The notes below the pieces were generated by a model that saw only the letters and a program-made list of their open reading frames with translations, searched no databases and had not been told where the DNA came from. This document shows, in pieces, positions 1 through 64,000 of a stretch of DNA of 64,000 nt. The translations under genes were made by a program, and so were the position numbers. How positions within the stretch are numbered: the stretch's first letter is position 1; every line of letters starts with the position of its first letter. Source of the stretch: Lysobacterales bacterium (GTDB lineage: Bacteria > Pseudomonadota > Gammaproteobacteria > Xanthomonadales > BPKI01); the NCBI GenBank assembly GCA_026005055.1, contig BPKI01000001.1, positions 2,003,290 to 2,067,289 of the forward strand. The letters are read 5' to 3'.

Positions 1-2
1 CC

Positions 3-692
3 CTCGATCCGCCCGAGGCCCTTTGCGAAGCGCTGGCGGACCTTCTCGCGGAGCTTCCCCCCTTCGCCCTCAAGCGCCTGCGCCCCAACCGCCAGCCGAT
101 GGTCGTGCCTGCGCAGCAAGTGAAAAATACGGCGCTCGACCGCCTCGGCATCGAACGGCAGCGCTGCGAGCAGCACCTGACGCTTTTGCGACCGCATCTT
201 GCCGAGCTCGGTGCGCGACTCCAGGCGGCGATGGAGCGGGCATCCGGTGCCGCAGAGGATCCCGAACTCGACCTTTACGCTCGCTTCGTCGCCGACCGCG
301 ACCGTTTTCTTTTCAGCGCATTGCGCAAGGCTTCGCCCAATGAGCTTGGAAAATACGCGGGACGATGGCGGGATCCGCGCCTGGACACCCTGCTCTTTCG
401 CTACCGCGCGCGCCACTACCCCGAGACCTTGAGCGCTGACGAAGTGCAGGCGTGGGAGGAGTTTCGTCGACGCCGCTACCACGACCCAGAGCTCAGCGAG
501 GTCACTGCCGAGCAATACTTCGCCCAGATCGACGCCTTGTGCGCGCAAGGCGGCGAGGAACGACAGGGTCTGACCGAGGAGCTCCTCGCTTGGGCCGATC
601 GACTCGGCATCGAGCGGCCGTCCACGCTCGCCCAGCCCGCGAGTGCGGGGCGCGCAAACTTCAGCCGATCGCAGGTCGGCGCTCAATCGTGA
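3..692 (+). CDS. sbcB: Exodeoxyribonuclease I, C-terminal part (5' end outside window)
   Basis: The reading frame is open from the first bases of the window and stops at 692, so only the last ~229 residues are visible. ExoI is a 3'-5' single-strand DNA exonuclease used in mismatch repair and recombination. The visible part has the ExoI C-terminal helical domain signature: 'RWRDPRLDTLLFRYRARHYPETL' resembles the conserved E. coli segment around 'FRYRARNFP', followed by a W..R/RRR stretch. The DEDDh catalytic domain lies upstream of the window. The ORF-track start at 99 is internal, because the sequence before it ('LKRLRPNRQP') also reads like ExoI. Assignment rests on motif recall only. Confidence 0.85.
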   Translation, partial: LDPPEALCEALADLLAELPPFALKRLRPNRQPMVVPAQQVKNTALDRLGIERQRCEQHLTLLRPHLAELGARLQAAMERASGAAEDPELDLYARFVADRDRFLFSALRKASPNELGKYAGRWRDPRLDTLLFRYRARHYPETLSADEVQAWEEFRRRRYHDPELSEVTAEQYFAQIDALCAQGGEERQGLTEELLAWADRLGIERPSTLAQPASAGRANFSRSQVGAQS

Positions 693-734
693 GCGCGTTC
701 ACGGCGCCGGAAAACGAACGTTTCAAACGCGCGT

Positions 735-763
735 TTGACATCCGCCCCGGTTCAGGGTAGATT
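735..763 (+). promoter_or_regulatory. Predicted sigma-70 promoter for the hydrolase/DUF4785 pair
   Basis: A perfect -35 hexamer TTGACA (735-740) is followed after 17 bp by TAGATT (758-763, 4 of 6 matches to TATAAT). Transcription would start near 770, leaving a leader of about 88 nt before the GTG at 858. The ORF-track start at 735 uses the TTG of this -35 box, which is one more reason to place the gene start downstream. Confidence 0.5.
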
Positions 764-857
764 CAGCGCCGTCCGATCCGGGGAGGGGTCGGTGATCGTT
801 CGAGTCGGGGGCAGGTGCGGAGCGCTCGCCCCTGACGCTTCGAGCCGGAGGGTCACT

Positions 858-1709
858 GTGAAGCATCTCGCACTTCTCTTGCTCGCCGCCTTGTGGCCGC
901 TGCAAGCGATGGCCAACAAGGGGGTGGCGCTCGTCCACGGCACCGGTCGCCAGACCAATGCCGCCGCCGACTATTGGACCTGGGACATGGTGAACTCCAT
1001 TCGCCAGGGGCTACCCAATCAGGCCAACTACATCGTCATCAACTGCGATTTCACGCAGTACATGTGGGCCTCGGGGGCGGCCGGCTGCCTCGCCGGGCAG
1101 CTTCATGGCTTCATCACCCAGCGCGGCATCACCGATCTCGTGGTGATCACCCACTCCAATGGCGGCAACGTGATGCGCTGGATCCTCTCCAATCCCACCT
1201 ATGACAGCCGCTATCCGCTGATCATCCAGCGCATCCGTTGGGTGAACGCTCTCGCCCCCAGCTCCGCCGGTACCCCACTCGCCACGGCGGTGATGAACGG
1301 CAACGTCTTCGAGCAGTCGCTCGGCTGGCTGCTCGGTTACAAGAACGATGCGGTTCGGATGCAGCAACCGAGCTGGATGGCGCACTACAACGCCAACAAC
1401 CTCTATGGCACCGCCAGCCGCCCGGCGCTACCGAAGGGCTTCTGGACCGTGGTCGGGACCAATGTGCGCTCGGCGGTGTGGAGCGGAAACTCTTACTGTG
1501 GCGGCTACGCGGAGAACGTCGGATTGACCATCACCCAGGCGTGGCTCGCCTCCTGCAACGACGGCTTCCTCGAGTGCACGAGCCAGAGCGCGGCAGGCCG
1601 CGTCTGGTTCTATGACACCCAGCGGATGCAGAACGGCTATGTGCTCAGCCACAACCAGAGCCGCCGCCCCTGCTTCGGGCTGGATGTGATCCTGCGCAAC
1701 GATCTGTGA
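858..1709 (+). CDS. Secreted alpha/beta hydrolase (lipase-like)
   Basis: Predicted 283-residue exported hydrolase. I chose the GTG at 858 because it is preceded by a GGAGG at about 847 and starts a clear Sec signal peptide (KHLALLLLAALWPLQAMA, cleavage after AMA). Mature-protein features are an early 'VHGTG' oxyanion-hole type motif (about residue 26) and a nucleophile-elbow-like 'THSNGGN' near residue 98. In the elbow the usual first Gly of GxSxG is replaced by His-preceded Thr, so the Ser is inferred as catalytic, not proven. Several Cys in the second half could form disulfides. It lies 10 bp upstream of a second exported protein, probably in one transcript. The substrate is unknown; lipid or ester hydrolysis is the family expectation. 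Confidence 0.7.
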   Translation: MKHLALLLLAALWPLQAMANKGVALVHGTGRQTNAAADYWTWDMVNSIRQGLPNQANYIVINCDFTQYMWASGAAGCLAGQLHGFITQRGITDLVVITHSNGGNVMRWILSNPTYDSRYPLIIQRIRWVNALAPSSAGTPLATAVMNGNVFEQSLGWLLGYKNDAVRMQQPSWMAHYNANNLYGTASRPALPKGFWTVVGTNVRSAVWSGNSYCGGYAENVGLTITQAWLASCNDGFLECTSQSAAGRVWFYDTQRMQNGYVLSHNQSRRPCFGLDVILRNDL

Positions 1710-1719
1710 GGAGCCTGCC

Positions 1720-2937
1720 ATGATCCGTTTGCTTTCGCTGAGCGCGAGCCTGTTCCTCGCCGCACCCCATCTCTCTGCCGAAACCTTGAGGCTCAGCGCA
1801 CCGAGCCCCACCGACCTCGTTCCGAGCGGTATCGCCGCCGCGAAAATCGCCGCCGTCGAGCGCCATACCGAGCGCGAGCTCGTGCAGTTTTCCTGGCCGA
1901 TCGAGGAAAGCGCGGCCATCGATTTCTCCCCGCAGCCCTTCCTCGCCGAAAGCCGGGAGTTCTGGACCACGGTCGAAGCGGCCGAGCTCGCCAAGGGTGT
2001 CGCGTTCACCACCACCGCACCCGGCGCGCTCATCCGGCTCAGCCCCGCCGAGCCCGGCAAGCGGGCTGGTCTCGATCTCTCGGGCATGCGCATCGAGATC
2101 GCCGGACGGAGCTACACCCGCGAGCAGGCGGTCGCGGTCCTCGCCGATGCAGGGGCACTCAAGCAGGCAGGCGCCGAATTCCCCGAGGGAACGGTCGCCT
2201 TCCGAGTTCGCTCCGAGCTCGGCGCCGGACCGACGAGGCTGATCCTGCCGAAAGCCTCCGGCCGCGTGCTCCTTCATGTGTTCGAGCCGGATTCCTCGTT
2301 GGTCCTCCGGCTCGAGGCAGAGCCTTTCGTCGGTGCCGATGGCCGGCTCAGGATCGCCGGTGGCTGGGCGGGCTTGCCGAAGAACGCGCGTCCCATCGCC
2401 CTCACGGGCTTGATCACCGCGCCCGATGGGTACACCCAGAACTTCGAACTCGAGCGCCGCGGCGAGGACTTCGCGGCGGAGATCGCCCTCGAACGGGGGC
2501 GCGGATACGGTGAAGGCCTGTGGGAAGTGCATCTCTTCGCTGCGGCGGCCTCGGCCGCTGGCGACTTGCGCCGCGACGTCCGCACCGCCTTCGCCGTCTC
2601 GCAGCCGAGTGCCCGCCTCGACGGTCGCGTCGAAAGCATCGAGGAGAAGGGCGCCTTGGTGTTCGCGCTCGGGGTGGAAAACGCGCTCGCCGCCCGCTAC
2701 GAGCTTCGCGCGGTCCTCACCGGAACCGCTGACGATGGCAGCGAGCGGCCGCTCGCCGTGACCCACGCGGCGGTTTGGCTGGAGCCTGGTCGCGGCGCGA
2801 TCCCCTTGCGCATCGAGAAGGAGCACCTCGCCCGTCCCGGCATCGGTGCGCCTTATGCCTTGCGCGACCTCCGTCTGATCCGTCAGGGCGATCAGAATCT
2901 CCAAGAGCGCCGCGATCGGCCGCTCCACTGGCGCTGA
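1720..2937 (+). CDS. Exported DUF4785-type protein
   Basis: A 405-residue protein with a short Sec signal peptide (MIRLLSLSASLFLAAPHLSAE). The body is rich in beta-strand-like segments ('GRVLLHVFEPDSSLVLRLEAE', 'PIALTGLITAPDG'), consistent with several immunoglobulin-like domains as described for DUF4785 proteins. The DUF assignment is from memory of the family pattern and is moderately sure. There are no catalytic motifs and no membrane segment after the signal. It follows the alpha/beta hydrolase by 10 bp and is closed by a strong terminator, so the two form a bicistronic unit. It may be a partner or stabiliser of the hydrolase, but nothing in the sequence proves this. Confidence 0.55.
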   Translation: MIRLLSLSASLFLAAPHLSAETLRLSAPSPTDLVPSGIAAAKIAAVERHTERELVQFSWPIEESAAIDFSPQPFLAESREFWTTVEAAELAKGVAFTTTAPGALIRLSPAEPGKRAGLDLSGMRIEIAGRSYTREQAVAVLADAGALKQAGAEFPEGTVAFRVRSELGAGPTRLILPKASGRVLLHVFEPDSSLVLRLEAEPFVGADGRLRIAGGWAGLPKNARPIALTGLITAPDGYTQNFELERRGEDFAAEIALERGRGYGEGLWEVHLFAAAASAAGDLRRDVRTAFAVSQPSARLDGRVESIEEKGALVFALGVENALAARYELRAVLTGTADDGSERPLAVTHAAVWLEPGRGAIPLRIEKEHLARPGIGAPYALRDLRLIRQGDQNLQERRDRPLHWR

Positions 2938-2960
2938 TCGGGTTCCCTCCCTCGCTCACG

Positions 2961-2994
2961 AGGCCGGGGCACGCCGCCCCGGCCTCTTTTTTTT
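2961..2994 (+). terminator. Rho-independent terminator
   Basis: A perfect 10-bp GC-rich stem, AGGCCGGGGC / GCCCCGGCCT, with loop ACGCC, is followed by C and eight T. It lies 23 bp after the DUF4785 stop and ends the hydrolase-DUF4785 transcript. The T run serves the plus strand only; epmA converges from the other side. Confidence 0.92.
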
Positions 2995-3009
2995 CATCGG
3001 GCCTTGCGC

Positions 3010-7158
<4,149 letters not shown>

Positions 7159-7216
7159 CGGTTCCCTCGTCCGAGCCTTGAGCGAAGCAGTCGGCTCTTA
7201 TAGCCTAAGCGCTCCC

Positions 7217-7534
7217 ATGCGGCAAGACGACCACCGCAGCGAGCGTCCTTCTCCGGGCATTCTCCGGCGCATCGCGGTCGCTCCCATCCGCGCCTATCGC
7301 ATGCTGCTCAGTCCCTGGCTCGGCCAGTCGTGCCGCTTCCACCCGAGCTGCTCGCGTTACGCGGAAGAGGCGATCCTGCGCTTCGGATTGCTGCGCGGCG
7401 GAATCCTCATGTTCTGGCGGTTGCTCCGCTGCCAACCCTTGTGCGAGGGCGGCGAGGATCCCGTTCCCGATCGTTTCGTCCTCTCGCGACTTCCCGGATG
7501 CCGCGCCGATTCCTCCCGGGAGGCGCCAGGGTGA
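7217..7534 (+). CDS. yidD: Membrane protein insertion efficiency factor YidD
   Basis: 105 residues from the ATG at 7217. The core 'PIRAYRMLLSPWLGQSCRFHPSCSRYAEEAI' with its three Cys and the following amphipathic helix is the YidD/UPF0161 signature. It assists YidC-dependent insertion at the inner membrane. In most bacteria yidD sits in rpmH-rnpA-yidD-yidC; here it stands apart and its TGA overlaps the GTG of the dihydroorotase (GTGA), so the two are translationally coupled. The longer ORF in the track, starting at 6830, is an extension antisense to dksA and is not supported. Confidence 0.9.
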   Translation: MRQDDHRSERPSPGILRRIAVAPIRAYRMLLSPWLGQSCRFHPSCSRYAEEAILRFGLLRGGILMFWRLLRCQPLCEGGEDPVPDRFVLSRLPGCRADSSREAPG

Positions 7535-8868
7535 GCCTGATCCGCGGCGCATGGTTGTGCAACGAGGGAGAACGCTTCTTCGGCGATCTCCGAATCCGCG
7601 AAGGGCGCATCGCCCGCATCGCTCCGCGCATCGAGCCGCTACCCGGGGAGACGGTGTTCGAGGCGGAGGGCCGGTGGCTGCTGCCCGGCATGATCGACGA
7701 CCAGGTCCACTTCCGCGAGCCGGGACTGACCCACAAGGGCGATCTCGAGAGCGAATCCCGCGCCGCGGTCGCCGGCGGCATCACGAGTTTCCTCGAGATG
7801 CCCAACACCAAGCCACCCACGCTCGACCGCGCAGCCCTGCTCGACAAATACCGGCGCGCGGAGGGCCGATGTCACGCGAATTATGGCTTCTACATCGGCG
7901 CCGCCAACGACAACCTTTCCGAGCTGCTCGCGGTGGATCCTCTGCTCGCCTGCGGGGTCAAGATTTTCATGGGGGCCTCCACGGGCAACATGCTGGTGGA
8001 CGATCCCGAGGTGCTGGATGCGATCTTCGCGAAGGTTCGCCTGCGGCTGATCACCCATTGCGAGGAAACCCCGCGAATCGAGGCCAATCTCGCCCGCCTG
8101 AAGGCGCTTCACCCCGCGGGCCTCAGGCCTGAACACCACCCCTTGGTGCGCGACCGCCTCGCCTGCTTGGCATCCACGGAAAAGGCGATCGCGCTCGCCA
8201 AGCGTCACGATGCGCGCCTGCACGTGCTTCACATCTCAACCGCCGATGAGCTCGCGCTCTTCGAGCCGGGGCCGATCGAGGGCAAACGTATCACCGCCGA
8301 GACCTGCGTGCATTTCCTGCATTTCGACGAGTCTGACTATCCGCGCCTCGGCAACCTGATCAAGTGCAACCCCTCGATCAAGTCCGCGAGCGACCGCGAG
8401 GCGTTACTCAAGGCGCTCGCCGACCGACGACTCGATGTACTGGCCACCGACCATGCGCCCCACACCCTCGAGGAAAAGCAGCAGCCCTACGAGCAGGCAC
8501 CCTCCGGACTTCCACTCGTTCAGCACGCGCTGCCCGCCGCCCTCGAGCCGGTCTTCTCCGGAAGGATCTCGCTCGAACGGGTCGTCGAGCTGACCGCCCA
8601 CGCACCCGCTCGCCTTTTCCAGATCGAGGAGCGCGGTTTCCTGCGCGAAGGCTATTTCGCGGACCTCGTCCTCATCGATCCGGAGAAACCGACCGAAGTC
8701 CGCCGCGAAGCGCTGCTCTACCGCTGCGGCTGGTCGCCTTTCGAGGGACGCCGCTTCCGCTCTTCGGTGGCCGCGACCTGGGTCAACGGCCAACTCGTCT
8801 TCGACGGCAGAAAGGTGCGGGAAGAACCCGCAGGGCGGCGCCTCCGCTGGCGGCACCGCCCCTCTTGA
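7531..8868 (+). CDS. pyrC: Dihydroorotase (class I, Q-x-H variant)
   Basis: 445 residues from the GTG at 7531, chosen because of GGGAGG at 7518-7523 and the overlap with the yidD stop. Catalyses ring closure of carbamoyl aspartate to dihydroorotate in pyrimidine synthesis. Amidohydrolase landmarks: 'DDQVHFREPG' in place of the usual D-x-H-x-H-x-R, 'GVKIFMGAS' with the candidate carbamylated Lys, 'THCEE', 'LHVLHISTADE', and 'ATDHAPHT' with the catalytic Asp. The first metal His is Gln; this variant is known to me from Bacteroidetes and xanthomonad enzymes annotated as dihydroorotase. An allantoinase-like or other cyclic amidase role is a weaker alternative. Confidence 0.85.
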   Translation: MSLIRGAWLCNEGERFFGDLRIREGRIARIAPRIEPLPGETVFEAEGRWLLPGMIDDQVHFREPGLTHKGDLESESRAAVAGGITSFLEMPNTKPPTLDRAALLDKYRRAEGRCHANYGFYIGAANDNLSELLAVDPLLACGVKIFMGASTGNMLVDDPEVLDAIFAKVRLRLITHCEETPRIEANLARLKALHPAGLRPEHHPLVRDRLACLASTEKAIALAKRHDARLHVLHISTADELALFEPGPIEGKRITAETCVHFLHFDESDYPRLGNLIKCNPSIKSASDREALLKALADRRLDVLATDHAPHTLEEKQQPYEQAPSGLPLVQHALPAALEPVFSGRISLERVVELTAHAPARLFQIEERGFLREGYFADLVLIDPEKPTEVRREALLYRCGWSPFEGRRFRSSVAATWVNGQLVFDGRKVREEPAGRRLRWRHRPS

Positions 8869-9430
8869 GCGCCACCCGGCGATCGGGCTTCTCGGCAGCG
8901 CTTCTCGCCTGCCACCCTCCTCGGCTCAGCCGCCTCGCCGAAGCATCGCGCCCAACGCCCAAGCGCGACCGCGCCGCCGCGAGGATCCTTCGGCCGGCCT
9001 TTCTGGCTCGGCTTCGAGCGATCGAAAGGCCTGATCCGAGCGTTGGGATCGCGCGGACGTCGCTTCGCGCACGCCCGGCCGCCCGCTGCCGCTCATCGAA
9101 GCCACCCCATACGCCCGCGAGAGCCGGCCGCTCCCGGGCTCTCGGGAGATCGAAACCGAGGTCCAGGGCATCGGGGGATGCGGCAAAGGGCTTCGCCCCC
9201 TCTCCGACTCCGCGGCTGGATTGCTTCTGCACTCTCGGCCTCGGGGAGGAGCCTCGCGAGCTCTTTCTCCCGCGCTCTGCGGAATCGAGGGATCGGCAAG
9301 CGGCGACCGTCTCTTCGCGCGGCACCGCCATGCGAGCGCCTCGAATCGGAATGGAACCGAGCGGACAGGACGAAGGGATGTGGCGCGAGCCGAGGCCGCG
9401 CCCCCGCTTGGTCCATCCGCCGGGAAACGA
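8869..9430. other. Non-coding gap, no gene recognised
   Basis: 562 bp between the convergent dihydroorotase and DUF1176 genes. The six-frame ORFs here translate to Arg/Ala/Ser-rich sequence with no family resemblance and no ribosome-binding site. I see no tRNA or other RNA signature and no clear terminator. There are short inverted words (for example around 'CCCGGGCTCTCGGGAG') but no perfect long repeat. Confidence 0.6.
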
Positions 9431-10465
9431 TCAATCCCGCCAGAGATAGGGCCAGCGATCGGGCAGAAGACCGCGACAGAACGTCATGATGCGGTACTCG
9501 GTGAGGCGGAACGACCCGTCGCGATATCGCCAGCTCGCCACTCGACCGCAATCCCCCAGCGCCCGAAACTTCGAGAAAATCGTGAGCTCGCCCCGCTCCG
9601 GGTCGAAGTTGGCGTTGACCAGCTTTGGTAGATCCTCCCTCTCGCTTTCCGGAAAGCGCTCGGGCCACTCTGGCTTGAGCGGCCTCAGCGCCTCGCCCCC
9701 CGGCGGAAGCACGAATCCGAGGGCGACTTGGTTGTAAGCCCCTGCCAAGCAATCCAACAGCACGAGCAGCGTGCCATCCGGATGCCTGAATGCCTCGCCC
9801 GGCGGATAGCCCTGATCCGCCTCCGGGGTATCACACTCCTGCGCCTCAGGCTGCGCCCGCGCTGCATCCAGCCAGGGCGTGAGCTCCTCGTCGCTCAAGC
9901 GTTTCCATGCCCCGCGCTCAATCGCGCCCGATGGCGGCAAGCCGCGCTCCTGCAACCAAGAGCGCACCTCCTCGAAGCCATTCAAGGCGATATAGGCGAT
10001 CGGGGCCCCGTCCGCGCTGAGGGTGAGGACGCGCCCACCCCTCGCCATCGCTTCGAGCAGGTCCTGAACCTTGCGCGGGTTGCTCAAGACCACGCCCTCG
10101 CACAGATGGAGCGTCTCATCCGGCGCGCACCATTTCTCGATGCCCTCGATCTCGAGGCCCGCCTCCCCATCGATGGAAAGCCGCCAGATGCGATCGGGCG
10201 GCGCTCCCGCCGGCGCGTGGATGCGAAGGTTGAACTGGCCGCTCTCGTCGCGGGCGAGTTCGAGCACGGACTCCTCTTCTCCGCCGATCCAGGGCAACGA
10301 TTCATCCTCTGCCGGGGCAAAACCGAAGGCGCGGCACAAGCCGCGATTGTCGCAGACAGCGAACCAATCTCCTGCCTCCAGGCTCTCCTGCCCCTGGGCG
10401 GTGCCAAAGCCGAGTGCGAGCACCCACAGCAAACGAGAGATGCCCGCCACGGGGTGAACCTTCAT
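9431..10465 (-). CDS. Exported DUF1176 domain protein
   Basis: 344 residues with a Sec signal peptide (SRLLWVLALGFGTAQGQ). The mature protein matches the DUF1176 pattern: an N-terminal 'WFAVCDNRGLCRAFGF' segment with two Cys and a C-terminal 'LGDCGRVASWRYRDGSFRLTEYRIMTFCRG' segment with two Cys, the latter typical of this family. Four further Cys suggest disulfides in the periplasm. The function of DUF1176 proteins is unknown. It is transcribed toward the dihydroorotase, and downstream of rplS by 54 bp on the same strand, so it may receive read-through from the rpsP operon. The start at 10465 is directly followed by the signal peptide. Confidence 0.75.
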   Translation of the reverse strand: MKVHPVAGISRLLWVLALGFGTAQGQESLEAGDWFAVCDNRGLCRAFGFAPAEDESLPWIGGEEESVLELARDESGQFNLRIHAPAGAPPDRIWRLSIDGEAGLEIEGIEKWCAPDETLHLCEGVVLSNPRKVQDLLEAMARGGRVLTLSADGAPIAYIALNGFEEVRSWLQERGLPPSGAIERGAWKRLSDEELTPWLDAARAQPEAQECDTPEADQGYPPGEAFRHPDGTLLVLLDCLAGAYNQVALGFVLPPGGEALRPLKPEWPERFPESEREDLPKLVNANFDPERGELTIFSKFRALGDCGRVASWRYRDGSFRLTEYRIMTFCRGLLPDRWPYLWRD

Positions 10466-10519
10466 CCGTGCACCTCGATCGAAACTAGCCCCTAGGTGGG
10501 CTACGCGGCGAAAAAGGCC

Positions 10520-10897
10520 TCAGCCGCTCTGCGCGGCGTCACGCGCGGCCTGGCTCAGATCCTCGCGGATGCGCGCGGCCTTGCCCTGGCGCTCGCGGAG
10601 GAAGTAAAGCTTGGCGCGGCGAACCCGACCCCGGCGCTTGACCTCGATCGACTCGATCGCCGGGCTGTGCGTCTGGAAGACCCGCTCCACACCCACGCCG
10701 TGAGAGACCTTGCGTAGTGTGAAGGAGGAATTGAGACCCCGGTTGCGCATCGCGATGCAGATCCCCTCGAAGGCCTGGATCCGCTCGCGATTGCCCTCGC
10801 GAACCTTGACGTTCACCACGACCGTGTCGCCGGGCCCGAAATCGGGAATGTTCGGGCGAAGCTGGGCGCTCTCGAAGGCGCGAATGAAGTCGTTCAT
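10520..10897 (-). CDS. rplS: 50S ribosomal protein L19
   Basis: 125 residues starting at '[26 protein letters not shown]'. L19 sits at the 30S-50S interface. The signature '[36 protein letters not shown]' and '[17 protein letters not shown]' are classical. The track ORF begins far upstream at 11164 by running antisense-free through trmD in another frame; the ATG at 10897 gives the normal length. Last gene of the rpsP-rimM-trmD-rplS order, 44 bp after trmD. Confidence 0.97.
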
Positions 10898-10941
10898 GGC
10901 AGCGTACACGCTGGAAACAAGCTCTCCATTATACGCTGCGT

Positions 10942-11688
10942 TCAACGTTTTCCCGCAAGACGCCATGCCTCGATGGCTTCGGCGAGGAGGGCCCGATCCT
11001 GCTCCGAGAGCGAGGCGCGCATGAGCAAGTCGGGGCGCCGATACCAGGTGCGCAAAAGCGCCTGCGAGCGCCGCCAGCGCCTGATCGCAGCGTGATCGCC
11101 GGAGAGCAGCACCTCTGGTACTCGGCGGCCGCGGTACTCGGCGGGCCGGGTGTAATGGGGACAATCGAGCAGCCCGTCGCTGAAGGAGTCCTCCTCAGCC
11201 GAGCGCGCATCACCGAGGACGCCCTCGCGAAGACGCGCCAGACCATCGATCAGCACCAGCGCCGGAAGCTCGCCGCCGCTCAAGACGTAGTCGCCGATCG
11301 ACAGTTCTTCGTCCACGAAGGTCTCGACGAAGCGCTCGTCCACCCCTTCGTAACGAGCGCAGACGAGGATCAGGTGAGACGCCTTCGCGAGGGCGGCGAG
11401 GCGTGACTGGGTGAGCCTCTGGCCTTGCGGCGTGAGCAGGATCACTCGGCCCGGACGATCCGCTCGCGCCGCCTCGAGTGCCCGCTCGAGCGGCTCGACC
11501 CGCATCACCATCCCTGGGCCTCCGCCGAAAGGACGATCATCCACGCTGCGATAGGGATCATCGGTGAAATCCCGCGGATTGATCGTCGCCAGTTCGAGCA
11601 AACCGCGATCGAGGGCGCGTCCGAGCACGCCGAAACGAGCCACGGTCGCGATCAGCTCGGGGAAAAGCGAGAGGACCGTGATGCGCAT
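10942..11688 (-). CDS. trmD: tRNA (guanine37-N1)-methyltransferase
   Basis: 248 residues, normal TrmD length. SPOUT enzyme that makes m1G37 in tRNAs reading CCN, CUN and CGG, preventing +1 frameshifting. Visible signatures: '[11 protein letters not shown]', '[20 protein letters not shown]'-like segment ('[18 protein letters not shown]'), the trefoil-knot loop '[12 protein letters not shown]' (here [13 protein letters not shown]), '[15 protein letters not shown]' and '[13 protein letters not shown]'. Its first base overlaps the last base of rimM. Part of the ribosome/tRNA-maturation operon. Confidence 0.97.
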
Positions 11689-12188
11689 CAGAAGGTGGGG
11701 TCCCAGTCCACGATCAGCAGGCCGCGCTCGAGATCGACTTCCTGCACGTGGCGCCCCAACACGAAGGGAATCCAGCGCTCACGCTCGCCGACCACCACCA
11801 AGACGTCGTTGGCCCCGGTCGGGACCACCCGCGCCACTCGTCCGAAGGAAATTCCTTCGAGATTGCGAACCTCGAGACCCTCGAGATCGCTCCAGTAGAA
11901 CTGGCCCTCCGGAAGCGGGGGAAGCGCGGATCGCGGGACCTCGATCGTCGCACCCACCCAAAGCCTCGCTCGGTCGGGATCGTCCAGACCCGCCAGCTGG
12001 ACCAGCAGGCCGCGACCATGACGGCGGCCCTGCAAAGACTCGATTCGCCATTCCCTCGCGGTCGAACGGAGGAACCAAGGCCTGTAGCCGAGGATCGCCT
12101 CGATGGGCTCGCACCACGATTCGATCTTCAGCGTTCCGGCCAGGCCATGGACACCAGCGACCCGGCCGACCTGAAGCCGCCGCTCCAC
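11688..12188 (-). CDS. rimM: Ribosome maturation factor RimM
   Basis: 166 residues. Assists maturation of the 30S head, binding S19. N-terminal segment '[22 protein letters not shown]' is the RimM signature; the C-terminal PRC-barrel ends with '[23 protein letters not shown]'. Lies 11 bp after rpsP and abuts trmD, the standard order. Confidence 0.95.
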
Positions 12189-12199
12189 CGGGAAGGCGA

Positions 12200-12457
12200 T
12201 CAGGCGGCGCGCTGGAGCCGGCGGAACTGGCGCACGAGGGCGGCGACTTTGTCGGTCATTTGCGCGCCCTTGCCGAGCCAGTGTTCCACACGGTCGAGAT
12301 TGAGTTGCAGGGGAATCTCCTGGCCGGAGGCGATCGGGTTGTAGAAACCCACGCGCTCGAGGAAGGCGCCGTTGCGCCTCGCGCGCTCATCGCAGACCAC
12401 CACGTGATAGAAGGGCCGCCCTTTGGCGCCCGTTCTCGAGAGTCGAATCTTGACCAT
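12200..12457 (-). CDS. rpsP: 30S ribosomal protein S16
   Basis: 85 residues beginning '[30 protein letters not shown]', the S16 signature, then '[10 protein letters not shown]' and '[21 protein letters not shown]'. S16 is needed for 30S assembly. Located 79 bp after ffh, an order (ffh-rpsP-rimM-trmD-rplS) common in Gammaproteobacteria. Confidence 0.97.
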
Positions 12458-12536
12458 TGCCGTCAGTCGCGGAATCGAGCTTGTCTGGGTCGCAAACTCG
12501 GGATTCTAACACAGCGCGCGTGGTGCGCGGCAGGGC

Positions 12537-13892
12537 TCAACGGCGCGGACCACCGAAGAATCCGGGAACAGCCCGCAGCAGCCCCTTGAGCCCGCCCTTT
12601 CCGAACTTGCGCATCATCTTTTCCATCTGCTGGTATTGCTTGAGCAGGCGATTGACGTCGGCCGGCTGAGTGCCCGACCCTCGCGCGATGCGGACTTTGC
12701 GCGAGCCGTTGAGGATCTCGGGCCGGCGACGCTCGCCCGGCGTCATCGAATCCACGATCGCGATCATCCGTTTGATCTCGCGGTCGTTCACCTGAGCCTT
12801 TAGCGGCTCCGGAATCTGGGCGAAGCCTGGAAGCTTGTCGAGGATTCCGGCGATCCCGCCCATGCCGAGCATCTGTCGGAGCTGCTCGCGAAAGTCGGAG
12901 AGATCGAAGCGCTTGCCCGCGATCATCTTTTCCGCGAGCCGTTCTGCCCGCTCGCGGTCGAGCTTGCGCTCGACCTCCTCGACCAGGGAAAGCACATCGC
13001 CCATGTCGAGGATGCGCCCGGCCATCCGGTCCGGATGGAAGGGCTCGAGGCCTTCGAGCTTCTCCCCGGTGCCCAAGAACTTGATCGGCGCGCCGGTCAC
13101 GTAGCGCACCGAGAGGGCCGCGCCGCCTCTGGCATCGCCATCCGCCTTGCTGAGCACGATCCCGGTCAAGGGCACCGCCTGCGCAAAGGCTTTCGCCGTC
13201 TGCGCCGCATCCTGTCCGGTCATCGCATCGACCACGAACAGGGTCTCGGCCGGCTTGAGCGCGGCATGCAAGGCGCGGATCTCCTCCATCATCTCGCGAT
13301 CGACCGCGAGACGTCCGGCGGTATCGACGATGAGCACGTCGCGCAGGCTGCGCCGCGCCTCCTCCAGCGCCGCCCGCGCATTCGTCAGCGCATCCAGGTT
13401 CGGATCGGTGGCGAAAGCGGGGACGCCGATGCGGGCGGCGAGCTGAGCCAGCTGCTCGATCGCCGCCGGGCGACGGACGTCGCAGCTCGCGAGGAGAACC
13501 CGCTTGCGCATCTCCTGCGTGAGCAGTCGCGCGAGCTTCGCCGAGGTGGTGGTCTTGCCCGAACCCTGCAAGCCGCACATCAGGATCACGGCGGGCGGTG
13601 GAACGTTGAGTTCGAGCCCGCGGTGGCTCGAGCCCATGACCGCCGCAAGCTCGTCGCGCACGACCTTGATCAGCGCCTGCCCCGGGGTCAGGCTCTTGAG
13701 CACCTCCTGCCCGACGGCGCGGGTCTTGACCCGCTCGATGAAGGCCTGAACCACCGGCAAGGCCACGTCGGCCTCGAGCAAGGCCACCCGCACCTCGCGC
13801 AGGGTCTCGCGGATGTTCTCCTCAGTGAGCCGTCCACGGTCGCGCAGGCGCCCGACCATGGCGGAAAGACGACGCGTGAGATTCTCGAACAT
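12537..13892 (-). CDS. ffh: Signal recognition particle protein Ffh
   Basis: 451 residues from the ATG at 13892 ('MFENLTRRLSAMVGRL'); the track start at 14114 adds an unsupported Arg-rich extension. SRP54-type GTPase that targets membrane proteins co-translationally to the SecYEG translocon. N domain, then G domain with Walker A 'GLQGSGKTTTSAKLA', 'DVRRPAAIEQL', 'IVDTAGRLA', 'SKADGDARGG', followed by the Met-rich M domain ('LRQMLGMGGIAGIL', 'QQMEKMMRKFGKGG'). Ends with a Gly/Arg-rich tail. The 4.5S RNA gene is not in this window. Confidence 0.97.
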   Translation of the reverse strand: MFENLTRRLSAMVGRLRDRGRLTEENIRETLREVRVALLEADVALPVVQAFIERVKTRAVGQEVLKSLTPGQALIKVVRDELAAVMGSSHRGLELNVPPPAVILMCGLQGSGKTTTSAKLARLLTQEMRKRVLLASCDVRRPAAIEQLAQLAARIGVPAFATDPNLDALTNARAALEEARRSLRDVLIVDTAGRLAVDREMMEEIRALHAALKPAETLFVVDAMTGQDAAQTAKAFAQAVPLTGIVLSKADGDARGGAALSVRYVTGAPIKFLGTGEKLEGLEPFHPDRMAGRILDMGDVLSLVEEVERKLDRERAERLAEKMIAGKRFDLSDFREQLRQMLGMGGIAGILDKLPGFAQIPEPLKAQVNDREIKRMIAIVDSMTPGERRRPEILNGSRKVRIARGSGTQPADVNRLLKQYQQMEKMMRKFGKGGLKGLLRAVPGFFGGPRR

Positions 13893-13992
13893 GGGATCGT
13901 CGCGAGGCTGAGAGCGGCGAGCAGCACCGCAGGGCTCACCATGGTAGCAGCACTGCCCCCGACCCCGACCCTGTGCCACACTTTGGACGCTT

Positions 13993-14784
13993 ATGACGGC
14001 GATCCTCGCCAGCCTCGCTCTCTTCCTGTACGCGCTCGCGACGGCCACTCTGATCCTCAGGCTCGCTCGGGAAAGCGCGAGCTTCGCCGACCGACCGCTC
14101 GGACTCCTCGCCACGCTCCTGCACTTCGGTGTGCTTGTGCTCAGCGCGGAGCAGGCCGGCGGCGTCGATCTCCGCTTCTTCTCGGCGCTGTCGCTGAGCG
14201 GGATGGGGGTGGCGGCGGTCTATCGCATCGTCGGCCTGAAGCGTCCGATCGATCCCCTGGGCGTGGTCGTTTACCCGATCGCCGCGCTCACCCTGGGGCT
14301 GCAAATGCTCCTCGGCGGCCCGCCCCTGCCGCGTCCAGCGGAATGGCAGATCGTCCTGCACGCCGCCCTCGCCCTGGTCGCCTTCAGCATCCTGGCCTAC
14401 GCAGCGCTGGTCGCGCTGGTTCTCGATCTGCAGGACCGCGCGCTCCGCCGGCGACGGCTGCATCGTTGGCTGATGCTCCTGCCGCCGCTCACGCTCACCG
14501 AGGGGCTGCTCTTCAAGCTGATCGGCGCAGGCTTCGCTCTGCTCACGCTGGCCCTGCTCAGCGGCGCCCTCTTCGTCCACGACATCCTCGGCCAGCATTT
14601 GGCCCACAAGACCGTGTTCAGCGCCCTCGCCTGGGTGATCTTCGGCGCGCTGCTCTATGGCCGGGTCCGTTTCGGATGGCGCGGCGCTTTGGCCGTGCGT
14701 TTGGCGCTGTCCGGCATGTTCCTCCTGCTGCTCGGCTTTTTCGGATCGAAGTTCGTGCTCGAGCTCTTGCTGCGCCGCGCCTGA
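13993..14784 (+). CDS. ypjD: CcsA/HemX-like inner membrane protein (YpjD type)
   Basis: 263 residues with about eight hydrophobic segments spread over the whole length, starting 'MTAILASLALFLYALATATLILRLA'. The pattern and position next to ffh fit the cytochrome c assembly-type protein YpjD (CcsA/ResC/HemX family). Conserved His residues in the second half ('ILGQHLAHKTVFSALAWVIFGALLYGR') match the family's haem- or WWD-related region, though a full WWD motif is not evident. Divergent from ffh across 100 bp, as in E. coli. Precise function is not established for YpjD. Confidence 0.8.
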   Translation: MTAILASLALFLYALATATLILRLARESASFADRPLGLLATLLHFGVLVLSAEQAGGVDLRFFSALSLSGMGVAAVYRIVGLKRPIDPLGVVVYPIAALTLGLQMLLGGPPLPRPAEWQIVLHAALALVAFSILAYAALVALVLDLQDRALRRRRLHRWLMLLPPLTLTEGLLFKLIGAGFALLTLALLSGALFVHDILGQHLAHKTVFSALAWVIFGALLYGRVRFGWRGALAVRLALSGMFLLLLGFFGSKFVLELLLRRA

Positions 14785-14791
14785 TCCATCC

Positions 14792-16159
14792 TCAGGAGAA
14801 GGCGGCATCGAGGGCTTCTCGCAGCCGCTCGACACCCACGAGGCGGATTCCCGCCGGCGCCTTGCGCGGGAGGTTGGCCTTCGGCAGCAGCAGCGATGAG
14901 AAGCCGTGCTGGCGCGCCTCGCGGATGCGTTCCTCGCCATGCGCGACCGGCCGGATCTCGCCGCTCAAACCGACCTCGCCGAAGACGGCGAGGTCCTTCG
15001 CCACGGCGCGGTCGCGGAAGCTCGAGGCCACCGCCAGTACGACGGCGAGATCGGCCGCGGTCTCGGCCACGCGCAGTCCGCCCACCAGGTTGACGAAGAC
15101 ATCCTGGGAGAACACCGCGAGTCCCCCATGGCGGTGGAGTACGGCGAGGAGCATGGCCAGGCGCGTGCCGTCGAGCCCCAGCGCCAGGCGGCGCGGACTG
15201 GGCAGAGGGCTTTCATCGACCAGGGCCTGAACCTCGATGAGTAGCGGCCGCGTACCCTCGCGCGAGACCATCACAACGCTGCCCGGTGCGCGCTCGGCCC
15301 TGCCCGCCAGGAACAGCGCCGAGGGGTTGGGCACCTCGCGCAGTCCCTTGTCCCCCATCGCGAACACCCCGAGCTCGTTGACCGGCCCGAAGCGGTTCTT
15401 GAGCGCGCGCAGCACCCGCAGGCGGCTGCCGCTCTCGCCCTCGAAATAGAGCACGGCATCGACCATGTGCTCGAGCACTCGCGGGCCGGCGATGCCGCCT
15501 TCTTTGGTGACGTGGCCGACGAGGATCACCGCGACCCCCCGCGTCTTCGCGAAGCGGACGAGTTCGGCTGCGCACTCTCGCACTTGGCTCACCGATCCGG
15601 GCGCCGCCGTCAGAGCCTCGCTCCAGATGGTCTGGATCGAATCGATGACCGCCAGCGCCGGGCGCTCGCGCTCGAGCACGCCGATGATCGCCTCTAGCCG
15701 GGTCTGCGCTAGGCATTCGATCGTCCCGAGTTCGATTCCGAGGCGCTCCGCCCGCGCCGCCAACTGCGCGAGACTCTCCTCGCCGCTCACGTAGATTCCC
15801 CGCAGGCGGCCGGCGAGGGCGGCGATCGCCTGAAGGAGCAGGGTGGATTTGCCGATCCCCGGATCGCCGCCGATGAGCACCACCGAGCCTTGGACCAGCC
15901 CGCCGCCGAGCACTCGGTCGAGCTCGCCGATACCCACCGGCGAACGCCACCCCCGTTCGCGCTCGACCGCATCCAGCCTCGCGAGGGCGAGCTCATCCAC
16001 ACCCGTCCAGCCGCGTGCTCCCAGCCCCCCCGCCTTCGCGGCGGCCTGCGGCGTCTCCACGATGGTGTTCCACTCCCCACAATCACCGCACTGGCCCTGC
16101 CATTTCGCGAAGCTCGCGCCGCAACTCTGGCATTGATAGAGGCTCCGCGATCGGCTCAC
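14792..16159 (-). CDS. radA: DNA repair protein RadA
   Basis: 455 residues from a GTG. RecA-like branch migration helicase acting in recombination. Order: N-terminal C4 zinc finger 'YQCQSCGASFAKWQGQCGDCGEW', ATPase with Walker A 'GGDPGIGKSTLLLQA', the RadA-specific 'LKNRFGPVNELGVF' (KNRFG motif), then a Lon-protease-like domain ('LALGLDGTRLAMLLAVLHRHGG') with 'VGLSGEIRPV'. Convergent with the YpjD gene (7 bp gap) and divergent from the CorB-like gene (74 bp). Confidence 0.97.
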   Translation of the reverse strand: MSRSRSLYQCQSCGASFAKWQGQCGDCGEWNTIVETPQAAAKAGGLGARGWTGVDELALARLDAVERERGWRSPVGIGELDRVLGGGLVQGSVVLIGGDPGIGKSTLLLQAIAALAGRLRGIYVSGEESLAQLAARAERLGIELGTIECLAQTRLEAIIGVLERERPALAVIDSIQTIWSEALTAAPGSVSQVRECAAELVRFAKTRGVAVILVGHVTKEGGIAGPRVLEHMVDAVLYFEGESGSRLRVLRALKNRFGPVNELGVFAMGDKGLREVPNPSALFLAGRAERAPGSVVMVSREGTRPLLIEVQALVDESPLPSPRRLALGLDGTRLAMLLAVLHRHGGLAVFSQDVFVNLVGGLRVAETAADLAVVLAVASSFRDRAVAKDLAVFGEVGLSGEIRPVAHGEERIREARQHGFSSLLLPKANLPRKAPAGIRLVGVERLREALDAAFS

Positions 16160-16233
16160 GACGATCGTGCTCTCAAGGGAGGGGCCTTCACGATGCCACA
16201 GTCGGGCTGCTCTGGCGGCATTTCTCCTTCATA

Positions 16234-17562
16234 ATGGCAGGTCCTGACGGACTTCCCTTCGATTCCTGCGCGACCTTGGAATCGCTCCCCCTCCCGCTCC
16301 TGTTCGCGGGGCTTCTCCTCCTCCTGATCCTCTCCGCCTTTTTCTCGGGGTCGGAAACGGCCCTGATGGCGATCAACCGTTACCGCTTGCGCCATCAGGC
16401 GAAGAGCGGACAGCGAGCGGCGCGGCTCGTCCAGTCCCTGATCGAGCGCCCGGACCGTTTCATCGGACTCGTACTGCTCGGAAACAATTTCGTCAACATT
16501 CTCGCCTCAGCGATCACCACACTGATCTTCATGCGCTTGGCGGGGGATGCGGGGGTGCTCGCCGGTACCCTCTTCCTCACCGTCACCATTCTCATCTTCG
16601 CCGAGGTCGCTCCGAAGACGCTCGCCGCGCAATACCCGGAGCGCATCGCCTATCCGGCCGCTTATGTCCTTTATCCGCTCCTTCGGCTGTTTTCGCCGCT
16701 GGTCCGCTTGATCAACGCCTTGGCGGGGCTTCTGACACGCCCCTTGCGTCGCAGCTCGGGCTCGACTCGCAGCGACCATCTAAGCGCGGAGGAGCTGCGC
16801 ACCCTCCTTGGCGAGGCCGCCGTCCTCGTGCCACCGCGCCACCGTCGGATGCTGCTCAACATCCTCGACCTCGAGGAGGCGACCGTCGCCGACGTCATGG
16901 TGCCGCGCAACGAGATCGAGGGCATCGACCTCGACGAACCGATGGATCGCATCCTCGAGCAGCTCGCCCGCTTCCCCTACTCGAGAATCCCCCTCTATCA
17001 GGGATCCATCGACCAGGTCCTCGGCATCCTGCACCCGCGCAGCCTCTTGGCCCCGCTCGCCAGCGGCGGGGCTTTGAGCACGGAGACCTTGATCCAGCTC
17101 GCGCGCAAGCCCTACTTCGTTCCCGAGAGCACGCCGCTCATACGCCAGCTCTCGGAGTTCCAGAAGCGGGGAAGGCGCATGGCGTTGGTGGTCGACGAAT
17201 ACGGCGAGATCGTCGGGCTGGTCACCATCGAAGACATCCTCGAGGAGATCGTCGGCGAGTTCACCTCCGAGCCCCTCGAAAACGCCCGCCGAATCGAGAG
17301 GCTACCCGACGGCTCGGTCCGCATCGACGGGCGCATCACCCTCCGGCACCTGAACCGGATCATGGGCTGGGAGCTGCCCACCGACGGGGCGCGAACCCTC
17401 TCGGGCCTGATCGTCGATCTCCTCGAGAGCCTGCCCGCGCCCGGCGCGGAAGTCCGCGTCGGGAATCACCGGATGCGCATCGATCGGGTCGAGGACAACG
17501 TCGTTCGGCAGCTCACCGTCCTGCCCGAGAACCCCGAGACGGGGCAGGATACGAACGGATGA
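16234..17562 (+). CDS. HlyC/CorC-family transporter, CNNM (CorB/YfjD) type
   Basis: 442 residues from the ATG at 16234. Domains in order: DUF21/CNNM membrane domain with four hydrophobic segments ('LLFAGLLLLLILSAFFSGSETALMAINRYRLR', with the family's SGSETA motif; 'GLVLLGNNFVNILASAITT'; 'TVTILIFAEVAPKTLAAQ', with the EVAPK/PK motif), a CBS pair ('VMVPRNEIEGIDLD', 'MALVVDEYGEIVGLVTIEDILEEIVGEF') and a CorC_HlyC domain at the end. CNNM proteins export or regulate Mg2+. A separate cytosolic CorC is encoded at 59.9 kb. The track start at 16015 overlaps radA antisense and is unlikely. Confidence 0.9.
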   Translation: MAGPDGLPFDSCATLESLPLPLLFAGLLLLLILSAFFSGSETALMAINRYRLRHQAKSGQRAARLVQSLIERPDRFIGLVLLGNNFVNILASAITTLIFMRLAGDAGVLAGTLFLTVTILIFAEVAPKTLAAQYPERIAYPAAYVLYPLLRLFSPLVRLINALAGLLTRPLRRSSGSTRSDHLSAEELRTLLGEAAVLVPPRHRRMLLNILDLEEATVADVMVPRNEIEGIDLDEPMDRILEQLARFPYSRIPLYQGSIDQVLGILHPRSLLAPLASGGALSTETLIQLARKPYFVPESTPLIRQLSEFQKRGRRMALVVDEYGEIVGLVTIEDILEEIVGEFTSEPLENARRIERLPDGSVRIDGRITLRHLNRIMGWELPTDGARTLSGLIVDLLESLPAPGAEVRVGNHRMRIDRVEDNVVRQLTVLPENPETGQDTNG

Positions 17563-17605
17563 ACCGCGGGGAGGCCCCCATGCCTCCGGCGAGAAGCGCT
17601 AAGGC

Positions 17606-17681
17606 TGGTGCCGGCGAAGAGATTCGAACTCCCGACCCACGCATTACGAATGCGTTGCTCTACCAGCTGAGCTACGCCGGC
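17606..17681 (-). tRNA. tRNA-Thr (anticodon CGT), CCA encoded
   Basis: On the minus strand the sequence begins GCCGGCGTAGCTCAGC and ends in GCCGGCACCA. The acceptor stem GCCGGCG/CGCCGGC is perfect, the D-arm TAGCTCAGCTGGTAGAGCA is canonical, the anticodon loop ATTCGTAAT reads CGT (ACG codons), and the T-arm has GTTCGAATC. 76 nt including the encoded CCA. It closely resembles E. coli thrW. Lies between the CorB-like gene and aspS. Confidence 0.97.
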
Positions 17682-17804
17682 ACCCGAGCCCAACATCGTA
17701 CTTTTGCCTTCCTGGTGCCGGCAAGACTCCTCATGATTGCCGCGATTTCCCTTTGCGCTTAGGATCGCCGGCTTCACCCATCCGATTCCTCGACGGCGAA
17801 GCGT

Positions 17805-19568
17805 ATGCGCACCCACCTCTGCGGCGCCATCGGCGAGCACCTCATCGGCCGCGAAGTGACGCTTTGCGGCTGGGTGGACGCCGTTCGACACCTCGGCGGA
17901 CTGTGCTTCCTCGACCTTCGCGATCACGAAGGCGTCGTGCAAGTCGTCCTGGAGCCGGAGACCCCGCCTTATGCCCTCGCATCGCAGCTGCGCGCAGAGG
18001 ACTGCATCAGGGTTCGTGGCACGGTGCGAGCGCGGTTCAAGGCGAACGAGAAGCTTCGGACGGGACGGGTGGAGCTACTCGCGGAGAGCGTCGATCTCCT
18101 CAATCGAGCGCGCGATCTGCCCTTCGCCCTGCACGAGAATCCGGGCGAGGAGGTGCGCCTGCGCTACCGGTGGCTCGACCTGAGACGACCGCCGATGCAA
18201 AACATGCTCCGGCGGCGAGCGCGCCTGATCGCGGCCTTCCGGCGCTGGCTGGAGGCGCGCGGCTTCATCGAGATCGAAACCCCCATCCTGACCAAGGCGA
18301 CCCCTGAAGGCGCCCGCGATTTCCTGGTGCCAGCGCGGCTGCATCCGGGTTGCTTCTATGCCCTCCCGCAGTCGCCGCAGTTGTTCAAGCAAATCTTGAT
18401 GATCGCCGGCTTCGACCGCTACTACCAAGTCGCGCGCTGCTTCCGCGACGAGGCGCTGCGCGCCGACCGGCAGCTTGAGTTCACCCAGCTCGATCTCGAG
18501 TTCGCCTGGGTCGATGAAGGCGAGGTCCAGGACACGGTGGAAGCGATGGTGCGCGAGGTCTTGGCCGAAGTCGCCGGGATCGAGCTGCCGAACCCCTTCC
18601 CGCGCCTGAGCTACGACGAGGCCATGCGCCGCTTCGGCTCGGACAAGCCCGATCTCCGTCTCGACCTCGAGCTTTGCGAGCTGACCGACATCTTCCGCGG
18701 CTCGGGATTCAGGGTCTTCGCCGAATGGGCGGAACGGCCCGAGGGTCGCATCGCCGCCCTGTGCCTGCCGCAAGGCGCCTCGCTCAGCCGCAAGCAGCTC
18801 GACGAACTCTCGGCCGAGGCGGCCAAGCACGGTCTCAAGGGCTTGTCCTGGCTGCGGGTGGAGGATCCCGCGCGTGGCCGCGAGGGGCTCAGCTCACCGC
18901 TCCTCAAACATGTGCACGACCCCGAGCTCGAAGCACTGCTTCGCCGCACCGGCGCGAGCGCCGGCGATCTGCTTCTCATCGGCGCCGGGCCCGACCCTCT
19001 CTGCTCGCAAGCCATGGGAGCGCTCAGGCTCCGCGCCGGACACTGGCTCGGACGCTTCCGCGACGGTTGGAGACCCCTCTGGGTAACCGACTTTCCGATG
19101 TTCGAGTTCGATGCCGAGGAACGCCGCTGGGTGGCCATGCACCACCCCTTCACCGCGCCGCGTTGCCAGGACGAGGCGGAGCTTGTGCACAATCCCGCCA
19201 ACATGCGAAGCCGCGCCTACGATCTGGTACTGAACGGCCACGAGATCGGCGGCGGCTCGATTCGTATTCACCGCCCCGAGATGCAGCAGGCGGTCTTCTC
19301 AGTGCTCGGGATCGAGCCCGAGGAGGCGCAGGCCAAATTCGGCTTCCTGCTCGAAGCCCTCAAGCACGGGGCCCCGCCGCACGGAGGCATCGCTCTGGGC
19401 CTCGACCGGATCGCGGCCCTCGTCTGCGGCACCGATTCGATCCGCGACGTGATCGCCTTTCCCAAGACCACCACCGCGCAGTGCCTGATGACCGGCGCCC
19501 CCTCGCCGGTGACCGAGCTCCAGTGGCAAGAGCTCCACATCCGTCCGGCCGAAAAAGCACGCTCTTGA
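17805..19568 (+). CDS. aspS: Aspartyl-tRNA synthetase
   Basis: 587 residues, typical bacterial AspRS. OB-fold anticodon domain ('[26 protein letters not shown]'), class II motif 1 region, motif 2 '[23 protein letters not shown]', a GAD insertion domain in the middle, '[13 protein letters not shown]' and motif 3 '[16 protein letters not shown]'. Charges tRNA-Asp. Whether it also charges tRNA-Asn depends on whether gatCAB or asnS exist elsewhere, which cannot be seen here. Followed by the thioredoxin-TPR gene. Confidence 0.97.
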
Positions 19569-19620
19569 GAGCACGACGCGCAACCCGCACATCGTCGGAA
19601 ACGCCGAGGAGCACCTTCTC

Positions 19621-20496
19621 ATGCAAAGTCCTGCGACCAACCCTCACAGCATCGATGTGACCGCCGAGCGCTTCGAGCAGGACATCCTGCTCAAGTCGCG
19701 CGAGCTGCCCGTGCTCGTGGACTTCTGGGCCTCCTGGTGCGCCCCCTGCCGTCAGCTCAAGCCGATCCTCGAGAAGCTGGCCGAGGAATACCAGGGCAAG
19801 CTCCTGCTCGCCAAGGTGGACACCGATCAAGAACCGGAGCTCGCCGCGATCTTCGGGGTGCGCAGCCTGCCCACCGTGATCTTGCTCAAGAACGGCCAGC
19901 CGGTGGACGGCTTCATGGGCGCGCAGCCGGAGAGCGCCGTGCGCGCCTTCCTCGAACGTCATGTCGGGGCGCCCCCGGCCCGCACCGACGGCAGCGCGGC
20001 GGCTCCATTGTTGCGCCCCGGGGAAAGTCCCGCACAGGCGGTCGTGCGCCTGCGCAAGGCCGTGGCGGCCGAGCCGGAGAAGGCCGAGCTGAAGCGCGAT
20101 CTGGCATTGGCTCTCATCGAAACCGGGGAACTCGACGAGGCGCAACGCTTGCTCGACGGCTTGCCGGATGCCTTGCAAGCCGAGGATCGAACGAAAGCCG
20201 CGCGGGCACGCCTGCAGTTCGCCTTCGCCGTGCGCCAAGCCCCCTCGCTCGCCGAGCTGCGCGCGAAGGTCGCTGCCGATCCTGCCGATCTCACGGCCCG
20301 CCATCAGCTCGGTGCGAGACTCTTGCTCGCCGGCGAGCACGAAGCCGCGCTCGAGCAGTTTTTCGCGATCATGGAAAAGGATCGCAAGTTCGGCGACGAC
20401 CTCGGCCGGCGCAGCCTGATCGAAGCCTTTCGCCTGATCGAGGATCAGGACCTCATTTCTCGCTTCCGCCGACGCATGGCCTCGCTCCTGTTCTGA
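19621..20496 (+). CDS. cnoX: Thioredoxin-TPR co-chaperone (CnoX/YbbN-like)
   Basis: 291 residues. N-terminal thioredoxin fold (residues ~10-115) with 'VDFWASWCAPCRQLKPILEKLAEEY' and the cis-Pro region 'VRSLPTVILL'. The rest is TPR-like helical repeats ('LALALIETGELDEAQRLLDGLP', 'RHQLGARLLLAGEHEAALEQFF') as in CnoX, which hands substrates to GroEL under oxidative stress. E. coli CnoX lacks the CxxC; this one has an intact WCAPC, like the alphaproteobacterial form, so it could have true thiol-disulfide activity. 52 bp after aspS on the same strand. Confidence 0.88.
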   Translation: MQSPATNPHSIDVTAERFEQDILLKSRELPVLVDFWASWCAPCRQLKPILEKLAEEYQGKLLLAKVDTDQEPELAAIFGVRSLPTVILLKNGQPVDGFMGAQPESAVRAFLERHVGAPPARTDGSAAAPLLRPGESPAQAVVRLRKAVAAEPEKAELKRDLALALIETGELDEAQRLLDGLPDALQAEDRTKAARARLQFAFAVRQAPSLAELRAKVAADPADLTARHQLGARLLLAGEHEAALEQFFAIMEKDRKFGDDLGRRSLIEAFRLIEDQDLISRFRRRMASLLF

Positions 20497-20876
20497 GCGA
20501 TGCCCGTCTTCGCCGAAGCATAGTGCCAGGAGCGGAAGCGCCTGAAGATCAGAGCGCGGTCGCTTTGCGGAAGGCGGCGCCTCCCGTGAGCGCCCGCCAG
20601 CGACCGCCTTCGGCGAGACCGAGACGCTCTGCCGCGGCCGCCAGGACAGCTTTGCTCATCCCGTCACCTCGCACGCTCGTCGAGAGCAGGCCGTCGCCGA
20701 CGACATTCCTCCGCATTTTTGGGCTGCGCTCTTGCGACACGGCTTCGTTCCTCGCTCCGAATCGCTCCGAGCGCGCGGCGAAGGCGGTGCACAGCACCCC
20801 ATTTCCCCAACGCCACGCTCACCGCCTATGCCCGGCGAAAGCCGCGCCCCCCAAATGAAAGGTTCGCTATTCCCGA

Positions 20877-20904
20877 TTCCTTGCCGCTGATTCGTGGCAA
20901 GGAA
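20877..20904. repeat. Inverted repeat (9-bp stem)
   Basis: TTCCTTGCC, a 10-base spacer, then GGCAAGGAA: a perfect 9-bp stem that extends by one G-C/G-T pair inward. No T run follows. It could be an RNA hairpin of the cnoX transcript or a remnant of a REP-like element. Confidence 0.5.
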
Positions 20905-21028
20905 ACCGTGAATCCCGATGATGTCTCATGCCATGGGCGAGGACCGAATCCGAGCGCATCGCGCTTCAGCCCAATCCCCAAGAGAAAGCCTGCGAGCCAT
21001 TGCGTTCCTCGCTACTCGCTATTGCCTC

Positions 21029-21050
21029 GCCGAAATGCCCGATATTCGGC
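21029..21050. repeat. Inverted repeat just downstream of hflX
   Basis: GCCGAA, 10 bases, TTCGGC: a perfect 6-bp stem 9 bp beyond the hflX stop. On the minus strand it could stabilise the 3' end of the hfq-hflX mRNA, but there is no T tract, so it is not called a terminator. Confidence 0.4.
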
Positions 21051-21058
21051 GGTTCTGC

Positions 21059-22375
21059 CTAAGCCGCATCAGGAGACCCCAATGGCACAGGCTCGGTTTG
21101 CCTTCGCCACCAGGCCGCGAATCCAGGAAAGCGCCCGAGGAGCCGCCTCGCTTCTTCCTCGCGCACATCCACCATCAGCCACCATCCCGCCTCCTCCGGT
21201 CGCTCTTCACGGACCGCCCCGAGGGCATGGAGCCGCGCCCGCAAGGCGCCCTCCTCGGCCGGCACCCAGAGCTCACCCCGCAGCCGACGACCCGCCAAAG
21301 CCTCGGCGATCGCTCTGGCCAGCACGTCCATGCCCCTGCCATCCAGCGCCGATATGAACACCCGTCGGGGGGGCGTCGTCTCGGGCGCGGACATCGGCTC
21401 CTCTCCGAGCCGGTCGATCTTGTTGAAGACGAGAATCCGCGGAATCTCGGCCGCTCCGATTTCGGCGAGCACTTGATCGACTTCGGCGATTCGCCGCTCG
21501 CATTCGGGATCGCTCGCATCGATCACATGAAGCAAAAGATCGGCATCCCGCGTCTCGTCCAGCGTCGCGCGGAAGGCCGCGACCAGCTCGTGCGGGAGAT
21601 CACGAACGAAACCCACGGTATCGGCGAGCGCGAAGGGTCCGCAGGGCCAGCCATCGATCCGCCGGACGGTCGGATCGAGGGTCGCGAAGGGCTGATCAGC
21701 CACGAAGACCGAACTCCCACTCAGGCGGTTGAACAGCGTGGACTTCCCCGCGTTGGTGTAGCCCACGATCGCGACCAGCGGCAGCGGCCGCCGCAGGCGC
21801 GCGCGCCGGGCCTGGCTGCGCTGGCGCTCGACCTCGGCCAGGCGCCGCTCCAGGATCGCGATCCGCTTGGCGATCAGGCGCCGGTCGAGCTCGAGCTGGG
21901 TCTCGCCCGGACCGCGCAGCCCGATCGCGCCGCCGCGCTGCCGCTCGAGGTGGGTCCAGCCGCGCACCAGCCGCGTGGCCATGTGCTTCAGTTGCGCGAG
22001 CTCGACCTGGAGCTTGCCCTCGTGCGTCCGGGCGCGCTGGGCGAAGATGTCGAGGATCAAGCCGGTGCGATCCACCACCCGGCAAGCGAGATGCCGCTCG
22101 AGGTTGCGCTCTTGCACCGGCGAGAGCGCGGCATTGACCAGGAGCAACTCGGCGCCTTGCGCTTCTTTGGCCGCCTTCAGTTCATCGGCCTTACCGGTGC
22201 CGACGAAGAGCCCGGGGTGCGGGCGTTCGAGCCGCGCCGGAACCCTTCCGACCACGACGGCACCGGCGGCGCGCGCCAGCTCGGCAAATTCTTCTTCCGC
22301 GGAAGGATCCGCCTGAGCTCGCCACCGCGGCAGAAGCAGCAGAGCGCGTTCGCCGCCCTCCGCACGCTCGAACAC
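21059..22375 (-). CDS. hflX: Ribosome-associated GTPase HflX
   Basis: 438 residues. N-terminal HflX domain with a Gly-rich loop region ('RGPGETQLELDRRLI', the GxGExxxE signature) and coiled-coil segment, then a GTPase domain with G1 'GYTNAGKSTLFNRL' (about residue 205), G3 'DTVGFVRDLPHELV' and G4 'FNKID'. HflX splits stalled or heat-damaged 70S ribosomes. One base after the hfq stop, in the classical miaA-hfq-hflX order. hflKC do not follow, since the next gene converges. Confidence 0.95.
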   Translation of the reverse strand: MFERAEGGERALLLLPRWRAQADPSAEEEFAELARAAGAVVVGRVPARLERPHPGLFVGTGKADELKAAKEAQGAELLLVNAALSPVQERNLERHLACRVVDRTGLILDIFAQRARTHEGKLQVELAQLKHMATRLVRGWTHLERQRGGAIGLRGPGETQLELDRRLIAKRIAILERRLAEVERQRSQARRARLRRPLPLVAIVGYTNAGKSTLFNRLSGSSVFVADQPFATLDPTVRRIDGWPCGPFALADTVGFVRDLPHELVAAFRATLDETRDADLLLHVIDASDPECERRIAEVDQVLAEIGAAEIPRILVFNKIDRLGEEPMSAPETTPPRRVFISALDGRGMDVLARAIAEALAGRRLRGELWVPAEEGALRARLHALGAVREERPEEAGWWLMVDVREEEARRLLGRFPGFAAWWRRQTEPVPLGSPDAA

Positions 22376-22376
22376 C

Positions 22377-22658
22377 TTAGGAGCTTGCCTCCCCTAGCGT
22401 AGGCGGCATCTCCGCATCGGCCGGAGCGACCTGCGGTCCGCCGGGTCCCATGCGCACGTTGCGGGTCGGCACCACGGTGGAAATCGCGTGCTTGTAGACC
22501 ATCTGGTTCACCGTGTTGCGCAACACGATCACGAACTGATCGAACGACTCGATCGTCCCCTGCAGCTTGATGCCATTCACCAGATACACGAAGACCGGAA
22601 CGCGCTCGCGGCGCAAAGTATTGAGGAATGGGTCTTGAAGCGAATGTCCTTTGGACAT
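22377..22658 (-). CDS. hfq: RNA chaperone Hfq
   Basis: 93 residues. '[46 protein letters not shown]' (Sm1) and '[15 protein letters not shown]' (Sm2, with the YKHAIST motif) are nearly identical to E. coli Hfq, so the proximal poly-U and distal A-rich RNA sites should be intact. C-terminal tail is short and Pro/Ala rich. Binds sRNAs and mRNAs. Follows miaA by 66 bp. Confidence 0.98.
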
Positions 22659-22724
22659 GGGCCTGCTCCTCTTGTCGCGGCGGGAGTTGGAGGGCCGTAG
22701 GCCGGCCGCTTGGCGATAGTACCT

Positions 22725-23705
22725 TCAGCCCTCCTCGGATGAAAGGCGGGCCCACTGCGCCTGGGTGAGAAACAAGCGGATCGCCGCGAGAAAAGACTCG
22801 CATGCAGGAGGGAGAATGCGGTAGGCCGGCTCGCCCCGCAGCCATGTGATTTGACGTTTGGCGAGCTGCCGCGTGGCGAACAGTGCGCGCTCGAACATCT
22901 CGCTCCGGGAAGCCCCCCGCTCGAGGCCCTCCCAGATCTGGCGGTAGCCGACCGCGCGCAAGGCCGGCAGCCCGAGATGAAGATCGCCACGCGCGCGCAG
23001 CGCCTCGACCTCCTCGACGAAGCCTAAGCGGAACATGTGGCGCAACCGCTCCTCGATGCGGCGATGGAGCTCTTCGCGCGACGAGGGGAGCAGCGCCAAC
23101 CTAAGCAGCCGAAAAGGGGGACGGTCGGCCCCGCCGAGCCAGGCGCGGCCCACCGGCACCTCATGGCCGAGCGCGATCAGTTCGAGGGCGCGCAGGATCC
23201 GCTGCCGATCTCCGGGCGCGATCCGAGCCGCGACCTCGGGCCGGAGCGCGCGCAGCCGCGCGTGCATGGGCTCTGGACCGAGGCGAGCGAGCTCCTCGGC
23301 CAGGGCGCGGCGCAGGGCCGGATCGGCAGGAGGCAGCCGCGAAAGCCCCCGTTCGAGGGCGCGGAAATAAAGCCCCGTGCCCCCGACCAGCAGCGGCAAG
23401 CGCCCGGTGGCGATCGCTTTCTCCATCTCGGCGAGAGCATCGCGGCGGAAATCGGCAGCCGAGTAGTTTTCGCCGGGATCGCGGATGTCGATCAAAGCGT
23501 GCGGATGCCTCGCGCGAAGCGCAGCGTCAGGTTTGGCGGTGCCGATGTCGAGACCGCGGTAGACCTGCGCCGAGTCGACGCTGATCAAATGACAGCGCAG
23601 GCGCTCGGCGAGGGCCAGGGCCATCGCCGTTTTCCCGCTCGCCGTAGGCCCCATCAGCAGGACGGCGGGCGGCCCGTTTACTAGAACAGCGGTCACAGCC
23701 GCCAT
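22725..23705 (-). CDS. miaA: tRNA dimethylallyltransferase
   Basis: 326 residues from the ATG at 23705 ('MAAVTAVLVNGPPAVLLMGPTASGKTAMALALA'); the track start at 23771 adds an Arg-rich stretch of no known homology. Isopentenylates A37 in tRNAs reading UNN codons. P-loop GPTASGKT at residue ~19, 'ISVDSAQVYRGLDIGTAKP', 'VGGTGLYFRAL', and 'ALRAVGYRQIWEGL' are family motifs. First gene of miaA-hfq-hflX. Confidence 0.96.
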   Translation of the reverse strand: MAAVTAVLVNGPPAVLLMGPTASGKTAMALALAERLRCHLISVDSAQVYRGLDIGTAKPDAALRARHPHALIDIRDPGENYSAADFRRDALAEMEKAIATGRLPLLVGGTGLYFRALERGLSRLPPADPALRRALAEELARLGPEPMHARLRALRPEVAARIAPGDRQRILRALELIALGHEVPVGRAWLGGADRPPFRLLRLALLPSSREELHRRIEERLRHMFRLGFVEEVEALRARGDLHLGLPALRAVGYRQIWEGLERGASRSEMFERALFATRQLAKRQITWLRGEPAYRILPPACESFLAAIRLFLTQAQWARLSSEEG

Positions 23706-23797
23706 TTTGAGCCAGCGCAGCACTCGGCTCGGCCTGCTTGCACGCCGCTGGCGATCGCGAATAATGGGCACCGAGGACGCCGAGTGCGGCGACGCCG

Positions 23798-25834
23798 ATG
23801 CAAGCGGCCGATTTCCTGAGCACGATCTACCTCACCCAGGCCTTCGGCATCGGGCTGATCGCGGCGATCTTGTTTCACTATCATCGGCTTCGAGGTGACA
23901 GCGCTCTTCTTCTCTGGGCCCTCGGCTTTCTCTTCCATGCGCTCGGCTGGTTTCTCAGCGCCATCGCTCACCAGCTCGCCCAGCTCGGGCTCACGCTCAG
24001 CACCTCTCGCCAACTCGCCTCGCTCCTTTCCCTGAGCTTCGCCTACGGCCATCTGGTGTTCCTCTTCATGGCGGGATATGCCCTGAAGAGCCGGCGAAGC
24101 CCGCGCTACGCGGTGCTCGCCCTGGGCCTCGCCGCGGCGGCGATTTTTGCGCTGTTTTCGGTTTTCGGTTTGGCTCAGGAGCCGGAAGAGCAAAGTCTTC
24201 GCATCCTCCTCCGCGTCGGGCTTCGCGACACCATCCTCGGATCGTCGTATCTGCTCATGGCCGTGCTGCTCGGCCGGCTCGGATTGTCCTCGCGCTTCGG
24301 GCGGAGACTGCTGCTCACGGGTTTCGTCTTCTACGGCCTCGCCTTACTCATCAGCGCGGCGGTGCTCTGGGCCGATCACTTCGGCGATGTGGACACGCAG
24401 GTTTACGTGCCGCTCAACGCCCTCTTGGTGGTGGCTGCGCTCTACCTTGGTCTGGCCCTGATCGTATGGCTGATGGAGATCGAGCGTCTCCGCGCGGAAG
24501 CGGCGACGGTCCAAGTCCAGCACGTGCGCCGCTTCGATGCCCTCACCGGTTTCGCGCAGCAGGAGCATTTCCGTCGCATGCTCGAGCAGCGCTTGGAAGC
24601 CGGCGGATCGGGTCAGGAACTCGCCCTGTTCCGGATCGGGCTCGACGACTTCAAGACGGTCAACCTCGCCTACGGAAGCGGCGTCGGCGATCGAATCCTC
24701 GTGGCGCTCAGTCAGCGTCTCCGGCAGACCGAGGAGGAGGCGCTGCTCGGGCGCCTGGAAGGGGATGAGTTCGCCCTGGTGCTGCCGGTGCAAGGCTCGG
24801 AGCAGGCATCGCGGAAGGCGGCGCGTTTACTCTCCGTCCTCGAGCGCCCGTATACCATCGACGGGCAGACGATCGAGGTCCCCGCCAGTATCGGGGTCGC
24901 CATCCATCCTCACGATGCGCGCAAAGGCGAGACGCTGCTCCTCAACGCGAAACTTGCGCTGAAGCAGGCCAAGCGCGAGGGCGGCCGCCGCTGCCGCTTC
25001 TTCGACCGATCGCTCGACCGTGATGCCCGTAGCCGTCTGGAGCAGTCGCTCGAGCTCGGCCGGGCGCTGGCCAACGCCCACTTCGAGCCGCATTTCCAGC
25101 CGATCGTCCGCGCCGACGACGGGCGTATCGTCGCCTGGGAAGCGCTGGCGCGCTGGCGGCACCAGCGTCTCGGCCTCCTTCCCGCTCGCGATTTCCTGCC
25201 CATGCTCGAGGATTCGCGCCGCGTCGCGGAGCTGGATCTCGCGATCCTCGACCAGGCCGTCGCGCAGCTCGCCCGCGCGCTGGGTGATCGCCACGAAGCG
25301 GAGCATCCCTGGATTTCGGTCAACCTGAGCGCACTCACCCTCGAACGGCAGGATCTTCCGAGCACGATCGCCGAGATCCTCGCAAGGCACCGCCTCGACC
25401 CCCGGCGCCTCGCGATCGAACTCACCGAGTCCCGGGCGCTGGTGGACCAGGAAAGCTCGGCGCGGATCATGGCCGCCTTTCGCGAGAGCGGCGTGAGAGT
25501 GCTGCTCGACGACTTCGGCGCGGGCCACTCGAGTCTGGCACGCCTGCTCAGGCTTCCGCTCGACGGGATCAAACTCGATCGCGGTTTCCTTCAGGCCGCT
25601 CCGGGGGATGCCCGGCGCCGCGCCCTGGTCGCCGGGACGGTCCAAATCGCCAACGAACTCGGGCTGATCACGATCGCTGAGGGCATCGAGACGCCGGAGG
25701 ACTGGCGCCTCGCGCGCGAGTGTGGTGTCCGGCTCCTGCAGGGCTTCGGCGTCGCGATCCCCTCTTCGCGGATGGAACCGGGGCAGGTGCTCATGGCCTC
25801 GGCGGCGAGGTCCGCCTCCGGCCAAGGCCTATAA
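23798..25834 (+). CDS. Membrane-bound GGDEF-EAL protein, probable c-di-GMP phosphodiesterase
   Basis: 678 residues. Residues ~1-230 hold about seven hydrophobic segments (for example 'AFGIGLIAAILFHYH', 'YAVLALGLAAAAIFALFSVFG'), a membrane sensor module I cannot name. Then a GGDEF domain whose signature is degenerate (LEGDEF, about residue 318), and an EAL domain (from about residue 435) that looks intact: 'EALARWRH', 'VNLSALTLE', 'AIELTESRA', 'LLDDFGAGHSSLARL', 'GIKLDRGFL', 'IAEGIETPEDW'. The pattern predicts an active phosphodiesterase with an allosteric or weak GGDEF domain. Stands alone, between divergent miaA and co-directional tdh. Confidence 0.88.
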   Translation: MQAADFLSTIYLTQAFGIGLIAAILFHYHRLRGDSALLLWALGFLFHALGWFLSAIAHQLAQLGLTLSTSRQLASLLSLSFAYGHLVFLFMAGYALKSRRSPRYAVLALGLAAAAIFALFSVFGLAQEPEEQSLRILLRVGLRDTILGSSYLLMAVLLGRLGLSSRFGRRLLLTGFVFYGLALLISAAVLWADHFGDVDTQVYVPLNALLVVAALYLGLALIVWLMEIERLRAEAATVQVQHVRRFDALTGFAQQEHFRRMLEQRLEAGGSGQELALFRIGLDDFKTVNLAYGSGVGDRILVALSQRLRQTEEEALLGRLEGDEFALVLPVQGSEQASRKAARLLSVLERPYTIDGQTIEVPASIGVAIHPHDARKGETLLLNAKLALKQAKREGGRRCRFFDRSLDRDARSRLEQSLELGRALANAHFEPHFQPIVRADDGRIVAWEALARWRHQRLGLLPARDFLPMLEDSRRVAELDLAILDQAVAQLARALGDRHEAEHPWISVNLSALTLERQDLPSTIAEILARHRLDPRRLAIELTESRALVDQESSARIMAAFRESGVRVLLDDFGAGHSSLARLLRLPLDGIKLDRGFLQAAPGDARRRALVAGTVQIANELGLITIAEGIETPEDWRLARECGVRLLQGFGVAIPSSRMEPGQVLMASAARSASGQGL

Positions 25835-25864
25835 TCGTCTGCGGTTTTCCAGAGGTTCGCCCGC

Positions 25865-26899
25865 ATGGCCGAACGCATGCGCGCGCTGGTCAAGCGCGAG
25901 GCCGCACCCGGTATCTGGATGGAGGAAGTGCCGATTCCCGAGCCGGGTCCGAACGAGGTCCTGATCAAGACCATCAAGACCGCGATCTGCGGCACCGATC
26001 TGCACATCTACAAGTGGGACGACTGGGCGCGTCGCACGATCAGGCCGGGACTGATCATCGGACACGAGTTCGTCGGTCGGATCGCGGCGCTCGGTTCGGC
26101 GGTCAGCGGCTATCGCATCGGGCAACGCGTCTCCGCCGAGGGTCACATCGTCTGCGGGGTCTGTCGCAACTGCCGGGCGGGGCGACAGCATCTCTGCCCT
26201 CACACGGTTGGCATCGGCGTCCACCGTGACGGCGCCTTCGCCGAGTACGTCACGGTACCGGCGAGCAACCTCTGGCCGATTCCGGATGCGGTTCCCTCCG
26301 AGTTCGCCGCCTTCTTCGATCCCTTCGGCAACGCCGCCCATTGCGCACTGGAGTTCGACGTGGTCGGGGAAGACGTGCTCATCACCGGCGCCGGACCGAT
26401 CGGGGTGATGGCTGCGGGCATTTGCAAACACATCGGCGCGCGCAACGTGGTGGTGACCGACGTCAACGACTACCGGCTCAAGCTCGCCGCCGAGATGGGC
26501 GCGACCCGAGTGGTCAACGTCTCCCGTCAGTCGCTACGAGAGGTCATGAGAGACCTGCACATGGAGGGTTTCGACGTCGGCCTCGAGATGTCCGGCCACC
26601 CCGGTGCCTTCAACGACATGCTCGACTGCATGTACCACGGCGGCAAGATCGCGCTCCTCGGGCTGCTGCCGCAGGGCTCCGGCATCGACTGGGACAAGGT
26701 GATCTTCAAGGGCCTCGTGATCCACGGCATCTACGGCCGAAGGATGTACGAGACCTGGTACAAGATGACCCAGCTCGTGCTGAGCGGCTTCCCGCTGCAC
26801 AAGGTCCTCACGCACCAGTTGCACATCGACGATTTCGAGGAAGGCTTCCGGCTGATGGCGAGCGGCCAGTGCGGGAAAGTGGTCTGCTCATGGAACTGA
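25865..26899 (+). CDS. tdh: L-threonine 3-dehydrogenase
   Basis: 344 residues, the length of E. coli Tdh. Zinc-dependent medium-chain dehydrogenase oxidising threonine to 2-amino-3-ketobutyrate with NAD+. Catalytic zinc region '[20 protein letters not shown]' and 'IGHEFVGRI'; structural zinc Cys4 '[15 protein letters not shown]'; Rossmann motif '[20 protein letters not shown]'; and '[21 protein letters not shown]', which separates Tdh from other MDRs. The partner kbl is not adjacent. The end overlaps parC by 10 bp. Confidence 0.95.
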
Positions 26900-29142
26900 A
26901 GGAAAACGACGGCGGCGAAAACGTCGAGAACCTGCCGCTTCGCGAGTACGCCGAGCGCGCGTACCTCGATTACTCGATGTACGTGGTGCTCGACCGCGCC
27001 CTGCCCTACCTCGGCGACGGTCTGAAGCCCGTGCAACGTCGCATCCTCTATGCGATGCACGAACTCGGTCTCTCCGCGAACGCCAAGCCGCGCAAGGCGG
27101 CGCGCACCGTCGGCGACGTCATTGGCAAGTTTCATCCGCACGGCGATGCCGCCTGCTACGAAGCGCTGGTGCTGATGGCCCAGCCCTTCAACTTCCGCTA
27201 TCCGCTGATCGAGGGCCAGGGCAACTTCGGTTCGCCCGACGATCCGAAGAGCTTCGCGGCCATGCGCTACACCGAGGCGCGGCTATCACGCTTCGCCGAG
27301 CTCTTGCTCGCGGAGCTCGATCAGGGAACGGTCGATTTCGCACCCAACTTCGACGGATCGCTTCGCGAACCCTCCTGGCTTCCGGCGCGCGTGCCCCACG
27401 TCCTGCTCAACGGCACCACCGGCATCGCCGTGGGCATGGCCACCGACATCCCCCCGCACAACCTACGCGAGGTCGTCTCCGCCTTGATCCGTCTGCTCGA
27501 CGATCCGGAAGCGTCCGTCGCCGATCTGTGCGAGCACGTGCGCGGGCCCGATTTCCCGAGCGAGGCGGAGATCATCACGCCCCGAGCCGAGCTCCTGCGC
27601 ATCTATCAAACCGGCAGCGGCAGCGTGCGGGCGCGGGCGACCTGGGTCCGAGAAGCTTCGCAGATCGTCATCACCGCCCTCCCCTGGCAGGTATCACCGG
27701 CCCGGGTGCTGGAACAGATCGCGGAGCAGATGCGCGCCAAGAAACTCCCCCTCATCGAGGATCTGAGGGATGAGAGCGATCACCGCCATCCCTGCAGGCT
27801 GGTCCTGGTGCCGCGTTCCTCGAGGGTGGATGCCGAGGCGCTGATGAGCCACCTCTTCGCCACCACCGACCTCGAGAAGAGCTATCGGGTCAACCTCAAC
27901 GTGATCGGCCTCGATGGCCGTCCGCGGGTGATGGACTTGAAGCGCCTGCTCTCGGACTGGCTCTTTTTCCGCACCGAGACGGTGAGCCGAAGGCTGCGAC
28001 ACCGGCTGGAGCGCGTCGAGAAGCGACTCCACCTCCTCGATGGCCTGCTCACCGCCATCCTCGACATCGAGGAGGTGATCCGGATCATCCGCAGCGAAGA
28101 CGAGCCCAAGCAAGCGCTGATGCGTCGCTTCGCGCTGAGCGAGGCGCAGGCGGAGTACATCCTCGAGACCAAGCTCCGGCAGCTCGCGCGATTGCAAGAA
28201 GTCGAGCTCCGCGCGGAACGCGAATCGCTCCTCGACGAGCGCGAGAGCCTAAAGGGAACCCTGGGCTCGCGGGCGCGGCTTCGCGGCCTGATCAAGGACG
28301 AGCTCCTGCGCGATGCCGAATCCTTTGGCGATGAGCGCCGCTCCCCGATCGTCGAGCGCGGCGAAGCGCGGATGCTGGCCGAGCACGAAGTCGTGCCAGC
28401 CGAGCCGGTGACCGTGGTCCTCTCGAAAAAAGGCTGGGTTCGTGTGGCCAAGGGTCACGACATCGACCCCACTGGGCTTTCCTACCGCGAGGGCGATGGC
28501 TTTCTCGCCGCCGCCCGCGGCCGCTCGAACCAGCACGTCGTCTTCCTCGACAGCCAGGGCCGCGCCTACAGCACGCTCGCATACACGCTGCCCTCGGCGC
28601 GGGGCAACGGCGAGCCGCTCACCGGCCGCTTCGATCCGCCCGCGGGCGCCTCCTTCGTGGCCGTCGCGCTCGGGGCGGAAGAGAGCTTCCTGCTTCTCGC
28701 CCACACGCATGCTCAAGGCTTCCTCGCCCCCTACCGAAGCCTGCTCGGCCGCGTCCGCAGCGGCAAGCAGGCGCTCGCCGTGCCGGAGGGGGCGCGCGTG
28801 CTCGAGCCGGCCATGGTGAGCGATCCCGCGCGGGATCGGATCGTGGTCGCGAGCAGCGCGGGATACCTGCTCATGTTCTCGGCCGCCGAGCTCCCGGTGA
28901 TGGAACGCGGCAAGGGCGTGCGGCTCATGGGGATTCCACCGGCCAAGGCGCGGGCCGGCGAGGAGGCGCTCATCGCGGTGGCAAGCCTCGGCGAGGAGCA
29001 GGATCTGCTGATCGAGGCGGGCCAGCGCCACATGACCCTGCGCTGGAGCGAACTGCTCGAATACCAGGGTCGAAGAGCGCAAAGGGGTCGGAAGCTCCCT
29101 CGAGGCTTCCAGCGCGTCGATCGCCTTTCGGCGGCCGTCTGA
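26890..29142 (+). CDS. parC: DNA topoisomerase IV subunit A
   Basis: 750 residues from the ATG at 26890 inside the tdh tail; the track ORF begins 549 bp earlier in another gene's frame. Decatenates daughter chromosomes with ParE. The catalytic Tyr lies in '[11 protein letters not shown]', preceded by '[14 protein letters not shown]'. Close alignment to E. coli ParC through '[18 protein letters not shown]' and the C-terminal blades ('[18 protein letters not shown]'). The quinolone region reads '[13 protein letters not shown]', with Ala where E. coli ParC has Ser80. GyrA is unlikely because of alignment and the C-terminal domain without a GyrA box (QRRGGKG). Confidence 0.95.
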
Positions 29143-29147
29143 CCGGG

Positions 29148-29801
29148 ATGGACGCGGATTTCTGGCGCGAGTGCTGGCGCAGACGGGAAACCCCCTGGGC
29201 GCAGAGCGAAGCCAACGGCCTCCTCGTTCGACATTGGGCATCGATCCCGCTGCGAACCGATGCCTGGGTCTTCGTGCCCCTGTGCGGCAGCAGCCTCGAC
29301 ATGGCCTTCCTCGCCGCGCGTGGACACCGCATCCTTGGCGTCGAGCTCGTGCCGGAGGCGATCGAAGCCTTCTTCGCGGGACAAGGCATCGCTCCTCGCC
29401 GCAGACCGCACCGCATCGGCGAAGTCTTCGAGGGCGGTTCCTACCGCATCCTCGCCGGCGATGCCTTCGAGCTGCGACCGGAAGATCTCGCGGAGTGCAG
29501 CGCTTTCTACGACCGCGCCGCGCTCGTCGCGGTGCCACCCGCGATGCGCCATCGCTACGTCGCCGAGGTCCTGGGCAAGCTCCCGCCAGGTAGTCAAGGG
29601 CTCCTGGTGAGCCTCGAGTTCCCCGAATCGGCGCGCGCCGGACCGCCATATCCCTTGTCGGCGGAGGAAATCCGGGTCCTGTTCGCGGATTGGAACCCGG
29701 TGCTGCTCGACCGTTTGGACCTCATCGAGCGAGATCCAGGCTTCGCCCGGGGCATGGCCCACGCCTGGACCACCGCCTGGCGGCTTCGTCGCCCCGGATG
29801 A
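29148..29801 (+). CDS. tpm: Thiopurine S-methyltransferase family protein
   Basis: 217 residues, normal for bacterial TPMT. SAM-dependent methyltransferase; in bacteria linked to tellurite and selenite resistance. Signatures: 'FWRECWRRRETPWAQSEANGLLVRHW', SAM motif 'VFVPLCGSSLDMAFLAARGHRILGVEL', 'AFYDRAALVAVPPAMRHRY' and 'LLVSLEFPES'. Starts 5 bp after parC; its stop overlaps the start of the penicillin acylase gene (ATGA). The physiological substrate here is unknown. Confidence 0.92.
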   Translation: MDADFWRECWRRRETPWAQSEANGLLVRHWASIPLRTDAWVFVPLCGSSLDMAFLAARGHRILGVELVPEAIEAFFAGQGIAPRRRPHRIGEVFEGGSYRILAGDAFELRPEDLAECSAFYDRAALVAVPPAMRHRYVAEVLGKLPPGSQGLLVSLEFPESARAGPPYPLSAEEIRVLFADWNPVLLDRLDLIERDPGFARGMAHAWTTAWRLRRPG

Positions 29802-32152
29802 AGCCTCTTCCGATCATGGCCAAGCTCGTTCGCCGGTCGCTGGCGGCACTGCTCGCCCTCGTCCTCGCATTCATCATCTATGTCGGATACCACCTCGAGC
29901 GCAGCCAGCCCCGACTCGAAGGCGCCCTGAGCCTCGCATCCTTGACGGCACCCGTCGCCGTCGAGCGCGATGCGCTCGGCGTGGTGAGCATCCGTGCCAC
30001 CAACCGCCTGGATGCGATCCGTGCGCTCGGTTTCGTCCACGCCCAGGAGCGCTTCTTCGAGATGGATCTGATGCGCCGCGCGGCGGCGGGAGAGCTCGCC
30101 GAGCTCCTCGGTCGGCAGCTACTCCCCATCGATCGGGCGCGACGACCGCATCGCTTTCGCGAGCGCGCCCGCAGAGCCTTGTCCGCTTTGCCGCCAGCGC
30201 AGCTCGCCTGGCTTGAGGCCTATGCCGACGGCGTGCGCGAGGGGCTCGCCGATCTCGGCGCCTCGCCCTTCCCGCATCGCTTGCTGTTTCTTCCGTTCCG
30301 AAGCTGGACGCCGGAGGATTCGCTTCTCGTCGTCTATGCGATGTACTTCGATCTGCAGGGCCGCGAGTCGGCCTATGACCTCTCTCGCCTGAGGCTTCGA
30401 CGCGCGCTTCCGGACGCGGTCCACGCCTTCCTTACTGCACCGGCGGCGGACTGGGAGACACCGCTCGCAGGCGAGCCGCCGGCGCCCCCGCCGCCGCCGA
30501 TTCCGGACCCGGCGCTCATCGATCTTCGTAGCCTGCCGAGCGCCCTTTGGCCCGAACGTCCCGAGATCGGAAGCGGGGATTTCGCCCCGGGCAGCAACGC
30601 CTGGGCGGTGGCGGGCACGCGCACGAACGACGGTCGCGCCCTGCTTGCCAACGACATGCACCTCGGCCTTCGCGTGCCCAACATCTGGTTCCGGGTGAGG
30701 ATGGTGTATCCCGGCGTGGATGCGGTGGGTGTGAGCCTTCCAGGGGTGCCTGGGATCGTCGTGGGCAGTAACGGCCATCTCGCCTGGGGCTTCACCAACG
30801 CCTACGGCGACTTCCAACAGTGGATCGCGGTACCCGCCGAGCGCCGGCGTGAGCATGAGGAAATCCTCGCGGTGCGCTCGGCTGGCGAGGAACGGCTCCG
30901 TTTCGAGGAAAGCGATTTCGGTCCCGTGCTCGAGCGCCTCGCAGACGGCACCGCCCTCGCCCTGGCCTGGACGGCGCATCAGCCGGGCGCCGCCGATCTC
31001 GGGCTGTTCGAACTGATCGAAGCGCGTTCGATCGAAGAGGCCCTCGCGGTCGCCGCACGAGCGGGGATGCCCGCCCAAAACATGCTCATCGCAAGCGCCG
31101 ATGGCCGCATCGCCTGGACCATCGCCGGGCGCCTTCCGAGGCGAAACGGCCCCGCCGAGGCTTTGCTTTCTCACGACGATCCGCGCGCGGTTTGGCAGGG
31201 CTGGCTCGAGCCCGAAGAACAACCACGCCGCCTCGACCCACCGGATGGGGTGCTTTGGAGCGCCAATGCGCGCATGGTCTCGGGGGCGGATGGGGAGAAG
31301 ATCGGGGATGGGGGACTCGTGCTTGGCGCCCGCGCTCGGCAAATCCGCGATGCGCTGTTTTCGCTCCGGGAGGCCGATGAGCGCGCCATGCTCGCCATCC
31401 AGCTCGACGACCGCGCCCTGTTCCTCGGGCGCTGGCAAAGGCTCCTGCTCGCCGCCCTCGCGGGCATGGAGGGAGAGAACGCACGGAAAATGCGCGAACT
31501 CGTGCTCGCCTCCTCCGAGCGCGCGGCTCCCGAGGCCGTGGGCTACCGTTTGGTCCGCGATTTTCGCAGCGAAATCCACCGCCGCATCGCGGCCGGCGTG
31601 ATCGCTGCCGTGCGCCGCCACGACCCCGAGTTTTCGGCCCTCCATCTGCCCCACTTCGAGGGCGTGGTGTGGCGGCTGCTCGAAGAGAGACCGATGCACT
31701 GGCTCGATCCGCGATTTGCGGATTGGGAGGGATTTTTGCGGGATGCGGCCGGAACCGTCCTCAGCCGCGCCCTCGAGGCCCCTGGCGGCCTCGAGGGCTA
31801 CCGCTGGGGAGATCGCAACCGCGTCGCCGTCCGCCACCCCTTGAGCCAGGGCCTGCCTTGGCTTTCGCGCTGGCTCGACCCGCCGACCGAGCCGCTTGCT
31901 GGAGATCTCCACATGCCAAGGGTCCAAGGTCCCGTCTTTGGGGCGAGCGAGCGCCTCGCCGTCAGACCTGGAGGCGAGCGCGAGGGGATCTTCCACATGC
32001 CCGGTGGACAAAGCGGCCATCCGCGCTCGCCTTTTTACCTCGCCGGACACCGCGACTGGCTTAAGGGAGCGCCGACACCCTTCCTTCCGGGCCCTGCTCG
32101 CTACCGCCTGGCGCTTGAACTTGTCCGCTCCGAGCCTTCTGATCTACCATGA
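29798..32152 (+). CDS. Penicillin acylase family amidohydrolase
   Basis: 784 residues from the ATG overlapping the tpm stop. N-terminal membrane segment or signal ('RRSLAALLALVLAFIIYVGYHL'), then an alpha chain with 'DRDALGVVSIRATN'-type opening ('VERDALGVVSIRATNRLDAIRALGFVHAQERFFEMDL'). A spacer is followed by 'PGSNAWAVAGTRT', where the Ser (about residue 265) should become the N-terminal nucleophile of the beta chain after self-cleavage, and then 'LLANDMHLGLRVPNIWF'. Ntn-hydrolase family members cleave penicillin G, acyl-homoserine lactones or other N-acyl amides. Which of these applies cannot be read from the sequence; a quorum-quenching role is possible but unproven. Confidence 0.9.
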   Translation: MKPLPIMAKLVRRSLAALLALVLAFIIYVGYHLERSQPRLEGALSLASLTAPVAVERDALGVVSIRATNRLDAIRALGFVHAQERFFEMDLMRRAAAGELAELLGRQLLPIDRARRPHRFRERARRALSALPPAQLAWLEAYADGVREGLADLGASPFPHRLLFLPFRSWTPEDSLLVVYAMYFDLQGRESAYDLSRLRLRRALPDAVHAFLTAPAADWETPLAGEPPAPPPPPIPDPALIDLRSLPSALWPERPEIGSGDFAPGSNAWAVAGTRTNDGRALLANDMHLGLRVPNIWFRVRMVYPGVDAVGVSLPGVPGIVVGSNGHLAWGFTNAYGDFQQWIAVPAERRREHEEILAVRSAGEERLRFEESDFGPVLERLADGTALALAWTAHQPGAADLGLFELIEARSIEEALAVAARAGMPAQNMLIASADGRIAWTIAGRLPRRNGPAEALLSHDDPRAVWQGWLEPEEQPRRLDPPDGVLWSANARMVSGADGEKIGDGGLVLGARARQIRDALFSLREADERAMLAIQLDDRALFLGRWQRLLLAALAGMEGENARKMRELVLASSERAAPEAVGYRLVRDFRSEIHRRIAAGVIAAVRRHDPEFSALHLPHFEGVVWRLLEERPMHWLDPRFADWEGFLRDAAGTVLSRALEAPGGLEGYRWGDRNRVAVRHPLSQGLPWLSRWLDPPTEPLAGDLHMPRVQGPVFGASERLAVRPGGEREGIFHMPGGQSGHPRSPFYLAGHRDWLKGAPTPFLPGPARYRLALELVRSEPSDLP

Positions 32153-32181
32153 AGGCTCCTCGGTCCCGGGGCGGACGCGAC

Positions 32182-32754
32182 ATGAACCAGCCGGAAGTCG
32201 GGGAAGTGACCCGTCTGCTCCGAGCAGCCGGCCTCGACGACGACCGCGCGCTTCGCGACGCGCTGCCGTTGGTGATCGACGAGCTGCATCGCCTGGCCGC
32301 ACGGCAGCGGCGCCGGCTGGATGCCGGCGACACTCTTCAGACGACCGCGCTCGTCAACGAGGCGTGGTTCAAGTTCTGCGGCGGACGCCTGGGACCGATC
32401 CAGGATCGCCAGCATTTCTTCGCGGTCGCGGCCCGAGCGATGCGTCAGATCCTGGTCGACCAGATGCGGCGCCGGGCTGCCCGCCGGATCCAGGATCGCG
32501 AGTCGCTGGAGGATGCTCCTCCGGGAGAGCTCGCCGAGCAGATCGATGCCGACCGCCTCATCGCCATCGACGATGCCTTGCGTCGTCTCGAGCGTTTCCA
32601 GCCGCGTCTCGCCGAGGTCGTCAACTGTCTCTGGTTTGCCGGCTACACGGAAAAAGAGACCGCGGAAATCCTCGGCGTATGCGACCGGACGGTACGCCGC
32701 GACTGGCTCAAGGCCAAAGCCTTTCTGCGCAAGATCCTCGAAGAGGGCGCGTGA
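32182..32754 (+). CDS. ECF-like RNA polymerase sigma factor (TIGR02999 type)
   Basis: 190 residues from the ATG at 32182; the track's ATG at 32149 overlaps the acylase stop but adds residues outside the family. Region 2 'LPLVIDELHRLAARQRRRLDAGDTLQTTALVNEAWFKF' with the 'LQ(P/T)TALV(H/N)EA' motif is the mark of this subfamily, and 'FFAVAARAMRQILVDQMRRRAARR' follows. Region 4 is 'CLWFAGYTEKETAEILGVCDRTVRRDWLKAKAFL'. Its TGA overlaps the GTG of a Ser/Thr kinase gene. In this class phosphorylation by the paired kinase is a plausible activation route, rather than an anti-sigma factor. Confidence 0.9.
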   Translation: MNQPEVGEVTRLLRAAGLDDDRALRDALPLVIDELHRLAARQRRRLDAGDTLQTTALVNEAWFKFCGGRLGPIQDRQHFFAVAARAMRQILVDQMRRRAARRIQDRESLEDAPPGELAEQIDADRLIAIDDALRRLERFQPRLAEVVNCLWFAGYTEKETAEILGVCDRTVRRDWLKAKAFLRKILEEGA

Positions 32755-35396
32755 ACGAGCGCTGGAAGCGGCTCGAAGAGCTCCTGGACCGCGCGCTCGA
32801 CCTGGAAGGTCCTGAGCGCCAAGCCTTCCTCGAAGCCCTCGGCGCCAGCGATCCCGAGCTCGCCGGAGAGCTCAAGCGCCTCCTCGCGGCGACGGATGAG
32901 GACTCGCTCCTCGACCGGCCATGGCCCGAGCTTCCGCCCGCGGCTTTGGGCGAGCGCATCGGCCCGTGGCGTCTGCTCGGCCGGATCGGCGAGGGCGGGA
33001 TGGGCGCGGTCTTCCTCGCCGAACGCGCCGACGGGGCCTACGAGCGGCGGGCGGCGCTCAAACTCTTGCGCTGGGAGAATCCTGCGGCCTTGCGCGCCTT
33101 TCTGCTCGAGCGCCGGGCACTCGCGCGGCTCGAGCACCCCGGGATCGCGCGGATGCTCGATGCCGGCATCGACGAGCAGGGTCGCCACTACCTCGTCATG
33201 GAATGGATCGAGGGGGAGAATCTGCGCGCCTGGTGCCGACGCCGCCCGGCCCGGCTCGGTGAGCGTTTGCACCTATTCCTCGAGATCTGCGAAGCGGTCG
33301 CCCACGCCCACCGAAACTTGGTCGTCCATCGCGACCTCAAGCCGAGCAATGTGATGGTCGACCGCGAGGGCCACGCCCGGCTCCTCGATTTCGGCATCGC
33401 CAAGCTCCTCGAGGCCGAGGCGGAGGACAGCCGCACGCTGGCCGCCCTCACGCCCGAATACGCCGCCCCCGAGCAGCTCCGCGGGGAGCCGATCAGCACC
33501 CGCACCGACGTGTACGCCTTGGGCGGCGTCCTTTTCTTCCTGTTGACCGAGGAATCGCCGCTGCGCACGGAGGACCGCAGCCTGGCCACGGTCGTCCACG
33601 AAGTCTGCAACGCGCCGCCGCCGCGGCCGAGCGAGCGGGCCGCTTCGGCACCAGCGCGAGCACCCTTCCCGCCCGAGCGACTCCGCGGCGATCTCGATGC
33701 GATCGTCGTCCAGGCGATGGCCAAGCGTCCGGAATGGCGTTACCCATCGGTCGAGGCGCTCGCCGAGGACGTTCGCCGCCATCTCGAATTGCGACCGGTC
33801 CAGGCCCGACGCCCGACCGCAGCCTATCGCACGGGTCGTTTCCTGCGCCGCAACCGCGGGCCGATCGCCCTCGCCCTGATGCTGCTCACGGCCATCGCGA
33901 TTGGCGCCAGCGCTTGGCTCAGCGAGCGCGAGGCGCGCAACGAAGCGCGCCTTGCGGCGCTGCTCGAAGGCGAGCGAGCACAGAGCATGCTCGATCTATT
34001 GCAGATCCTGCTGCGGGAAGGCGAGGGGTCGGAGCGCGCGCTCACCGATACGGTCCTCGAGAGGGCGCGAGAGGAGGTCAAGGCGATCTTCGCCGATCGC
34101 GCCGGCGAGCGCGCCCGGGTGCTGCTTGCCCTTGCCGCATTTCACTTGCTCCGCAACGATTTCCCTCGAGCTTTGGCGATTGTCGAGGGTCTGGCGGAGG
34201 AGGATGCGCCGCTGCCGCCCGTCACCCGCGCCGAGATCCACTGCAATGCCGCCCAGGCCGCGGCCCGTCTCGGCGACATGGAGCGTTTGCAGCGGCACCT
34301 CGCGGATGCGGAAAGGGCCCTGCACCCGATCCCCGAGGAAGCGGCCTCGCGCATCCGCGCCGACTGCCTCTTCGCGGACTCGATTCGCTTGCGTCTGCTC
34401 GGTCGGCCCGAGGAGGCGATCGAACGGGCGCGCGAGGCGGTCGAGCAGCGGCGTCAGGTCGAAGGCGATCGGGGATTGCAGGTTCATCTCCTCCTCGCCA
34501 ATCTCGGCACCTCCTACCTCGGGGCCAACCGCCTGAAGGAAGCAGAGGAGGCTTACCGCCAGGCCCTCGCCGGATTGGCCCGCAACGGGCAAGACCGGGG
34601 CGCCCATGGGCTCAACATCCGCAACAACCTGGCGGCGGTACTCCTGCTCAAGGGCGAGGTTCAGGCCGCGGAGCGCGGCTTCGCGGAGGTGGCCGAATTG
34701 CATCGCGCGAGGCTGGGGGCCAATCCGGCGCTCGCCGCCGCCCTCGCCAACCGCGCTCGCTGCCTCCTGATTCTCGAACGGCTCGAGGAGGCGGAACCCC
34801 TCTTGCGCGAGGCGATCGACATCGCCGAACGCGATCTCGGCCCGGGCAGCGCCGAAACCGCGCAGCACCGCCTCCATCTGGCCGAGCTGTTGCTGACGCG
34901 CGGTCAGCGAGAGCAAGCGTCCGCCGAGTTCGCCCTCGCCGAGCCGGTGCTCGCCCAGCGCTTCCAGAGCCCGACCCATCCCGTTCGCGCCCGCGCCCGG
35001 CTGACCGCGCTTCGTCTCGCGCATGCCACCGGCGAAAAGGACATCCTCTCCGATTTGCTCAGCCTCGCCACCGACCTCGAGGGCTCGCCCGCGAGCCTCG
35101 CGATCGCGGCCCTCGCCTTCCGCGAAGCCGCGCTCTTGGCCGAACAGCGCGCGGCGGAGCAGGATGCGCGCGCCTACGCCGCGAACGCGCTCGCGCGGAT
35201 GGAGGCGGCGCGCGGACGCGAACACTGGGAGAGCGCGACTGCGCTGCTGCTCCTCGCACGGCTCTCCCCTGCCCCCGACGCGAGCCTCAAGTCCCGCCTC
35301 GAGCAGGCCGAAGCCCTGCTCGCCCACCAGCTCGGGGAGGCGCATTCGAGCACGCAGGAGGCCAGGCGCTTGCTCGCCCGCGCTCAGGGCGAGTGA
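32751..35396 (+). CDS. Membrane Ser/Thr protein kinase with TPR sensor domain
   Basis: 881 residues from the GTG that overlaps the sigma factor stop. N-terminal ~60-residue helical segment, then a Hanks-type kinase: Gly loop 'IGEGGMGAVFLAER' (about residue 79), Lys in 'AALKLLRWE', 'HRDLKPSNVMV' (about 193), 'DFGIAKLL' (about 213) and the APE-like 'TPEYAAPEQLRGEPIS'. One membrane segment near residue 372 ('GPIALALMLLTAIAIGASAWL') separates it from a ~480-residue outer part made of TPR-like repeats ('LGTSYLGANRLKEAEEAYRQALAGL'). Kinase residues are complete, so it should be active. Probably modifies the coupled sigma factor; the signal is unknown. Ends 13 bp inside convergent dapE. Confidence 0.93.
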   Translation: MNERWKRLEELLDRALDLEGPERQAFLEALGASDPELAGELKRLLAATDEDSLLDRPWPELPPAALGERIGPWRLLGRIGEGGMGAVFLAERADGAYERRAALKLLRWENPAALRAFLLERRALARLEHPGIARMLDAGIDEQGRHYLVMEWIEGENLRAWCRRRPARLGERLHLFLEICEAVAHAHRNLVVHRDLKPSNVMVDREGHARLLDFGIAKLLEAEAEDSRTLAALTPEYAAPEQLRGEPISTRTDVYALGGVLFFLLTEESPLRTEDRSLATVVHEVCNAPPPRPSERAASAPARAPFPPERLRGDLDAIVVQAMAKRPEWRYPSVEALAEDVRRHLELRPVQARRPTAAYRTGRFLRRNRGPIALALMLLTAIAIGASAWLSEREARNEARLAALLEGERAQSMLDLLQILLREGEGSERALTDTVLERAREEVKAIFADRAGERARVLLALAAFHLLRNDFPRALAIVEGLAEEDAPLPPVTRAEIHCNAAQAAARLGDMERLQRHLADAERALHPIPEEAASRIRADCLFADSIRLRLLGRPEEAIERAREAVEQRRQVEGDRGLQVHLLLANLGTSYLGANRLKEAEEAYRQALAGLARNGQDRGAHGLNIRNNLAAVLLLKGEVQAAERGFAEVAELHRARLGANPALAAALANRARCLLILERLEEAEPLLREAIDIAERDLGPGSAETAQHRLHLAELLLTRGQREQASAEFALAEPVLAQRFQSPTHPVRARARLTALRLAHATGEKDILSDLLSLATDLEGSPASLAIAALAFREAALLAEQRAAEQDARAYAANALARMEAARGREHWESATALLLLARLSPAPDASLKSRLEQAEALLAHQLGEAHSSTQEARRLLARAQGE

Positions 35397-36526
35397 AGCC
35401 GGGCGAGGATCGCCTGATAGATCTCAGGCAGGGCGAAGAGCTCCGCCAGGGCGATATGCTCGTTCACCTGGTGGATCGAGGCGGCCGATGGGCCAAGCTC
35501 GACCACCTCCGCACCCGCCGCCGCCAGGAAACGCCCATCGGAGGTGCCGCCCCCGGTGTCGGCGCGGGGTGGGGCGCCGAAGCGCTCGACCAACACGGCT
35601 TCCACCGCCGCCCGCAAGGCGCCGGGCGGCGAGCGGAAGGGTTGCGCGCCGCGGACGAAGCGAAGCTCGTGGCTGGGGGCATGGCGGCCGACGACGGCCG
35701 CGATCCGCGCCTCGAGCGCCGCGAAGCCCCCGCTCGCGGGCCCGAAGCGCAGATTGAAGCGGGCGCTGGCCTCTCCGGGGACGACATTGTCAGCGCCCAC
35801 GCCGGCGCTGACCGCCGTCACTTGCAGGCTGGTGGGGGGGAAATCGGCATCGCCCTCGTCCCAGCGCTCCTGGGCGAGCTCGCCAAGAATCCGCGCCATG
35901 CGGTGAATGGGATTGTCCACCTGCTCCGGGTAAGCGACATGACCCTGCCGGCCCCGCACGAGAAGCTCGACCGTGAGCGAGCCGCGGCGCCCGATGCGGA
36001 TGCGATCGCCCAATCGCGCTCGGCCGCTCGCCTCCCCCACCAGCGCGAAGTCGGGCACCTCGCCGCGGGCCGAAAGCAACTCCACCACCCGCGCCGTGCC
36101 ATCGATCGCAGGGCCCTCCTCGTCGGAGGTGAGGAGAATGCCCACCCGGCCGCGATGCCCGGGATAGGACCGCACGAAGCGCTCGAGCGCCACGACGAAA
36201 GCCGCGACCGCGCCCTTCATGTCGGCGGCCCCGCGGGCGAAGAGGCAGCCATCGCGAAGGGTGGGCGTGAACGGCGGCGTCAGCCAGGCGGAAAGGTCAC
36301 CCGGCGGCACGACATCGGTGTGCCCAACGAAGAGCGTGAACGGGCGGCCCTCTCCGTGCCAGGCAAGCAGATTGTCCACCGCCCCGAAGCGGTGCTGCTC
36401 GATGGTGAAACCGGCCGCCACGAGGCGCTCGCCGATGAGCGCCTGGCAGCCGGCATCATCGGGCGTGAGCGAGGGCCGGGCGAGCAGGGCCTCGGCCAGG
36501 CGAAGAAGCTCCTTCGTTTCGCTCAC
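35384..36526 (-). CDS. dapE: Succinyl-diaminopimelate desuccinylase
   Basis: 380 residues from a GTG (36526) overlapping the stop of the ArsC-like gene (GTGA); the track's longer start reads into that gene. M20 dinuclear zinc peptidase of the lysine/meso-DAP pathway. Zinc ligands and catalytic residues are visible in 'LFVGHTDVVPPGD', 'GAADMKGAVAAFV', 'LLTSDEEGPAIDGT' and 'TGGGTSDGRFLA'. C-terminal 'SIHQVNEHI' holds the last His. With dapD 0.4 kb away it marks the succinylase route. Confidence 0.96.
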   Translation of the reverse strand: MSETKELLRLAEALLARPSLTPDDAGCQALIGERLVAAGFTIEQHRFGAVDNLLAWHGEGRPFTLFVGHTDVVPPGDLSAWLTPPFTPTLRDGCLFARGAADMKGAVAAFVVALERFVRSYPGHRGRVGILLTSDEEGPAIDGTARVVELLSARGEVPDFALVGEASGRARLGDRIRIGRRGSLTVELLVRGRQGHVAYPEQVDNPIHRMARILGELAQERWDEGDADFPPTSLQVTAVSAGVGADNVVPGEASARFNLRFGPASGGFAALEARIAAVVGRHAPSHELRFVRGAQPFRSPPGALRAAVEAVLVERFGAPPRADTGGGTSDGRFLAAAGAEVVELGPSAASIHQVNEHIALAELFALPEIYQAILARLHSP

Positions 36527-36873
36527 CGCCCGAAAAGCTCGGCGAAGCGCTTCTCGCTGAAGCCCACGAGCAACGTGTCGCCGGCGACCACGAAAGGCCT
36601 GCGGATCAGCCCCGGGTAGTCGCGCACGAGCTTGAGCCACTCCTCCTCGCTTTGCGGGTTTTTGCGCGCCTCCGGCAAGTTGCGCCAGGTGGGCCCTGAA
36701 CGGTTGACGAGCTTCTCCCAGGAAATTTCCGCCGCCAAGCGCTTGAGCAGCTGTTCCGGCACCGGCTTCTCATCGCGGTAGTCGAAAAAGCGGTAGCTCA
36801 CGCCCTTGGCATCGAGCCAGGCCAGCGCCTTCTTGCAAGTACCGCATTGCTTCAGGCCGTAGATTTCGATCAT
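36523..36873 (-). CDS. ArsC/Spx-family thioredoxin-fold protein (YffB-like)
   Basis: 116 residues: 'IEIYGLKQCGTCKKALAWLDAKGVSYRFFDYR' with a CGTC motif, and 'VVAGDTLLVGFSEKRFAELF' at the end. This is the YffB-type branch of the ArsC family, commonly located beside dapE, as here. Probably a glutathione-dependent reductase rather than true arsenate reductase, because no ars genes are near. Sits between dapD (12 bp) and dapE (4-bp overlap). Confidence 0.9.
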   Translation of the reverse strand: MIEIYGLKQCGTCKKALAWLDAKGVSYRFFDYRDEKPVPEQLLKRLAAEISWEKLVNRSGPTWRNLPEARKNPQSEEEWLKLVRDYPGLIRRPFVVAGDTLLVGFSEKRFAELFGR

Positions 36874-36885
36874 CGCAAGAACTCC

Positions 36886-37728
36886 TCAGGAGGACATCTC
36901 GGCGGCTTCTCGCAGCAGGGCGTTGATGCCCACCTTGGCGCGGGTTTGGGCATCCACCCGCTTGACGATCACCGCCGCCGCGAGAGCGTAGCGGCCATCG
37001 CGTGAAGGAAGCGCGCCTGGGACCACCACGCTTCCTGCCGGAATCCGGCCGCGCAGCACCTCATCCCGCTCGCGATCGTAGATCGGGGTGCTCTGCCCGA
37101 TGAAACAGCCCATGGCGATCACGCTGCCCTGCTCGACGATCACCCCTTCGACGATCTCGGAGCGGGCGCCGATGAAGCAATCATCCTCGATGATCGTGGG
37201 ACGGGCCTGGAGCGGCTCGAGCACCCCGCCGATGCCGGCGCCGCCGGAAATATGGCAGCGCCGGCCGATTTGCGCGCAGGAGCCGACCGTCGCCCAGGTA
37301 TCGATCATGCTGCCCTCGCCCACGTAGGCGCCGATGTTGACGAAGGAGGGCATGAGCACCACATCCCGGCCGATGTAAGCGCCGCGGCGAACGATCGCAC
37401 CGGGCACGACGCGCGCGCCGAGGCGGCGGAAGTCCTGCTCCTCGAAGCTTGAGAAACGAAGCCCGATCTTGTCGAAGGAAGGCGCAACGCCGCCCGGCAT
37501 CAGTCGGCTCTCCTCGAGGCGGAAATGAAGCAAGATCGCTTGCTTCACCCACTCCTGCACGACCCAGGTCCCCTCCCTCGGCTCGGCCACCCGTAAGCGC
37601 CCTTCCTCGAGCGCCATAAGCACCCACTCGATGGCCCCGCCGCAGAGTCGGCGCAGGTTCTCTCGATCCAGCTCGGCAGCGCGCGCGAAAGCGGCCTCGA
37701 TGACGGTCTTCGCATGGGATGGATCCAT
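36886..37728 (-). CDS. dapD: 2,3,4,5-tetrahydropyridine-2,6-dicarboxylate N-succinyltransferase
   Basis: 280 residues. Catalyses succinylation of tetrahydrodipicolinate in lysine/DAP synthesis. Left-handed beta helix built from hexapeptide repeats ('[57 protein letters not shown]' region), '[33 protein letters not shown]', and a C-terminal '[19 protein letters not shown]'. Head of the dapD-arsC-like-dapE operon, 9 bp downstream of hutF on the same strand. Confidence 0.97.
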
Positions 37729-37737
37729 ACGGCCTCC

Positions 37738-39003
37738 TCAGCGCGATCGAAGAAAACGAAGGGCGCGGCGGGCTTCGGCCTGAAGCGCCGCCGCCTCGGG
37801 GTGCGAGCCTTGCCGGATGAGAAGCTTGCCGCCGGCGAAAACCCGCGCGACCACGCCGCGCTCGCCGGAAAAAATGAGCTGATCGGCAAGCGTTTCCGGG
37901 CTTGCCTCGAGCAGCGCGGGGGCCTCTTCGGAAAGCTCGATCCAATCCTCGGGCCGATCCTCGCCGTGCCCGCTGAAACCCGCCGCCCGCCAGCCGCCGG
38001 CCACCGCGCGCCGCAACAATCCCTCGCCGCCCTGCGCGCTCAGCACCCCGCGCCGGCCGAAGCGCAGCCGCTGACCCCATTCCAGCCAGCGAAGCTCCTC
38101 CCAAGGCGAGAGTACGAGCTCGCTGTCCGAGCCGATCGCCAAACCGAGAGCCGTGGGCGGCGGGGAGAACAGCTCGGCCGCCGGCGGCAATCCATCCCCG
38201 AGATCGGCTTCCGTGCTCGGGCAAAAGGCGATGGTGCAGGCGCTCGCCCGTAGCGTTTCGATCTCGGCTGCGGAGAGGTGAGTGGCATGGACCAAGGTCC
38301 AGCGCCGATCCGGCGCCAAGCGCGCGAAAAGGAGCTCGACCGGACGGCAACGGTGATGCACCAGGCATTCCTCGACCTCGCGCGGCTGCTCGGCGATGTG
38401 GATGTGGATCGGCCGCCCCTCGCTTTCCGGCCAGGACAAGACCTCGGCCATCTCGTCTAGCTCCACGGCCCGCAGCGAATGAAAAGCGATGCCGATGCGA
38501 AGCCTTGGCCCCTCCTCCGCGATGAGCGCCGCAAGCAGCTCTCGGTACTCGGCAAGCTCGAGGAAAAAACGGCGTTGTTCGGGGGCGAGCGGGCGCCGAC
38601 CGAAGCCGCCGTGGCGATAAAGCACGGGCAGGAGGGTCATCCCGATCCCCGAGCGGCGCGCCGCCTCGATCAGAGCGCGGAGCATCGCCTCGGGCGGCTC
38701 GTCGAGCGAGCCGTCCGGCCGGCGATGGAGGTAATGGAACTCGCAGACCCAGGTGTAGCCATTGCAGAGCATCTCGGCATAAACCCAGGCGGCAAGATCG
38801 GCAAGCACTTCCGCTTCGATGCGGTTGGCAAGGCCATACATCGCCTCGCGCCAGCTCCAGAAATCGCCGCCGCCCCGCCCGGCACCGGCGGCGAGCAGGG
38901 CGCGTTGAAAGACGTGGCTATGGGCATTGACCAGGCCCGGCAGGCAGAAGCCGCTCGCCGGCGCGCTGGGGAGCTTGGCGGCATCCTCAGGCCAGGCGAT
39001 CAT
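37738..39003 (-). CDS. hutF: Formimidoylglutamate deiminase
   Basis: 421 residues from the ATG at 39003, supported by an AAAGGGG 7 bp upstream; the track's TTG at 39009 is two codons earlier. HutF hydrolyses N-formimino-glutamate to formylglutamate and ammonia in the five-step histidine route. Amidohydrolase features: 'LPGLVNAHSHVFQRALLA', 'CEFHYLHRRPDG', 'GIGMTLLPVLYRHGGF', 'IHIAEQPREVEECL', 'VHATHLS', 'TEADLGDG' and 'GSDSELVLSPWEELRWLEW'. The part before the metal-binding HSH is only about 22 residues, roughly half that of Pseudomonas HutF. An in-frame stop 13 codons upstream rules out a longer start. hutG, hutH and hutU are not in the window. Confidence 0.92.
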   Translation of the reverse strand: MIAWPEDAAKLPSAPASGFCLPGLVNAHSHVFQRALLAAGAGRGGGDFWSWREAMYGLANRIEAEVLADLAAWVYAEMLCNGYTWVCEFHYLHRRPDGSLDEPPEAMLRALIEAARRSGIGMTLLPVLYRHGGFGRRPLAPEQRRFFLELAEYRELLAALIAEEGPRLRIGIAFHSLRAVELDEMAEVLSWPESEGRPIHIHIAEQPREVEECLVHHRCRPVELLFARLAPDRRWTLVHATHLSAAEIETLRASACTIAFCPSTEADLGDGLPPAAELFSPPPTALGLAIGSDSELVLSPWEELRWLEWGQRLRFGRRGVLSAQGGEGLLRRAVAGGWRAAGFSGHGEDRPEDWIELSEEAPALLEASPETLADQLIFSGERGVVARVFAGGKLLIRQGSHPEAAALQAEARRALRFLRSR

Positions 39004-39032
39004 GGCCAAGCCCCTTTGTGCCGCAAGCTCCG

Positions 39033-40286
39033 ATGCCCTCGCTCAGTCCGCTCCGCTGCGAACTTCTGCTCGAGGACTTGCGCTTGCTCACCCTCGCCGA
39101 GGACGAGGCGCTTGCGATCATCGAAGACGGCGTCCTCGCCGTCGGCGAAGGTCGCATCCTCTACGCCGGGGCGGCTCGCGCCCTTCCGCCGAGGCTTCGC
39201 CAAGAAGCCGCTCGCCGCGAATCCGGCGAAGGCATGCTCGCGACGCCGGCCTTGGTGGACTCTCACACCCATCTCATCTTCGCCGGGGATCGTTCGGGAG
39301 AGTACTTCGAGCGCCTCGCCGGCGCGAGCTATGCCGATATCGCCGCCCGAGGCGGAGGGATTCTCGCCACCGTGCAGGCCACCCGCAAGGCGAGCGAAGC
39401 GGAGCTTTTCGCCGCGGCCTTGCCGCGCGCTGAGGCTCTGCTCGCGAGCGGGGTGGCCACGATCGAGATCAAATCCGGCTACGGGCTCGATCTCGAAAAC
39501 GAGGCGAAGATGCTGAGCGTGGCGCGTGCCCTCGGCAGACACCTCGGCATCACCGTGACAACCAGCCTGCTCGCCGCCCACGCCCTACCTCCCGAGTACG
39601 CCGGCCGGCGCGAGGATTATCTGCGGCTCATTTGCGAAGGCATGATTCCGCGCTTCGCGGCGGAAGGGCTGATCGATGCGGTGGATGCCTACCTCGAGCC
39701 CTTCGCCTTCTCGGCGGCGGAGATCGAGCGGATCTTCCTCGCCGCCCACGCCCAGGGGCTTCCCGTTCGGCTCCACGCCGATCAGCTCTCGAACGGCGGC
39801 GGTGCTGCCCTCGCCGCCCGATTTCAAGCGCTCTCGGCCGATCACCTCGAATACACCGATGAGGCCGGGGTCGCGGCCCTCGCCCGCGCCGGGACCGTGG
39901 CCGTCCTGCTGCCGGGCGCCTTTCTCAGCCTGCGCGAGCGGCAGGCCCCGCCGGTCGCCGCATTGCGCGCTGCTGGCGTGCCCATGGCGCTCGCCACCGA
40001 TCTCAATCCCGGCACCTCGCCGCTCTCATCCCTCACCCAAGCGATGAATCTCGGCTGCCTACTCTTCGGCCTCGCGCTCGATGAGGCGGTGCGCGCCGTC
40101 ACCGTGCACGCCGCTCGCGCCCTCGGATTGAAGGACCGCGGCCGGCTCGCCCCCGGGCTTCGCGCCGATTTCGCCCTCTGGCCCCTGCGCCAGCCCGCCG
40201 AGCTCGCGTATTGGCTCAGTGGGCAGCAGGTCCATGGGCTCTATGCCGCGGGAACCCGGGTTTGGCCGCCGGCGAGCAGAGCCTGA
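39033..40286 (+). CDS. hutI: Imidazolonepropionase
   Basis: 417 residues from the ATG at 39033 (a GTG at 39018 is the alternative; neither has a clear ribosome-binding site). Opens the imidazolone ring in histidine breakdown. Metal and active-site motifs: 'LVDSHTHLIFAGDRSGEYFERLAGASYADIAARGGGI', 'EIKSGYGLDLENEAKML', 'RLHADQLSNGGGAALAA', 'SADHLEYTDEAGVAAL' and 'ATDLNPGTSPL'. Divergent from hutF with under 30 bp between start codons, so the two promoters must lie inside the opposite genes or be shared. Confidence 0.95.
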   Translation: MPSLSPLRCELLLEDLRLLTLAEDEALAIIEDGVLAVGEGRILYAGAARALPPRLRQEAARRESGEGMLATPALVDSHTHLIFAGDRSGEYFERLAGASYADIAARGGGILATVQATRKASEAELFAAALPRAEALLASGVATIEIKSGYGLDLENEAKMLSVARALGRHLGITVTTSLLAAHALPPEYAGRREDYLRLICEGMIPRFAAEGLIDAVDAYLEPFAFSAAEIERIFLAAHAQGLPVRLHADQLSNGGGAALAARFQALSADHLEYTDEAGVAALARAGTVAVLLPGAFLSLRERQAPPVAALRAAGVPMALATDLNPGTSPLSSLTQAMNLGCLLFGLALDEAVRAVTVHAARALGLKDRGRLAPGLRADFALWPLRQPAELAYWLSGQQVHGLYAAGTRVWPPASRA

Positions 40287-40325
40287 AGCGAAGCCCGAAA
40301 GCGCCGGCTGGCGCGGCGCCAACGA

Positions 40326-40427
40326 TCAGCCCTTGCCTTGGGCCTTCTTCGGCTTGCGCGGGCGCGCTTTGCCGTAAGTCGAACGGAAAATCTTGCCGCG
40401 AAAGGTACGACGATCACCCTTGCCCAT
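40326..40427 (-). CDS. 30S ribosomal protein THX (small, below ORF track cut-off)
   Basis: A 33-codon ORF reading [20 protein letters not shown] then Arg/Lys/Pro-rich residues to QGKG. This matches the THX family of tiny basic 30S proteins (Thx of Thermus, also found in many Gammaproteobacteria and xanthomonads) that sit at the top of the 30S head. A GGAG lies 11 bp before the ATG. Convergent with hutI and downstream of the MerC-like pair on the same strand. Confidence 0.9.
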
Positions 40428-40457
40428 GATCGGAATGCTCCGGAAAAGCGCTTTATC

Positions 40458-40871
40458 CTACCGGCGCGCGGGCGGTGTGCAATGCCCGCAGTGGGCATCG
40501 TGCACGTGACCGTGGGCAAGCCTGAGATTGACCAAGTGCCCGACCGCGACCAGCGTTCCGCCCACGCTCACGAGCACCGTATGGAGCGGCTCGCGCTCGT
40601 GCCATTCGCTGAAAGTCCCAAGGAGCAAGAGCAGCGCTCCGGGAACGAGGAACCAAAGCGGCGCGCCGATGCGGTGGCGAGGATAGCTCAGCGCCACCGT
40701 GGCGACGACCAGAGCCACCGCGAAGACGACGAAGCCCATCTCGAAGCTCCTGCCTGCCCACCAGCCAGCAGCCGCACCCGGCACCACGGCCACCGCGACG
40801 GGTAGCAGAGCGCAATGCAAAGCGCAGAGCAGCGAAGCCGACGCTCCGACGCGATCGAGCCAGCCGCTCAT
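40458..40871 (-). CDS. MerC-domain membrane protein with His/Cys tail
   Basis: 137 residues from the ATG at 40871, whose ATGA overlaps the stop of the upstream MerC-like gene. Four hydrophobic helices; the first carries 'GASASLLCALHCALLP', the MerC-type C-x3-C pair preceded by Asp and Ser. The C-terminus is a probable metal-binding tail, 'HGHVHDAHCGHC'. MerC family proteins move Hg(II) in mer operons, but here there are no mer genes and the operon shares a Zur-like operator with zinc uptake genes, so a zinc-related role is more likely. That role is inferred. Confidence 0.8.
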   Translation of the reverse strand: MSGWLDRVGASASLLCALHCALLPVAVAVVPGAAAGWWAGRSFEMGFVVFAVALVVATVALSYPRHRIGAPLWFLVPGALLLLLGTFSEWHEREPLHTVLVSVGGTLVAVGHLVNLRLAHGHVHDAHCGHCTPPARR

Positions 40872-41293
40872 CGCCCGACTCCGCCCGGCCAGGGACACGC
40901 CCGCGCATCCTTCGCTCTCCAGTCGATGAGCAAGGCGAGCGCGACGAGCAAACCGCCCGCCGCCGCGGCCACGAAATGGGGCCAGCCGCGACCGAAAAAG
41001 CCCAAGGCGACCAGGCCGACCCCGAGCCCCGCCCAGGCGAGCGCTGATCCACGCCGGTGCTGCCGCCAGCGCCAGAAAAGGAACACGACGCTGAGCGCCG
41101 CGATCAGCGCCAAGAGCGGCCTTTCGTAGCCATGGAGCCAGAGCGAATACCGCAACAACTCATGCGCCAAGCTGCCCTTGGCCGCGACCGAGAGCGCCGA
41201 AAGCGGCAGGACAGCGAGGAGGGTGACGGTGAAGAGGCAATGCAGCGCGCAGACGATGGAGGCACCGCCCATCACGAGCTGGGTGAGACGCAC
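40868..41293 (-). CDS. MerC-like membrane protein
   Basis: 141 residues from the GTG at 41293; an ATG at 41272 is the alternative, and neither has a clear ribosome-binding site. Four predicted helices. The first has 'MGGASIVCALHCLFTVTLLAVLP', again the C-x3-C motif of MerC; then 'RPLLALIAALSVVFLFWRWRQHRRG' and 'HFVAAAAGGLLVALALLIDW'. A Zur-box-like palindrome lies about 20 bp upstream, between this gene and the divergent DUF2796 gene. Translationally coupled to the second MerC-like gene. The longer track start would place the operator inside the coding region. Confidence 0.7.
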   Translation of the reverse strand: MRLTQLVMGGASIVCALHCLFTVTLLAVLPLSALSVAAKGSLAHELLRYSLWLHGYERPLLALIAALSVVFLFWRWRQHRRGSALAWAGLGVGLVALGFFGRGWPHFVAAAAGGLLVALALLIDWRAKDARACPWPGGVGR

Positions 41294-41313
41294 GGCGGAG
41301 GAAAGGTGGATTT

Positions 41314-41328
41314 TGTTATATTGTAACA
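41314..41328. promoter_or_regulatory. Predicted Zur box between MerC-like and zrgA genes
   Basis: TGTTATATTGTAACA, a near-perfect palindrome (TGTTA/TAACA) in an AT-rich island within very GC-rich surroundings. It fits the proteobacterial Zur pattern (TGTTATA-n-TATAACA). On the minus strand it includes TATAAC, a possible -10 for the MerC-like genes. It lies 23 bp before the DUF2796 start. Confidence 0.7.
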
Positions 41329-41350
41329 GCTTAAGCCTAGGGGTTCGCCG

Positions 41351-41950
41351 ATGATTCGCGCCGTCTTGCCGGCTCTGGCCTTTCTCGGGGGCGCACTCGC
41401 ATTGCCGATCCGCGCACACCAGCACGAGGAGCATGCCGCCTCCCCGCTACCCGCCCACGAGCACGGCCATGCCGAGCTCCTCGTCGCGCTCGAGGGCGGA
41501 CTCTTGGAGCTCGAGCTCAGGCTTCCCGGGATGGACGCGGTGGGCTTCGAGCGTCCGCCGAAGAACGACGCCGAGCGGGACGCCATCGCCGGGGTGCTTG
41601 CCGCTTTCGAGGGAGCCGGATGGCTCTCCTTTCCCGCGGAGGCCGCGTGCACGCTCGAGCAGGCGCGCTTTCATACTCATGGCTTCGGCGAAGCCGAGGA
41701 GGCAGAGCACGATCCGGGCGAAGACCCCGGACATGAACACGAGCACACGCATCACGAGGGCCACGCCGAGTTCCACGGCAAGCTTCGCTACGCCTGTCTC
41801 GCACCGGAGCGGCTTGCCGCCTTCACGGTCGATCTCGGCTCGCGCTTTGCCGGTCTCAAGAAAGTGAGAGTGACGATCTTGGGGCCGGGCGGACAGAAGA
41901 TGCTCGCCTTGGACGGCGGCCGCGGTTCGGTGCCGCTGTCCGGGCGATGA
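41351..41950 (+). CDS. zrgA: DUF2796 periplasmic zinc-binding protein (ZrgA-like)
   Basis: 199 residues, AGGGG 8 bp before the ATG. Signal peptide 'RAVLPALAFLGGALALPIRAHQ'. The body matches DUF2796: 'HEHGHAELLVALEGGLLELELRLPGMDAVGFERPP', then a variable His/Glu-rich loop ('HEHEHTHHEGHAEFHG') and 'YACLAPERLAAFTVDLGSRFAGLKKVRVTIL'. In Vibrio cholerae the homologous ZrgA is part of the Zur-regulated ZrgABCDE zinc uptake system. First gene of a tight operon (ATGA overlaps) behind a Zur-like box. Confidence 0.85.
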   Translation: MIRAVLPALAFLGGALALPIRAHQHEEHAASPLPAHEHGHAELLVALEGGLLELELRLPGMDAVGFERPPKNDAERDAIAGVLAAFEGAGWLSFPAEAACTLEQARFHTHGFGEAEEAEHDPGEDPGHEHEHTHHEGHAEFHGKLRYACLAPERLAAFTVDLGSRFAGLKKVRVTILGPGGQKMLALDGGRGSVPLSGR

Positions 41951-42648
41951 ATGAGGCCCCTGCGCTCAGCATCCGCGATCTCCGCTTCGCTTGGCCTGGG
42001 CAGAGCGCCTTGCTTTCGATCGAGGCGTTCGCCGTGGCCCGCGGCGAGCGCGTGCTTCTCCGCGGCCCGAGCGGCAGCGGGAAGAGCACGCTGCTCTCGC
42101 TGATCGGCGGTGTGCTCAGGCCTCAGGCGGGATCGCTCGCCGTTTTCGGGACGGAACTCACTCGGCTCTCAGGACCCGCCCGCGACCGCTTTCGCGGCGA
42201 GCACCTCGGTTTCATCTTCCAGCAGTTCAACCTGTTGCCGTATCTCAGCGTGCTCGACAACGTCCTCCTCGCCTGTCGCTTCAACCCCATGCGCGCGCGC
42301 CGTGCCGGCGCCGACGAGCGGGCACGGATCGCCGAAGCCGAACGCCTGCTCGCGGCACTGGGGCTTGAGCCCGAGCTGTGGTATCGGCGGCGTGCGGTCG
42401 CGCTCAGCGTGGGTCAGCAGCAGCGGGTGGCGGCGGCCCGGGCCTTGATCGGCCGGCCCGAGCTCGTCATCGCCGATGAGCCCACTTCGGCGCTCGACGC
42501 CGAGCACCGCGACCGTTTCCTCGAGTTGCTGAGCGCGGAATGCCGACAAAGCGGTGCAGCCCTGCTGTTCGTCAGCCACGATCCGGCGCTCGCGCCCCAC
42601 TTCGATCGCGTGGTCGAGCTCGCGGCCATCAACCGGATTCGATCATGA
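41947..42648 (+). CDS. zrgB: ABC transporter ATP-binding protein (ZrgB-like)
   Basis: 233 residues of the LolD/MacB ATPase type. Walker A 'GPSGSGKSTLLSLIGG', Q-loop 'FIFQQFNLLPYLSVLDNV', signature 'LSVGQQQRVAAARALIGRPE', Walker B 'LVIADEPTSAL', switch His 'LFVSHDPAL'. Overlaps the DUF2796 gene and the FtsX-type permease gene by 4 bp on each side. By comparison with ZrgB, it should power a zinc-related step at the inner membrane. Confidence 0.88.
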   Translation: MNEAPALSIRDLRFAWPGQSALLSIEAFAVARGERVLLRGPSGSGKSTLLSLIGGVLRPQAGSLAVFGTELTRLSGPARDRFRGEHLGFIFQQFNLLPYLSVLDNVLLACRFNPMRARRAGADERARIAEAERLLAALGLEPELWYRRRAVALSVGQQQRVAAARALIGRPELVIADEPTSALDAEHRDRFLELLSAECRQSGAALLFVSHDPALAPHFDRVVELAAINRIRS

Positions 42649-43904
42649 CCCTTCTGCGCATGGCCTGGCTGAGCGTGCTCAACCGGCGCGGCAGCGCCAT
42701 GCTCACCGCTGCCGCGCTCGGGGTGAGCGTCGCGCTGCTGCTCGGGGTGGAAAAGATCCGCAGCGAGACGAGGACGAGCTTCGCGGCGACGATCTCCGGC
42801 ACCGACCTCATCGTCGGGGCCCGCGGCGGGGCGGTGCAGCTCCTGCTCTATGCCGTCTTCCGGATGGGTGAGCCCACCGCGAACATCCGCTGGGAGAGCT
42901 ATCGGATGATCGCCGAGCACCCGCAGGTCGCCTGGGCGGTGCCGATTTCGCTCGGCGATTCGCATCGCGGCTTCCGGGTGGTGGGGACTACCGCCGAATA
43001 CTTCGAGCGCTATCGCTTCGGGGCCGGGCGCAGCCTGCGCTTCGCCGCCGGAGGCCCCTTCGCCGCGCCGCTAGAGGCGGTGCTGGGGGCCGAGGTGGCG
43101 TCGCGACTCGGCTACGCCCTCGGCGATGCCATCGTGCTCACCCACGGCGTGGCACGGGTTGGCCTGCAGCACCACGAGGAGCATCCCTTCCGCGTGGTGG
43201 GGATTCTCGAGCGCACGGGGACGCCGGTCGATCAGGCCGTGCACGTGCCGCTCGAGGGCATCACCGCCATCCACATCGGCTGGGAGACCGGCACCCGCAT
43301 CCCGGGCCGCAGCCTGCCCGTGGAGCGGCTAGAGGAGGTCGATCTGACCCCGCAGGCGGTCACCGCGGTCTTGGTCGGCATGAAAAGCCGCCTCGCGACC
43401 TTCGCCTTCCAGCGCCAGATCAACGAATACCGCGGCGAGCCCCTGATGGCGGTGCTGCCCGGCGTGGCCTTGCAGCAGCTTTGGAGCCTGGTGGCGGTCG
43501 CGGAGAACGCGCTCTTCGCGGTGAGCGCCTGCGTCGCGCTGGCGGGCCTCTTCGGGATGCTGGCGACGCTTCTCAGCACGCTGCGCGAGAGGCGCCGGGA
43601 AATGGCGATCCTACGCTCCGTCGGTGCCAGACCGCGCACGGTCTTCGCCCTGCTCCTGCTCGAGGCGATGGGCCTCACCGCCCTAGGCATCCTTTTGGGC
43701 CTTGCGATGCTCTATGGCGGCCAGTGGCTGCTCGCCGACTGGCTGGCCCTGCATCACGGTTTGCATCTCGCCTGGAGGATGCCGTCGACCTGGCAGCTTG
43801 CGATCATGGGCGCCGTGCTCGCGGCCGGCGCGATCGCCGGCACCTTGCCCGCCCTGGTCGCTTACCGTCAGACTCTGGCCGATGGCCTCAGCTTGCGCGT
43901 CTGA
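42645..43904 (+). CDS. zrgC: FtsX/MacB-type ABC permease (ZrgC-like)
   Basis: 419 residues from the ATG at 42645; the track start at 42540 overlaps the ATPase gene by more than 100 bp. One N-terminal membrane helix, a large periplasmic domain (about residues 40-270), then three C-terminal helices ('LWSLVAVAENALFAVSACVALAGLFGMLATLLSTLRERRREMAILRSVGARP', 'LEAMGLTALGILLGLAMLYGGQWLL', 'LAIMGAVLAAGAIAGTLPALVAYR'). This is the FtsX fold, with the 'ERRREMAILRSVGA' coupling motif. The periplasmic domain contains 'LQHHEEHPFR', a possible metal site. Confidence 0.87.
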   Translation: MTLLRMAWLSVLNRRGSAMLTAAALGVSVALLLGVEKIRSETRTSFAATISGTDLIVGARGGAVQLLLYAVFRMGEPTANIRWESYRMIAEHPQVAWAVPISLGDSHRGFRVVGTTAEYFERYRFGAGRSLRFAAGGPFAAPLEAVLGAEVASRLGYALGDAIVLTHGVARVGLQHHEEHPFRVVGILERTGTPVDQAVHVPLEGITAIHIGWETGTRIPGRSLPVERLEEVDLTPQAVTAVLVGMKSRLATFAFQRQINEYRGEPLMAVLPGVALQQLWSLVAVAENALFAVSACVALAGLFGMLATLLSTLRERRREMAILRSVGARPRTVFALLLLEAMGLTALGILLGLAMLYGGQWLLADWLALHHGLHLAWRMPSTWQLAIMGAVLAAGAIAGTLPALVAYRQTLADGLSLRV

Positions 43905-43908
43905 ACCG

Positions 43909-44382
43909 ATGAAACGATTTCTTCCCGTTCTGCTTTTGTCCGCACTCGCTCAGGCCAACGAGGTCCCTCGCGAGCTCGATTGGCTGGAGATGATGCCGAA
44001 GGACGAAGTCGATGCGCTGATGAACGCCCCGGTCATCGATCACTCCGGGCTCGCTCGGGCCGAACAGCAGGGTTCGTTCCGCACCATCCCCGAGCTCGAC
44101 GGGCAACTCGTTCGCCTCCCCGGCTATATCGTCCCGATCGACACCAACGAGAAGGGCGAGCTGACCGAGTTCTTCCTGGTGCCCTACTTCGGCGCCTGCA
44201 TCCACGTGCCGCCGCCTCCGCCCAACCAAATCGTGCTGGTGCGCCCCGAGAAGCCGATCCCGATGACCGATATCTGGGAGGCTTACTGGGTCGAAGGAGA
44301 ACTTCGCGTCGAAACCCAGCGCAACGAGATCGCCGCTTCCGCTTACACGATGAAGGCGAGGAATGTCAGCCTTTATCAGTAG
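43909..44382 (+). CDS. zrgD: DUF3299 exported protein (ZrgD-like)
   Basis: 157 residues from the ATG at 43909, 4 bp after the permease. Signal peptide 'KRFLPVLLLSALAQANE'. Core 'ELDGQLVRLPGYIVPIDTNEKGELTEFFLVPYFGACIHVPPPPPNQIV' is the DUF3299 signature, with the lone Cys in GACIH. Family members occur beside LolCDE-like ABC genes and DUF2796, as here. It is the last gene of the unit before a second Zur-like box. Molecular role unknown; a periplasmic metal chaperone is a guess. Confidence 0.85.
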   Translation: MKRFLPVLLLSALAQANEVPRELDWLEMMPKDEVDALMNAPVIDHSGLARAEQQGSFRTIPELDGQLVRLPGYIVPIDTNEKGELTEFFLVPYFGACIHVPPPPPNQIVLVRPEKPIPMTDIWEAYWVEGELRVETQRNEIAASAYTMKARNVSLYQ

Positions 44383-44403
44383 CGGCCACCCTCTGCCCAC
44401 TTT

Positions 44404-44436
44404 TTGCCGACAGTGAAGTGGTACGTTATAACATTT
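44404..44436 (+). promoter_or_regulatory. Predicted promoter with Zur box for the TonB receptor gene
   Basis: TTGCCG (44404-44409), 17 bp, then TATAAC (44427-44432) make a plausible sigma-70 promoter. The -10 lies inside GTTATAAC (44425-44432), an 8-bp perfect palindrome that extends to TACGTTATAACATTT, like a Zur operator. Zur bound here would cover the -10 element. The receptor ATG is at 44460, with GGAG at about 44450. Confidence 0.7.
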
Positions 44437-44459
44437 GCTTCGGATGACGGAGTCCGATC

Positions 44460-46538
44460 ATGTGCAAGCCTCGACGCTCTCCTCTCTTCATCGCCGTTCT
44501 GTGCGCGCTGTCCAGCTTCGCCATCGCAGAGGAAGGGACCGAGGAGAAAGAGCGCCTCGACCGAATGATCGTGCGCGCCTCGCCGCTCGCCCTACCCGCC
44601 GATGAGATCGTGCAGCCCGCGAGCATTCTCGATGGGGATGCCCTGGTCGAATCCCGCGCCGGGACGCTGGGCGAGACCGTGAGCGGCATCGCCGGCGTGC
44701 ATAGCGGCTGGTTCGGCCCCGGAGTGGGCCGGCCGATCATCCGCGGTCAGGAAGGCGGCCGCGTGGGTGTGCTCACCGGCAACCTGCCGGTGCTCGACGC
44801 CTCCACCACCGCCGCCGACCACGCGGTCGCGGTCGAGCCGCTGCTCGCTGAGCGCGTCGAGGTGCTGAAAGGACCCTCCACCCTGCTCTACGGCTCGGGC
44901 GCCGCCGGCGGCCTGGTGCAGATCCTCGATGGGCGCATCGCCGAGGCGCCCAAGCCGGGTTTCAGCGCCGCCGCCGAGCTCCGCGGCGATCGCGTCGCCG
45001 ATCTCTTCGCAGGCGTGGTCAAGTTGGGCCTCGGGAGCGAACGGAGCGTCTTCCGGGTCGATGCCTTCCGGCGCGAGACCCAGGACTATCGCGTGCCGCG
45101 GGGGGCGCTCCACGAGCACGGCGATCACGACGCGCTCAAAAACGGCGGGCACGATGACGATCGCCGCCGGGTCGAGAACAGCGCCACCGAAGTGCGCGGG
45201 GTGGGCGCTGGTATCACCTGGTTCGGGGACGGCGCCGAGTTGGGGCTGGCCGTGGGCCGGCATCTGAGCCTCTATGGCGTTCCTGGGCACGCGCACGAGG
45301 AGCACGAGGACCATCTACCCTTCGCCTGGCGGTGGCCCAAGAATGGCGATGCGCACGAGCACCAGGTGCGCCTCGATCTCGCCCAGACCCGCTACGAGAC
45401 GCGGCTCGGCCTCGACCGCCCGCTCGGTTTTCTCGCGCGCGCGGATTGGCGCTTGGCCTATGGCGACTACCGGCACCAGGAGCTCGAGGAGCACGACGGC
45501 GAGGTCGAGATCGGAACCCGCTTCGACATCGAGGGCTGGGACAGCCGCATCGATCTTCAGCACGAGCCCTTCGGCGACTGGCGCGGCGTCTTCGGCTGGC
45601 AATGGGGCGAGCGCCGGCTCTCCGCGCTCGGCGAGGAAGCCTTCGTGCCTCCCTATCGGCAAAGCCAGTGGGGCCTGTTCCTGCTCGAGCGCTTCGAAGC
45701 CGAGCCCTTTGCGCTCGAACTCGGTGCCCGCTACGAGCAGCAGCGGGTGCGCGACCGAAGAAGCGGCGAGCGCATCCGCCACCGGCCGCTCAGTCTTTCC
45801 TTCGGCGCCCGCTACGCCCTGTCGGAGGGCTGGCATCTCAACGTGAGCCTCGCTCGCTACCAACGGGCGCCGCTGCCGGAAGAGCTCCTCTCCGACGGCC
45901 CACACGCCGCGACCCGCGCCTACGAAATCGGCGATCCTGAGCTCAAGCGCGAGACCGGCCGCCACCTCGAGCTTGGGCTCCATTGGCACGGCGAGCGCCT
46001 CGAGGCCAAAGGCAGCCTGTTCCACACGGATTTCGATGATTTCATCTACCTCGCCGATACCGGCGACTTCCAGGATGGGCTGCCGGTGCGGGTGTGGACG
46101 CAAGCAGGCGCCCGTTTCACCGGCTTCGAGCTCGAAGGCGGATGGCTCATCGGCGAAGGCGAGTTGGGTCAGTTGCGGCTGATCGGCATGGCCGATGCCG
46201 TCCGCGCCCGGCTCAAGCAAGGCGGCTGGCTGCCTCGCATCGCGCCTTATCGGCAGGCGCTGGGGCTGAACTGGCAGGCCGGCGCTTGGTCGGCGTCGCT
46301 TAGGGGCACGCGCTACGCCAAGCAGGACAAGGTGGCGGCCGGCGAGGAGGAAACCGAAGGCTTCACCCTGCTCGATGCCGATCTCGGGTGGCGCTTCGGG
46401 CCGGAGGGGCGTTATCGCCTGGGCATCGCCGGTCGCAACCTGAGCGACCGCATCGCCCGCTGGCACGTCTCCTACCTCAAAGAGGATGCGCCGCTGCCTG
46501 GGCGCGACCTCTTGCTTTCGCTCCGCGCCGAGTTCTGA
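44460..46538 (+). CDS. znuD: TonB-dependent outer membrane receptor, ZnuD type
   Basis: 692 residues. Signal peptide 'LFIAVLCALSSFAIAEE', plug domain ('IVQPASILDGDALVESRAGTLGETVSGIAGVHSGWFGPGVGRPIIRGQEGGRVGVLTGNLPVLDAS' region, 'VEVLKGPSTLLYGSGAAGGLVQI') and a 22-strand barrel ending 'PGRDLLLSLRAEF' with a terminal Phe. Two His/Asp-rich extracellular loops ('LHEHGDHDALKNGGHDDDRR', 'GHAHEEHEDHLPFA') are like those of ZnuD, the zinc receptor of Neisseria and other Gram-negatives. A Zur-box-like promoter precedes it. An siderophore receptor is less likely given the His loops and context. Confidence 0.88.
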   Translation: MCKPRRSPLFIAVLCALSSFAIAEEGTEEKERLDRMIVRASPLALPADEIVQPASILDGDALVESRAGTLGETVSGIAGVHSGWFGPGVGRPIIRGQEGGRVGVLTGNLPVLDASTTAADHAVAVEPLLAERVEVLKGPSTLLYGSGAAGGLVQILDGRIAEAPKPGFSAAAELRGDRVADLFAGVVKLGLGSERSVFRVDAFRRETQDYRVPRGALHEHGDHDALKNGGHDDDRRRVENSATEVRGVGAGITWFGDGAELGLAVGRHLSLYGVPGHAHEEHEDHLPFAWRWPKNGDAHEHQVRLDLAQTRYETRLGLDRPLGFLARADWRLAYGDYRHQELEEHDGEVEIGTRFDIEGWDSRIDLQHEPFGDWRGVFGWQWGERRLSALGEEAFVPPYRQSQWGLFLLERFEAEPFALELGARYEQQRVRDRRSGERIRHRPLSLSFGARYALSEGWHLNVSLARYQRAPLPEELLSDGPHAATRAYEIGDPELKRETGRHLELGLHWHGERLEAKGSLFHTDFDDFIYLADTGDFQDGLPVRVWTQAGARFTGFELEGGWLIGEGELGQLRLIGMADAVRARLKQGGWLPRIAPYRQALGLNWQAGAWSASLRGTRYAKQDKVAAGEEETEGFTLLDADLGWRFGPEGRYRLGIAGRNLSDRIARWHVSYLKEDAPLPGRDLLLSLRAEF

Positions 46539-46832
46539 GGCTCTCGGGGCGAACCCTTCGGTAACGCGAGCGAACCGGGCACCAGCGCCGCCCGGCGCGC
46601 CCCCGACTTCGCTCGCGCAATCGGCGCAGTCTCTGCTCGCGGCGAGGAAGGCTTCCGAGAGCGCCTTTCCCCGAGCGTGGGCGAGGCCGCTTTCCGCTCG
46701 ACCTCATCGCCGCCAGCGCAAGGCTTGGGGAAAGCGAAGCCGCTGGCGCGGTGACCCTTCCACGCGCAGGCAGGGCGTCGCCGCGCGCTCGGGCTTCGCG
46801 CCCGGCCCGAAGCCGATGGGCGCGACGCGGTT

Positions 46833-47396
46833 CTAGGGCTCCTGCCGCGGGCAGCAGAGCGCCTCGCCGCCGCAGTCGATGCAGGAGTGGGTGGGGCAAC
46901 AAATCATGTCGGCCGTGCAGCAGCAGCGGCTCGGACAGCGACCAAGAAGCGCCTCATGCGCCGCGATCGAGTCGCTGCCGCCGGCGCTGGCCCGCACCTC
47001 GAGGCCAAAACCCTTTGCGCTTCGATCCAGGGGAAGACGCAACACCCCGCCGGCGAAGAGATCGCTAAGCCGCATCTCGCCGGAAGCGAGGTGCACCGGC
47101 TTCGCCGCCGCCTTCGCCTGCCCCACCGCTTCGACCGACTCGATCTTCGCGCTCTGAAGGATGGCGACGGAGAGGATTTCTCCGCTTCGCTTCAGTTGCG
47201 CGAGCAGCACCCCGCCCTGCCCGTCCAAAGGCAGCTCGAGCATCGTTTCGCGCTGCGGCGGCAAGGCGACGCGAAGCTCAGTGCCGCTGCCCGGAATCGA
47301 GAGCTTGGCGAGGACGATCTCCTTCACGTCGCGGCAGTCGGATTCCTGCGCCGCAACGCCACCGGAAAGCAACAGCAATATGGCGAGCAGATTCAT
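46833..47396 (-). CDS. Exported protein with C-terminal Cys cluster, unknown family
   Basis: 187 residues with signal peptide 'MNLLAILLLLSGGVAAQ' and GGGAGG before the ATG. The middle (~20-150) is beta-rich without recognised motif. The last ~35 residues hold ten Cys, including 'RCCCTADMICCPTHSCIDCGG' minus its last residue and a final 'LCCPR'. The CCxxxxxCC spacing recalls granulin-like or conotoxin-like disulfide knots, but I do not recognise the family. Convergent with the TonB receptor gene (294 bp between) and 247 bp upstream of nothing on its own strand except the hydrolase gene behind it. The zinc-locus setting suggests metal binding, which is inference. Confidence 0.7.
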   Translation of the reverse strand: MNLLAILLLLSGGVAAQESDCRDVKEIVLAKLSIPGSGTELRVALPPQRETMLELPLDGQGGVLLAQLKRSGEILSVAILQSAKIESVEAVGQAKAAAKPVHLASGEMRLSDLFAGGVLRLPLDRSAKGFGLEVRASAGGSDSIAAHEALLGRCPSRCCCTADMICCPTHSCIDCGGEALCCPRQEP

Positions 47397-47643
47397 GACC
47401 GCGACCTCCCTTTCGGCACTTCCTCGCCTCTATTCGATGCGACGCTACTTGTCAAGACCCCGACTCGGCAGACCGCGATGCGTATCGAACCAAGCGGCGC
47501 GTGTCCGGCTCGAAGCTTTCGTCAGCGCCGCGGGAAGGGGCGGCTTCGCAGAAGCGAATCCCCGCGCGGCGAATGGAGTCGTGCAGATGCTCGACGCGCC
47601 GTCGCCATGGCCGGTTCGCGTCGGAGCGCGACCACGATCCGCC

Positions 47644-49038
47644 TCAGCCACCCCCCGCCTCCTCAGACATTTCTTCGTCCTCGGGCACGGCTTCCGGTTC
47701 CCGTGGGTCGCCGAGGGCAGGATCCAAGCGGTCGTGCTCGGGCGCGACCTCTTGCTTGCCCGTGCCCACGGCCTCAAGCAGCGCCTCCTCGCTGCCGCCG
47801 ATGCCGATGTGAAAGGCGGCGAAGCCGGGCAGCACCAGCTGGTTTTGAGCCATGCCGATGATCCGGCCGGAAACCGGTGCTTCGATGGCGACGCTGCGAT
47901 CGCGCAGCGGGTCGATCACCAGGCCGAGACGCTGACCCTTGCGCACGCGCTCGCCCAAGCTCACCTCGGCCATCAGCATCCCGCCCGCCGGCGAGCGTAC
48001 CCAGCGCGAACCGTAGTACACCGGCGGCGGGTCCTGGCGCAGGCCGCGCCGCCTCGGCAGCATCTTGAGGCGCTGCATGAGCGCTTCGATCGCATGCACG
48101 CCCTTCTCGATCTCCGTAGGCTCGAGGCGCAACGGCGAACCGATCTCGAAGGTCACCGCGGCGATGCCGGCATCGGTCGCCGCCCGCCTGAGCATCCCGC
48201 GCTCGCCTGGGGTGTGAAGCACCACCACCCCCGAGAATCCGCGGGTGAGCTCGAGCACCGCTGGAATGTCGAGATCGCCCCTGACCTGCGGCAGGTTGCT
48301 GCGGTCGAAGGAGCCGGTGTGAAGATCGATGAGGGCGTGGCAATGAACGATGATCTCGTGGAACAACGAGTACGCGATGCGCGAGGCCAGCGAGCCCTGC
48401 GCGATGCCGGGAAAGAAGCGGTTGAGGTCGCGCCGGTCGGGGAGATAGCGGGAACCGGCGGTGAAGCCGAAGACGTTGACGACCGGCACCGCGATCACCA
48501 TCCCGCGCACGCGCTGCTCGTCCAAGCGCACGAGCAAACGCCGGATCACCTCGACCCCATTGAGCTCATCGCCATGGACGGCCGCCGTAAGGCAAAGCGT
48601 CGGGCCTTCGCGTAAACCGCGCAACACATGCACCGAAGTGCGCAGTGTCTCGCCGGCGAAGGTCTCGCTGATCGTCCAATCCAGACGCAGGCGCTCGCCT
48701 GCCTCGATGCTCTGGCCGAGCAAAATAAAGGCCCGACTGGCCAACTCCCTCGGTGGCCCCACGAAATCAGGCGAGCTCTCGAGATCAGGAGGCACGCTCG
48801 CCTCGGTCGGTCCTTCGGACGAGCTCCTCGCGTGCGAAGATTCCGTCGACGCCGAGGATTCCGTCTCGGGAGCGCGCGCCTCATCCGAGAAGGGCTCGGC
48901 TCGCGGCGACCCTTCCGCGGGCTCCGCATCGCTGAAGATGAGCGCCTCGGGCGTGCCACGCGTCCCCGTCTCCCCCGCCCGCCCCCCCTCCCCGAGAGCG
49001 AGCGCACCCGCCAGAAGCCAGGCTACGAGCGCGCTCAA
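47644..49038 (-). CDS. Exported succinylglutamate desuccinylase/aspartoacylase-family hydrolase
   Basis: 464 residues from a TTG at 49038, chosen because GGAGG lies 7 bp before it, a signal peptide starts there ('[18 protein letters not shown]') and TTGA overlaps the zur stop. Then a ~60-residue Ser/Glu/Ala linker, and an M14-like zinc domain: 'LTAAVHGDELNGVEVIRRLL' (HxxE), 'PDRRDLNRFFPG', 'CHALIDLHTGSFDRSNLPQVR' and 'VTFEIGSPLRL' (catalytic Glu region). A lipoyl-like beta domain ('RKGQRLGLVIDPLRDRSVAIEAPVSGRIIGM') and an acidic tail close the protein. Family members deacylate amino acids or trim peptides. Export to the periplasm is unusual in what I know of the family. Confidence 0.8.
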   Translation of the reverse strand: MSALVAWLLAGALALGEGGRAGETGTRGTPEALIFSDAEPAEGSPRAEPFSDEARAPETESSASTESSHARSSSEGPTEASVPPDLESSPDFVGPPRELASRAFILLGQSIEAGERLRLDWTISETFAGETLRTSVHVLRGLREGPTLCLTAAVHGDELNGVEVIRRLLVRLDEQRVRGMVIAVPVVNVFGFTAGSRYLPDRRDLNRFFPGIAQGSLASRIAYSLFHEIIVHCHALIDLHTGSFDRSNLPQVRGDLDIPAVLELTRGFSGVVVLHTPGERGMLRRAATDAGIAAVTFEIGSPLRLEPTEIEKGVHAIEALMQRLKMLPRRRGLRQDPPPVYYGSRWVRSPAGGMLMAEVSLGERVRKGQRLGLVIDPLRDRSVAIEAPVSGRIIGMAQNQLVLPGFAAFHIGIGGSEEALLEAVGTGKQEVAPEHDRLDPALGDPREPEAVPEDEEMSEEAGGG

Positions 49039-49538
49039 CCCCCGCCCTCCGGCGAGGCCTCGGCTTTCGCGCACGCCTCGCAACGCCCTTGGACCTCGAT
49101 CACCTGCGCCCGCGCCTGAAAACCGTACCGGGCCGCCTGGCGGCTCAGGATTCGGCCGAAGCGGTGATCGGCAAGCTCGATCACCCGCTGGCAGTGTTCG
49201 CAGACGAGGAAGGCGCGCGGATGCGGCTCGGTGGGATGAGGGCAGCCGACGTAGCTGTTCTGAGACGCGATGCGATGGATGAAACCCTGATCGAGCCAGA
49301 ACTCGAGCGCTCGATAGACCGTCGGCGGCGCGGCGCGGCGCTGCCCCGGGTGAGCCTTGAGCTGCTCGAGTAGGTCGTAAGCCTTGAGTGGATGGGGCGA
49401 GCGGGCGATCAGCTCGAGCACCAGACGCCGTAGCGGGGTGAGCCGGAGGCCGCGATAACGGCAAACGCGCTCCGCCTCGGCGAGAAAAACGCCAGGGTCG
49501 TGGTGAGCGCAGCCGCGGGAGCAGTCGCCAGGTCGCAT
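49035..49538 (-). CDS. zur: Zinc uptake regulator Zur (Fur family)
   Basis: 167 residues from the ATG at 49538; the track ORF runs on into gltX. Winged helix '[30 protein letters not shown]', '[30 protein letters not shown]', then '[14 protein letters not shown]' (CxxC) and '[10 protein letters not shown]' (second CxxC). The early 'SRLxSxNAYVxC' type motif separates Zur from Fur. N-terminal extra Cys/His ('CSRGCAHHD') are noted. It should repress the zinc uptake operons at 41-46 kb when zinc is plentiful. Lies 4 bp after gltX's stop position on the same strand side (transcribed away from it) and is coupled to the hydrolase gene by TTGA. Confidence 0.92.
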
Positions 49539-49542
49539 CGCT

Positions 49543-50955
49543 TCAGGCGAGCGCGCGCGCCTCCGCCTCGGCCGCGGCCCGTGCGATGCGCGCAAGCGCC
49601 TCCTCGCGTCCGGCGAGATACACGGTCTGCTCGATCGAGGGGCTGACCTCGCCGCCGGTGATCGCCACCCGCAAGGGCTGGGCGATCTTGCCGAGCCCGA
49701 GGCCACGCTCCGCGGCGAGCTCGCGCAGAACCGCCTCGATCCGCTCCGCACGCCATTCCTCGAGGGCCTCCAGCCGAGCGCCGAGCTCACGAAGCAAAGC
49801 GCCCGCCTGGGGGGTGAGATGCTTCGCCGCCGCCGCGGGTTCATAGCCCGCGAGCGGCTGATACCACACCCTCGCCCGCTCGGCCATCTCCTTGAGGGTC
49901 TTCACCCGATCGGCGAGCGCGCGGACGACGTCGGTGACGGCAGGGCCCTTTGCCGGATCGAGCCCGAACCGGCGCAGATGCCACTCGAGATGCGGCGCCA
50001 CCGCCGCCGGGTCGGAATGCTTGCACCAATACTGGTTGAGCCAGCGCAGCTTCTCCGGATCGAAGCGCGCCGCCGCCCGGTGCACCGCCTCGATCCGGAA
50101 CAGTCGGATCATCTCCTCACGCGTGAACACCTCCTGATCGCCGTGCGACCAGCCGAGGCGAACAAGGTAGTTGAGCAGGGCATGCGGCAGAAAACCCTCA
50201 TCACGGTAAGCGAGCACGCTCACCGCCCCATGGCGCTTGCTCAGCTTGCTGCCATCCGGACCGAGGATCATCGGCAAGTGGGCGAAGCGCGGCGGCCTCG
50301 CGCCGAGCGCCTCGTAGATGTTGATCTGGCGGGGAGTATTGTTGACGTGGTCATCGCCGCGGATGACGTCGGTGATCCCCATGTCGAGGTCATCGACCAC
50401 CACCGCGAAGTTGTACGTGGGATAGCCGTCGGCGCGGATGAGCACGAGGTCGTCGAGCTCCTCGTTGCGCCATTCGATCCGACCCTTGACCAGATCGTGG
50501 AAAACCACACTGCCGGAGAGCGGGTTCCTGAAGCGGATGACTTTGTTCGGGTCGTCGCGCTCCGGTTCGTTGCGGTCGCGGTAATAACCGTTGTAACGCG
50601 GCTTCTCGCCGCGCGCCATCGCCTCGGCGCGCATCGCCTCGAGCTCTTCGCGGCTCTCGTAGGCGAAGTAGGCCTTGCCCGCCCGCACCAGCTCGTACGC
50701 CACTTCACGGTAGCGATCGAGGCGCGAGGTCTGGAAGATCGGGCCCTCGTCCCAATCGAGGCCGAGCCAAGACAAGCCATCGAGAATGGCCTGAATCGCT
50801 TCCTCCGTACTGCGCTCGCGATCCGTATCTTCGATGCGCAGGATGAACTTGCCGCCGGCGTGGCGCGCGGCGAGCCAGCAATAAAGCGCCGTACGCGCGC
50901 CGCCAATATGGAGATAGCCGGTGGGGCTGGGGGCGAAACGGGTGCGGATACTCAT
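49543..50955 (-). CDS. gltX: Glutamyl-tRNA synthetase
   Basis: 470 residues, normal bacterial length. Class I synthetase with HIGH-type '[17 protein letters not shown]' at residue ~10 and KMSKS-type '[13 protein letters not shown]' at about 240. Also '[18 protein letters not shown]' and '[12 protein letters not shown]'. Charges tRNA-Glu. The upstream neighbour on the same strand is none; zur follows 4 bp downstream and could share its transcript. Confidence 0.97.
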
Positions 50956-51060
50956 CGCTCGAGGACCATGAAAAGCTCATTCTATCGAGAGCAGCCGGAG
51001 ACCCGCCTCTTCGGTGCTAAGATCGTTGCCCGTTTCCATCGCCAAGATCGGTGCTCGCCC

Positions 51061-51732
51061 ATGCGTTCCTCTCTCGTCGCGACGGTATTGCTCTCGGCGG
51101 GCCTGTCGGCACAGGCCGAGTCGCTGGAGCCCAAGGTGGTTCTCGTGACCAACCTCGGCGAAATCGTGCTCGAGCTCGATCCGCACCGCGCCCCCAAGAC
51201 GGTGGAGAATTTCCTCACCTACGTCCGCGAGGGGCACTACGACGGCACGATTTTCCACCGGGTGATCGATGGCTTCGTCATCCAGGGCGGCGGGCTCACC
51301 CCCGATTACCGCGAGAAGCCGACGAGGGCGCCCATCCCCAACGAGGCCAACAATGGCTTGAGCAACCGCCGCGGGACCATCGCCATGGCCCGCACTCGCG
51401 AGCCGCATTCGGCGCGGGCGCAGTTCTTCATCAACGTCGTGGACAATCCGCGTCTGGATTTCGTCAGCGATCAAAGCGGGCACACCTGGGGCTATGCCGT
51501 CTTCGGCAAGGTGATCAAAGGCATGGACGTGGTCGATCAGATCCGCAAGATTCCCACCGGACCCGGCGGACCCTTCGCCAGCGACGTGCCGCAAACGCCG
51601 GTGATCATCGAACGGGCCTACGAGCTCACCGTCGAGTCGGCCGAACCCGCTGCGGCGCCGGAGGAGGCGGCCGCCCCGACCGAAACGCCTCCTGCCGCCG
51701 AGGCGGAGCGTGAAGGCGGCAATGGCGGCTGA
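51061..51732 (+). CDS. ppiA: Periplasmic cyclophilin-type peptidylprolyl isomerase
   Basis: 223 residues from the ATG at 51061; the track start is far upstream and antisense to gltX. Signal peptide '[20 protein letters not shown]'. Cyclophilin core with '[22 protein letters not shown]' (catalytic Arg), '[12 protein letters not shown]' and '[19 protein letters not shown]'. A ~30-residue Ala/Pro/Glu tail follows ('[20 protein letters not shown]'). Cis-trans prolyl isomerase in the periplasm. The tail overlaps the lpxH start by 11 bp. Confidence 0.92.
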
Positions 51733-52456
51733 GCCGGGCGCGCCGGTCTATTTCCTCTCGGATCTCCATCTCGCCGATCTCGAACAGCCGGCCACACGCC
51801 TCTTCCTCGACTGGCTCGAAGGTCCGGCACGGCAGGCGCGGGCGCTTTACATCCTGGGCGATCTCTTTGAAGCCTGGATCGGGGATGACGATCCCGATCC
51901 GCTCGCCGAAGCCGTCGCCGAGGCGCTCTCGCGGCTGGCGGATGAGGGGGTGCAAGCCTATTTCCAGCACGGCAATCGCGATTTCCTGATCGGCAGCGAT
52001 TACGCCCGCCGCGCGCGCCTCGAGCTGCTGCCGGAACGGCACCTGATCGAGCTCGCCGGGGAAAGCTGCTTGCTTCTGCACGGCGATCAGCTCTGCACCG
52101 GTGATCAGGAATACCAACGCTGGCGCACGCTGTGCCGTTCTCCCGAATGGCAGCGCGCTTTTCTCGCTCGTCCGCTCGCCGAGCGCCGCGCCGAGGCGGC
52201 CAGAGCGCGGGAGGAAAGCCGCCGCCACCAGCGTCGGCTCGCGCCGGCCTTGGCCGACGTCGAGCTCGGGGCAGTCTTGGCTGCCTTCGCCGAGACGGGT
52301 GCGCATCGCATCATCCACGGCCATACCCATCGGCCCGCTTTGCACGGATACCCGACCGCGGCGGGAGTGCGCGAGCGCATCGTACTCGGCGATTGGGGCG
52401 AGCGCGGCTGCGTGCTGCGAGCAGGGCGCGAAGGCTTCCGCCTCGAGCTGCTCTGA
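51722..52456 (+). CDS. lpxH: UDP-2,3-diacylglucosamine diphosphatase
   Basis: 244 residues from the ATG at 51722 (GTG at 51710 is an alternative). Hydrolyses UDP-2,3-diacylglucosamine to lipid X in lipid A synthesis. Calcineurin-like metal motifs: '[10 protein letters not shown]', '[15 protein letters not shown]', '[11 protein letters not shown]', '[11 protein letters not shown]' and '[12 protein letters not shown]'. These are the LpxH rather than LpxI or LpxG type. Overlaps the cyclophilin gene; convergent with uvrB, 3 bp apart. Confidence 0.95.
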
Positions 52457-52459
52457 AGC

Positions 52460-54556
52460 TCAGCCCAAGAACGCCTGGCTCCGGATTCGTCGGATCTGGT
52501 CGCGCAGCTTCGCGGCGTCCTCGAACTCGAGGTTCTGGGCGTGGGTATACATGCGCCGCTCGAGCTCGGCGATGAGCAGAGCGAGCCGCTCGGGAGGCAA
52601 AGCCCGGTAGTCGGCCTCTTCCTCCGCCACCTTCTGCCGCACACCCCGAGGCTTTGCGGCCGTCGGCTGACGCTCGAGGTCGAGGATGTCGGTCACCGGC
52701 TTGCTCACCGAGCGCGGGGTGATGCCGTGGCGCTGGTTGTACTCGATCTGTTTGCGCCGCCTGCGCTCGGTCTCCTCGATCGCCGCCCGCATCGAATCCG
52801 TGATCGTGTCGGCATAGAGAATCGCCTTGCCGCGCACATTGCGCGCGGCGCGGCCGATGGTTTGGATCAGCGATCCGGTGGAGCGCAGAAACCCCTCCTT
52901 GTCGGCATCGAGAATCGCGACCAGCGAGACCTCCGGAAGGTCGAGCCCCTCGCGCAGCAGATTGATCCCCACCAGCACGTCGAAAGCGCCAAGGCGCAAG
53001 TCGCGCAAGATCTCGACCCGCTCGACGGTTTCGACGTCGGAATGGAGGTAACGCACCCGGATCCCGTGCTCGGCGAGGAACTCGGTCAGGTGCTCGGCCA
53101 TGCGCTTGGTGAGGGTGGTGATCAGCACCCGATCGCCCATCGCCACCCGCTGCCGGACTTCCATCAGCACGTCGTCCACTTGACGCGAGGCCGGCCGCAC
53201 CTCGATCTCGGGGTCCACGAGACCGGTCGGACGCACCACCAGCTCGACCACCTCGCCGCGCGTCATCTCGAGCTCGTAGGGCCCGGGCGTGGCCGAGACG
53301 AAAATCGTGGGCGGCGCTCGCCTTTCCCACTCCTCGAAGCGCAGGGGCCGGTTGTCGAGAGCCGAGGGCAGGCGGAAACCGTATTCGACGAGGGTTTCCT
53401 TGCGCGAGCGGTCACCGCGATACATCCCGGCAAGCTGCGGCACGGTCACATGCGACTCATCCACCACCAGCAAGGCATCCGCAGGGAGGTAATCGAAAAG
53501 GGTCGGCGGGGGCTCGCCGGGAGCGCGGCCGGTGAGATGGCGCGAATAGTTCTCGATGCCTTGACAGTGACCGACCTCGACCAGCATCTCGAGGTCGAAC
53601 TGCGTCCTCTGCCGGAGGCGCTCGGCTTCGAGGATGCGCCCTTGCGCCTCGAGTTCCTGAACCCGCTCCCTCAGTTCCGCCTTGATCGATTCGACCGCGG
53701 CGAGCACGGTGCGGCGGGTGGTCACATAGTGCGACTTGGGATAGACGGTGAACTTGGGCACGTCCTCGATCAGCGCTCCGGTGAGCGGATCGAAAAGGGT
53801 GAGCCGCTCGATTTCGCCGTCGAACAGCTCCACCCGCACGGCGAGCGACTCGTGCTCCGCCGGAAACACATCCACCGTCTCGCCGCGCACGCGGAAGCTG
53901 CCGCGCCGCAGTTCGAAATCCCCGCGGGTGTACTGAAGCTCCGAGAGCCTGCGCAGGAACTCGCGCTGATCGAGCCGCTCCCCGCGCACCAAGTGGATGG
54001 CCATGTGGTAGTACTCATCCGGGCTACCAAGCCCGTAGATGGCCGAGACGGTGGCCACGATCAGCGCATCGCGCCGCTCGAGTAGCGCTTTGGTCGCGGC
54101 AAGCCGAAGCTGCTCGATCTGCTCGTTGATCGAGGCGTCCTTTTCGATGTAGGTGTCGGTGGTGGGGACGTAGGCTTCCGGCTGGTAGTAGTCGTAATAG
54201 CTGACGAAGTATTCGACCGCGTTATCTGGAAAAAACTCGCGGAACTCGGCGTAGAGCTGGGCAGCGAGGGTCTTGTTGGGCGCGAGCACGAGGGTAGGCT
54301 TCTGCAGCCGCGCGATCACGTTGGCGATGGTGAAGGTCTTGCCCGATCCGGTGACGCCGAGCAGGACCTGATGGCGCTTGCCGGCGAGATAGCCCTCGAC
54401 CAGCTTCTCGATCGCCTGCGGCTGGTCGCCGCTGGGCGCGAAGGCCGCGGCCAAGCGGAAGGGCCGTGACGGCCCGCTGATCGCCGCCAGCCGCGCCTGC
54501 CAGCGCTCACGGCTCTCCTCGCTCTCGATCCGCCGCGAGAAACGACCGCGCTTCAC
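52460..54556 (-). CDS. uvrB: Excinuclease ABC subunit B
   Basis: 698 residues. Damage-verifying helicase of nucleotide excision repair. Walker A '[14 protein letters not shown]' (about residue 67), '[21 protein letters not shown]' (beta-hairpin region), '[11 protein letters not shown]' (DExx box), '[30 protein letters not shown]', and the C-terminal UVR motif '[27 protein letters not shown]'. Has a ~15-residue basic N-terminal start. Its ATG overlaps the stop of the FmdB-like gene, linking it to the rnt and hvf genes upstream. Confidence 0.97.
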
Positions 54557-54834
54557 GACTCGTCGCGGATCACCGGCGGGCCCTCACCGGCGGTTTTTTC
54601 GTAAACCCCTTTGCCCACCTTGCGATACTGAGTGAAGCCATGGCGGGCGAGGTTGCTCTCGCGCAAAAGATGAGAATCTCCGCGGTGGACGGCAGGAGCC
54701 GAGATCACCCGGCGCACAGGGGCCGCGCAGCGCGGGCACTTCTCGAGGTCGGGCTCGCCGAGCTTCTGCCAGTGCTCGAAGCGCCCGCCACAGAGGGGAC
54801 AATCGGGATGACCGCGATATTCGACGATTGGCAT
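54553..54834 (-). CDS. FmdB-family zinc ribbon protein
   Basis: 93 residues. N-terminal zinc ribbon '[47 protein letters not shown]' with two CxxC pairs, the FmdB pattern (single-domain regulatory-like proteins of unknown role). The C-terminal half is polar. 7 bp after rnt and overlapping uvrB by 4 bp. Confidence 0.88.
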
Positions 54835-54841
54835 GGACGCC

Positions 54842-55522
54842 TTATGAAGCCATCGTCACGGGATTCAAGACCCCCTCCCGCTCGAGCCGGCTGAGCGTCT
54901 CCCAGCGGTTGACGATGGCGCAGAACAATCGCGCCGTCTGCTCGGCGTCATAGAGCGCCGAATGCGCTTCGCTCGCGTTCCATTCGAAACCCGCCGCTTC
55001 CACAGCCCTACTGAGCACCGTCTGGCCGAAGACCAATCCCGCGAGGCTCACCGTATCGAAGCAGGAGAAGGGGTGGAAAGGGTTGCGCTTGTGGCCGGTG
55101 CGGCGCACGGCGGCGTTGAGGAAGGCCAGATCGAAGCTCGCGTTGTGCCCGACCAGGATCGCTCGCTGACACTGGTAGCGGCGCACCGCCTGCCGCACCG
55201 GCTGGAAGATGCGCGTCAGCGCATCGCGTTCCGGCAAAGCCCCCCGCAAGGGCTGATCGGGGTCGATGCCATTGACCTCGAGCGCGCGCGGGTCGATGCG
55301 AGCTCCGGCGAAGGGCTCGACGTGGACGTTGAGCGCTTCCCCTGGGTGGAGCCAGCCGTCTTGATCCATCTCGATCACGACCACCGCGATCTCGAGCAGG
55401 GCATCGCGCTCGGGATCGAACCCGCCGGTCTCGACGTCGATCACAGCCGGCAGATAACCGCGAAATCGGCGGCGCATCCGTTCGGCTCGGGCGTCGGCCG
55501 ATGCCTGCTCTGCTTCGCTCAT
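54842..55522 (-). CDS. rnt: Ribonuclease T
   Basis: 226 residues from the ATG at 55522; the longer track start reads through hvfC. DEDDh 3'-5' exoribonuclease that trims tRNA, 5S and 23S rRNA ends. Exo I 'PAVIDVETGGFDPERDALLEIA', Exo II 'ILVGHNASFDLAFLNAAVRR', Exo III 'AHSALYDAEQTARLF', and the RNase T-specific 'NPFHPFSCFDTVSLAGLVFGQTVL'. 10 bp after hvfC and 7 bp before the FmdB-like gene, so it is in the same directon. Confidence 0.95.
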   Translation of the reverse strand: MSEAEQASADARAERMRRRFRGYLPAVIDVETGGFDPERDALLEIAVVVIEMDQDGWLHPGEALNVHVEPFAGARIDPRALEVNGIDPDQPLRGALPERDALTRIFQPVRQAVRRYQCQRAILVGHNASFDLAFLNAAVRRTGHKRNPFHPFSCFDTVSLAGLVFGQTVLSRAVEAAGFEWNASEAHSALYDAEQTARLFCAIVNRWETLSRLEREGVLNPVTMAS

Positions 55523-55532
55523 GCCCGCGAGC

Positions 55533-56318
55533 TTAGCAGTTCGCGGAGAGCTCGGTAGAGGAACCCCCCTCGGCGGGCACCACCCCGAGCAGCGCCTCGC
55601 AGGAAACCAGGCTTTCCAGGGCAGGACGGCCCATGGCCAGGAATGCGGGAGTCGGCTGGCGAAGAACTTCGGCCAGGGCCAGGAGATGATCGCGACCGCT
55701 CGCGCCAGGGTGCTCGCGGATGCGCTCAAGCAGCGCTGCCGTCCACGGCGCAACCTCGTGGAACCGAACTCGGTCGTCGCGACCGCGCAGCACCAGCAGA
55801 TAAGTGGGCGGTCCCGGCGGCTCCTCTTGCTCCGGTGGAGAACTGAGACGGTGCACCGGCCAGCGATAGCACAGGACGCAACTGACGGGATTCGCTACCG
55901 GCGCGCCCGAAAAGGGATCGCCGGCGACCGCTTTCACCGAAGAGAGCTCGGTCGGATCCATCGCGAGGGCGAGCTCCACCCACTCATAGTGGGCCAGCTC
56001 GCGCAGCCACTCCGGGGTCCCTTCGCGCTGACCGAGGAAAAGGAGGAACTCCTCGGCGAGGCGAGGGAAATACGGGGTAAGGCAGCGATGCTTAGCGAAG
56101 AACCCCTCGACCAAGGCGCGAAATCCGGCCTCGCCGAGGAGCCGCCGGCACACCGGGAAGTTCCCGGCGAGCAGGCTCTCGATATTGCGCAGGAAAAGCT
56201 CGCGATAGAGCGCAAGCCGCTCCGCCGCCATGCCCGCCGGCGGCGGCGAGTGCGCCGGATCACGGAGATGCCGCGCGAAAGCGATCAGCGGAGCGAGCGG
56301 ATCAGCGCCCGCCCTCAT
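55533..56318 (-). CDS. hvfC: DUF2063 RiPP partner protein (HvfC/BufC-like)
   Basis: 261 residues from the ATG at 56318 (ATGA overlap with hvfB). The N-terminal DUF2063 region is clear: '[45 protein letters not shown]' followed by '[12 protein letters not shown]' and '[12 protein letters not shown]'. In known systems this protein binds the precursor leader and helps the DUF692 enzyme work. The C-terminal ~100 residues are less conserved and hold two Cys ('VSCVLCYRW'). 10 bp before rnt. Confidence 0.9.
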
Positions 56319-57151
56319 GCACTGAACCCCGATCGCTGAAGGATCGAGCGCGCCCGCGAGGCTTCGGCCAGCAAGGCGGAAAGCGGCGGCAGGTGGAAAT
56401 CGCGCTCGATCACGGTCGGCCGCGGCCCGATGGTCTGGCAGGTCCATTCGAAGAGTGCCCAGACCGGCTCCGGAACCGCCGCCCCATGGGTGTCCACGAG
56501 CAGATTCTCGGCCTGACGGTAATGACCGGCGAGGTGGTAGTAGACCACACGCTCGGCGGGCAATGCCGCGATGAAAGCGCGCGGGTCGTAGCCGTGGTTG
56601 ATGCTGTTGACGTAGACGTTATTGACGTCGAGCAGCAGATCGCAATCCGCTTCGGCCAGCACCGCCGTGAGGAACGCCGCTTCGCTGAGCTCGCCGCCGA
56701 GCGCGCCGTAGTAGGAGATGTTCTCGATTGCGATCCGCCGCCCGAGCACGTCCTGAACCGCGCGAATGCGAGCGGCCGTGTGGGCGACGACCTCGGCGGT
56801 GAAAGGCAGCGGCATGAGGTCATAGAGCTGCGCGCCCTCCGCCGAGGTGGCGGCGAGATGGTCCGAGTAGATACGAACGTCGTGCTCTTTCAAGAAAAGG
56901 CTCACCTCGGCAAGCAGCGTCGAATCCAGAGGATCCGGCCCGCCGAGGGAAAGCGACAAGCCATGGCAGACCAGCGGAAAGCGCTCGCCGAGCGCGGCGA
57001 GACCCCTGCCCCAGCGGCCACCGACGCCGATCCAATTTTCCGGCGCGAGTTCGAGGAAGTCGGGACCGCCTTCGGCTAGGGCGAGCAGCGAGGAAAGATG
57101 AGGGCGGCGCAGGCCGATCCCAACGGCAGTGGCCGGCAACGCCGCCCTCAT
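56315..57151 (-). CDS. hvfB: DUF692/MNIO peptide-modifying oxidase (HvfB/BufB-like)
   Basis: 278 residues from the ATG at 57151. TIM-barrel multinuclear iron oxidase family (UPF0276). Likely metal ligands and family motifs are all present: 'GIGLRRPH', '[11 protein letters not shown]', '[11 protein letters not shown]', 'YSDHLAATS', 'IENISYYG', '[19 protein letters not shown]', 'HLAGHY', '[13 protein letters not shown]' and '[11 protein letters not shown]'. In characterised relatives such enzymes turn precursor Cys into oxazolone-thioamide or thiooxazole groups. Ten bp after the Cys-repeat precursor gene and overlapping hvfC, so the substrate is evident. Confidence 0.93.
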
Positions 57152-57161
57152 CGGCTGACGG

Positions 57162-57464
57162 TCAAGCGCTTCCGCACTTGCCCTCGCCGCACTTGCCCTC
57201 CCCACACTTCCCTTCCTCGCCTTTGTCGCCCTTGTCGCCCGACTCGCCGCCGCATCGCCCTTCCCCGCACTTCCCTTCGCCACACTTCCCTTCCTCTCCC
57301 TTCTTCTCCCCCTCCTGCTCGCCGTGTTCGGAGAGGAGATAACCCTGTTCCAGCGATACCAGCGAAAAGCCGCTTTGCGCCGAGGCCTCGGATGAGGGGA
57401 AGAGCTGACCCGCAAGCGCCAAACCGAGCGCCGCGGCGAGCGTGTTGAGCTTGTTGTGCGCCAT
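57162..57464 (-). CDS. hvfA: Oxazolin-type RiPP precursor with six EG(K/R)CG motifs (HvfA-like)
   Basis: 100 residues from the ATG at 57464, with GGAGG 8 bp upstream; the track start at 57638 has no support. Sec signal peptide '[26 protein letters not shown]' with cleavage before QSGF. A ~30-residue polar linker is followed by two clusters of three motifs, [15 protein letters not shown] and [15 protein letters not shown], separated by a Gly/Asp/Lys spacer; the end is SA. The six Cys are the only Cys of the protein. EGKCG is the modification motif of HvfA of Haemophilus, where the Cys become copper-binding groups. The protein should be modified by HvfB/HvfC and exported. Confidence 0.92.
57171..57293. 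repeat. Two clusters of three 15-bp repeats encoding EG(K/R)CG
   Basis: On the plus strand the units read like GCCGCACTTGCCCTC. Three units lie at 57171-57215 and three at 57249-57293, separated by 33 bp coding for the Gly/Asp/Lys spacer. The units have diverged at third positions, so selection on the protein motif, not recent slippage alone, keeps them. Confidence 0.9.
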
Positions 57465-58529
57465 GATCGACCTCCATAGTGAACGAGCAACAGCCGCCCC
57501 GACAGCGCGGGACAAACTCAGCCTACGCCGGCCGGAGAATGCGCTCAAGCCTGAGGCGGAATCGAGGACCCTCGGCTCTCGGGTGATCGGATGCGGCGGT
57601 CCGTCCGAGGGAGCCTCGGCAAGGGGCAACGGGATCACCGCCGTCGGATGAGCGCAGCGCCCGGCGAGGGTTTTCGGTCGAAGCGAAAGCCTTCGCGGAA
57701 ACCGACCGAGGCCCTGCGAAAGCGCGTCCTCCCGCGTTCGCGGCAGGCGTTCATGCTGGGCGTTTTGGAAGCCGCGTCCCTGCGGCTCGCGGTCTGCCCC
57801 AAGAGCAGACGGGCAAAGCCATTCGCGATTCCGGAAACCTCAGCAGGAGGCGCGCTGGCGCGCTCGGCAGCAGACTCAAGCTCGCGCCACGCACCGCCTG
57901 AACGTGGAAAGCGCTCATGCTCCCGACCGCACAACAGTCGCCAGGCGGCCTTCGCTCGCGCCTGAGCCCACCGATGCTTGCAATCTGAGGACGGGACCTT
58001 CGCCCTGCGTCCAAGAGGGAAACTCCCTGCGCCTCGGGCTTACGTATGGCACCGGTGTTTGCCGGTGGCGACCTCCGCCGCCCAGCCCATCGGCGCGAGG
58101 CGCATCCTGACCGGGGCCCGGACGATCGAGGCGCCGAGGGTCGAACCCTGCCCTCAGCCTCGCGGCAGAGCGCGAGAAGCCTTGCCCCTTGCCCCGAGCC
58201 GAGTGGAAAAATAGCGCCCCAGCCGCGGGATTCGAGCCTTCAGCCGCGCGAGAAGGGTTCGCGCACGGGGCTTCCAAGACGTCGCCAGTGAGTCGGTCGC
58301 TTGCCGCCGACCGCCCGCCGAGCCGCGTTGCAACGCGAGAACCGACGATGCGAGACCGCCGAGGCATCCTGCCATCCGCGCTCGCCCCACCTCGCTTGCT
58401 GGTGGAGGGTCCCTTGGGCCGATTTCTGACGGTGCTCCTTCACCGCGACTCGGTGTCGCCATGGATCCCCTCGCCGATCCGTTCGACGCGCATGACCCCC
58501 TCGGCCGAGGGCGCCGAAGGTCTCTTCGA
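57465..58529. other. 1-kb gap without recognised gene
   Basis: Between the hvfA start and the nth stop. It must hold the hvf operon promoter, but I could not settle on a -35/-10 pair. The several overlapping ORFs give Arg/Ser/Pro-rich translations with no family likeness. A CACCGG-TGTTTG-CCGGTG hairpin lies at 58050-58067, without a T run. No tRNA or known RNA signature seen. It may carry degraded repeats or a lost gene. Confidence 0.55.
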
Positions 58530-59186
58530 TCATTCGGCCTGGGCCTGAGCCGCTCGTCTCGAGCGCCTTGCGTGCGCACAGAGATCGTTCACCGGGCAGC
58601 TTTCGCACTGTGGATCGCGAGCGCGGCAGATATAGCGCCCGTGCAGCACCAGCCAATGGTGGGCGTGCCGGCGGTACGGCAGCGGCACGCGCCGGAGGAG
58701 CTTCGACTCGACCTCGAGCGGCGTCCGCCCGGGGGCAAGGCCTGTCCGATTGGCCACCCGGAAGACATGGGTGTCCACGGCGATCGCCGGCTCGCCGTAA
58801 AGAGTATTGAGTAAGACGTTGGCGGTCTTGCGTCCCACCCCGGGCAGGGCTTCGAGTTCCTCGCGCCGATGCGGAACCTCGCCCCCGTGCCGCTCGATCA
58901 GCATGCGGCAGGTGGCGATGAGATGCTTGGCCTTGCTGCGATAAAGCCCGAGGCTCGCGATCCGCTGCGCAAGCCCCTCTTCCCCGAGCGCGAGCATCGC
59001 CGCTGGCGAGGGCGCCTCGGCGAAGAGCGTCTCGGTGACCTTGTTCACCTGGCGGTCGGTGGACTGCGCCGAGAGCACCACCGCGACCAGAAGCTCGAAA
59101 GGGTTTCGGAAGCGAAGTTCGGTACCGGGCTCGGGGTTGCGCTCCGCGAGCCGACGGAAGAATTCCAGCCGTTCCTTCGCCCTCAA
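58530..59186 (-). CDS. nth: Endonuclease III
   Basis: 218 residues from a TTG at 59186 that overlaps the rsxE stop (TTGA). The alignment with E. coli Nth begins exactly there ('RAKERLEFFRRLAERNPEP'), and the longer track start lies inside rsxE. Removes oxidised pyrimidines (glycosylase/AP lyase). 'LLVAVVLSAQSTDRQVNKVT', HhH 'LEALPGVGRKTANVLLNT' with catalytic Lys, catalytic Asp in 'AIAVDTHVFRV', and the 4Fe-4S cluster 'CRARDPQCESCPVNDLC' (C-x6-C-x2-C-x5-C). rsxE-nth is also the E. coli order. Confidence 0.95.
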   Translation of the reverse strand: MRAKERLEFFRRLAERNPEPGTELRFRNPFELLVAVVLSAQSTDRQVNKVTETLFAEAPSPAAMLALGEEGLAQRIASLGLYRSKAKHLIATCRMLIERHGGEVPHRREELEALPGVGRKTANVLLNTLYGEPAIAVDTHVFRVANRTGLAPGRTPLEVESKLLRRVPLPYRRHAHHWLVLHGRYICRARDPQCESCPVNDLCAHARRSRRAAQAQAE

Positions 59187-59836
59187 GCGGGCACCGCCGC
59201 GCTGGCGCGCTGGCGCCGACGAAGGCTCTGTACGGCCGCCAGCAGGAACGCGAGCAAGAAAAAGCCTCCTACCGGCAGCAGCGCGGGCAGGAAACCCCGA
59301 TAAGCGGGCATCGGACCGACTTCCAGGAACGCGGCCCAAGGTCCGAGCAAGAGCCCTGCATCGGCGAAGAGCGTCCCCCTCGCGATCAGCTCGCGCAAAG
59401 CAGACAGCGCGAGCAGGGCCCCCGCGAAGCCGAGCCCCATGAACAGGCCATCGGCGAGCGCCGCGCCGAGCCGATGGCGCGAGGCATACGCCTCGGCGCG
59501 GCCGAGCACGATACAGTTGGTGATGATGAGCGGCAGGAACAGGCCGAGCACCCGGTCGAGTTCAGGAAGAAAGGCTCGGATCAGCAGCTCGACCGCGGTG
59601 ACCAGGGAGGCGATCAGCAGCACGAAGGCCGGCAGCCGAATCTCGGGCACGATCAGCCACCTGAGCGCCGCGACCAGGCCGTTGCTCAGGACCAGGACGA
59701 GGATGGTCGCCAAGCCGAGCCCGAGGGCGTGCGTCGCCGTCGTGCTGACGGCGAGCAATGGGCAAAGTCCGAGCAGCTGTCCCAGCGCGGGATTGTTCTC
59801 CCAAAGACCCTGGCGGGCGGCTTCCCGAGCGCTCAT
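59183..59836 (-). CDS. rsxE: Rnf/Rsx electron transport complex subunit E
   Basis: 217 residues from the ATG at 59836 (an adjacent ATG at 59839 is equally possible). Six hydrophobic helices: 'WENNPALGQLLGLCPLLAVSTTATHALGLGLATILVLVLSNG' is the NqrD/RnfE signature, followed by 'LPAFVLLIASLVTAVELLIRAFLPELDRVLGLFLPLIITNCIVLGRAEAYA' containing 'LIITNC'. RsxE is part of an Na+/H+-coupled ferredoxin:NAD oxidoreductase that in E. coli also keeps SoxR reduced. The other subunits (A, B, C, D, G) are not next to it: the upstream neighbour is divergent corC. Confidence 0.92.
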   Translation of the reverse strand: MSAREAARQGLWENNPALGQLLGLCPLLAVSTTATHALGLGLATILVLVLSNGLVAALRWLIVPEIRLPAFVLLIASLVTAVELLIRAFLPELDRVLGLFLPLIITNCIVLGRAEAYASRHRLGAALADGLFMGLGFAGALLALSALRELIARGTLFADAGLLLGPWAAFLEVGPMPAYRGFLPALLPVGGFFLLAFLLAAVQSLRRRQRASAAVPA

Positions 59837-59911
59837 CATCAGGAGTATAGCGCGGTCCGATGCCACGCCTTCCGCTATAGTGTTGGGGCCGGAAGGCTTC
59901 TTCCATGCGCG

Positions 59912-60766
59912 ATGAGCGACGATTCCAACGGCAGTAGTCCATCGCCGAAACGATCCTGGTTCGAACGACTCGGACAGGCCCTCTCGGGCGAGCCACGCAA
60001 CCGAGAGGAATTGCTCCAGGATCTCAAGGACGCGGCCGCCTCGGGGCTGATTCCCAACGAGGCGCTGGCAATGATCGAGGGGGCGATCGAGGTCTCCGAG
60101 CTCAAGGCGGAAGACGTCATGGTGCCCCGCGCCCAGATCGTCTCGATTCCGGTAGATGCCTCGCTCGATGAGATCCTCGAGATCGTGGTCGAATCGGGTC
60201 ATTCCCGCTTCCCGGTCCATGGCGAGGACCGCGACGACATCCTCGGCATCCTGCTCGCCAAAGACCTCCTGCGCTGCTTCCGCCGGAACGCCCCGCCCTG
60301 CGATCTGCGCGCCCTCATCCGCCCGGTGATGCGCATTCCGGAAAGCAAGCGCCTGGACCGGCTCTTGCGCGAGTTCCGGGAGAAGCGCTCGCATCTGGCG
60401 ATCGTCGTGGACGAATACGGCGGCGTGGCGGGGCTCATCACCATCGAGGACGTGCTCGAGGAGATCGTCGGCGAGATCGACGACGAGCACGACGAAGGCG
60501 AAGAGAGCCGCCCGCTCATCGTTCCCCGCGAGGACGGCCGCCGCTACTTGGTGGACGCCCTCACCCCCATCGACGTGTTCAACGAGCGCTTCGGCTGCGA
60601 CTTCAGCGACGAGGAGTTCGACACCGTCGGCGGGCTGGTGACCGATGCTCTCGGCCATTTGCCCGAAGTCGGCGAGGAGGCGCGCATCGGCCGCTTCCTG
60701 TTCCGGGTGGCGCGCGCCGATCAACGCCGGGTCCAGGCCCTCGAAGTCGAGCTCGCCGCCGAGTGA
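59912..60766 (+). CDS. corC: CorC/YbeX-family CBS protein
   Basis: 284 residues from the ATG at 59912; the track start reads antisense through rsxE. Soluble, no membrane segment. Acidic start, then a CBS pair ('VMVPRAQIVSIPVDASLDEILEIV', 'HLAIVVDEYGGVAGLITIEDVLEEIVGEIDDEHDE') and a CorC_HlyC domain ('FGCDFSDEEFDTVGGLVTDALGHLPEVGEEARIGRFLFRV'). Linked to Mg2+ efflux and, as YbeX, to ribosome maturation. The next gene overlaps by GTGA. Confidence 0.93.
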   Translation: MSDDSNGSSPSPKRSWFERLGQALSGEPRNREELLQDLKDAAASGLIPNEALAMIEGAIEVSELKAEDVMVPRAQIVSIPVDASLDEILEIVVESGHSRFPVHGEDRDDILGILLAKDLLRCFRRNAPPCDLRALIRPVMRIPESKRLDRLLREFREKRSHLAIVVDEYGGVAGLITIEDVLEEIVGEIDDEHDEGEESRPLIVPREDGRRYLVDALTPIDVFNERFGCDFSDEEFDTVGGLVTDALGHLPEVGEEARIGRFLFRVARADQRRVQALEVELAAE

Positions 60767-61926
60767 GGGCGGGCCTCCTCCTGCTGACGCTGATCCTTCC
60801 CTGCGCGGGTAAAAGCACCGAGATTGAGCTCATCACCATCGGCCCGGGCACGGAGTTCTGGAGCGTCTTCGGCCACAACGCGCTGCTCCTGCGGCAACAG
60901 GACGGCCGCGCGCTGATCTACAACTTCGGCGTCTTCGATCCGGAGGAGCCCGGTTTCCTCGGCCGCTTCCTGCGCGGCGAGCCGATCTACCGTCTGGAAG
61001 CCTGGCCGGCCTCGGTGCTGGCGAGCTATCGCGCCGAAGGGCGACGCATCGAGCGCCAGCGCCTCGGCCTCACCCCCGAGCAGGCGGATCGCCTCGCCGC
61101 GAAGCTCGCCGAAAACGCGCTTCCCGAGAATGCCGCCTACCGCTACCACTACTTCCGCGACAACTGCTCCACTCGCGTGCGCGATGCCCTCGATCAGGCC
61201 CTCGATGGATTGCTGCGACGCGACGGGAGCAGCCGCTCGCGCGGCCTGAGCTATCGCCACCACGCCCTGCGCATGAGCGCGGCGCACCCTTGGCTCTGGG
61301 CAGCCATCGACCTAGGCCTCGGGCAGCCCGCCGACCGTCCGCTTTCCCTGTGGGAAGAAAGTTTCCTTCCCGAGCTGCTCGCAGCGCACATCGAGCGGCT
61401 GAGGGAGAGTGGACTCCTCGCCGCCGGACCTCCCGAGGCGATCGCCGAAGGGACGCTGCCGTCTGCGCCCGCCTACCCGCCGGATCCCTTGTTCGGCTTC
61501 GCGCTCGCCGGGGGAATCTTCGCCGCCGCCCTGCATCTTAGCCTTCGCCGCCCGCCGCGCAGTTTCTGGCGTCGTGGCAGCATCGTCTTCCTCGGTGTCT
61601 TCTTCTTGCTCACCGGCCTTGCCGGCATCGCCCTGGCCTGGCTCTGGCTGGGCAGCCATCACGATTTCGCCGTCCGCAACGAGAACCTGTTCCTCCTCCA
61701 TCCCTTGAGCCTTGGTCTCCTCGCCGCTCTGCCCGCCCTCTGGCGCGGCGAGCGTCCCGTGCTTCCGCTCCGGCTGCTGGCAAGCCTCGCGGCAGTCCTC
61801 GCCGTCTCAGCCCTCCTGCTCAAGGGACTGCCTTCGTTTTCTCAGCCCAACCTGCACTGGATCGCGCTCCTGGCACCGATCCATCTCATCGCCGCCCTCG
61901 CCATCTCCCGCGAACCGCCATCATGA
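60763..61926 (+). CDS. DUF4105 (Lnb-like) membrane protein
   Basis: 387 residues from the GTG overlapping the corC stop. Short N-terminal signal ('LLLLTLILPCAGKS'), then a periplasmic DUF4105 domain (about residues 20-180) with 'WSVFGHNALLL' and 'YFRDNCSTRVRDALDQAL', the His and Cys of a papain-like site. The C-terminal ~145 residues have about five hydrophobic segments and a loop 'GSHHDFAVRNENLFLLHPLSL', matching the SxHP...NxNLL..HPL pattern of Lnb-type proteins. Lnb N-acylates lipoproteins in Bacteroides, replacing Lnt. Placed directly after corC, where E. coli has lnt, and overlapping corA. The activity is inferred. Confidence 0.78.
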   Translation: MRAGLLLLTLILPCAGKSTEIELITIGPGTEFWSVFGHNALLLRQQDGRALIYNFGVFDPEEPGFLGRFLRGEPIYRLEAWPASVLASYRAEGRRIERQRLGLTPEQADRLAAKLAENALPENAAYRYHYFRDNCSTRVRDALDQALDGLLRRDGSSRSRGLSYRHHALRMSAAHPWLWAAIDLGLGQPADRPLSLWEESFLPELLAAHIERLRESGLLAAGPPEAIAEGTLPSAPAYPPDPLFGFALAGGIFAAALHLSLRRPPRSFWRRGSIVFLGVFFLLTGLAGIALAWLWLGSHHDFAVRNENLFLLHPLSLGLLAALPALWRGERPVLPLRLLASLAAVLAVSALLLKGLPSFSQPNLHWIALLAPIHLIAALAISREPPS

Positions 61927-62909
61927 GCCCAACGCCTCGAGGTCTGGTCAACGCCTTCGCCTACGACCGCCGCCACGGCAACCGGCGAGCCGTCTCGCTC
62001 GAGGAGCTGCCCGCGGTCATCCTGAAGCCCGATGTCTTTCTCTGGCTTGGGCTCTACGAGCCGGAGGCCGAACTGCTCGAGAGGCTCAAAGCCCTCTTCG
62101 GCTTGCACGAGCTCGCACTCGAAGACGCGCACAAGGCCCATCAACGGCCCAAAATCGAGCGTTACGGCGAGATGCTGTTCGTCGTCCTGCATACCGTTCA
62201 GTTTCAGGAAGGCGAGCCGAAGCGCGGCGAGACTCATCTCTTTGTGGGACCGCATTTCCTGATCAGCGTGCGCCATGGCGCGTCCCTTTCCTATGCACCG
62301 GTGCGCGCCCGCTGCGAGGCCGATCCCCGCCTGCACCGGCACGGACCCGCCTTCGCGCTCTATGCCATCTGCGACTTCGTCGTCGATCAGTACCTGCCCG
62401 TGGCGGAAAGCTGCGAACGCGAGCTGGAAAGACTGGAGGAGAGCATCTTCCAGCAGGCCATGAGCCGCGCCACCGTGCACCGCCTCTACACGCTCAAGAA
62501 GCGCCTGCTCGAGCTCAAGTTCACGCTGGCGCCGATGCAGGACGTCCTCGCCCAGCTCACCCGCGGCCACGAGCCCTTCGTGCCGCCGGCGATGCAACCC
62601 TACTTCCGCGACGTGCTCGATCACGCCCAGCGGGCCGCGAGCACCATCGACGCCGTGGCCGATCTGCTCGGCTCGGCGCTGCAGGTGAAACTCGCGCTCG
62701 TCACCGTCGGCCAGAACGAAGTGGTGAAGAAACTCGCCGGCTGGGCCGCGCTGGTCGCCGTCCCGACGCTGGTAGCGAGCTGGTACGGCATGAACTTCGA
62801 GCACATGCCCGAACTCTCCGAGCCGCTGGCCTACCCCATCCTCACCGGCGCCGTGGCGCTCGTCGTCGCCGCGCTCTACGGGTTGCTAAAGCGCGCCGGA
62901 TGGCTTTAG
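61923..62909 (+). CDS. corA: Magnesium/cobalt transport protein CorA
   Basis: 328 residues; ATGA overlap with the DUF4105 gene. Large cytosolic domain ('LFGLHELALEDAHKAHQRPKIERYGEMLFVVLHTV'), long stalk helix, then two C-terminal membrane helices bordering the signature 'YGMNFEHMPEL' (GMN loop). Passive Mg2+ channel of the inner membrane. Third gene of corC-DUF4105-corA. Confidence 0.95.
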   Translation: MSPTPRGLVNAFAYDRRHGNRRAVSLEELPAVILKPDVFLWLGLYEPEAELLERLKALFGLHELALEDAHKAHQRPKIERYGEMLFVVLHTVQFQEGEPKRGETHLFVGPHFLISVRHGASLSYAPVRARCEADPRLHRHGPAFALYAICDFVVDQYLPVAESCERELERLEESIFQQAMSRATVHRLYTLKKRLLELKFTLAPMQDVLAQLTRGHEPFVPPAMQPYFRDVLDHAQRAASTIDAVADLLGSALQVKLALVTVGQNEVVKKLAGWAALVAVPTLVASWYGMNFEHMPELSEPLAYPILTGAVALVVAALYGLLKRAGWL

Positions 62910-63086
62910 TCGCCAAGCACGGAGCCCACGGCAAGGTCTATTGCTTCGCAGTCAGGACGAACGCCAGCGAAGCGACCTCAGTCGAGCTCTCGGAGGCGAA
63001 GCTCACCATGAGCAAGGGATTCGGGCGACCTGGCGCAACGGCGCGCCCCGATGCGCAAGGCGCCATGCGTGATTATTCTGCTCCCA

Positions 63087-64000
63087 TCAGACCGTGGGAT
63101 CGTCACCTCCACGTGGTGACGGCTCATAAGTCAAGCTAAAGCTCGTTTCGTTCAGCCAGCGTCGGAACGATTCGTTGTCCATGAATTGCTTGAACAGCTC
63201 CGCGTCGTCCTTCATCAGCGCGGTCATGACCCGCAGGAGTGCCTTGTCATGCTCGATGCGGGCGTTCTGCCTGTCGGAGTTCCGGCGCGCGTTCTGGTAT
63301 GCCTTGTCGGCGGCCACGCGGTTCGGGATGTCCTCAGTGATCAGCTTGTGCACGCGGTCGGCATCGGACCACTGGATGTTGCCGAACTGCTCATTGAACG
63401 CCCTGATGATGTTGGACAGCCGGTCGAATTCGGGCTCCGGCTTGCGACCGCCGCCCGCAGTCGGCACCGGTTCGATCTCGGCGTCCGAGTCCGGAAGCTG
63501 GACCCGCATCGCCGCCTGCTTTTCGACCCGGTAGCTGTCCATGTCGATCGCTTCGAGGATGCCCTTCGATAAGTCCTCCTCGACCGGCGCCGGCAGCTTG
63601 GGCACCAGAAACGTCAGGAAAATCGAGAGCTTTTCCCACTCGACGTTCGTGTACGGCAGGATCGAGGAGAGAAACCCGTAGGTGCGGAGGAACGCCTTGG
63701 CCTTGCCCTTGAAGTCCACCTGTTCGTCCTCGTCCAGCCGCTCGAGGTAATCGGCGACACAGGCATCGAGGATCGGGTCCAGCTTGTCGCGGTCCGCGCC
63801 ACCGAGGTACAGCCGCACCAAATCCTCCACCTGCGCGGCGGCATAGACCTGGTAGCCATCGAGCGCGGCTTGGAGGTCGTGCAGTTTGTTCGGGTCGGTC
63901 TCCTCGGCGAGGATCGTCGTGCGGTAGTAGTCGGCGAATGCCTGCCGGATCGTATCGGCGTCGTTCATAAAGTCGAGCACGAACACATCGTGCTTCTTCG
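63087..64000 (-). CDS. hsdR: Type I restriction enzyme R subunit (HsdR), C-terminal part
   Basis: The last ~304 residues; the frame stays open to the window edge (KKHDVFVLDFMNDADTI precedes and spans the track start). The family C-terminal helical domain is recognised from 'FVLDFMNDADTIRQAFADYY', 'FKGKAKAFLRTYGFLSSILPY' and 'QFMDNESFRRWLNETSF'. The nuclease and translocase domains lie outside. Codon use looks less GC-extreme than neighbours, which fits horizontal acquisition. 177 bp separate it from convergent corA; that stretch holds no recognised gene. Confidence 0.9.
   Translation of the reverse strand, partial: KKHDVFVLDFMNDADTIRQAFADYYRTTILAEETDPNKLHDLQAALDGYQVYAAAQVEDLVRLYLGGADRDKLDPILDACVADYLERLDEDEQVDFKGKAKAFLRTYGFLSSILPYTNVEWEKLSIFLTFLVPKLPAPVEEDLSKGILEAIDMDSYRVEKQAAMRVQLPDSDAEIEPVPTAGGGRKPEPEFDRLSNIIRAFNEQFGNIQWSDADRVHKLITEDIPNRVAADKAYQNARRNSDRQNARIEHDKALLRVMTALMKDDAELFKQFMDNESFRRWLNETSFSLTYEPSPRGGDDPTV

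Follow-up and report, generated by a model that had tools for sequence, protein, structure and literature searches.

Genes at the lnb locus

The stretch of DNA analysed here, 64,000 nucleotides in length and hereafter referred to as the window, carries a homologue of lnb between corC and a corA-like gene. The features of this locus are as follows.

59900..60766, + strand: corC (ybeX), directly upstream of lnb (CBS, CorC_HlyC and NMB0537_N domains)
60763..61926, + strand: lnb homologue, Lnb (former DUF4105) family, 387 amino acids (Pfam, NCBIfam NF051878, AlphaFold2)
60763..60810, + strand: predicted N-terminal signal sequence MRAGLLLLTLILPCAG (by eye: hydrophobic core after MR, with the periplasmic domain next)
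60814..61482, + strand: predicted periplasmic permuted NlpC/P60-like catalytic domain, residues 18-240, with His38 and Asn134-Cys135 (Lnb_N match at 18-149, invariant residues, weak Foldseek matches)
61489..61908, + strand: five-helix membrane domain (AlphaFold2 helices 243-261, 268-296, 314-327, 334-355 and 364-382)
61923..62909, + strand: corA-like Mg2+ transporter gene, directly downstream of lnb (PF01544, 194 bits)

An earlier note on this DNA, made from the letters alone, had placed an Lnb-like ORF directly after corC. That ORF (60763-61926, + strand) is real, and the CBS and CorC_HlyC domains confirm its neighbour as CorC. The start codon of lnb is GTG and overlaps the corC stop codon by four bases (GTGA, 60763-60766), whilst its 3′ end shares a four-base ATGA with the corA ORF, which begins at 61923. 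Overlap between corC and lnb was also seen at loci L019 and L024 (Pfam). Divergent from corC-lnb-corA is an ordinary rnf-nth pair on the minus strand (58530-60001), consisting of an RnfE-type Rnf-Nqr subunit and then endonuclease III. Also on the minus strand (55533-57638) are an MbnB/TglH/ChrH-type RiPP enzyme (PF05114), a DUF2063 partner and a repeat-rich short ORF, a gene set with the appearance of a peptide operon of the bufferin type (copper-related).

Domains, motifs and predicted structure of the Lnb homologue

The same note had assigned to the protein a DUF4105 periplasmic domain with the motifs FGHN and RDNCST, and a C-terminal membrane domain of the Lnb type with the pattern SHHD...NENLFLLHPL. 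Both domains were recovered by Pfam above their cut-offs, Lnb_N at 68.1 bits (cut-off 22.2) and 5TMH_Lnb at 32.0 bits (cut-off 25.2), and the motifs lie at residues 36-39, 132-137 and 299-315, respectively. Neither LNT_N nor CN_hydrolase was found in the protein by Pfam. The NCBIfam Lnb equivalog NF051878 matched residues 17-321 (model positions 27-333 of 394) at 151.4 bits against an equivalog cut-off of 550 bits; this cut-off serves to name close orthologues and is not a defining part of Lnb, and under it orthologous function is not guaranteed.

Alignment of 62 homologues showed H38, N134, C135, H300, N306 and P314 to be invariant, and the matches to the Lnb motifs are therefore not due to chance. 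Every member of this set scored above the cut-off for Lnb_N (62/62) and was matched by NF051878 (62/62), with 5TMH_Lnb above its cut-off in 60/62. The His and Cys of the permuted NlpC/P60 fold are present as H38 and C135, whose catalytic label is assigned from the NlpC/P60 superfamily (PMC12994826).

The AlphaFold2 model, built on the 62-row alignment, has a mean pLDDT of 95.1 and a pTM of 0.90, and shows five membrane helices after an alpha/beta domain at residues 18-240. The loop joining TM2 and TM3 (residues 297-313) contains the invariant His300 and Asn306. In the model, the loop charges (positive-inside) fit a location of both this loop and the N-terminal domain on the periplasmic side. 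A sequence search of the PDB found no solved Lnb structure. Foldseek matched the catalytic domain to TseH, CLN5 and Aichivirus 2A (best E 0.0097, query-normalised TM 0.23); these matches are weak but coherent, and are the sole sensible fold matches. We take the folds of CLN5 and Aichivirus 2A to be related to the NlpC/P60 superfamily, and PMC12994826 places TseH among the enzymes of that superfamily.

Absence of Lnt from the window's genome

The genome from which the window comes (G000) is a single contig of 2.44 Mb, is 99.96% complete and is the sole member of its family in the comparison set. The earlier note had called for a search of the full genome for lnt. A profile search that was positive in E. 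coli and six other genomes found no LNT_N domain in this contig, nor did the genome contain an Lnt-type CN_hydrolase; the Lnb homologue thus belongs to a genome without Lnt. Six places in G000 do match CN_hydrolase, and were named by eye as an N-carbamoylputrescine-amidase-like protein, an omega-amidase-like protein, two other nitrilases, NadE and a TAT-type soluble nitrilase. Each was read individually as a possible hidden Lnt and rejected, LNT_N being found in none. The genome encodes one Lgt (named by TIGR00544) and one Lnb_N protein.

Distribution of Lnb and Lnt

The order concerned, Lysobacterales (Xanthomonadales), includes Xanthomonas, Xylella and Stenotrophomonas. It was placed by named matches to the family profile, namely Luteimonas, Lysobacter, Dyella, Rhodanobacter, Stenotrophomonas, Pseudoxanthomonas, Thermomonas and Dokdonella. 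Beyond the order, named matches came from Gemmatimonadota and one Phycisphaerae bin.

Within the order, Lnb_N was found in 38 of 41 genomes. The three that lack it (G005, G016 and G018) are exactly the three of the 41 with a strong classical LNT_N (94-117 bits), an association with a Fisher p of ~1e-4 when phylogeny is ignored. Thirteen order genomes had an LNT_N match of some kind, and in 10 of them it was only weak (best 27-64 bits). Counting any LNT_N match as Lnt was considered and rejected, as these scores are weak, the long proteins among them read Cys-Leu-Asp at the Cys-Tyr-Glu motif, and none of those examined lies beside corC.

Across a class sample of 274 genomes, LNT_N was present in 249, and full-length Lnb was confined to the three genomes of the same order, all of which lack LNT_N. 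A six-frame search with 5TMH_Lnb proved too insensitive in Gammaproteobacteria (5/274), and therefore the A1 profile was used instead for the Lnb census. In the main family, Lnb was present in 146/150 genomes, and in 135/136 when only good genomes are counted; we identify this family as Lysobacteraceae because G001 and G012 group with Stenotrophomonas and Pseudoxanthomonas in the tree. In three of its genomes (G361, G415 and G468) Lnb is apparently in two pieces, which may be sequencing errors or real breaks. Moreover, strong LNT_N occurred in none of 40 named Lnb genomes (best 68 bits), and there was no LNT_N match at all in the seven from Gemmatimonadota and the Phycisphaerae bin. These counts support the use of Lnb for Lnt as a feature of the order Lysobacterales and not of one strain, which is a larger claim than the earlier note had made. 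The link to Xanthomonas comes from the cited papers and the 150-genome Lysobacteraceae sample, and not from a Xanthomonas locus identified by name.

The gene slot after corC

Comparison of all loci by tblastn gave 107 entries (~103 distinct loci without repeats) in which lnb immediately follows corC, and corA comes next after lnb in 43 loci. Nearly every proteobacterial copy of lnb has corC immediately 5′ of it. No corC is upstream of the lnb of Gemmatimonadota, Phycisphaerae and one MAG labelled Steroidobacteraceae. Outside Lysobacteraceae, corC is likewise directly upstream of lnt in six of the seven CYE-type Lnt loci from the order and class, and lies 458 bases off in the other (L039). Two of the six (L037 and L038) are from Lnt-keeping genomes of family f6, in the same order as the window's genome, and the remaining four (L054-L057) are from class genomes with the best LNT_N matches of the sample, where classical lnt follows corC. 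As corC precedes both lnb and classical lnt, including within the same order, we infer an in-place exchange of Lnt for Lnb. Within the order the Lnb tree, from which Bacteroidota rows are absent, broadly tracks families, which suggests that the exchange is old. Taken together, comparisons of sequence and gene order support a reading in which Lnb would have replaced Lnt in place, and anciently, in Lysobacterales. The earlier note had left open replacement of Lnt or an addition to it; replacement is the option supported, given a window genome without Lnt and the exchange seen at this one slot throughout the order.

Lnb without an adjoining corC was observed in Gemmatimonadota and the Phycisphaerae bin (L066, L080, L099, L101, L104, L108, L126, L131 and L132). 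The eight searched genomes of these loci contained no LNT_N, and therefore the use of Lnb for Lnt seems to reach beyond Bacteroidota and Lysobacterales.

Proposed function and alternatives

We consider it very likely that the gene encodes a lipoprotein N-acyltransferase of the Lnb type, and that in an ancestor shared by most Lysobacterales this enzyme took over the position of Lnt next to corC. This reading is based on homology to Lnb in both domains, the conserved catalytic residues, the absence of Lnt together with the presence of Lgt, and the exchange of the two genes in one slot across the order. Catalysis is predicted to fall to Cys135, activated by His38, in the papain-like (permuted NlpC/P60) domain of the periplasm. 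The cysteine would form a thioester with an acyl chain taken from a membrane phospholipid. Once Lgt and LspA had acted on an apolipoprotein, its lipid-modified cysteine would receive this chain on the alpha-amino group. Lipids would be brought to the active site by the five-helix domain and the periplasmic loop with His300 and Asn306. A triacylated lipoprotein would result, as from Lnt, but through an unrelated fold.

An alternative is that lipoproteins here are not N-acylated but remain diacylated, and that the DUF4105 protein has another membrane role. Diacyl anchors have been inferred in print for X. campestris B100, in which Lnt was not found, in the relevant passage of a paper on LolA/LolB structure (PMC10368991), and the distant homology to Lnb (151 of 550 bits) leaves room for such a reading. 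That passage does not, however, mention Lnb, whereas a two-domain Lnb homologue occupies the lnt slot and, in the order sample, is found in precisely those genomes that lack classical Lnt; its retention in all but one of the good Lysobacteraceae genomes also argues for an important function. We therefore regard diacylation as improbable.

A second alternative is that the protein, as a membrane-bound acyltransferase or hydrolase of the permuted NlpC/P60 type, has a substrate other than lipoproteins (phospholipids in remodelling, peptidoglycan or some other amine) and that an undetected enzyme N-acylates lipoproteins. The fold superfamily does contain lipid and peptidoglycan enzymes (TseH and others), and a survey of papain-like proteins, judging by genomic context, proposed that DUF4105 has a role related to transport (PMC10318531). 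Against this are the slot exchange and mutual exclusion with Lnt, the lack of any Lnt-type protein in G000, and the presence of 5TMH_Lnb, a domain described for Lnb proteins; a different substrate thus appears unlikely.

About a quarter of Lysobacteraceae carry a divergent protein with LNT_N and CN_hydrolase, mostly of 820-970 amino acids and with a C-terminal extension (L040-L047, L152-L154, L157, L158 and L173-L175). These proteins retain the E-K-C triad and the equivalent of Glu343. In nearly all of the long proteins checked the Cys-Tyr-Glu of Lnt is Cys-Leu-Asp, and once Cys-Arg-Asp; both Tyr388 and Glu389 of E. coli Lnt are essential by mutation (PMC5500888). On these sequence features we judge that the divergent proteins are not classical Lnt. 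That they are nevertheless the real N-acyltransferases of the order, with Lnb an accessory, would accord with their domains and triad, but is so improbable as to be set aside: any LNT_N match occurs in only 42/150 Lysobacteraceae (a strong one, of 94 bits, in a single genome) and in G000 not at all, the motif essential in Lnt is altered, and corC adjoined none of the divergent genes at the loci examined. In addition to Lnb, one Lysobacteraceae genome (G450, locus L172) encodes an Lnt of the CYE type (94 bits), at a distance from corC, and is a natural double carrier.

Returning to the N-acyltransferase reading, we think it quite likely, from the distribution and placement of these genes, that most Lysobacterales and the sampled Gemmatimonadota N-acylate their lipoproteins with Lnb and not Lnt, lnb occupying the post-corC slot of lnt in Lysobacterales, and that the published diacyl inference for Xanthomonas is wrong.

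Implications

The absence of lnt has been noted before: it is among the missing BUSCO genes in Xylella and two Xanthomonas (PMC7828034). Displacement has also been described, since the relevant passages of a 2026 paper (PMC12994826) report three genomic contexts in which Lnt is the protein by which those with DUF4105 are ‘repeatedly displaced’; those passages name neither corC nor Xanthomonadales, and the idea of the swap itself is therefore already published. Our literature search found no paper connecting Lnb with the missing Lnt of Xanthomonas or Xylella. Lnt is regarded as an essential and almost universal enzyme of Gammaproteobacteria, and as a target for antibiotics. That Xanthomonas and Xylella lack it has so far either gone unexplained or been taken to mean that the third acyl chain was lost, a gap that a non-homologous enzyme in the same slot would resolve. 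If this is true, the lipoproteins of the order are predicted to be fully acylated, against the published diacyl assumption, and inhibitors of Lnt are predicted to be inactive on Lnb in Lysobacterales. The locus would moreover offer a clear example of how an essential enzyme of the cell envelope can be replaced in place by a non-orthologous one.

Comparison with known systems

Lnb is the lipoprotein N-acyltransferase of Bacteroides, where alone its activity has so far been shown according to the passages concerned (Armbruster et al. 2024, via PMC13251419 and PMC12994826). The Bacteroides enzyme (PF13387 and PF25221, NF051878) resembles the window protein in having a periplasmic papain-like domain followed by a five-helix membrane domain, a catalytic His and Cys, and a genome without Lnt. 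Unlike it, the window protein has a gammaproteobacterial host, is fixed between corC and corA, and at ~151 bits against the 550-bit cut-off would not be named Lnb by the NCBI rule. Lnt, a member of the nitrilase superfamily with LNT_N and CN_hydrolase, shares with the window protein its predicted reaction, cell location and the slot after corC, but differs in having an unrelated fold and active site, with an E-K-C triad and the Cys-Tyr-Glu motif. In DUF4105 and permuted NlpC/P60 lipid enzymes such as TseH, Tox-Act1, LRAT and CLN5 the catalytic His precedes the Cys in sequence, as in Lnb, and TseH and CLN5 have weak fold similarity to its periplasmic domain. Several permuted NlpC/P60 lipid enzymes are secreted effectors or eukaryotic enzymes, and we know of no five-helix Lnb membrane domain or link to corC among these four. 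Lysobacterales is a new taxonomic home for a known kind of enzyme, and not the source of a new kind.
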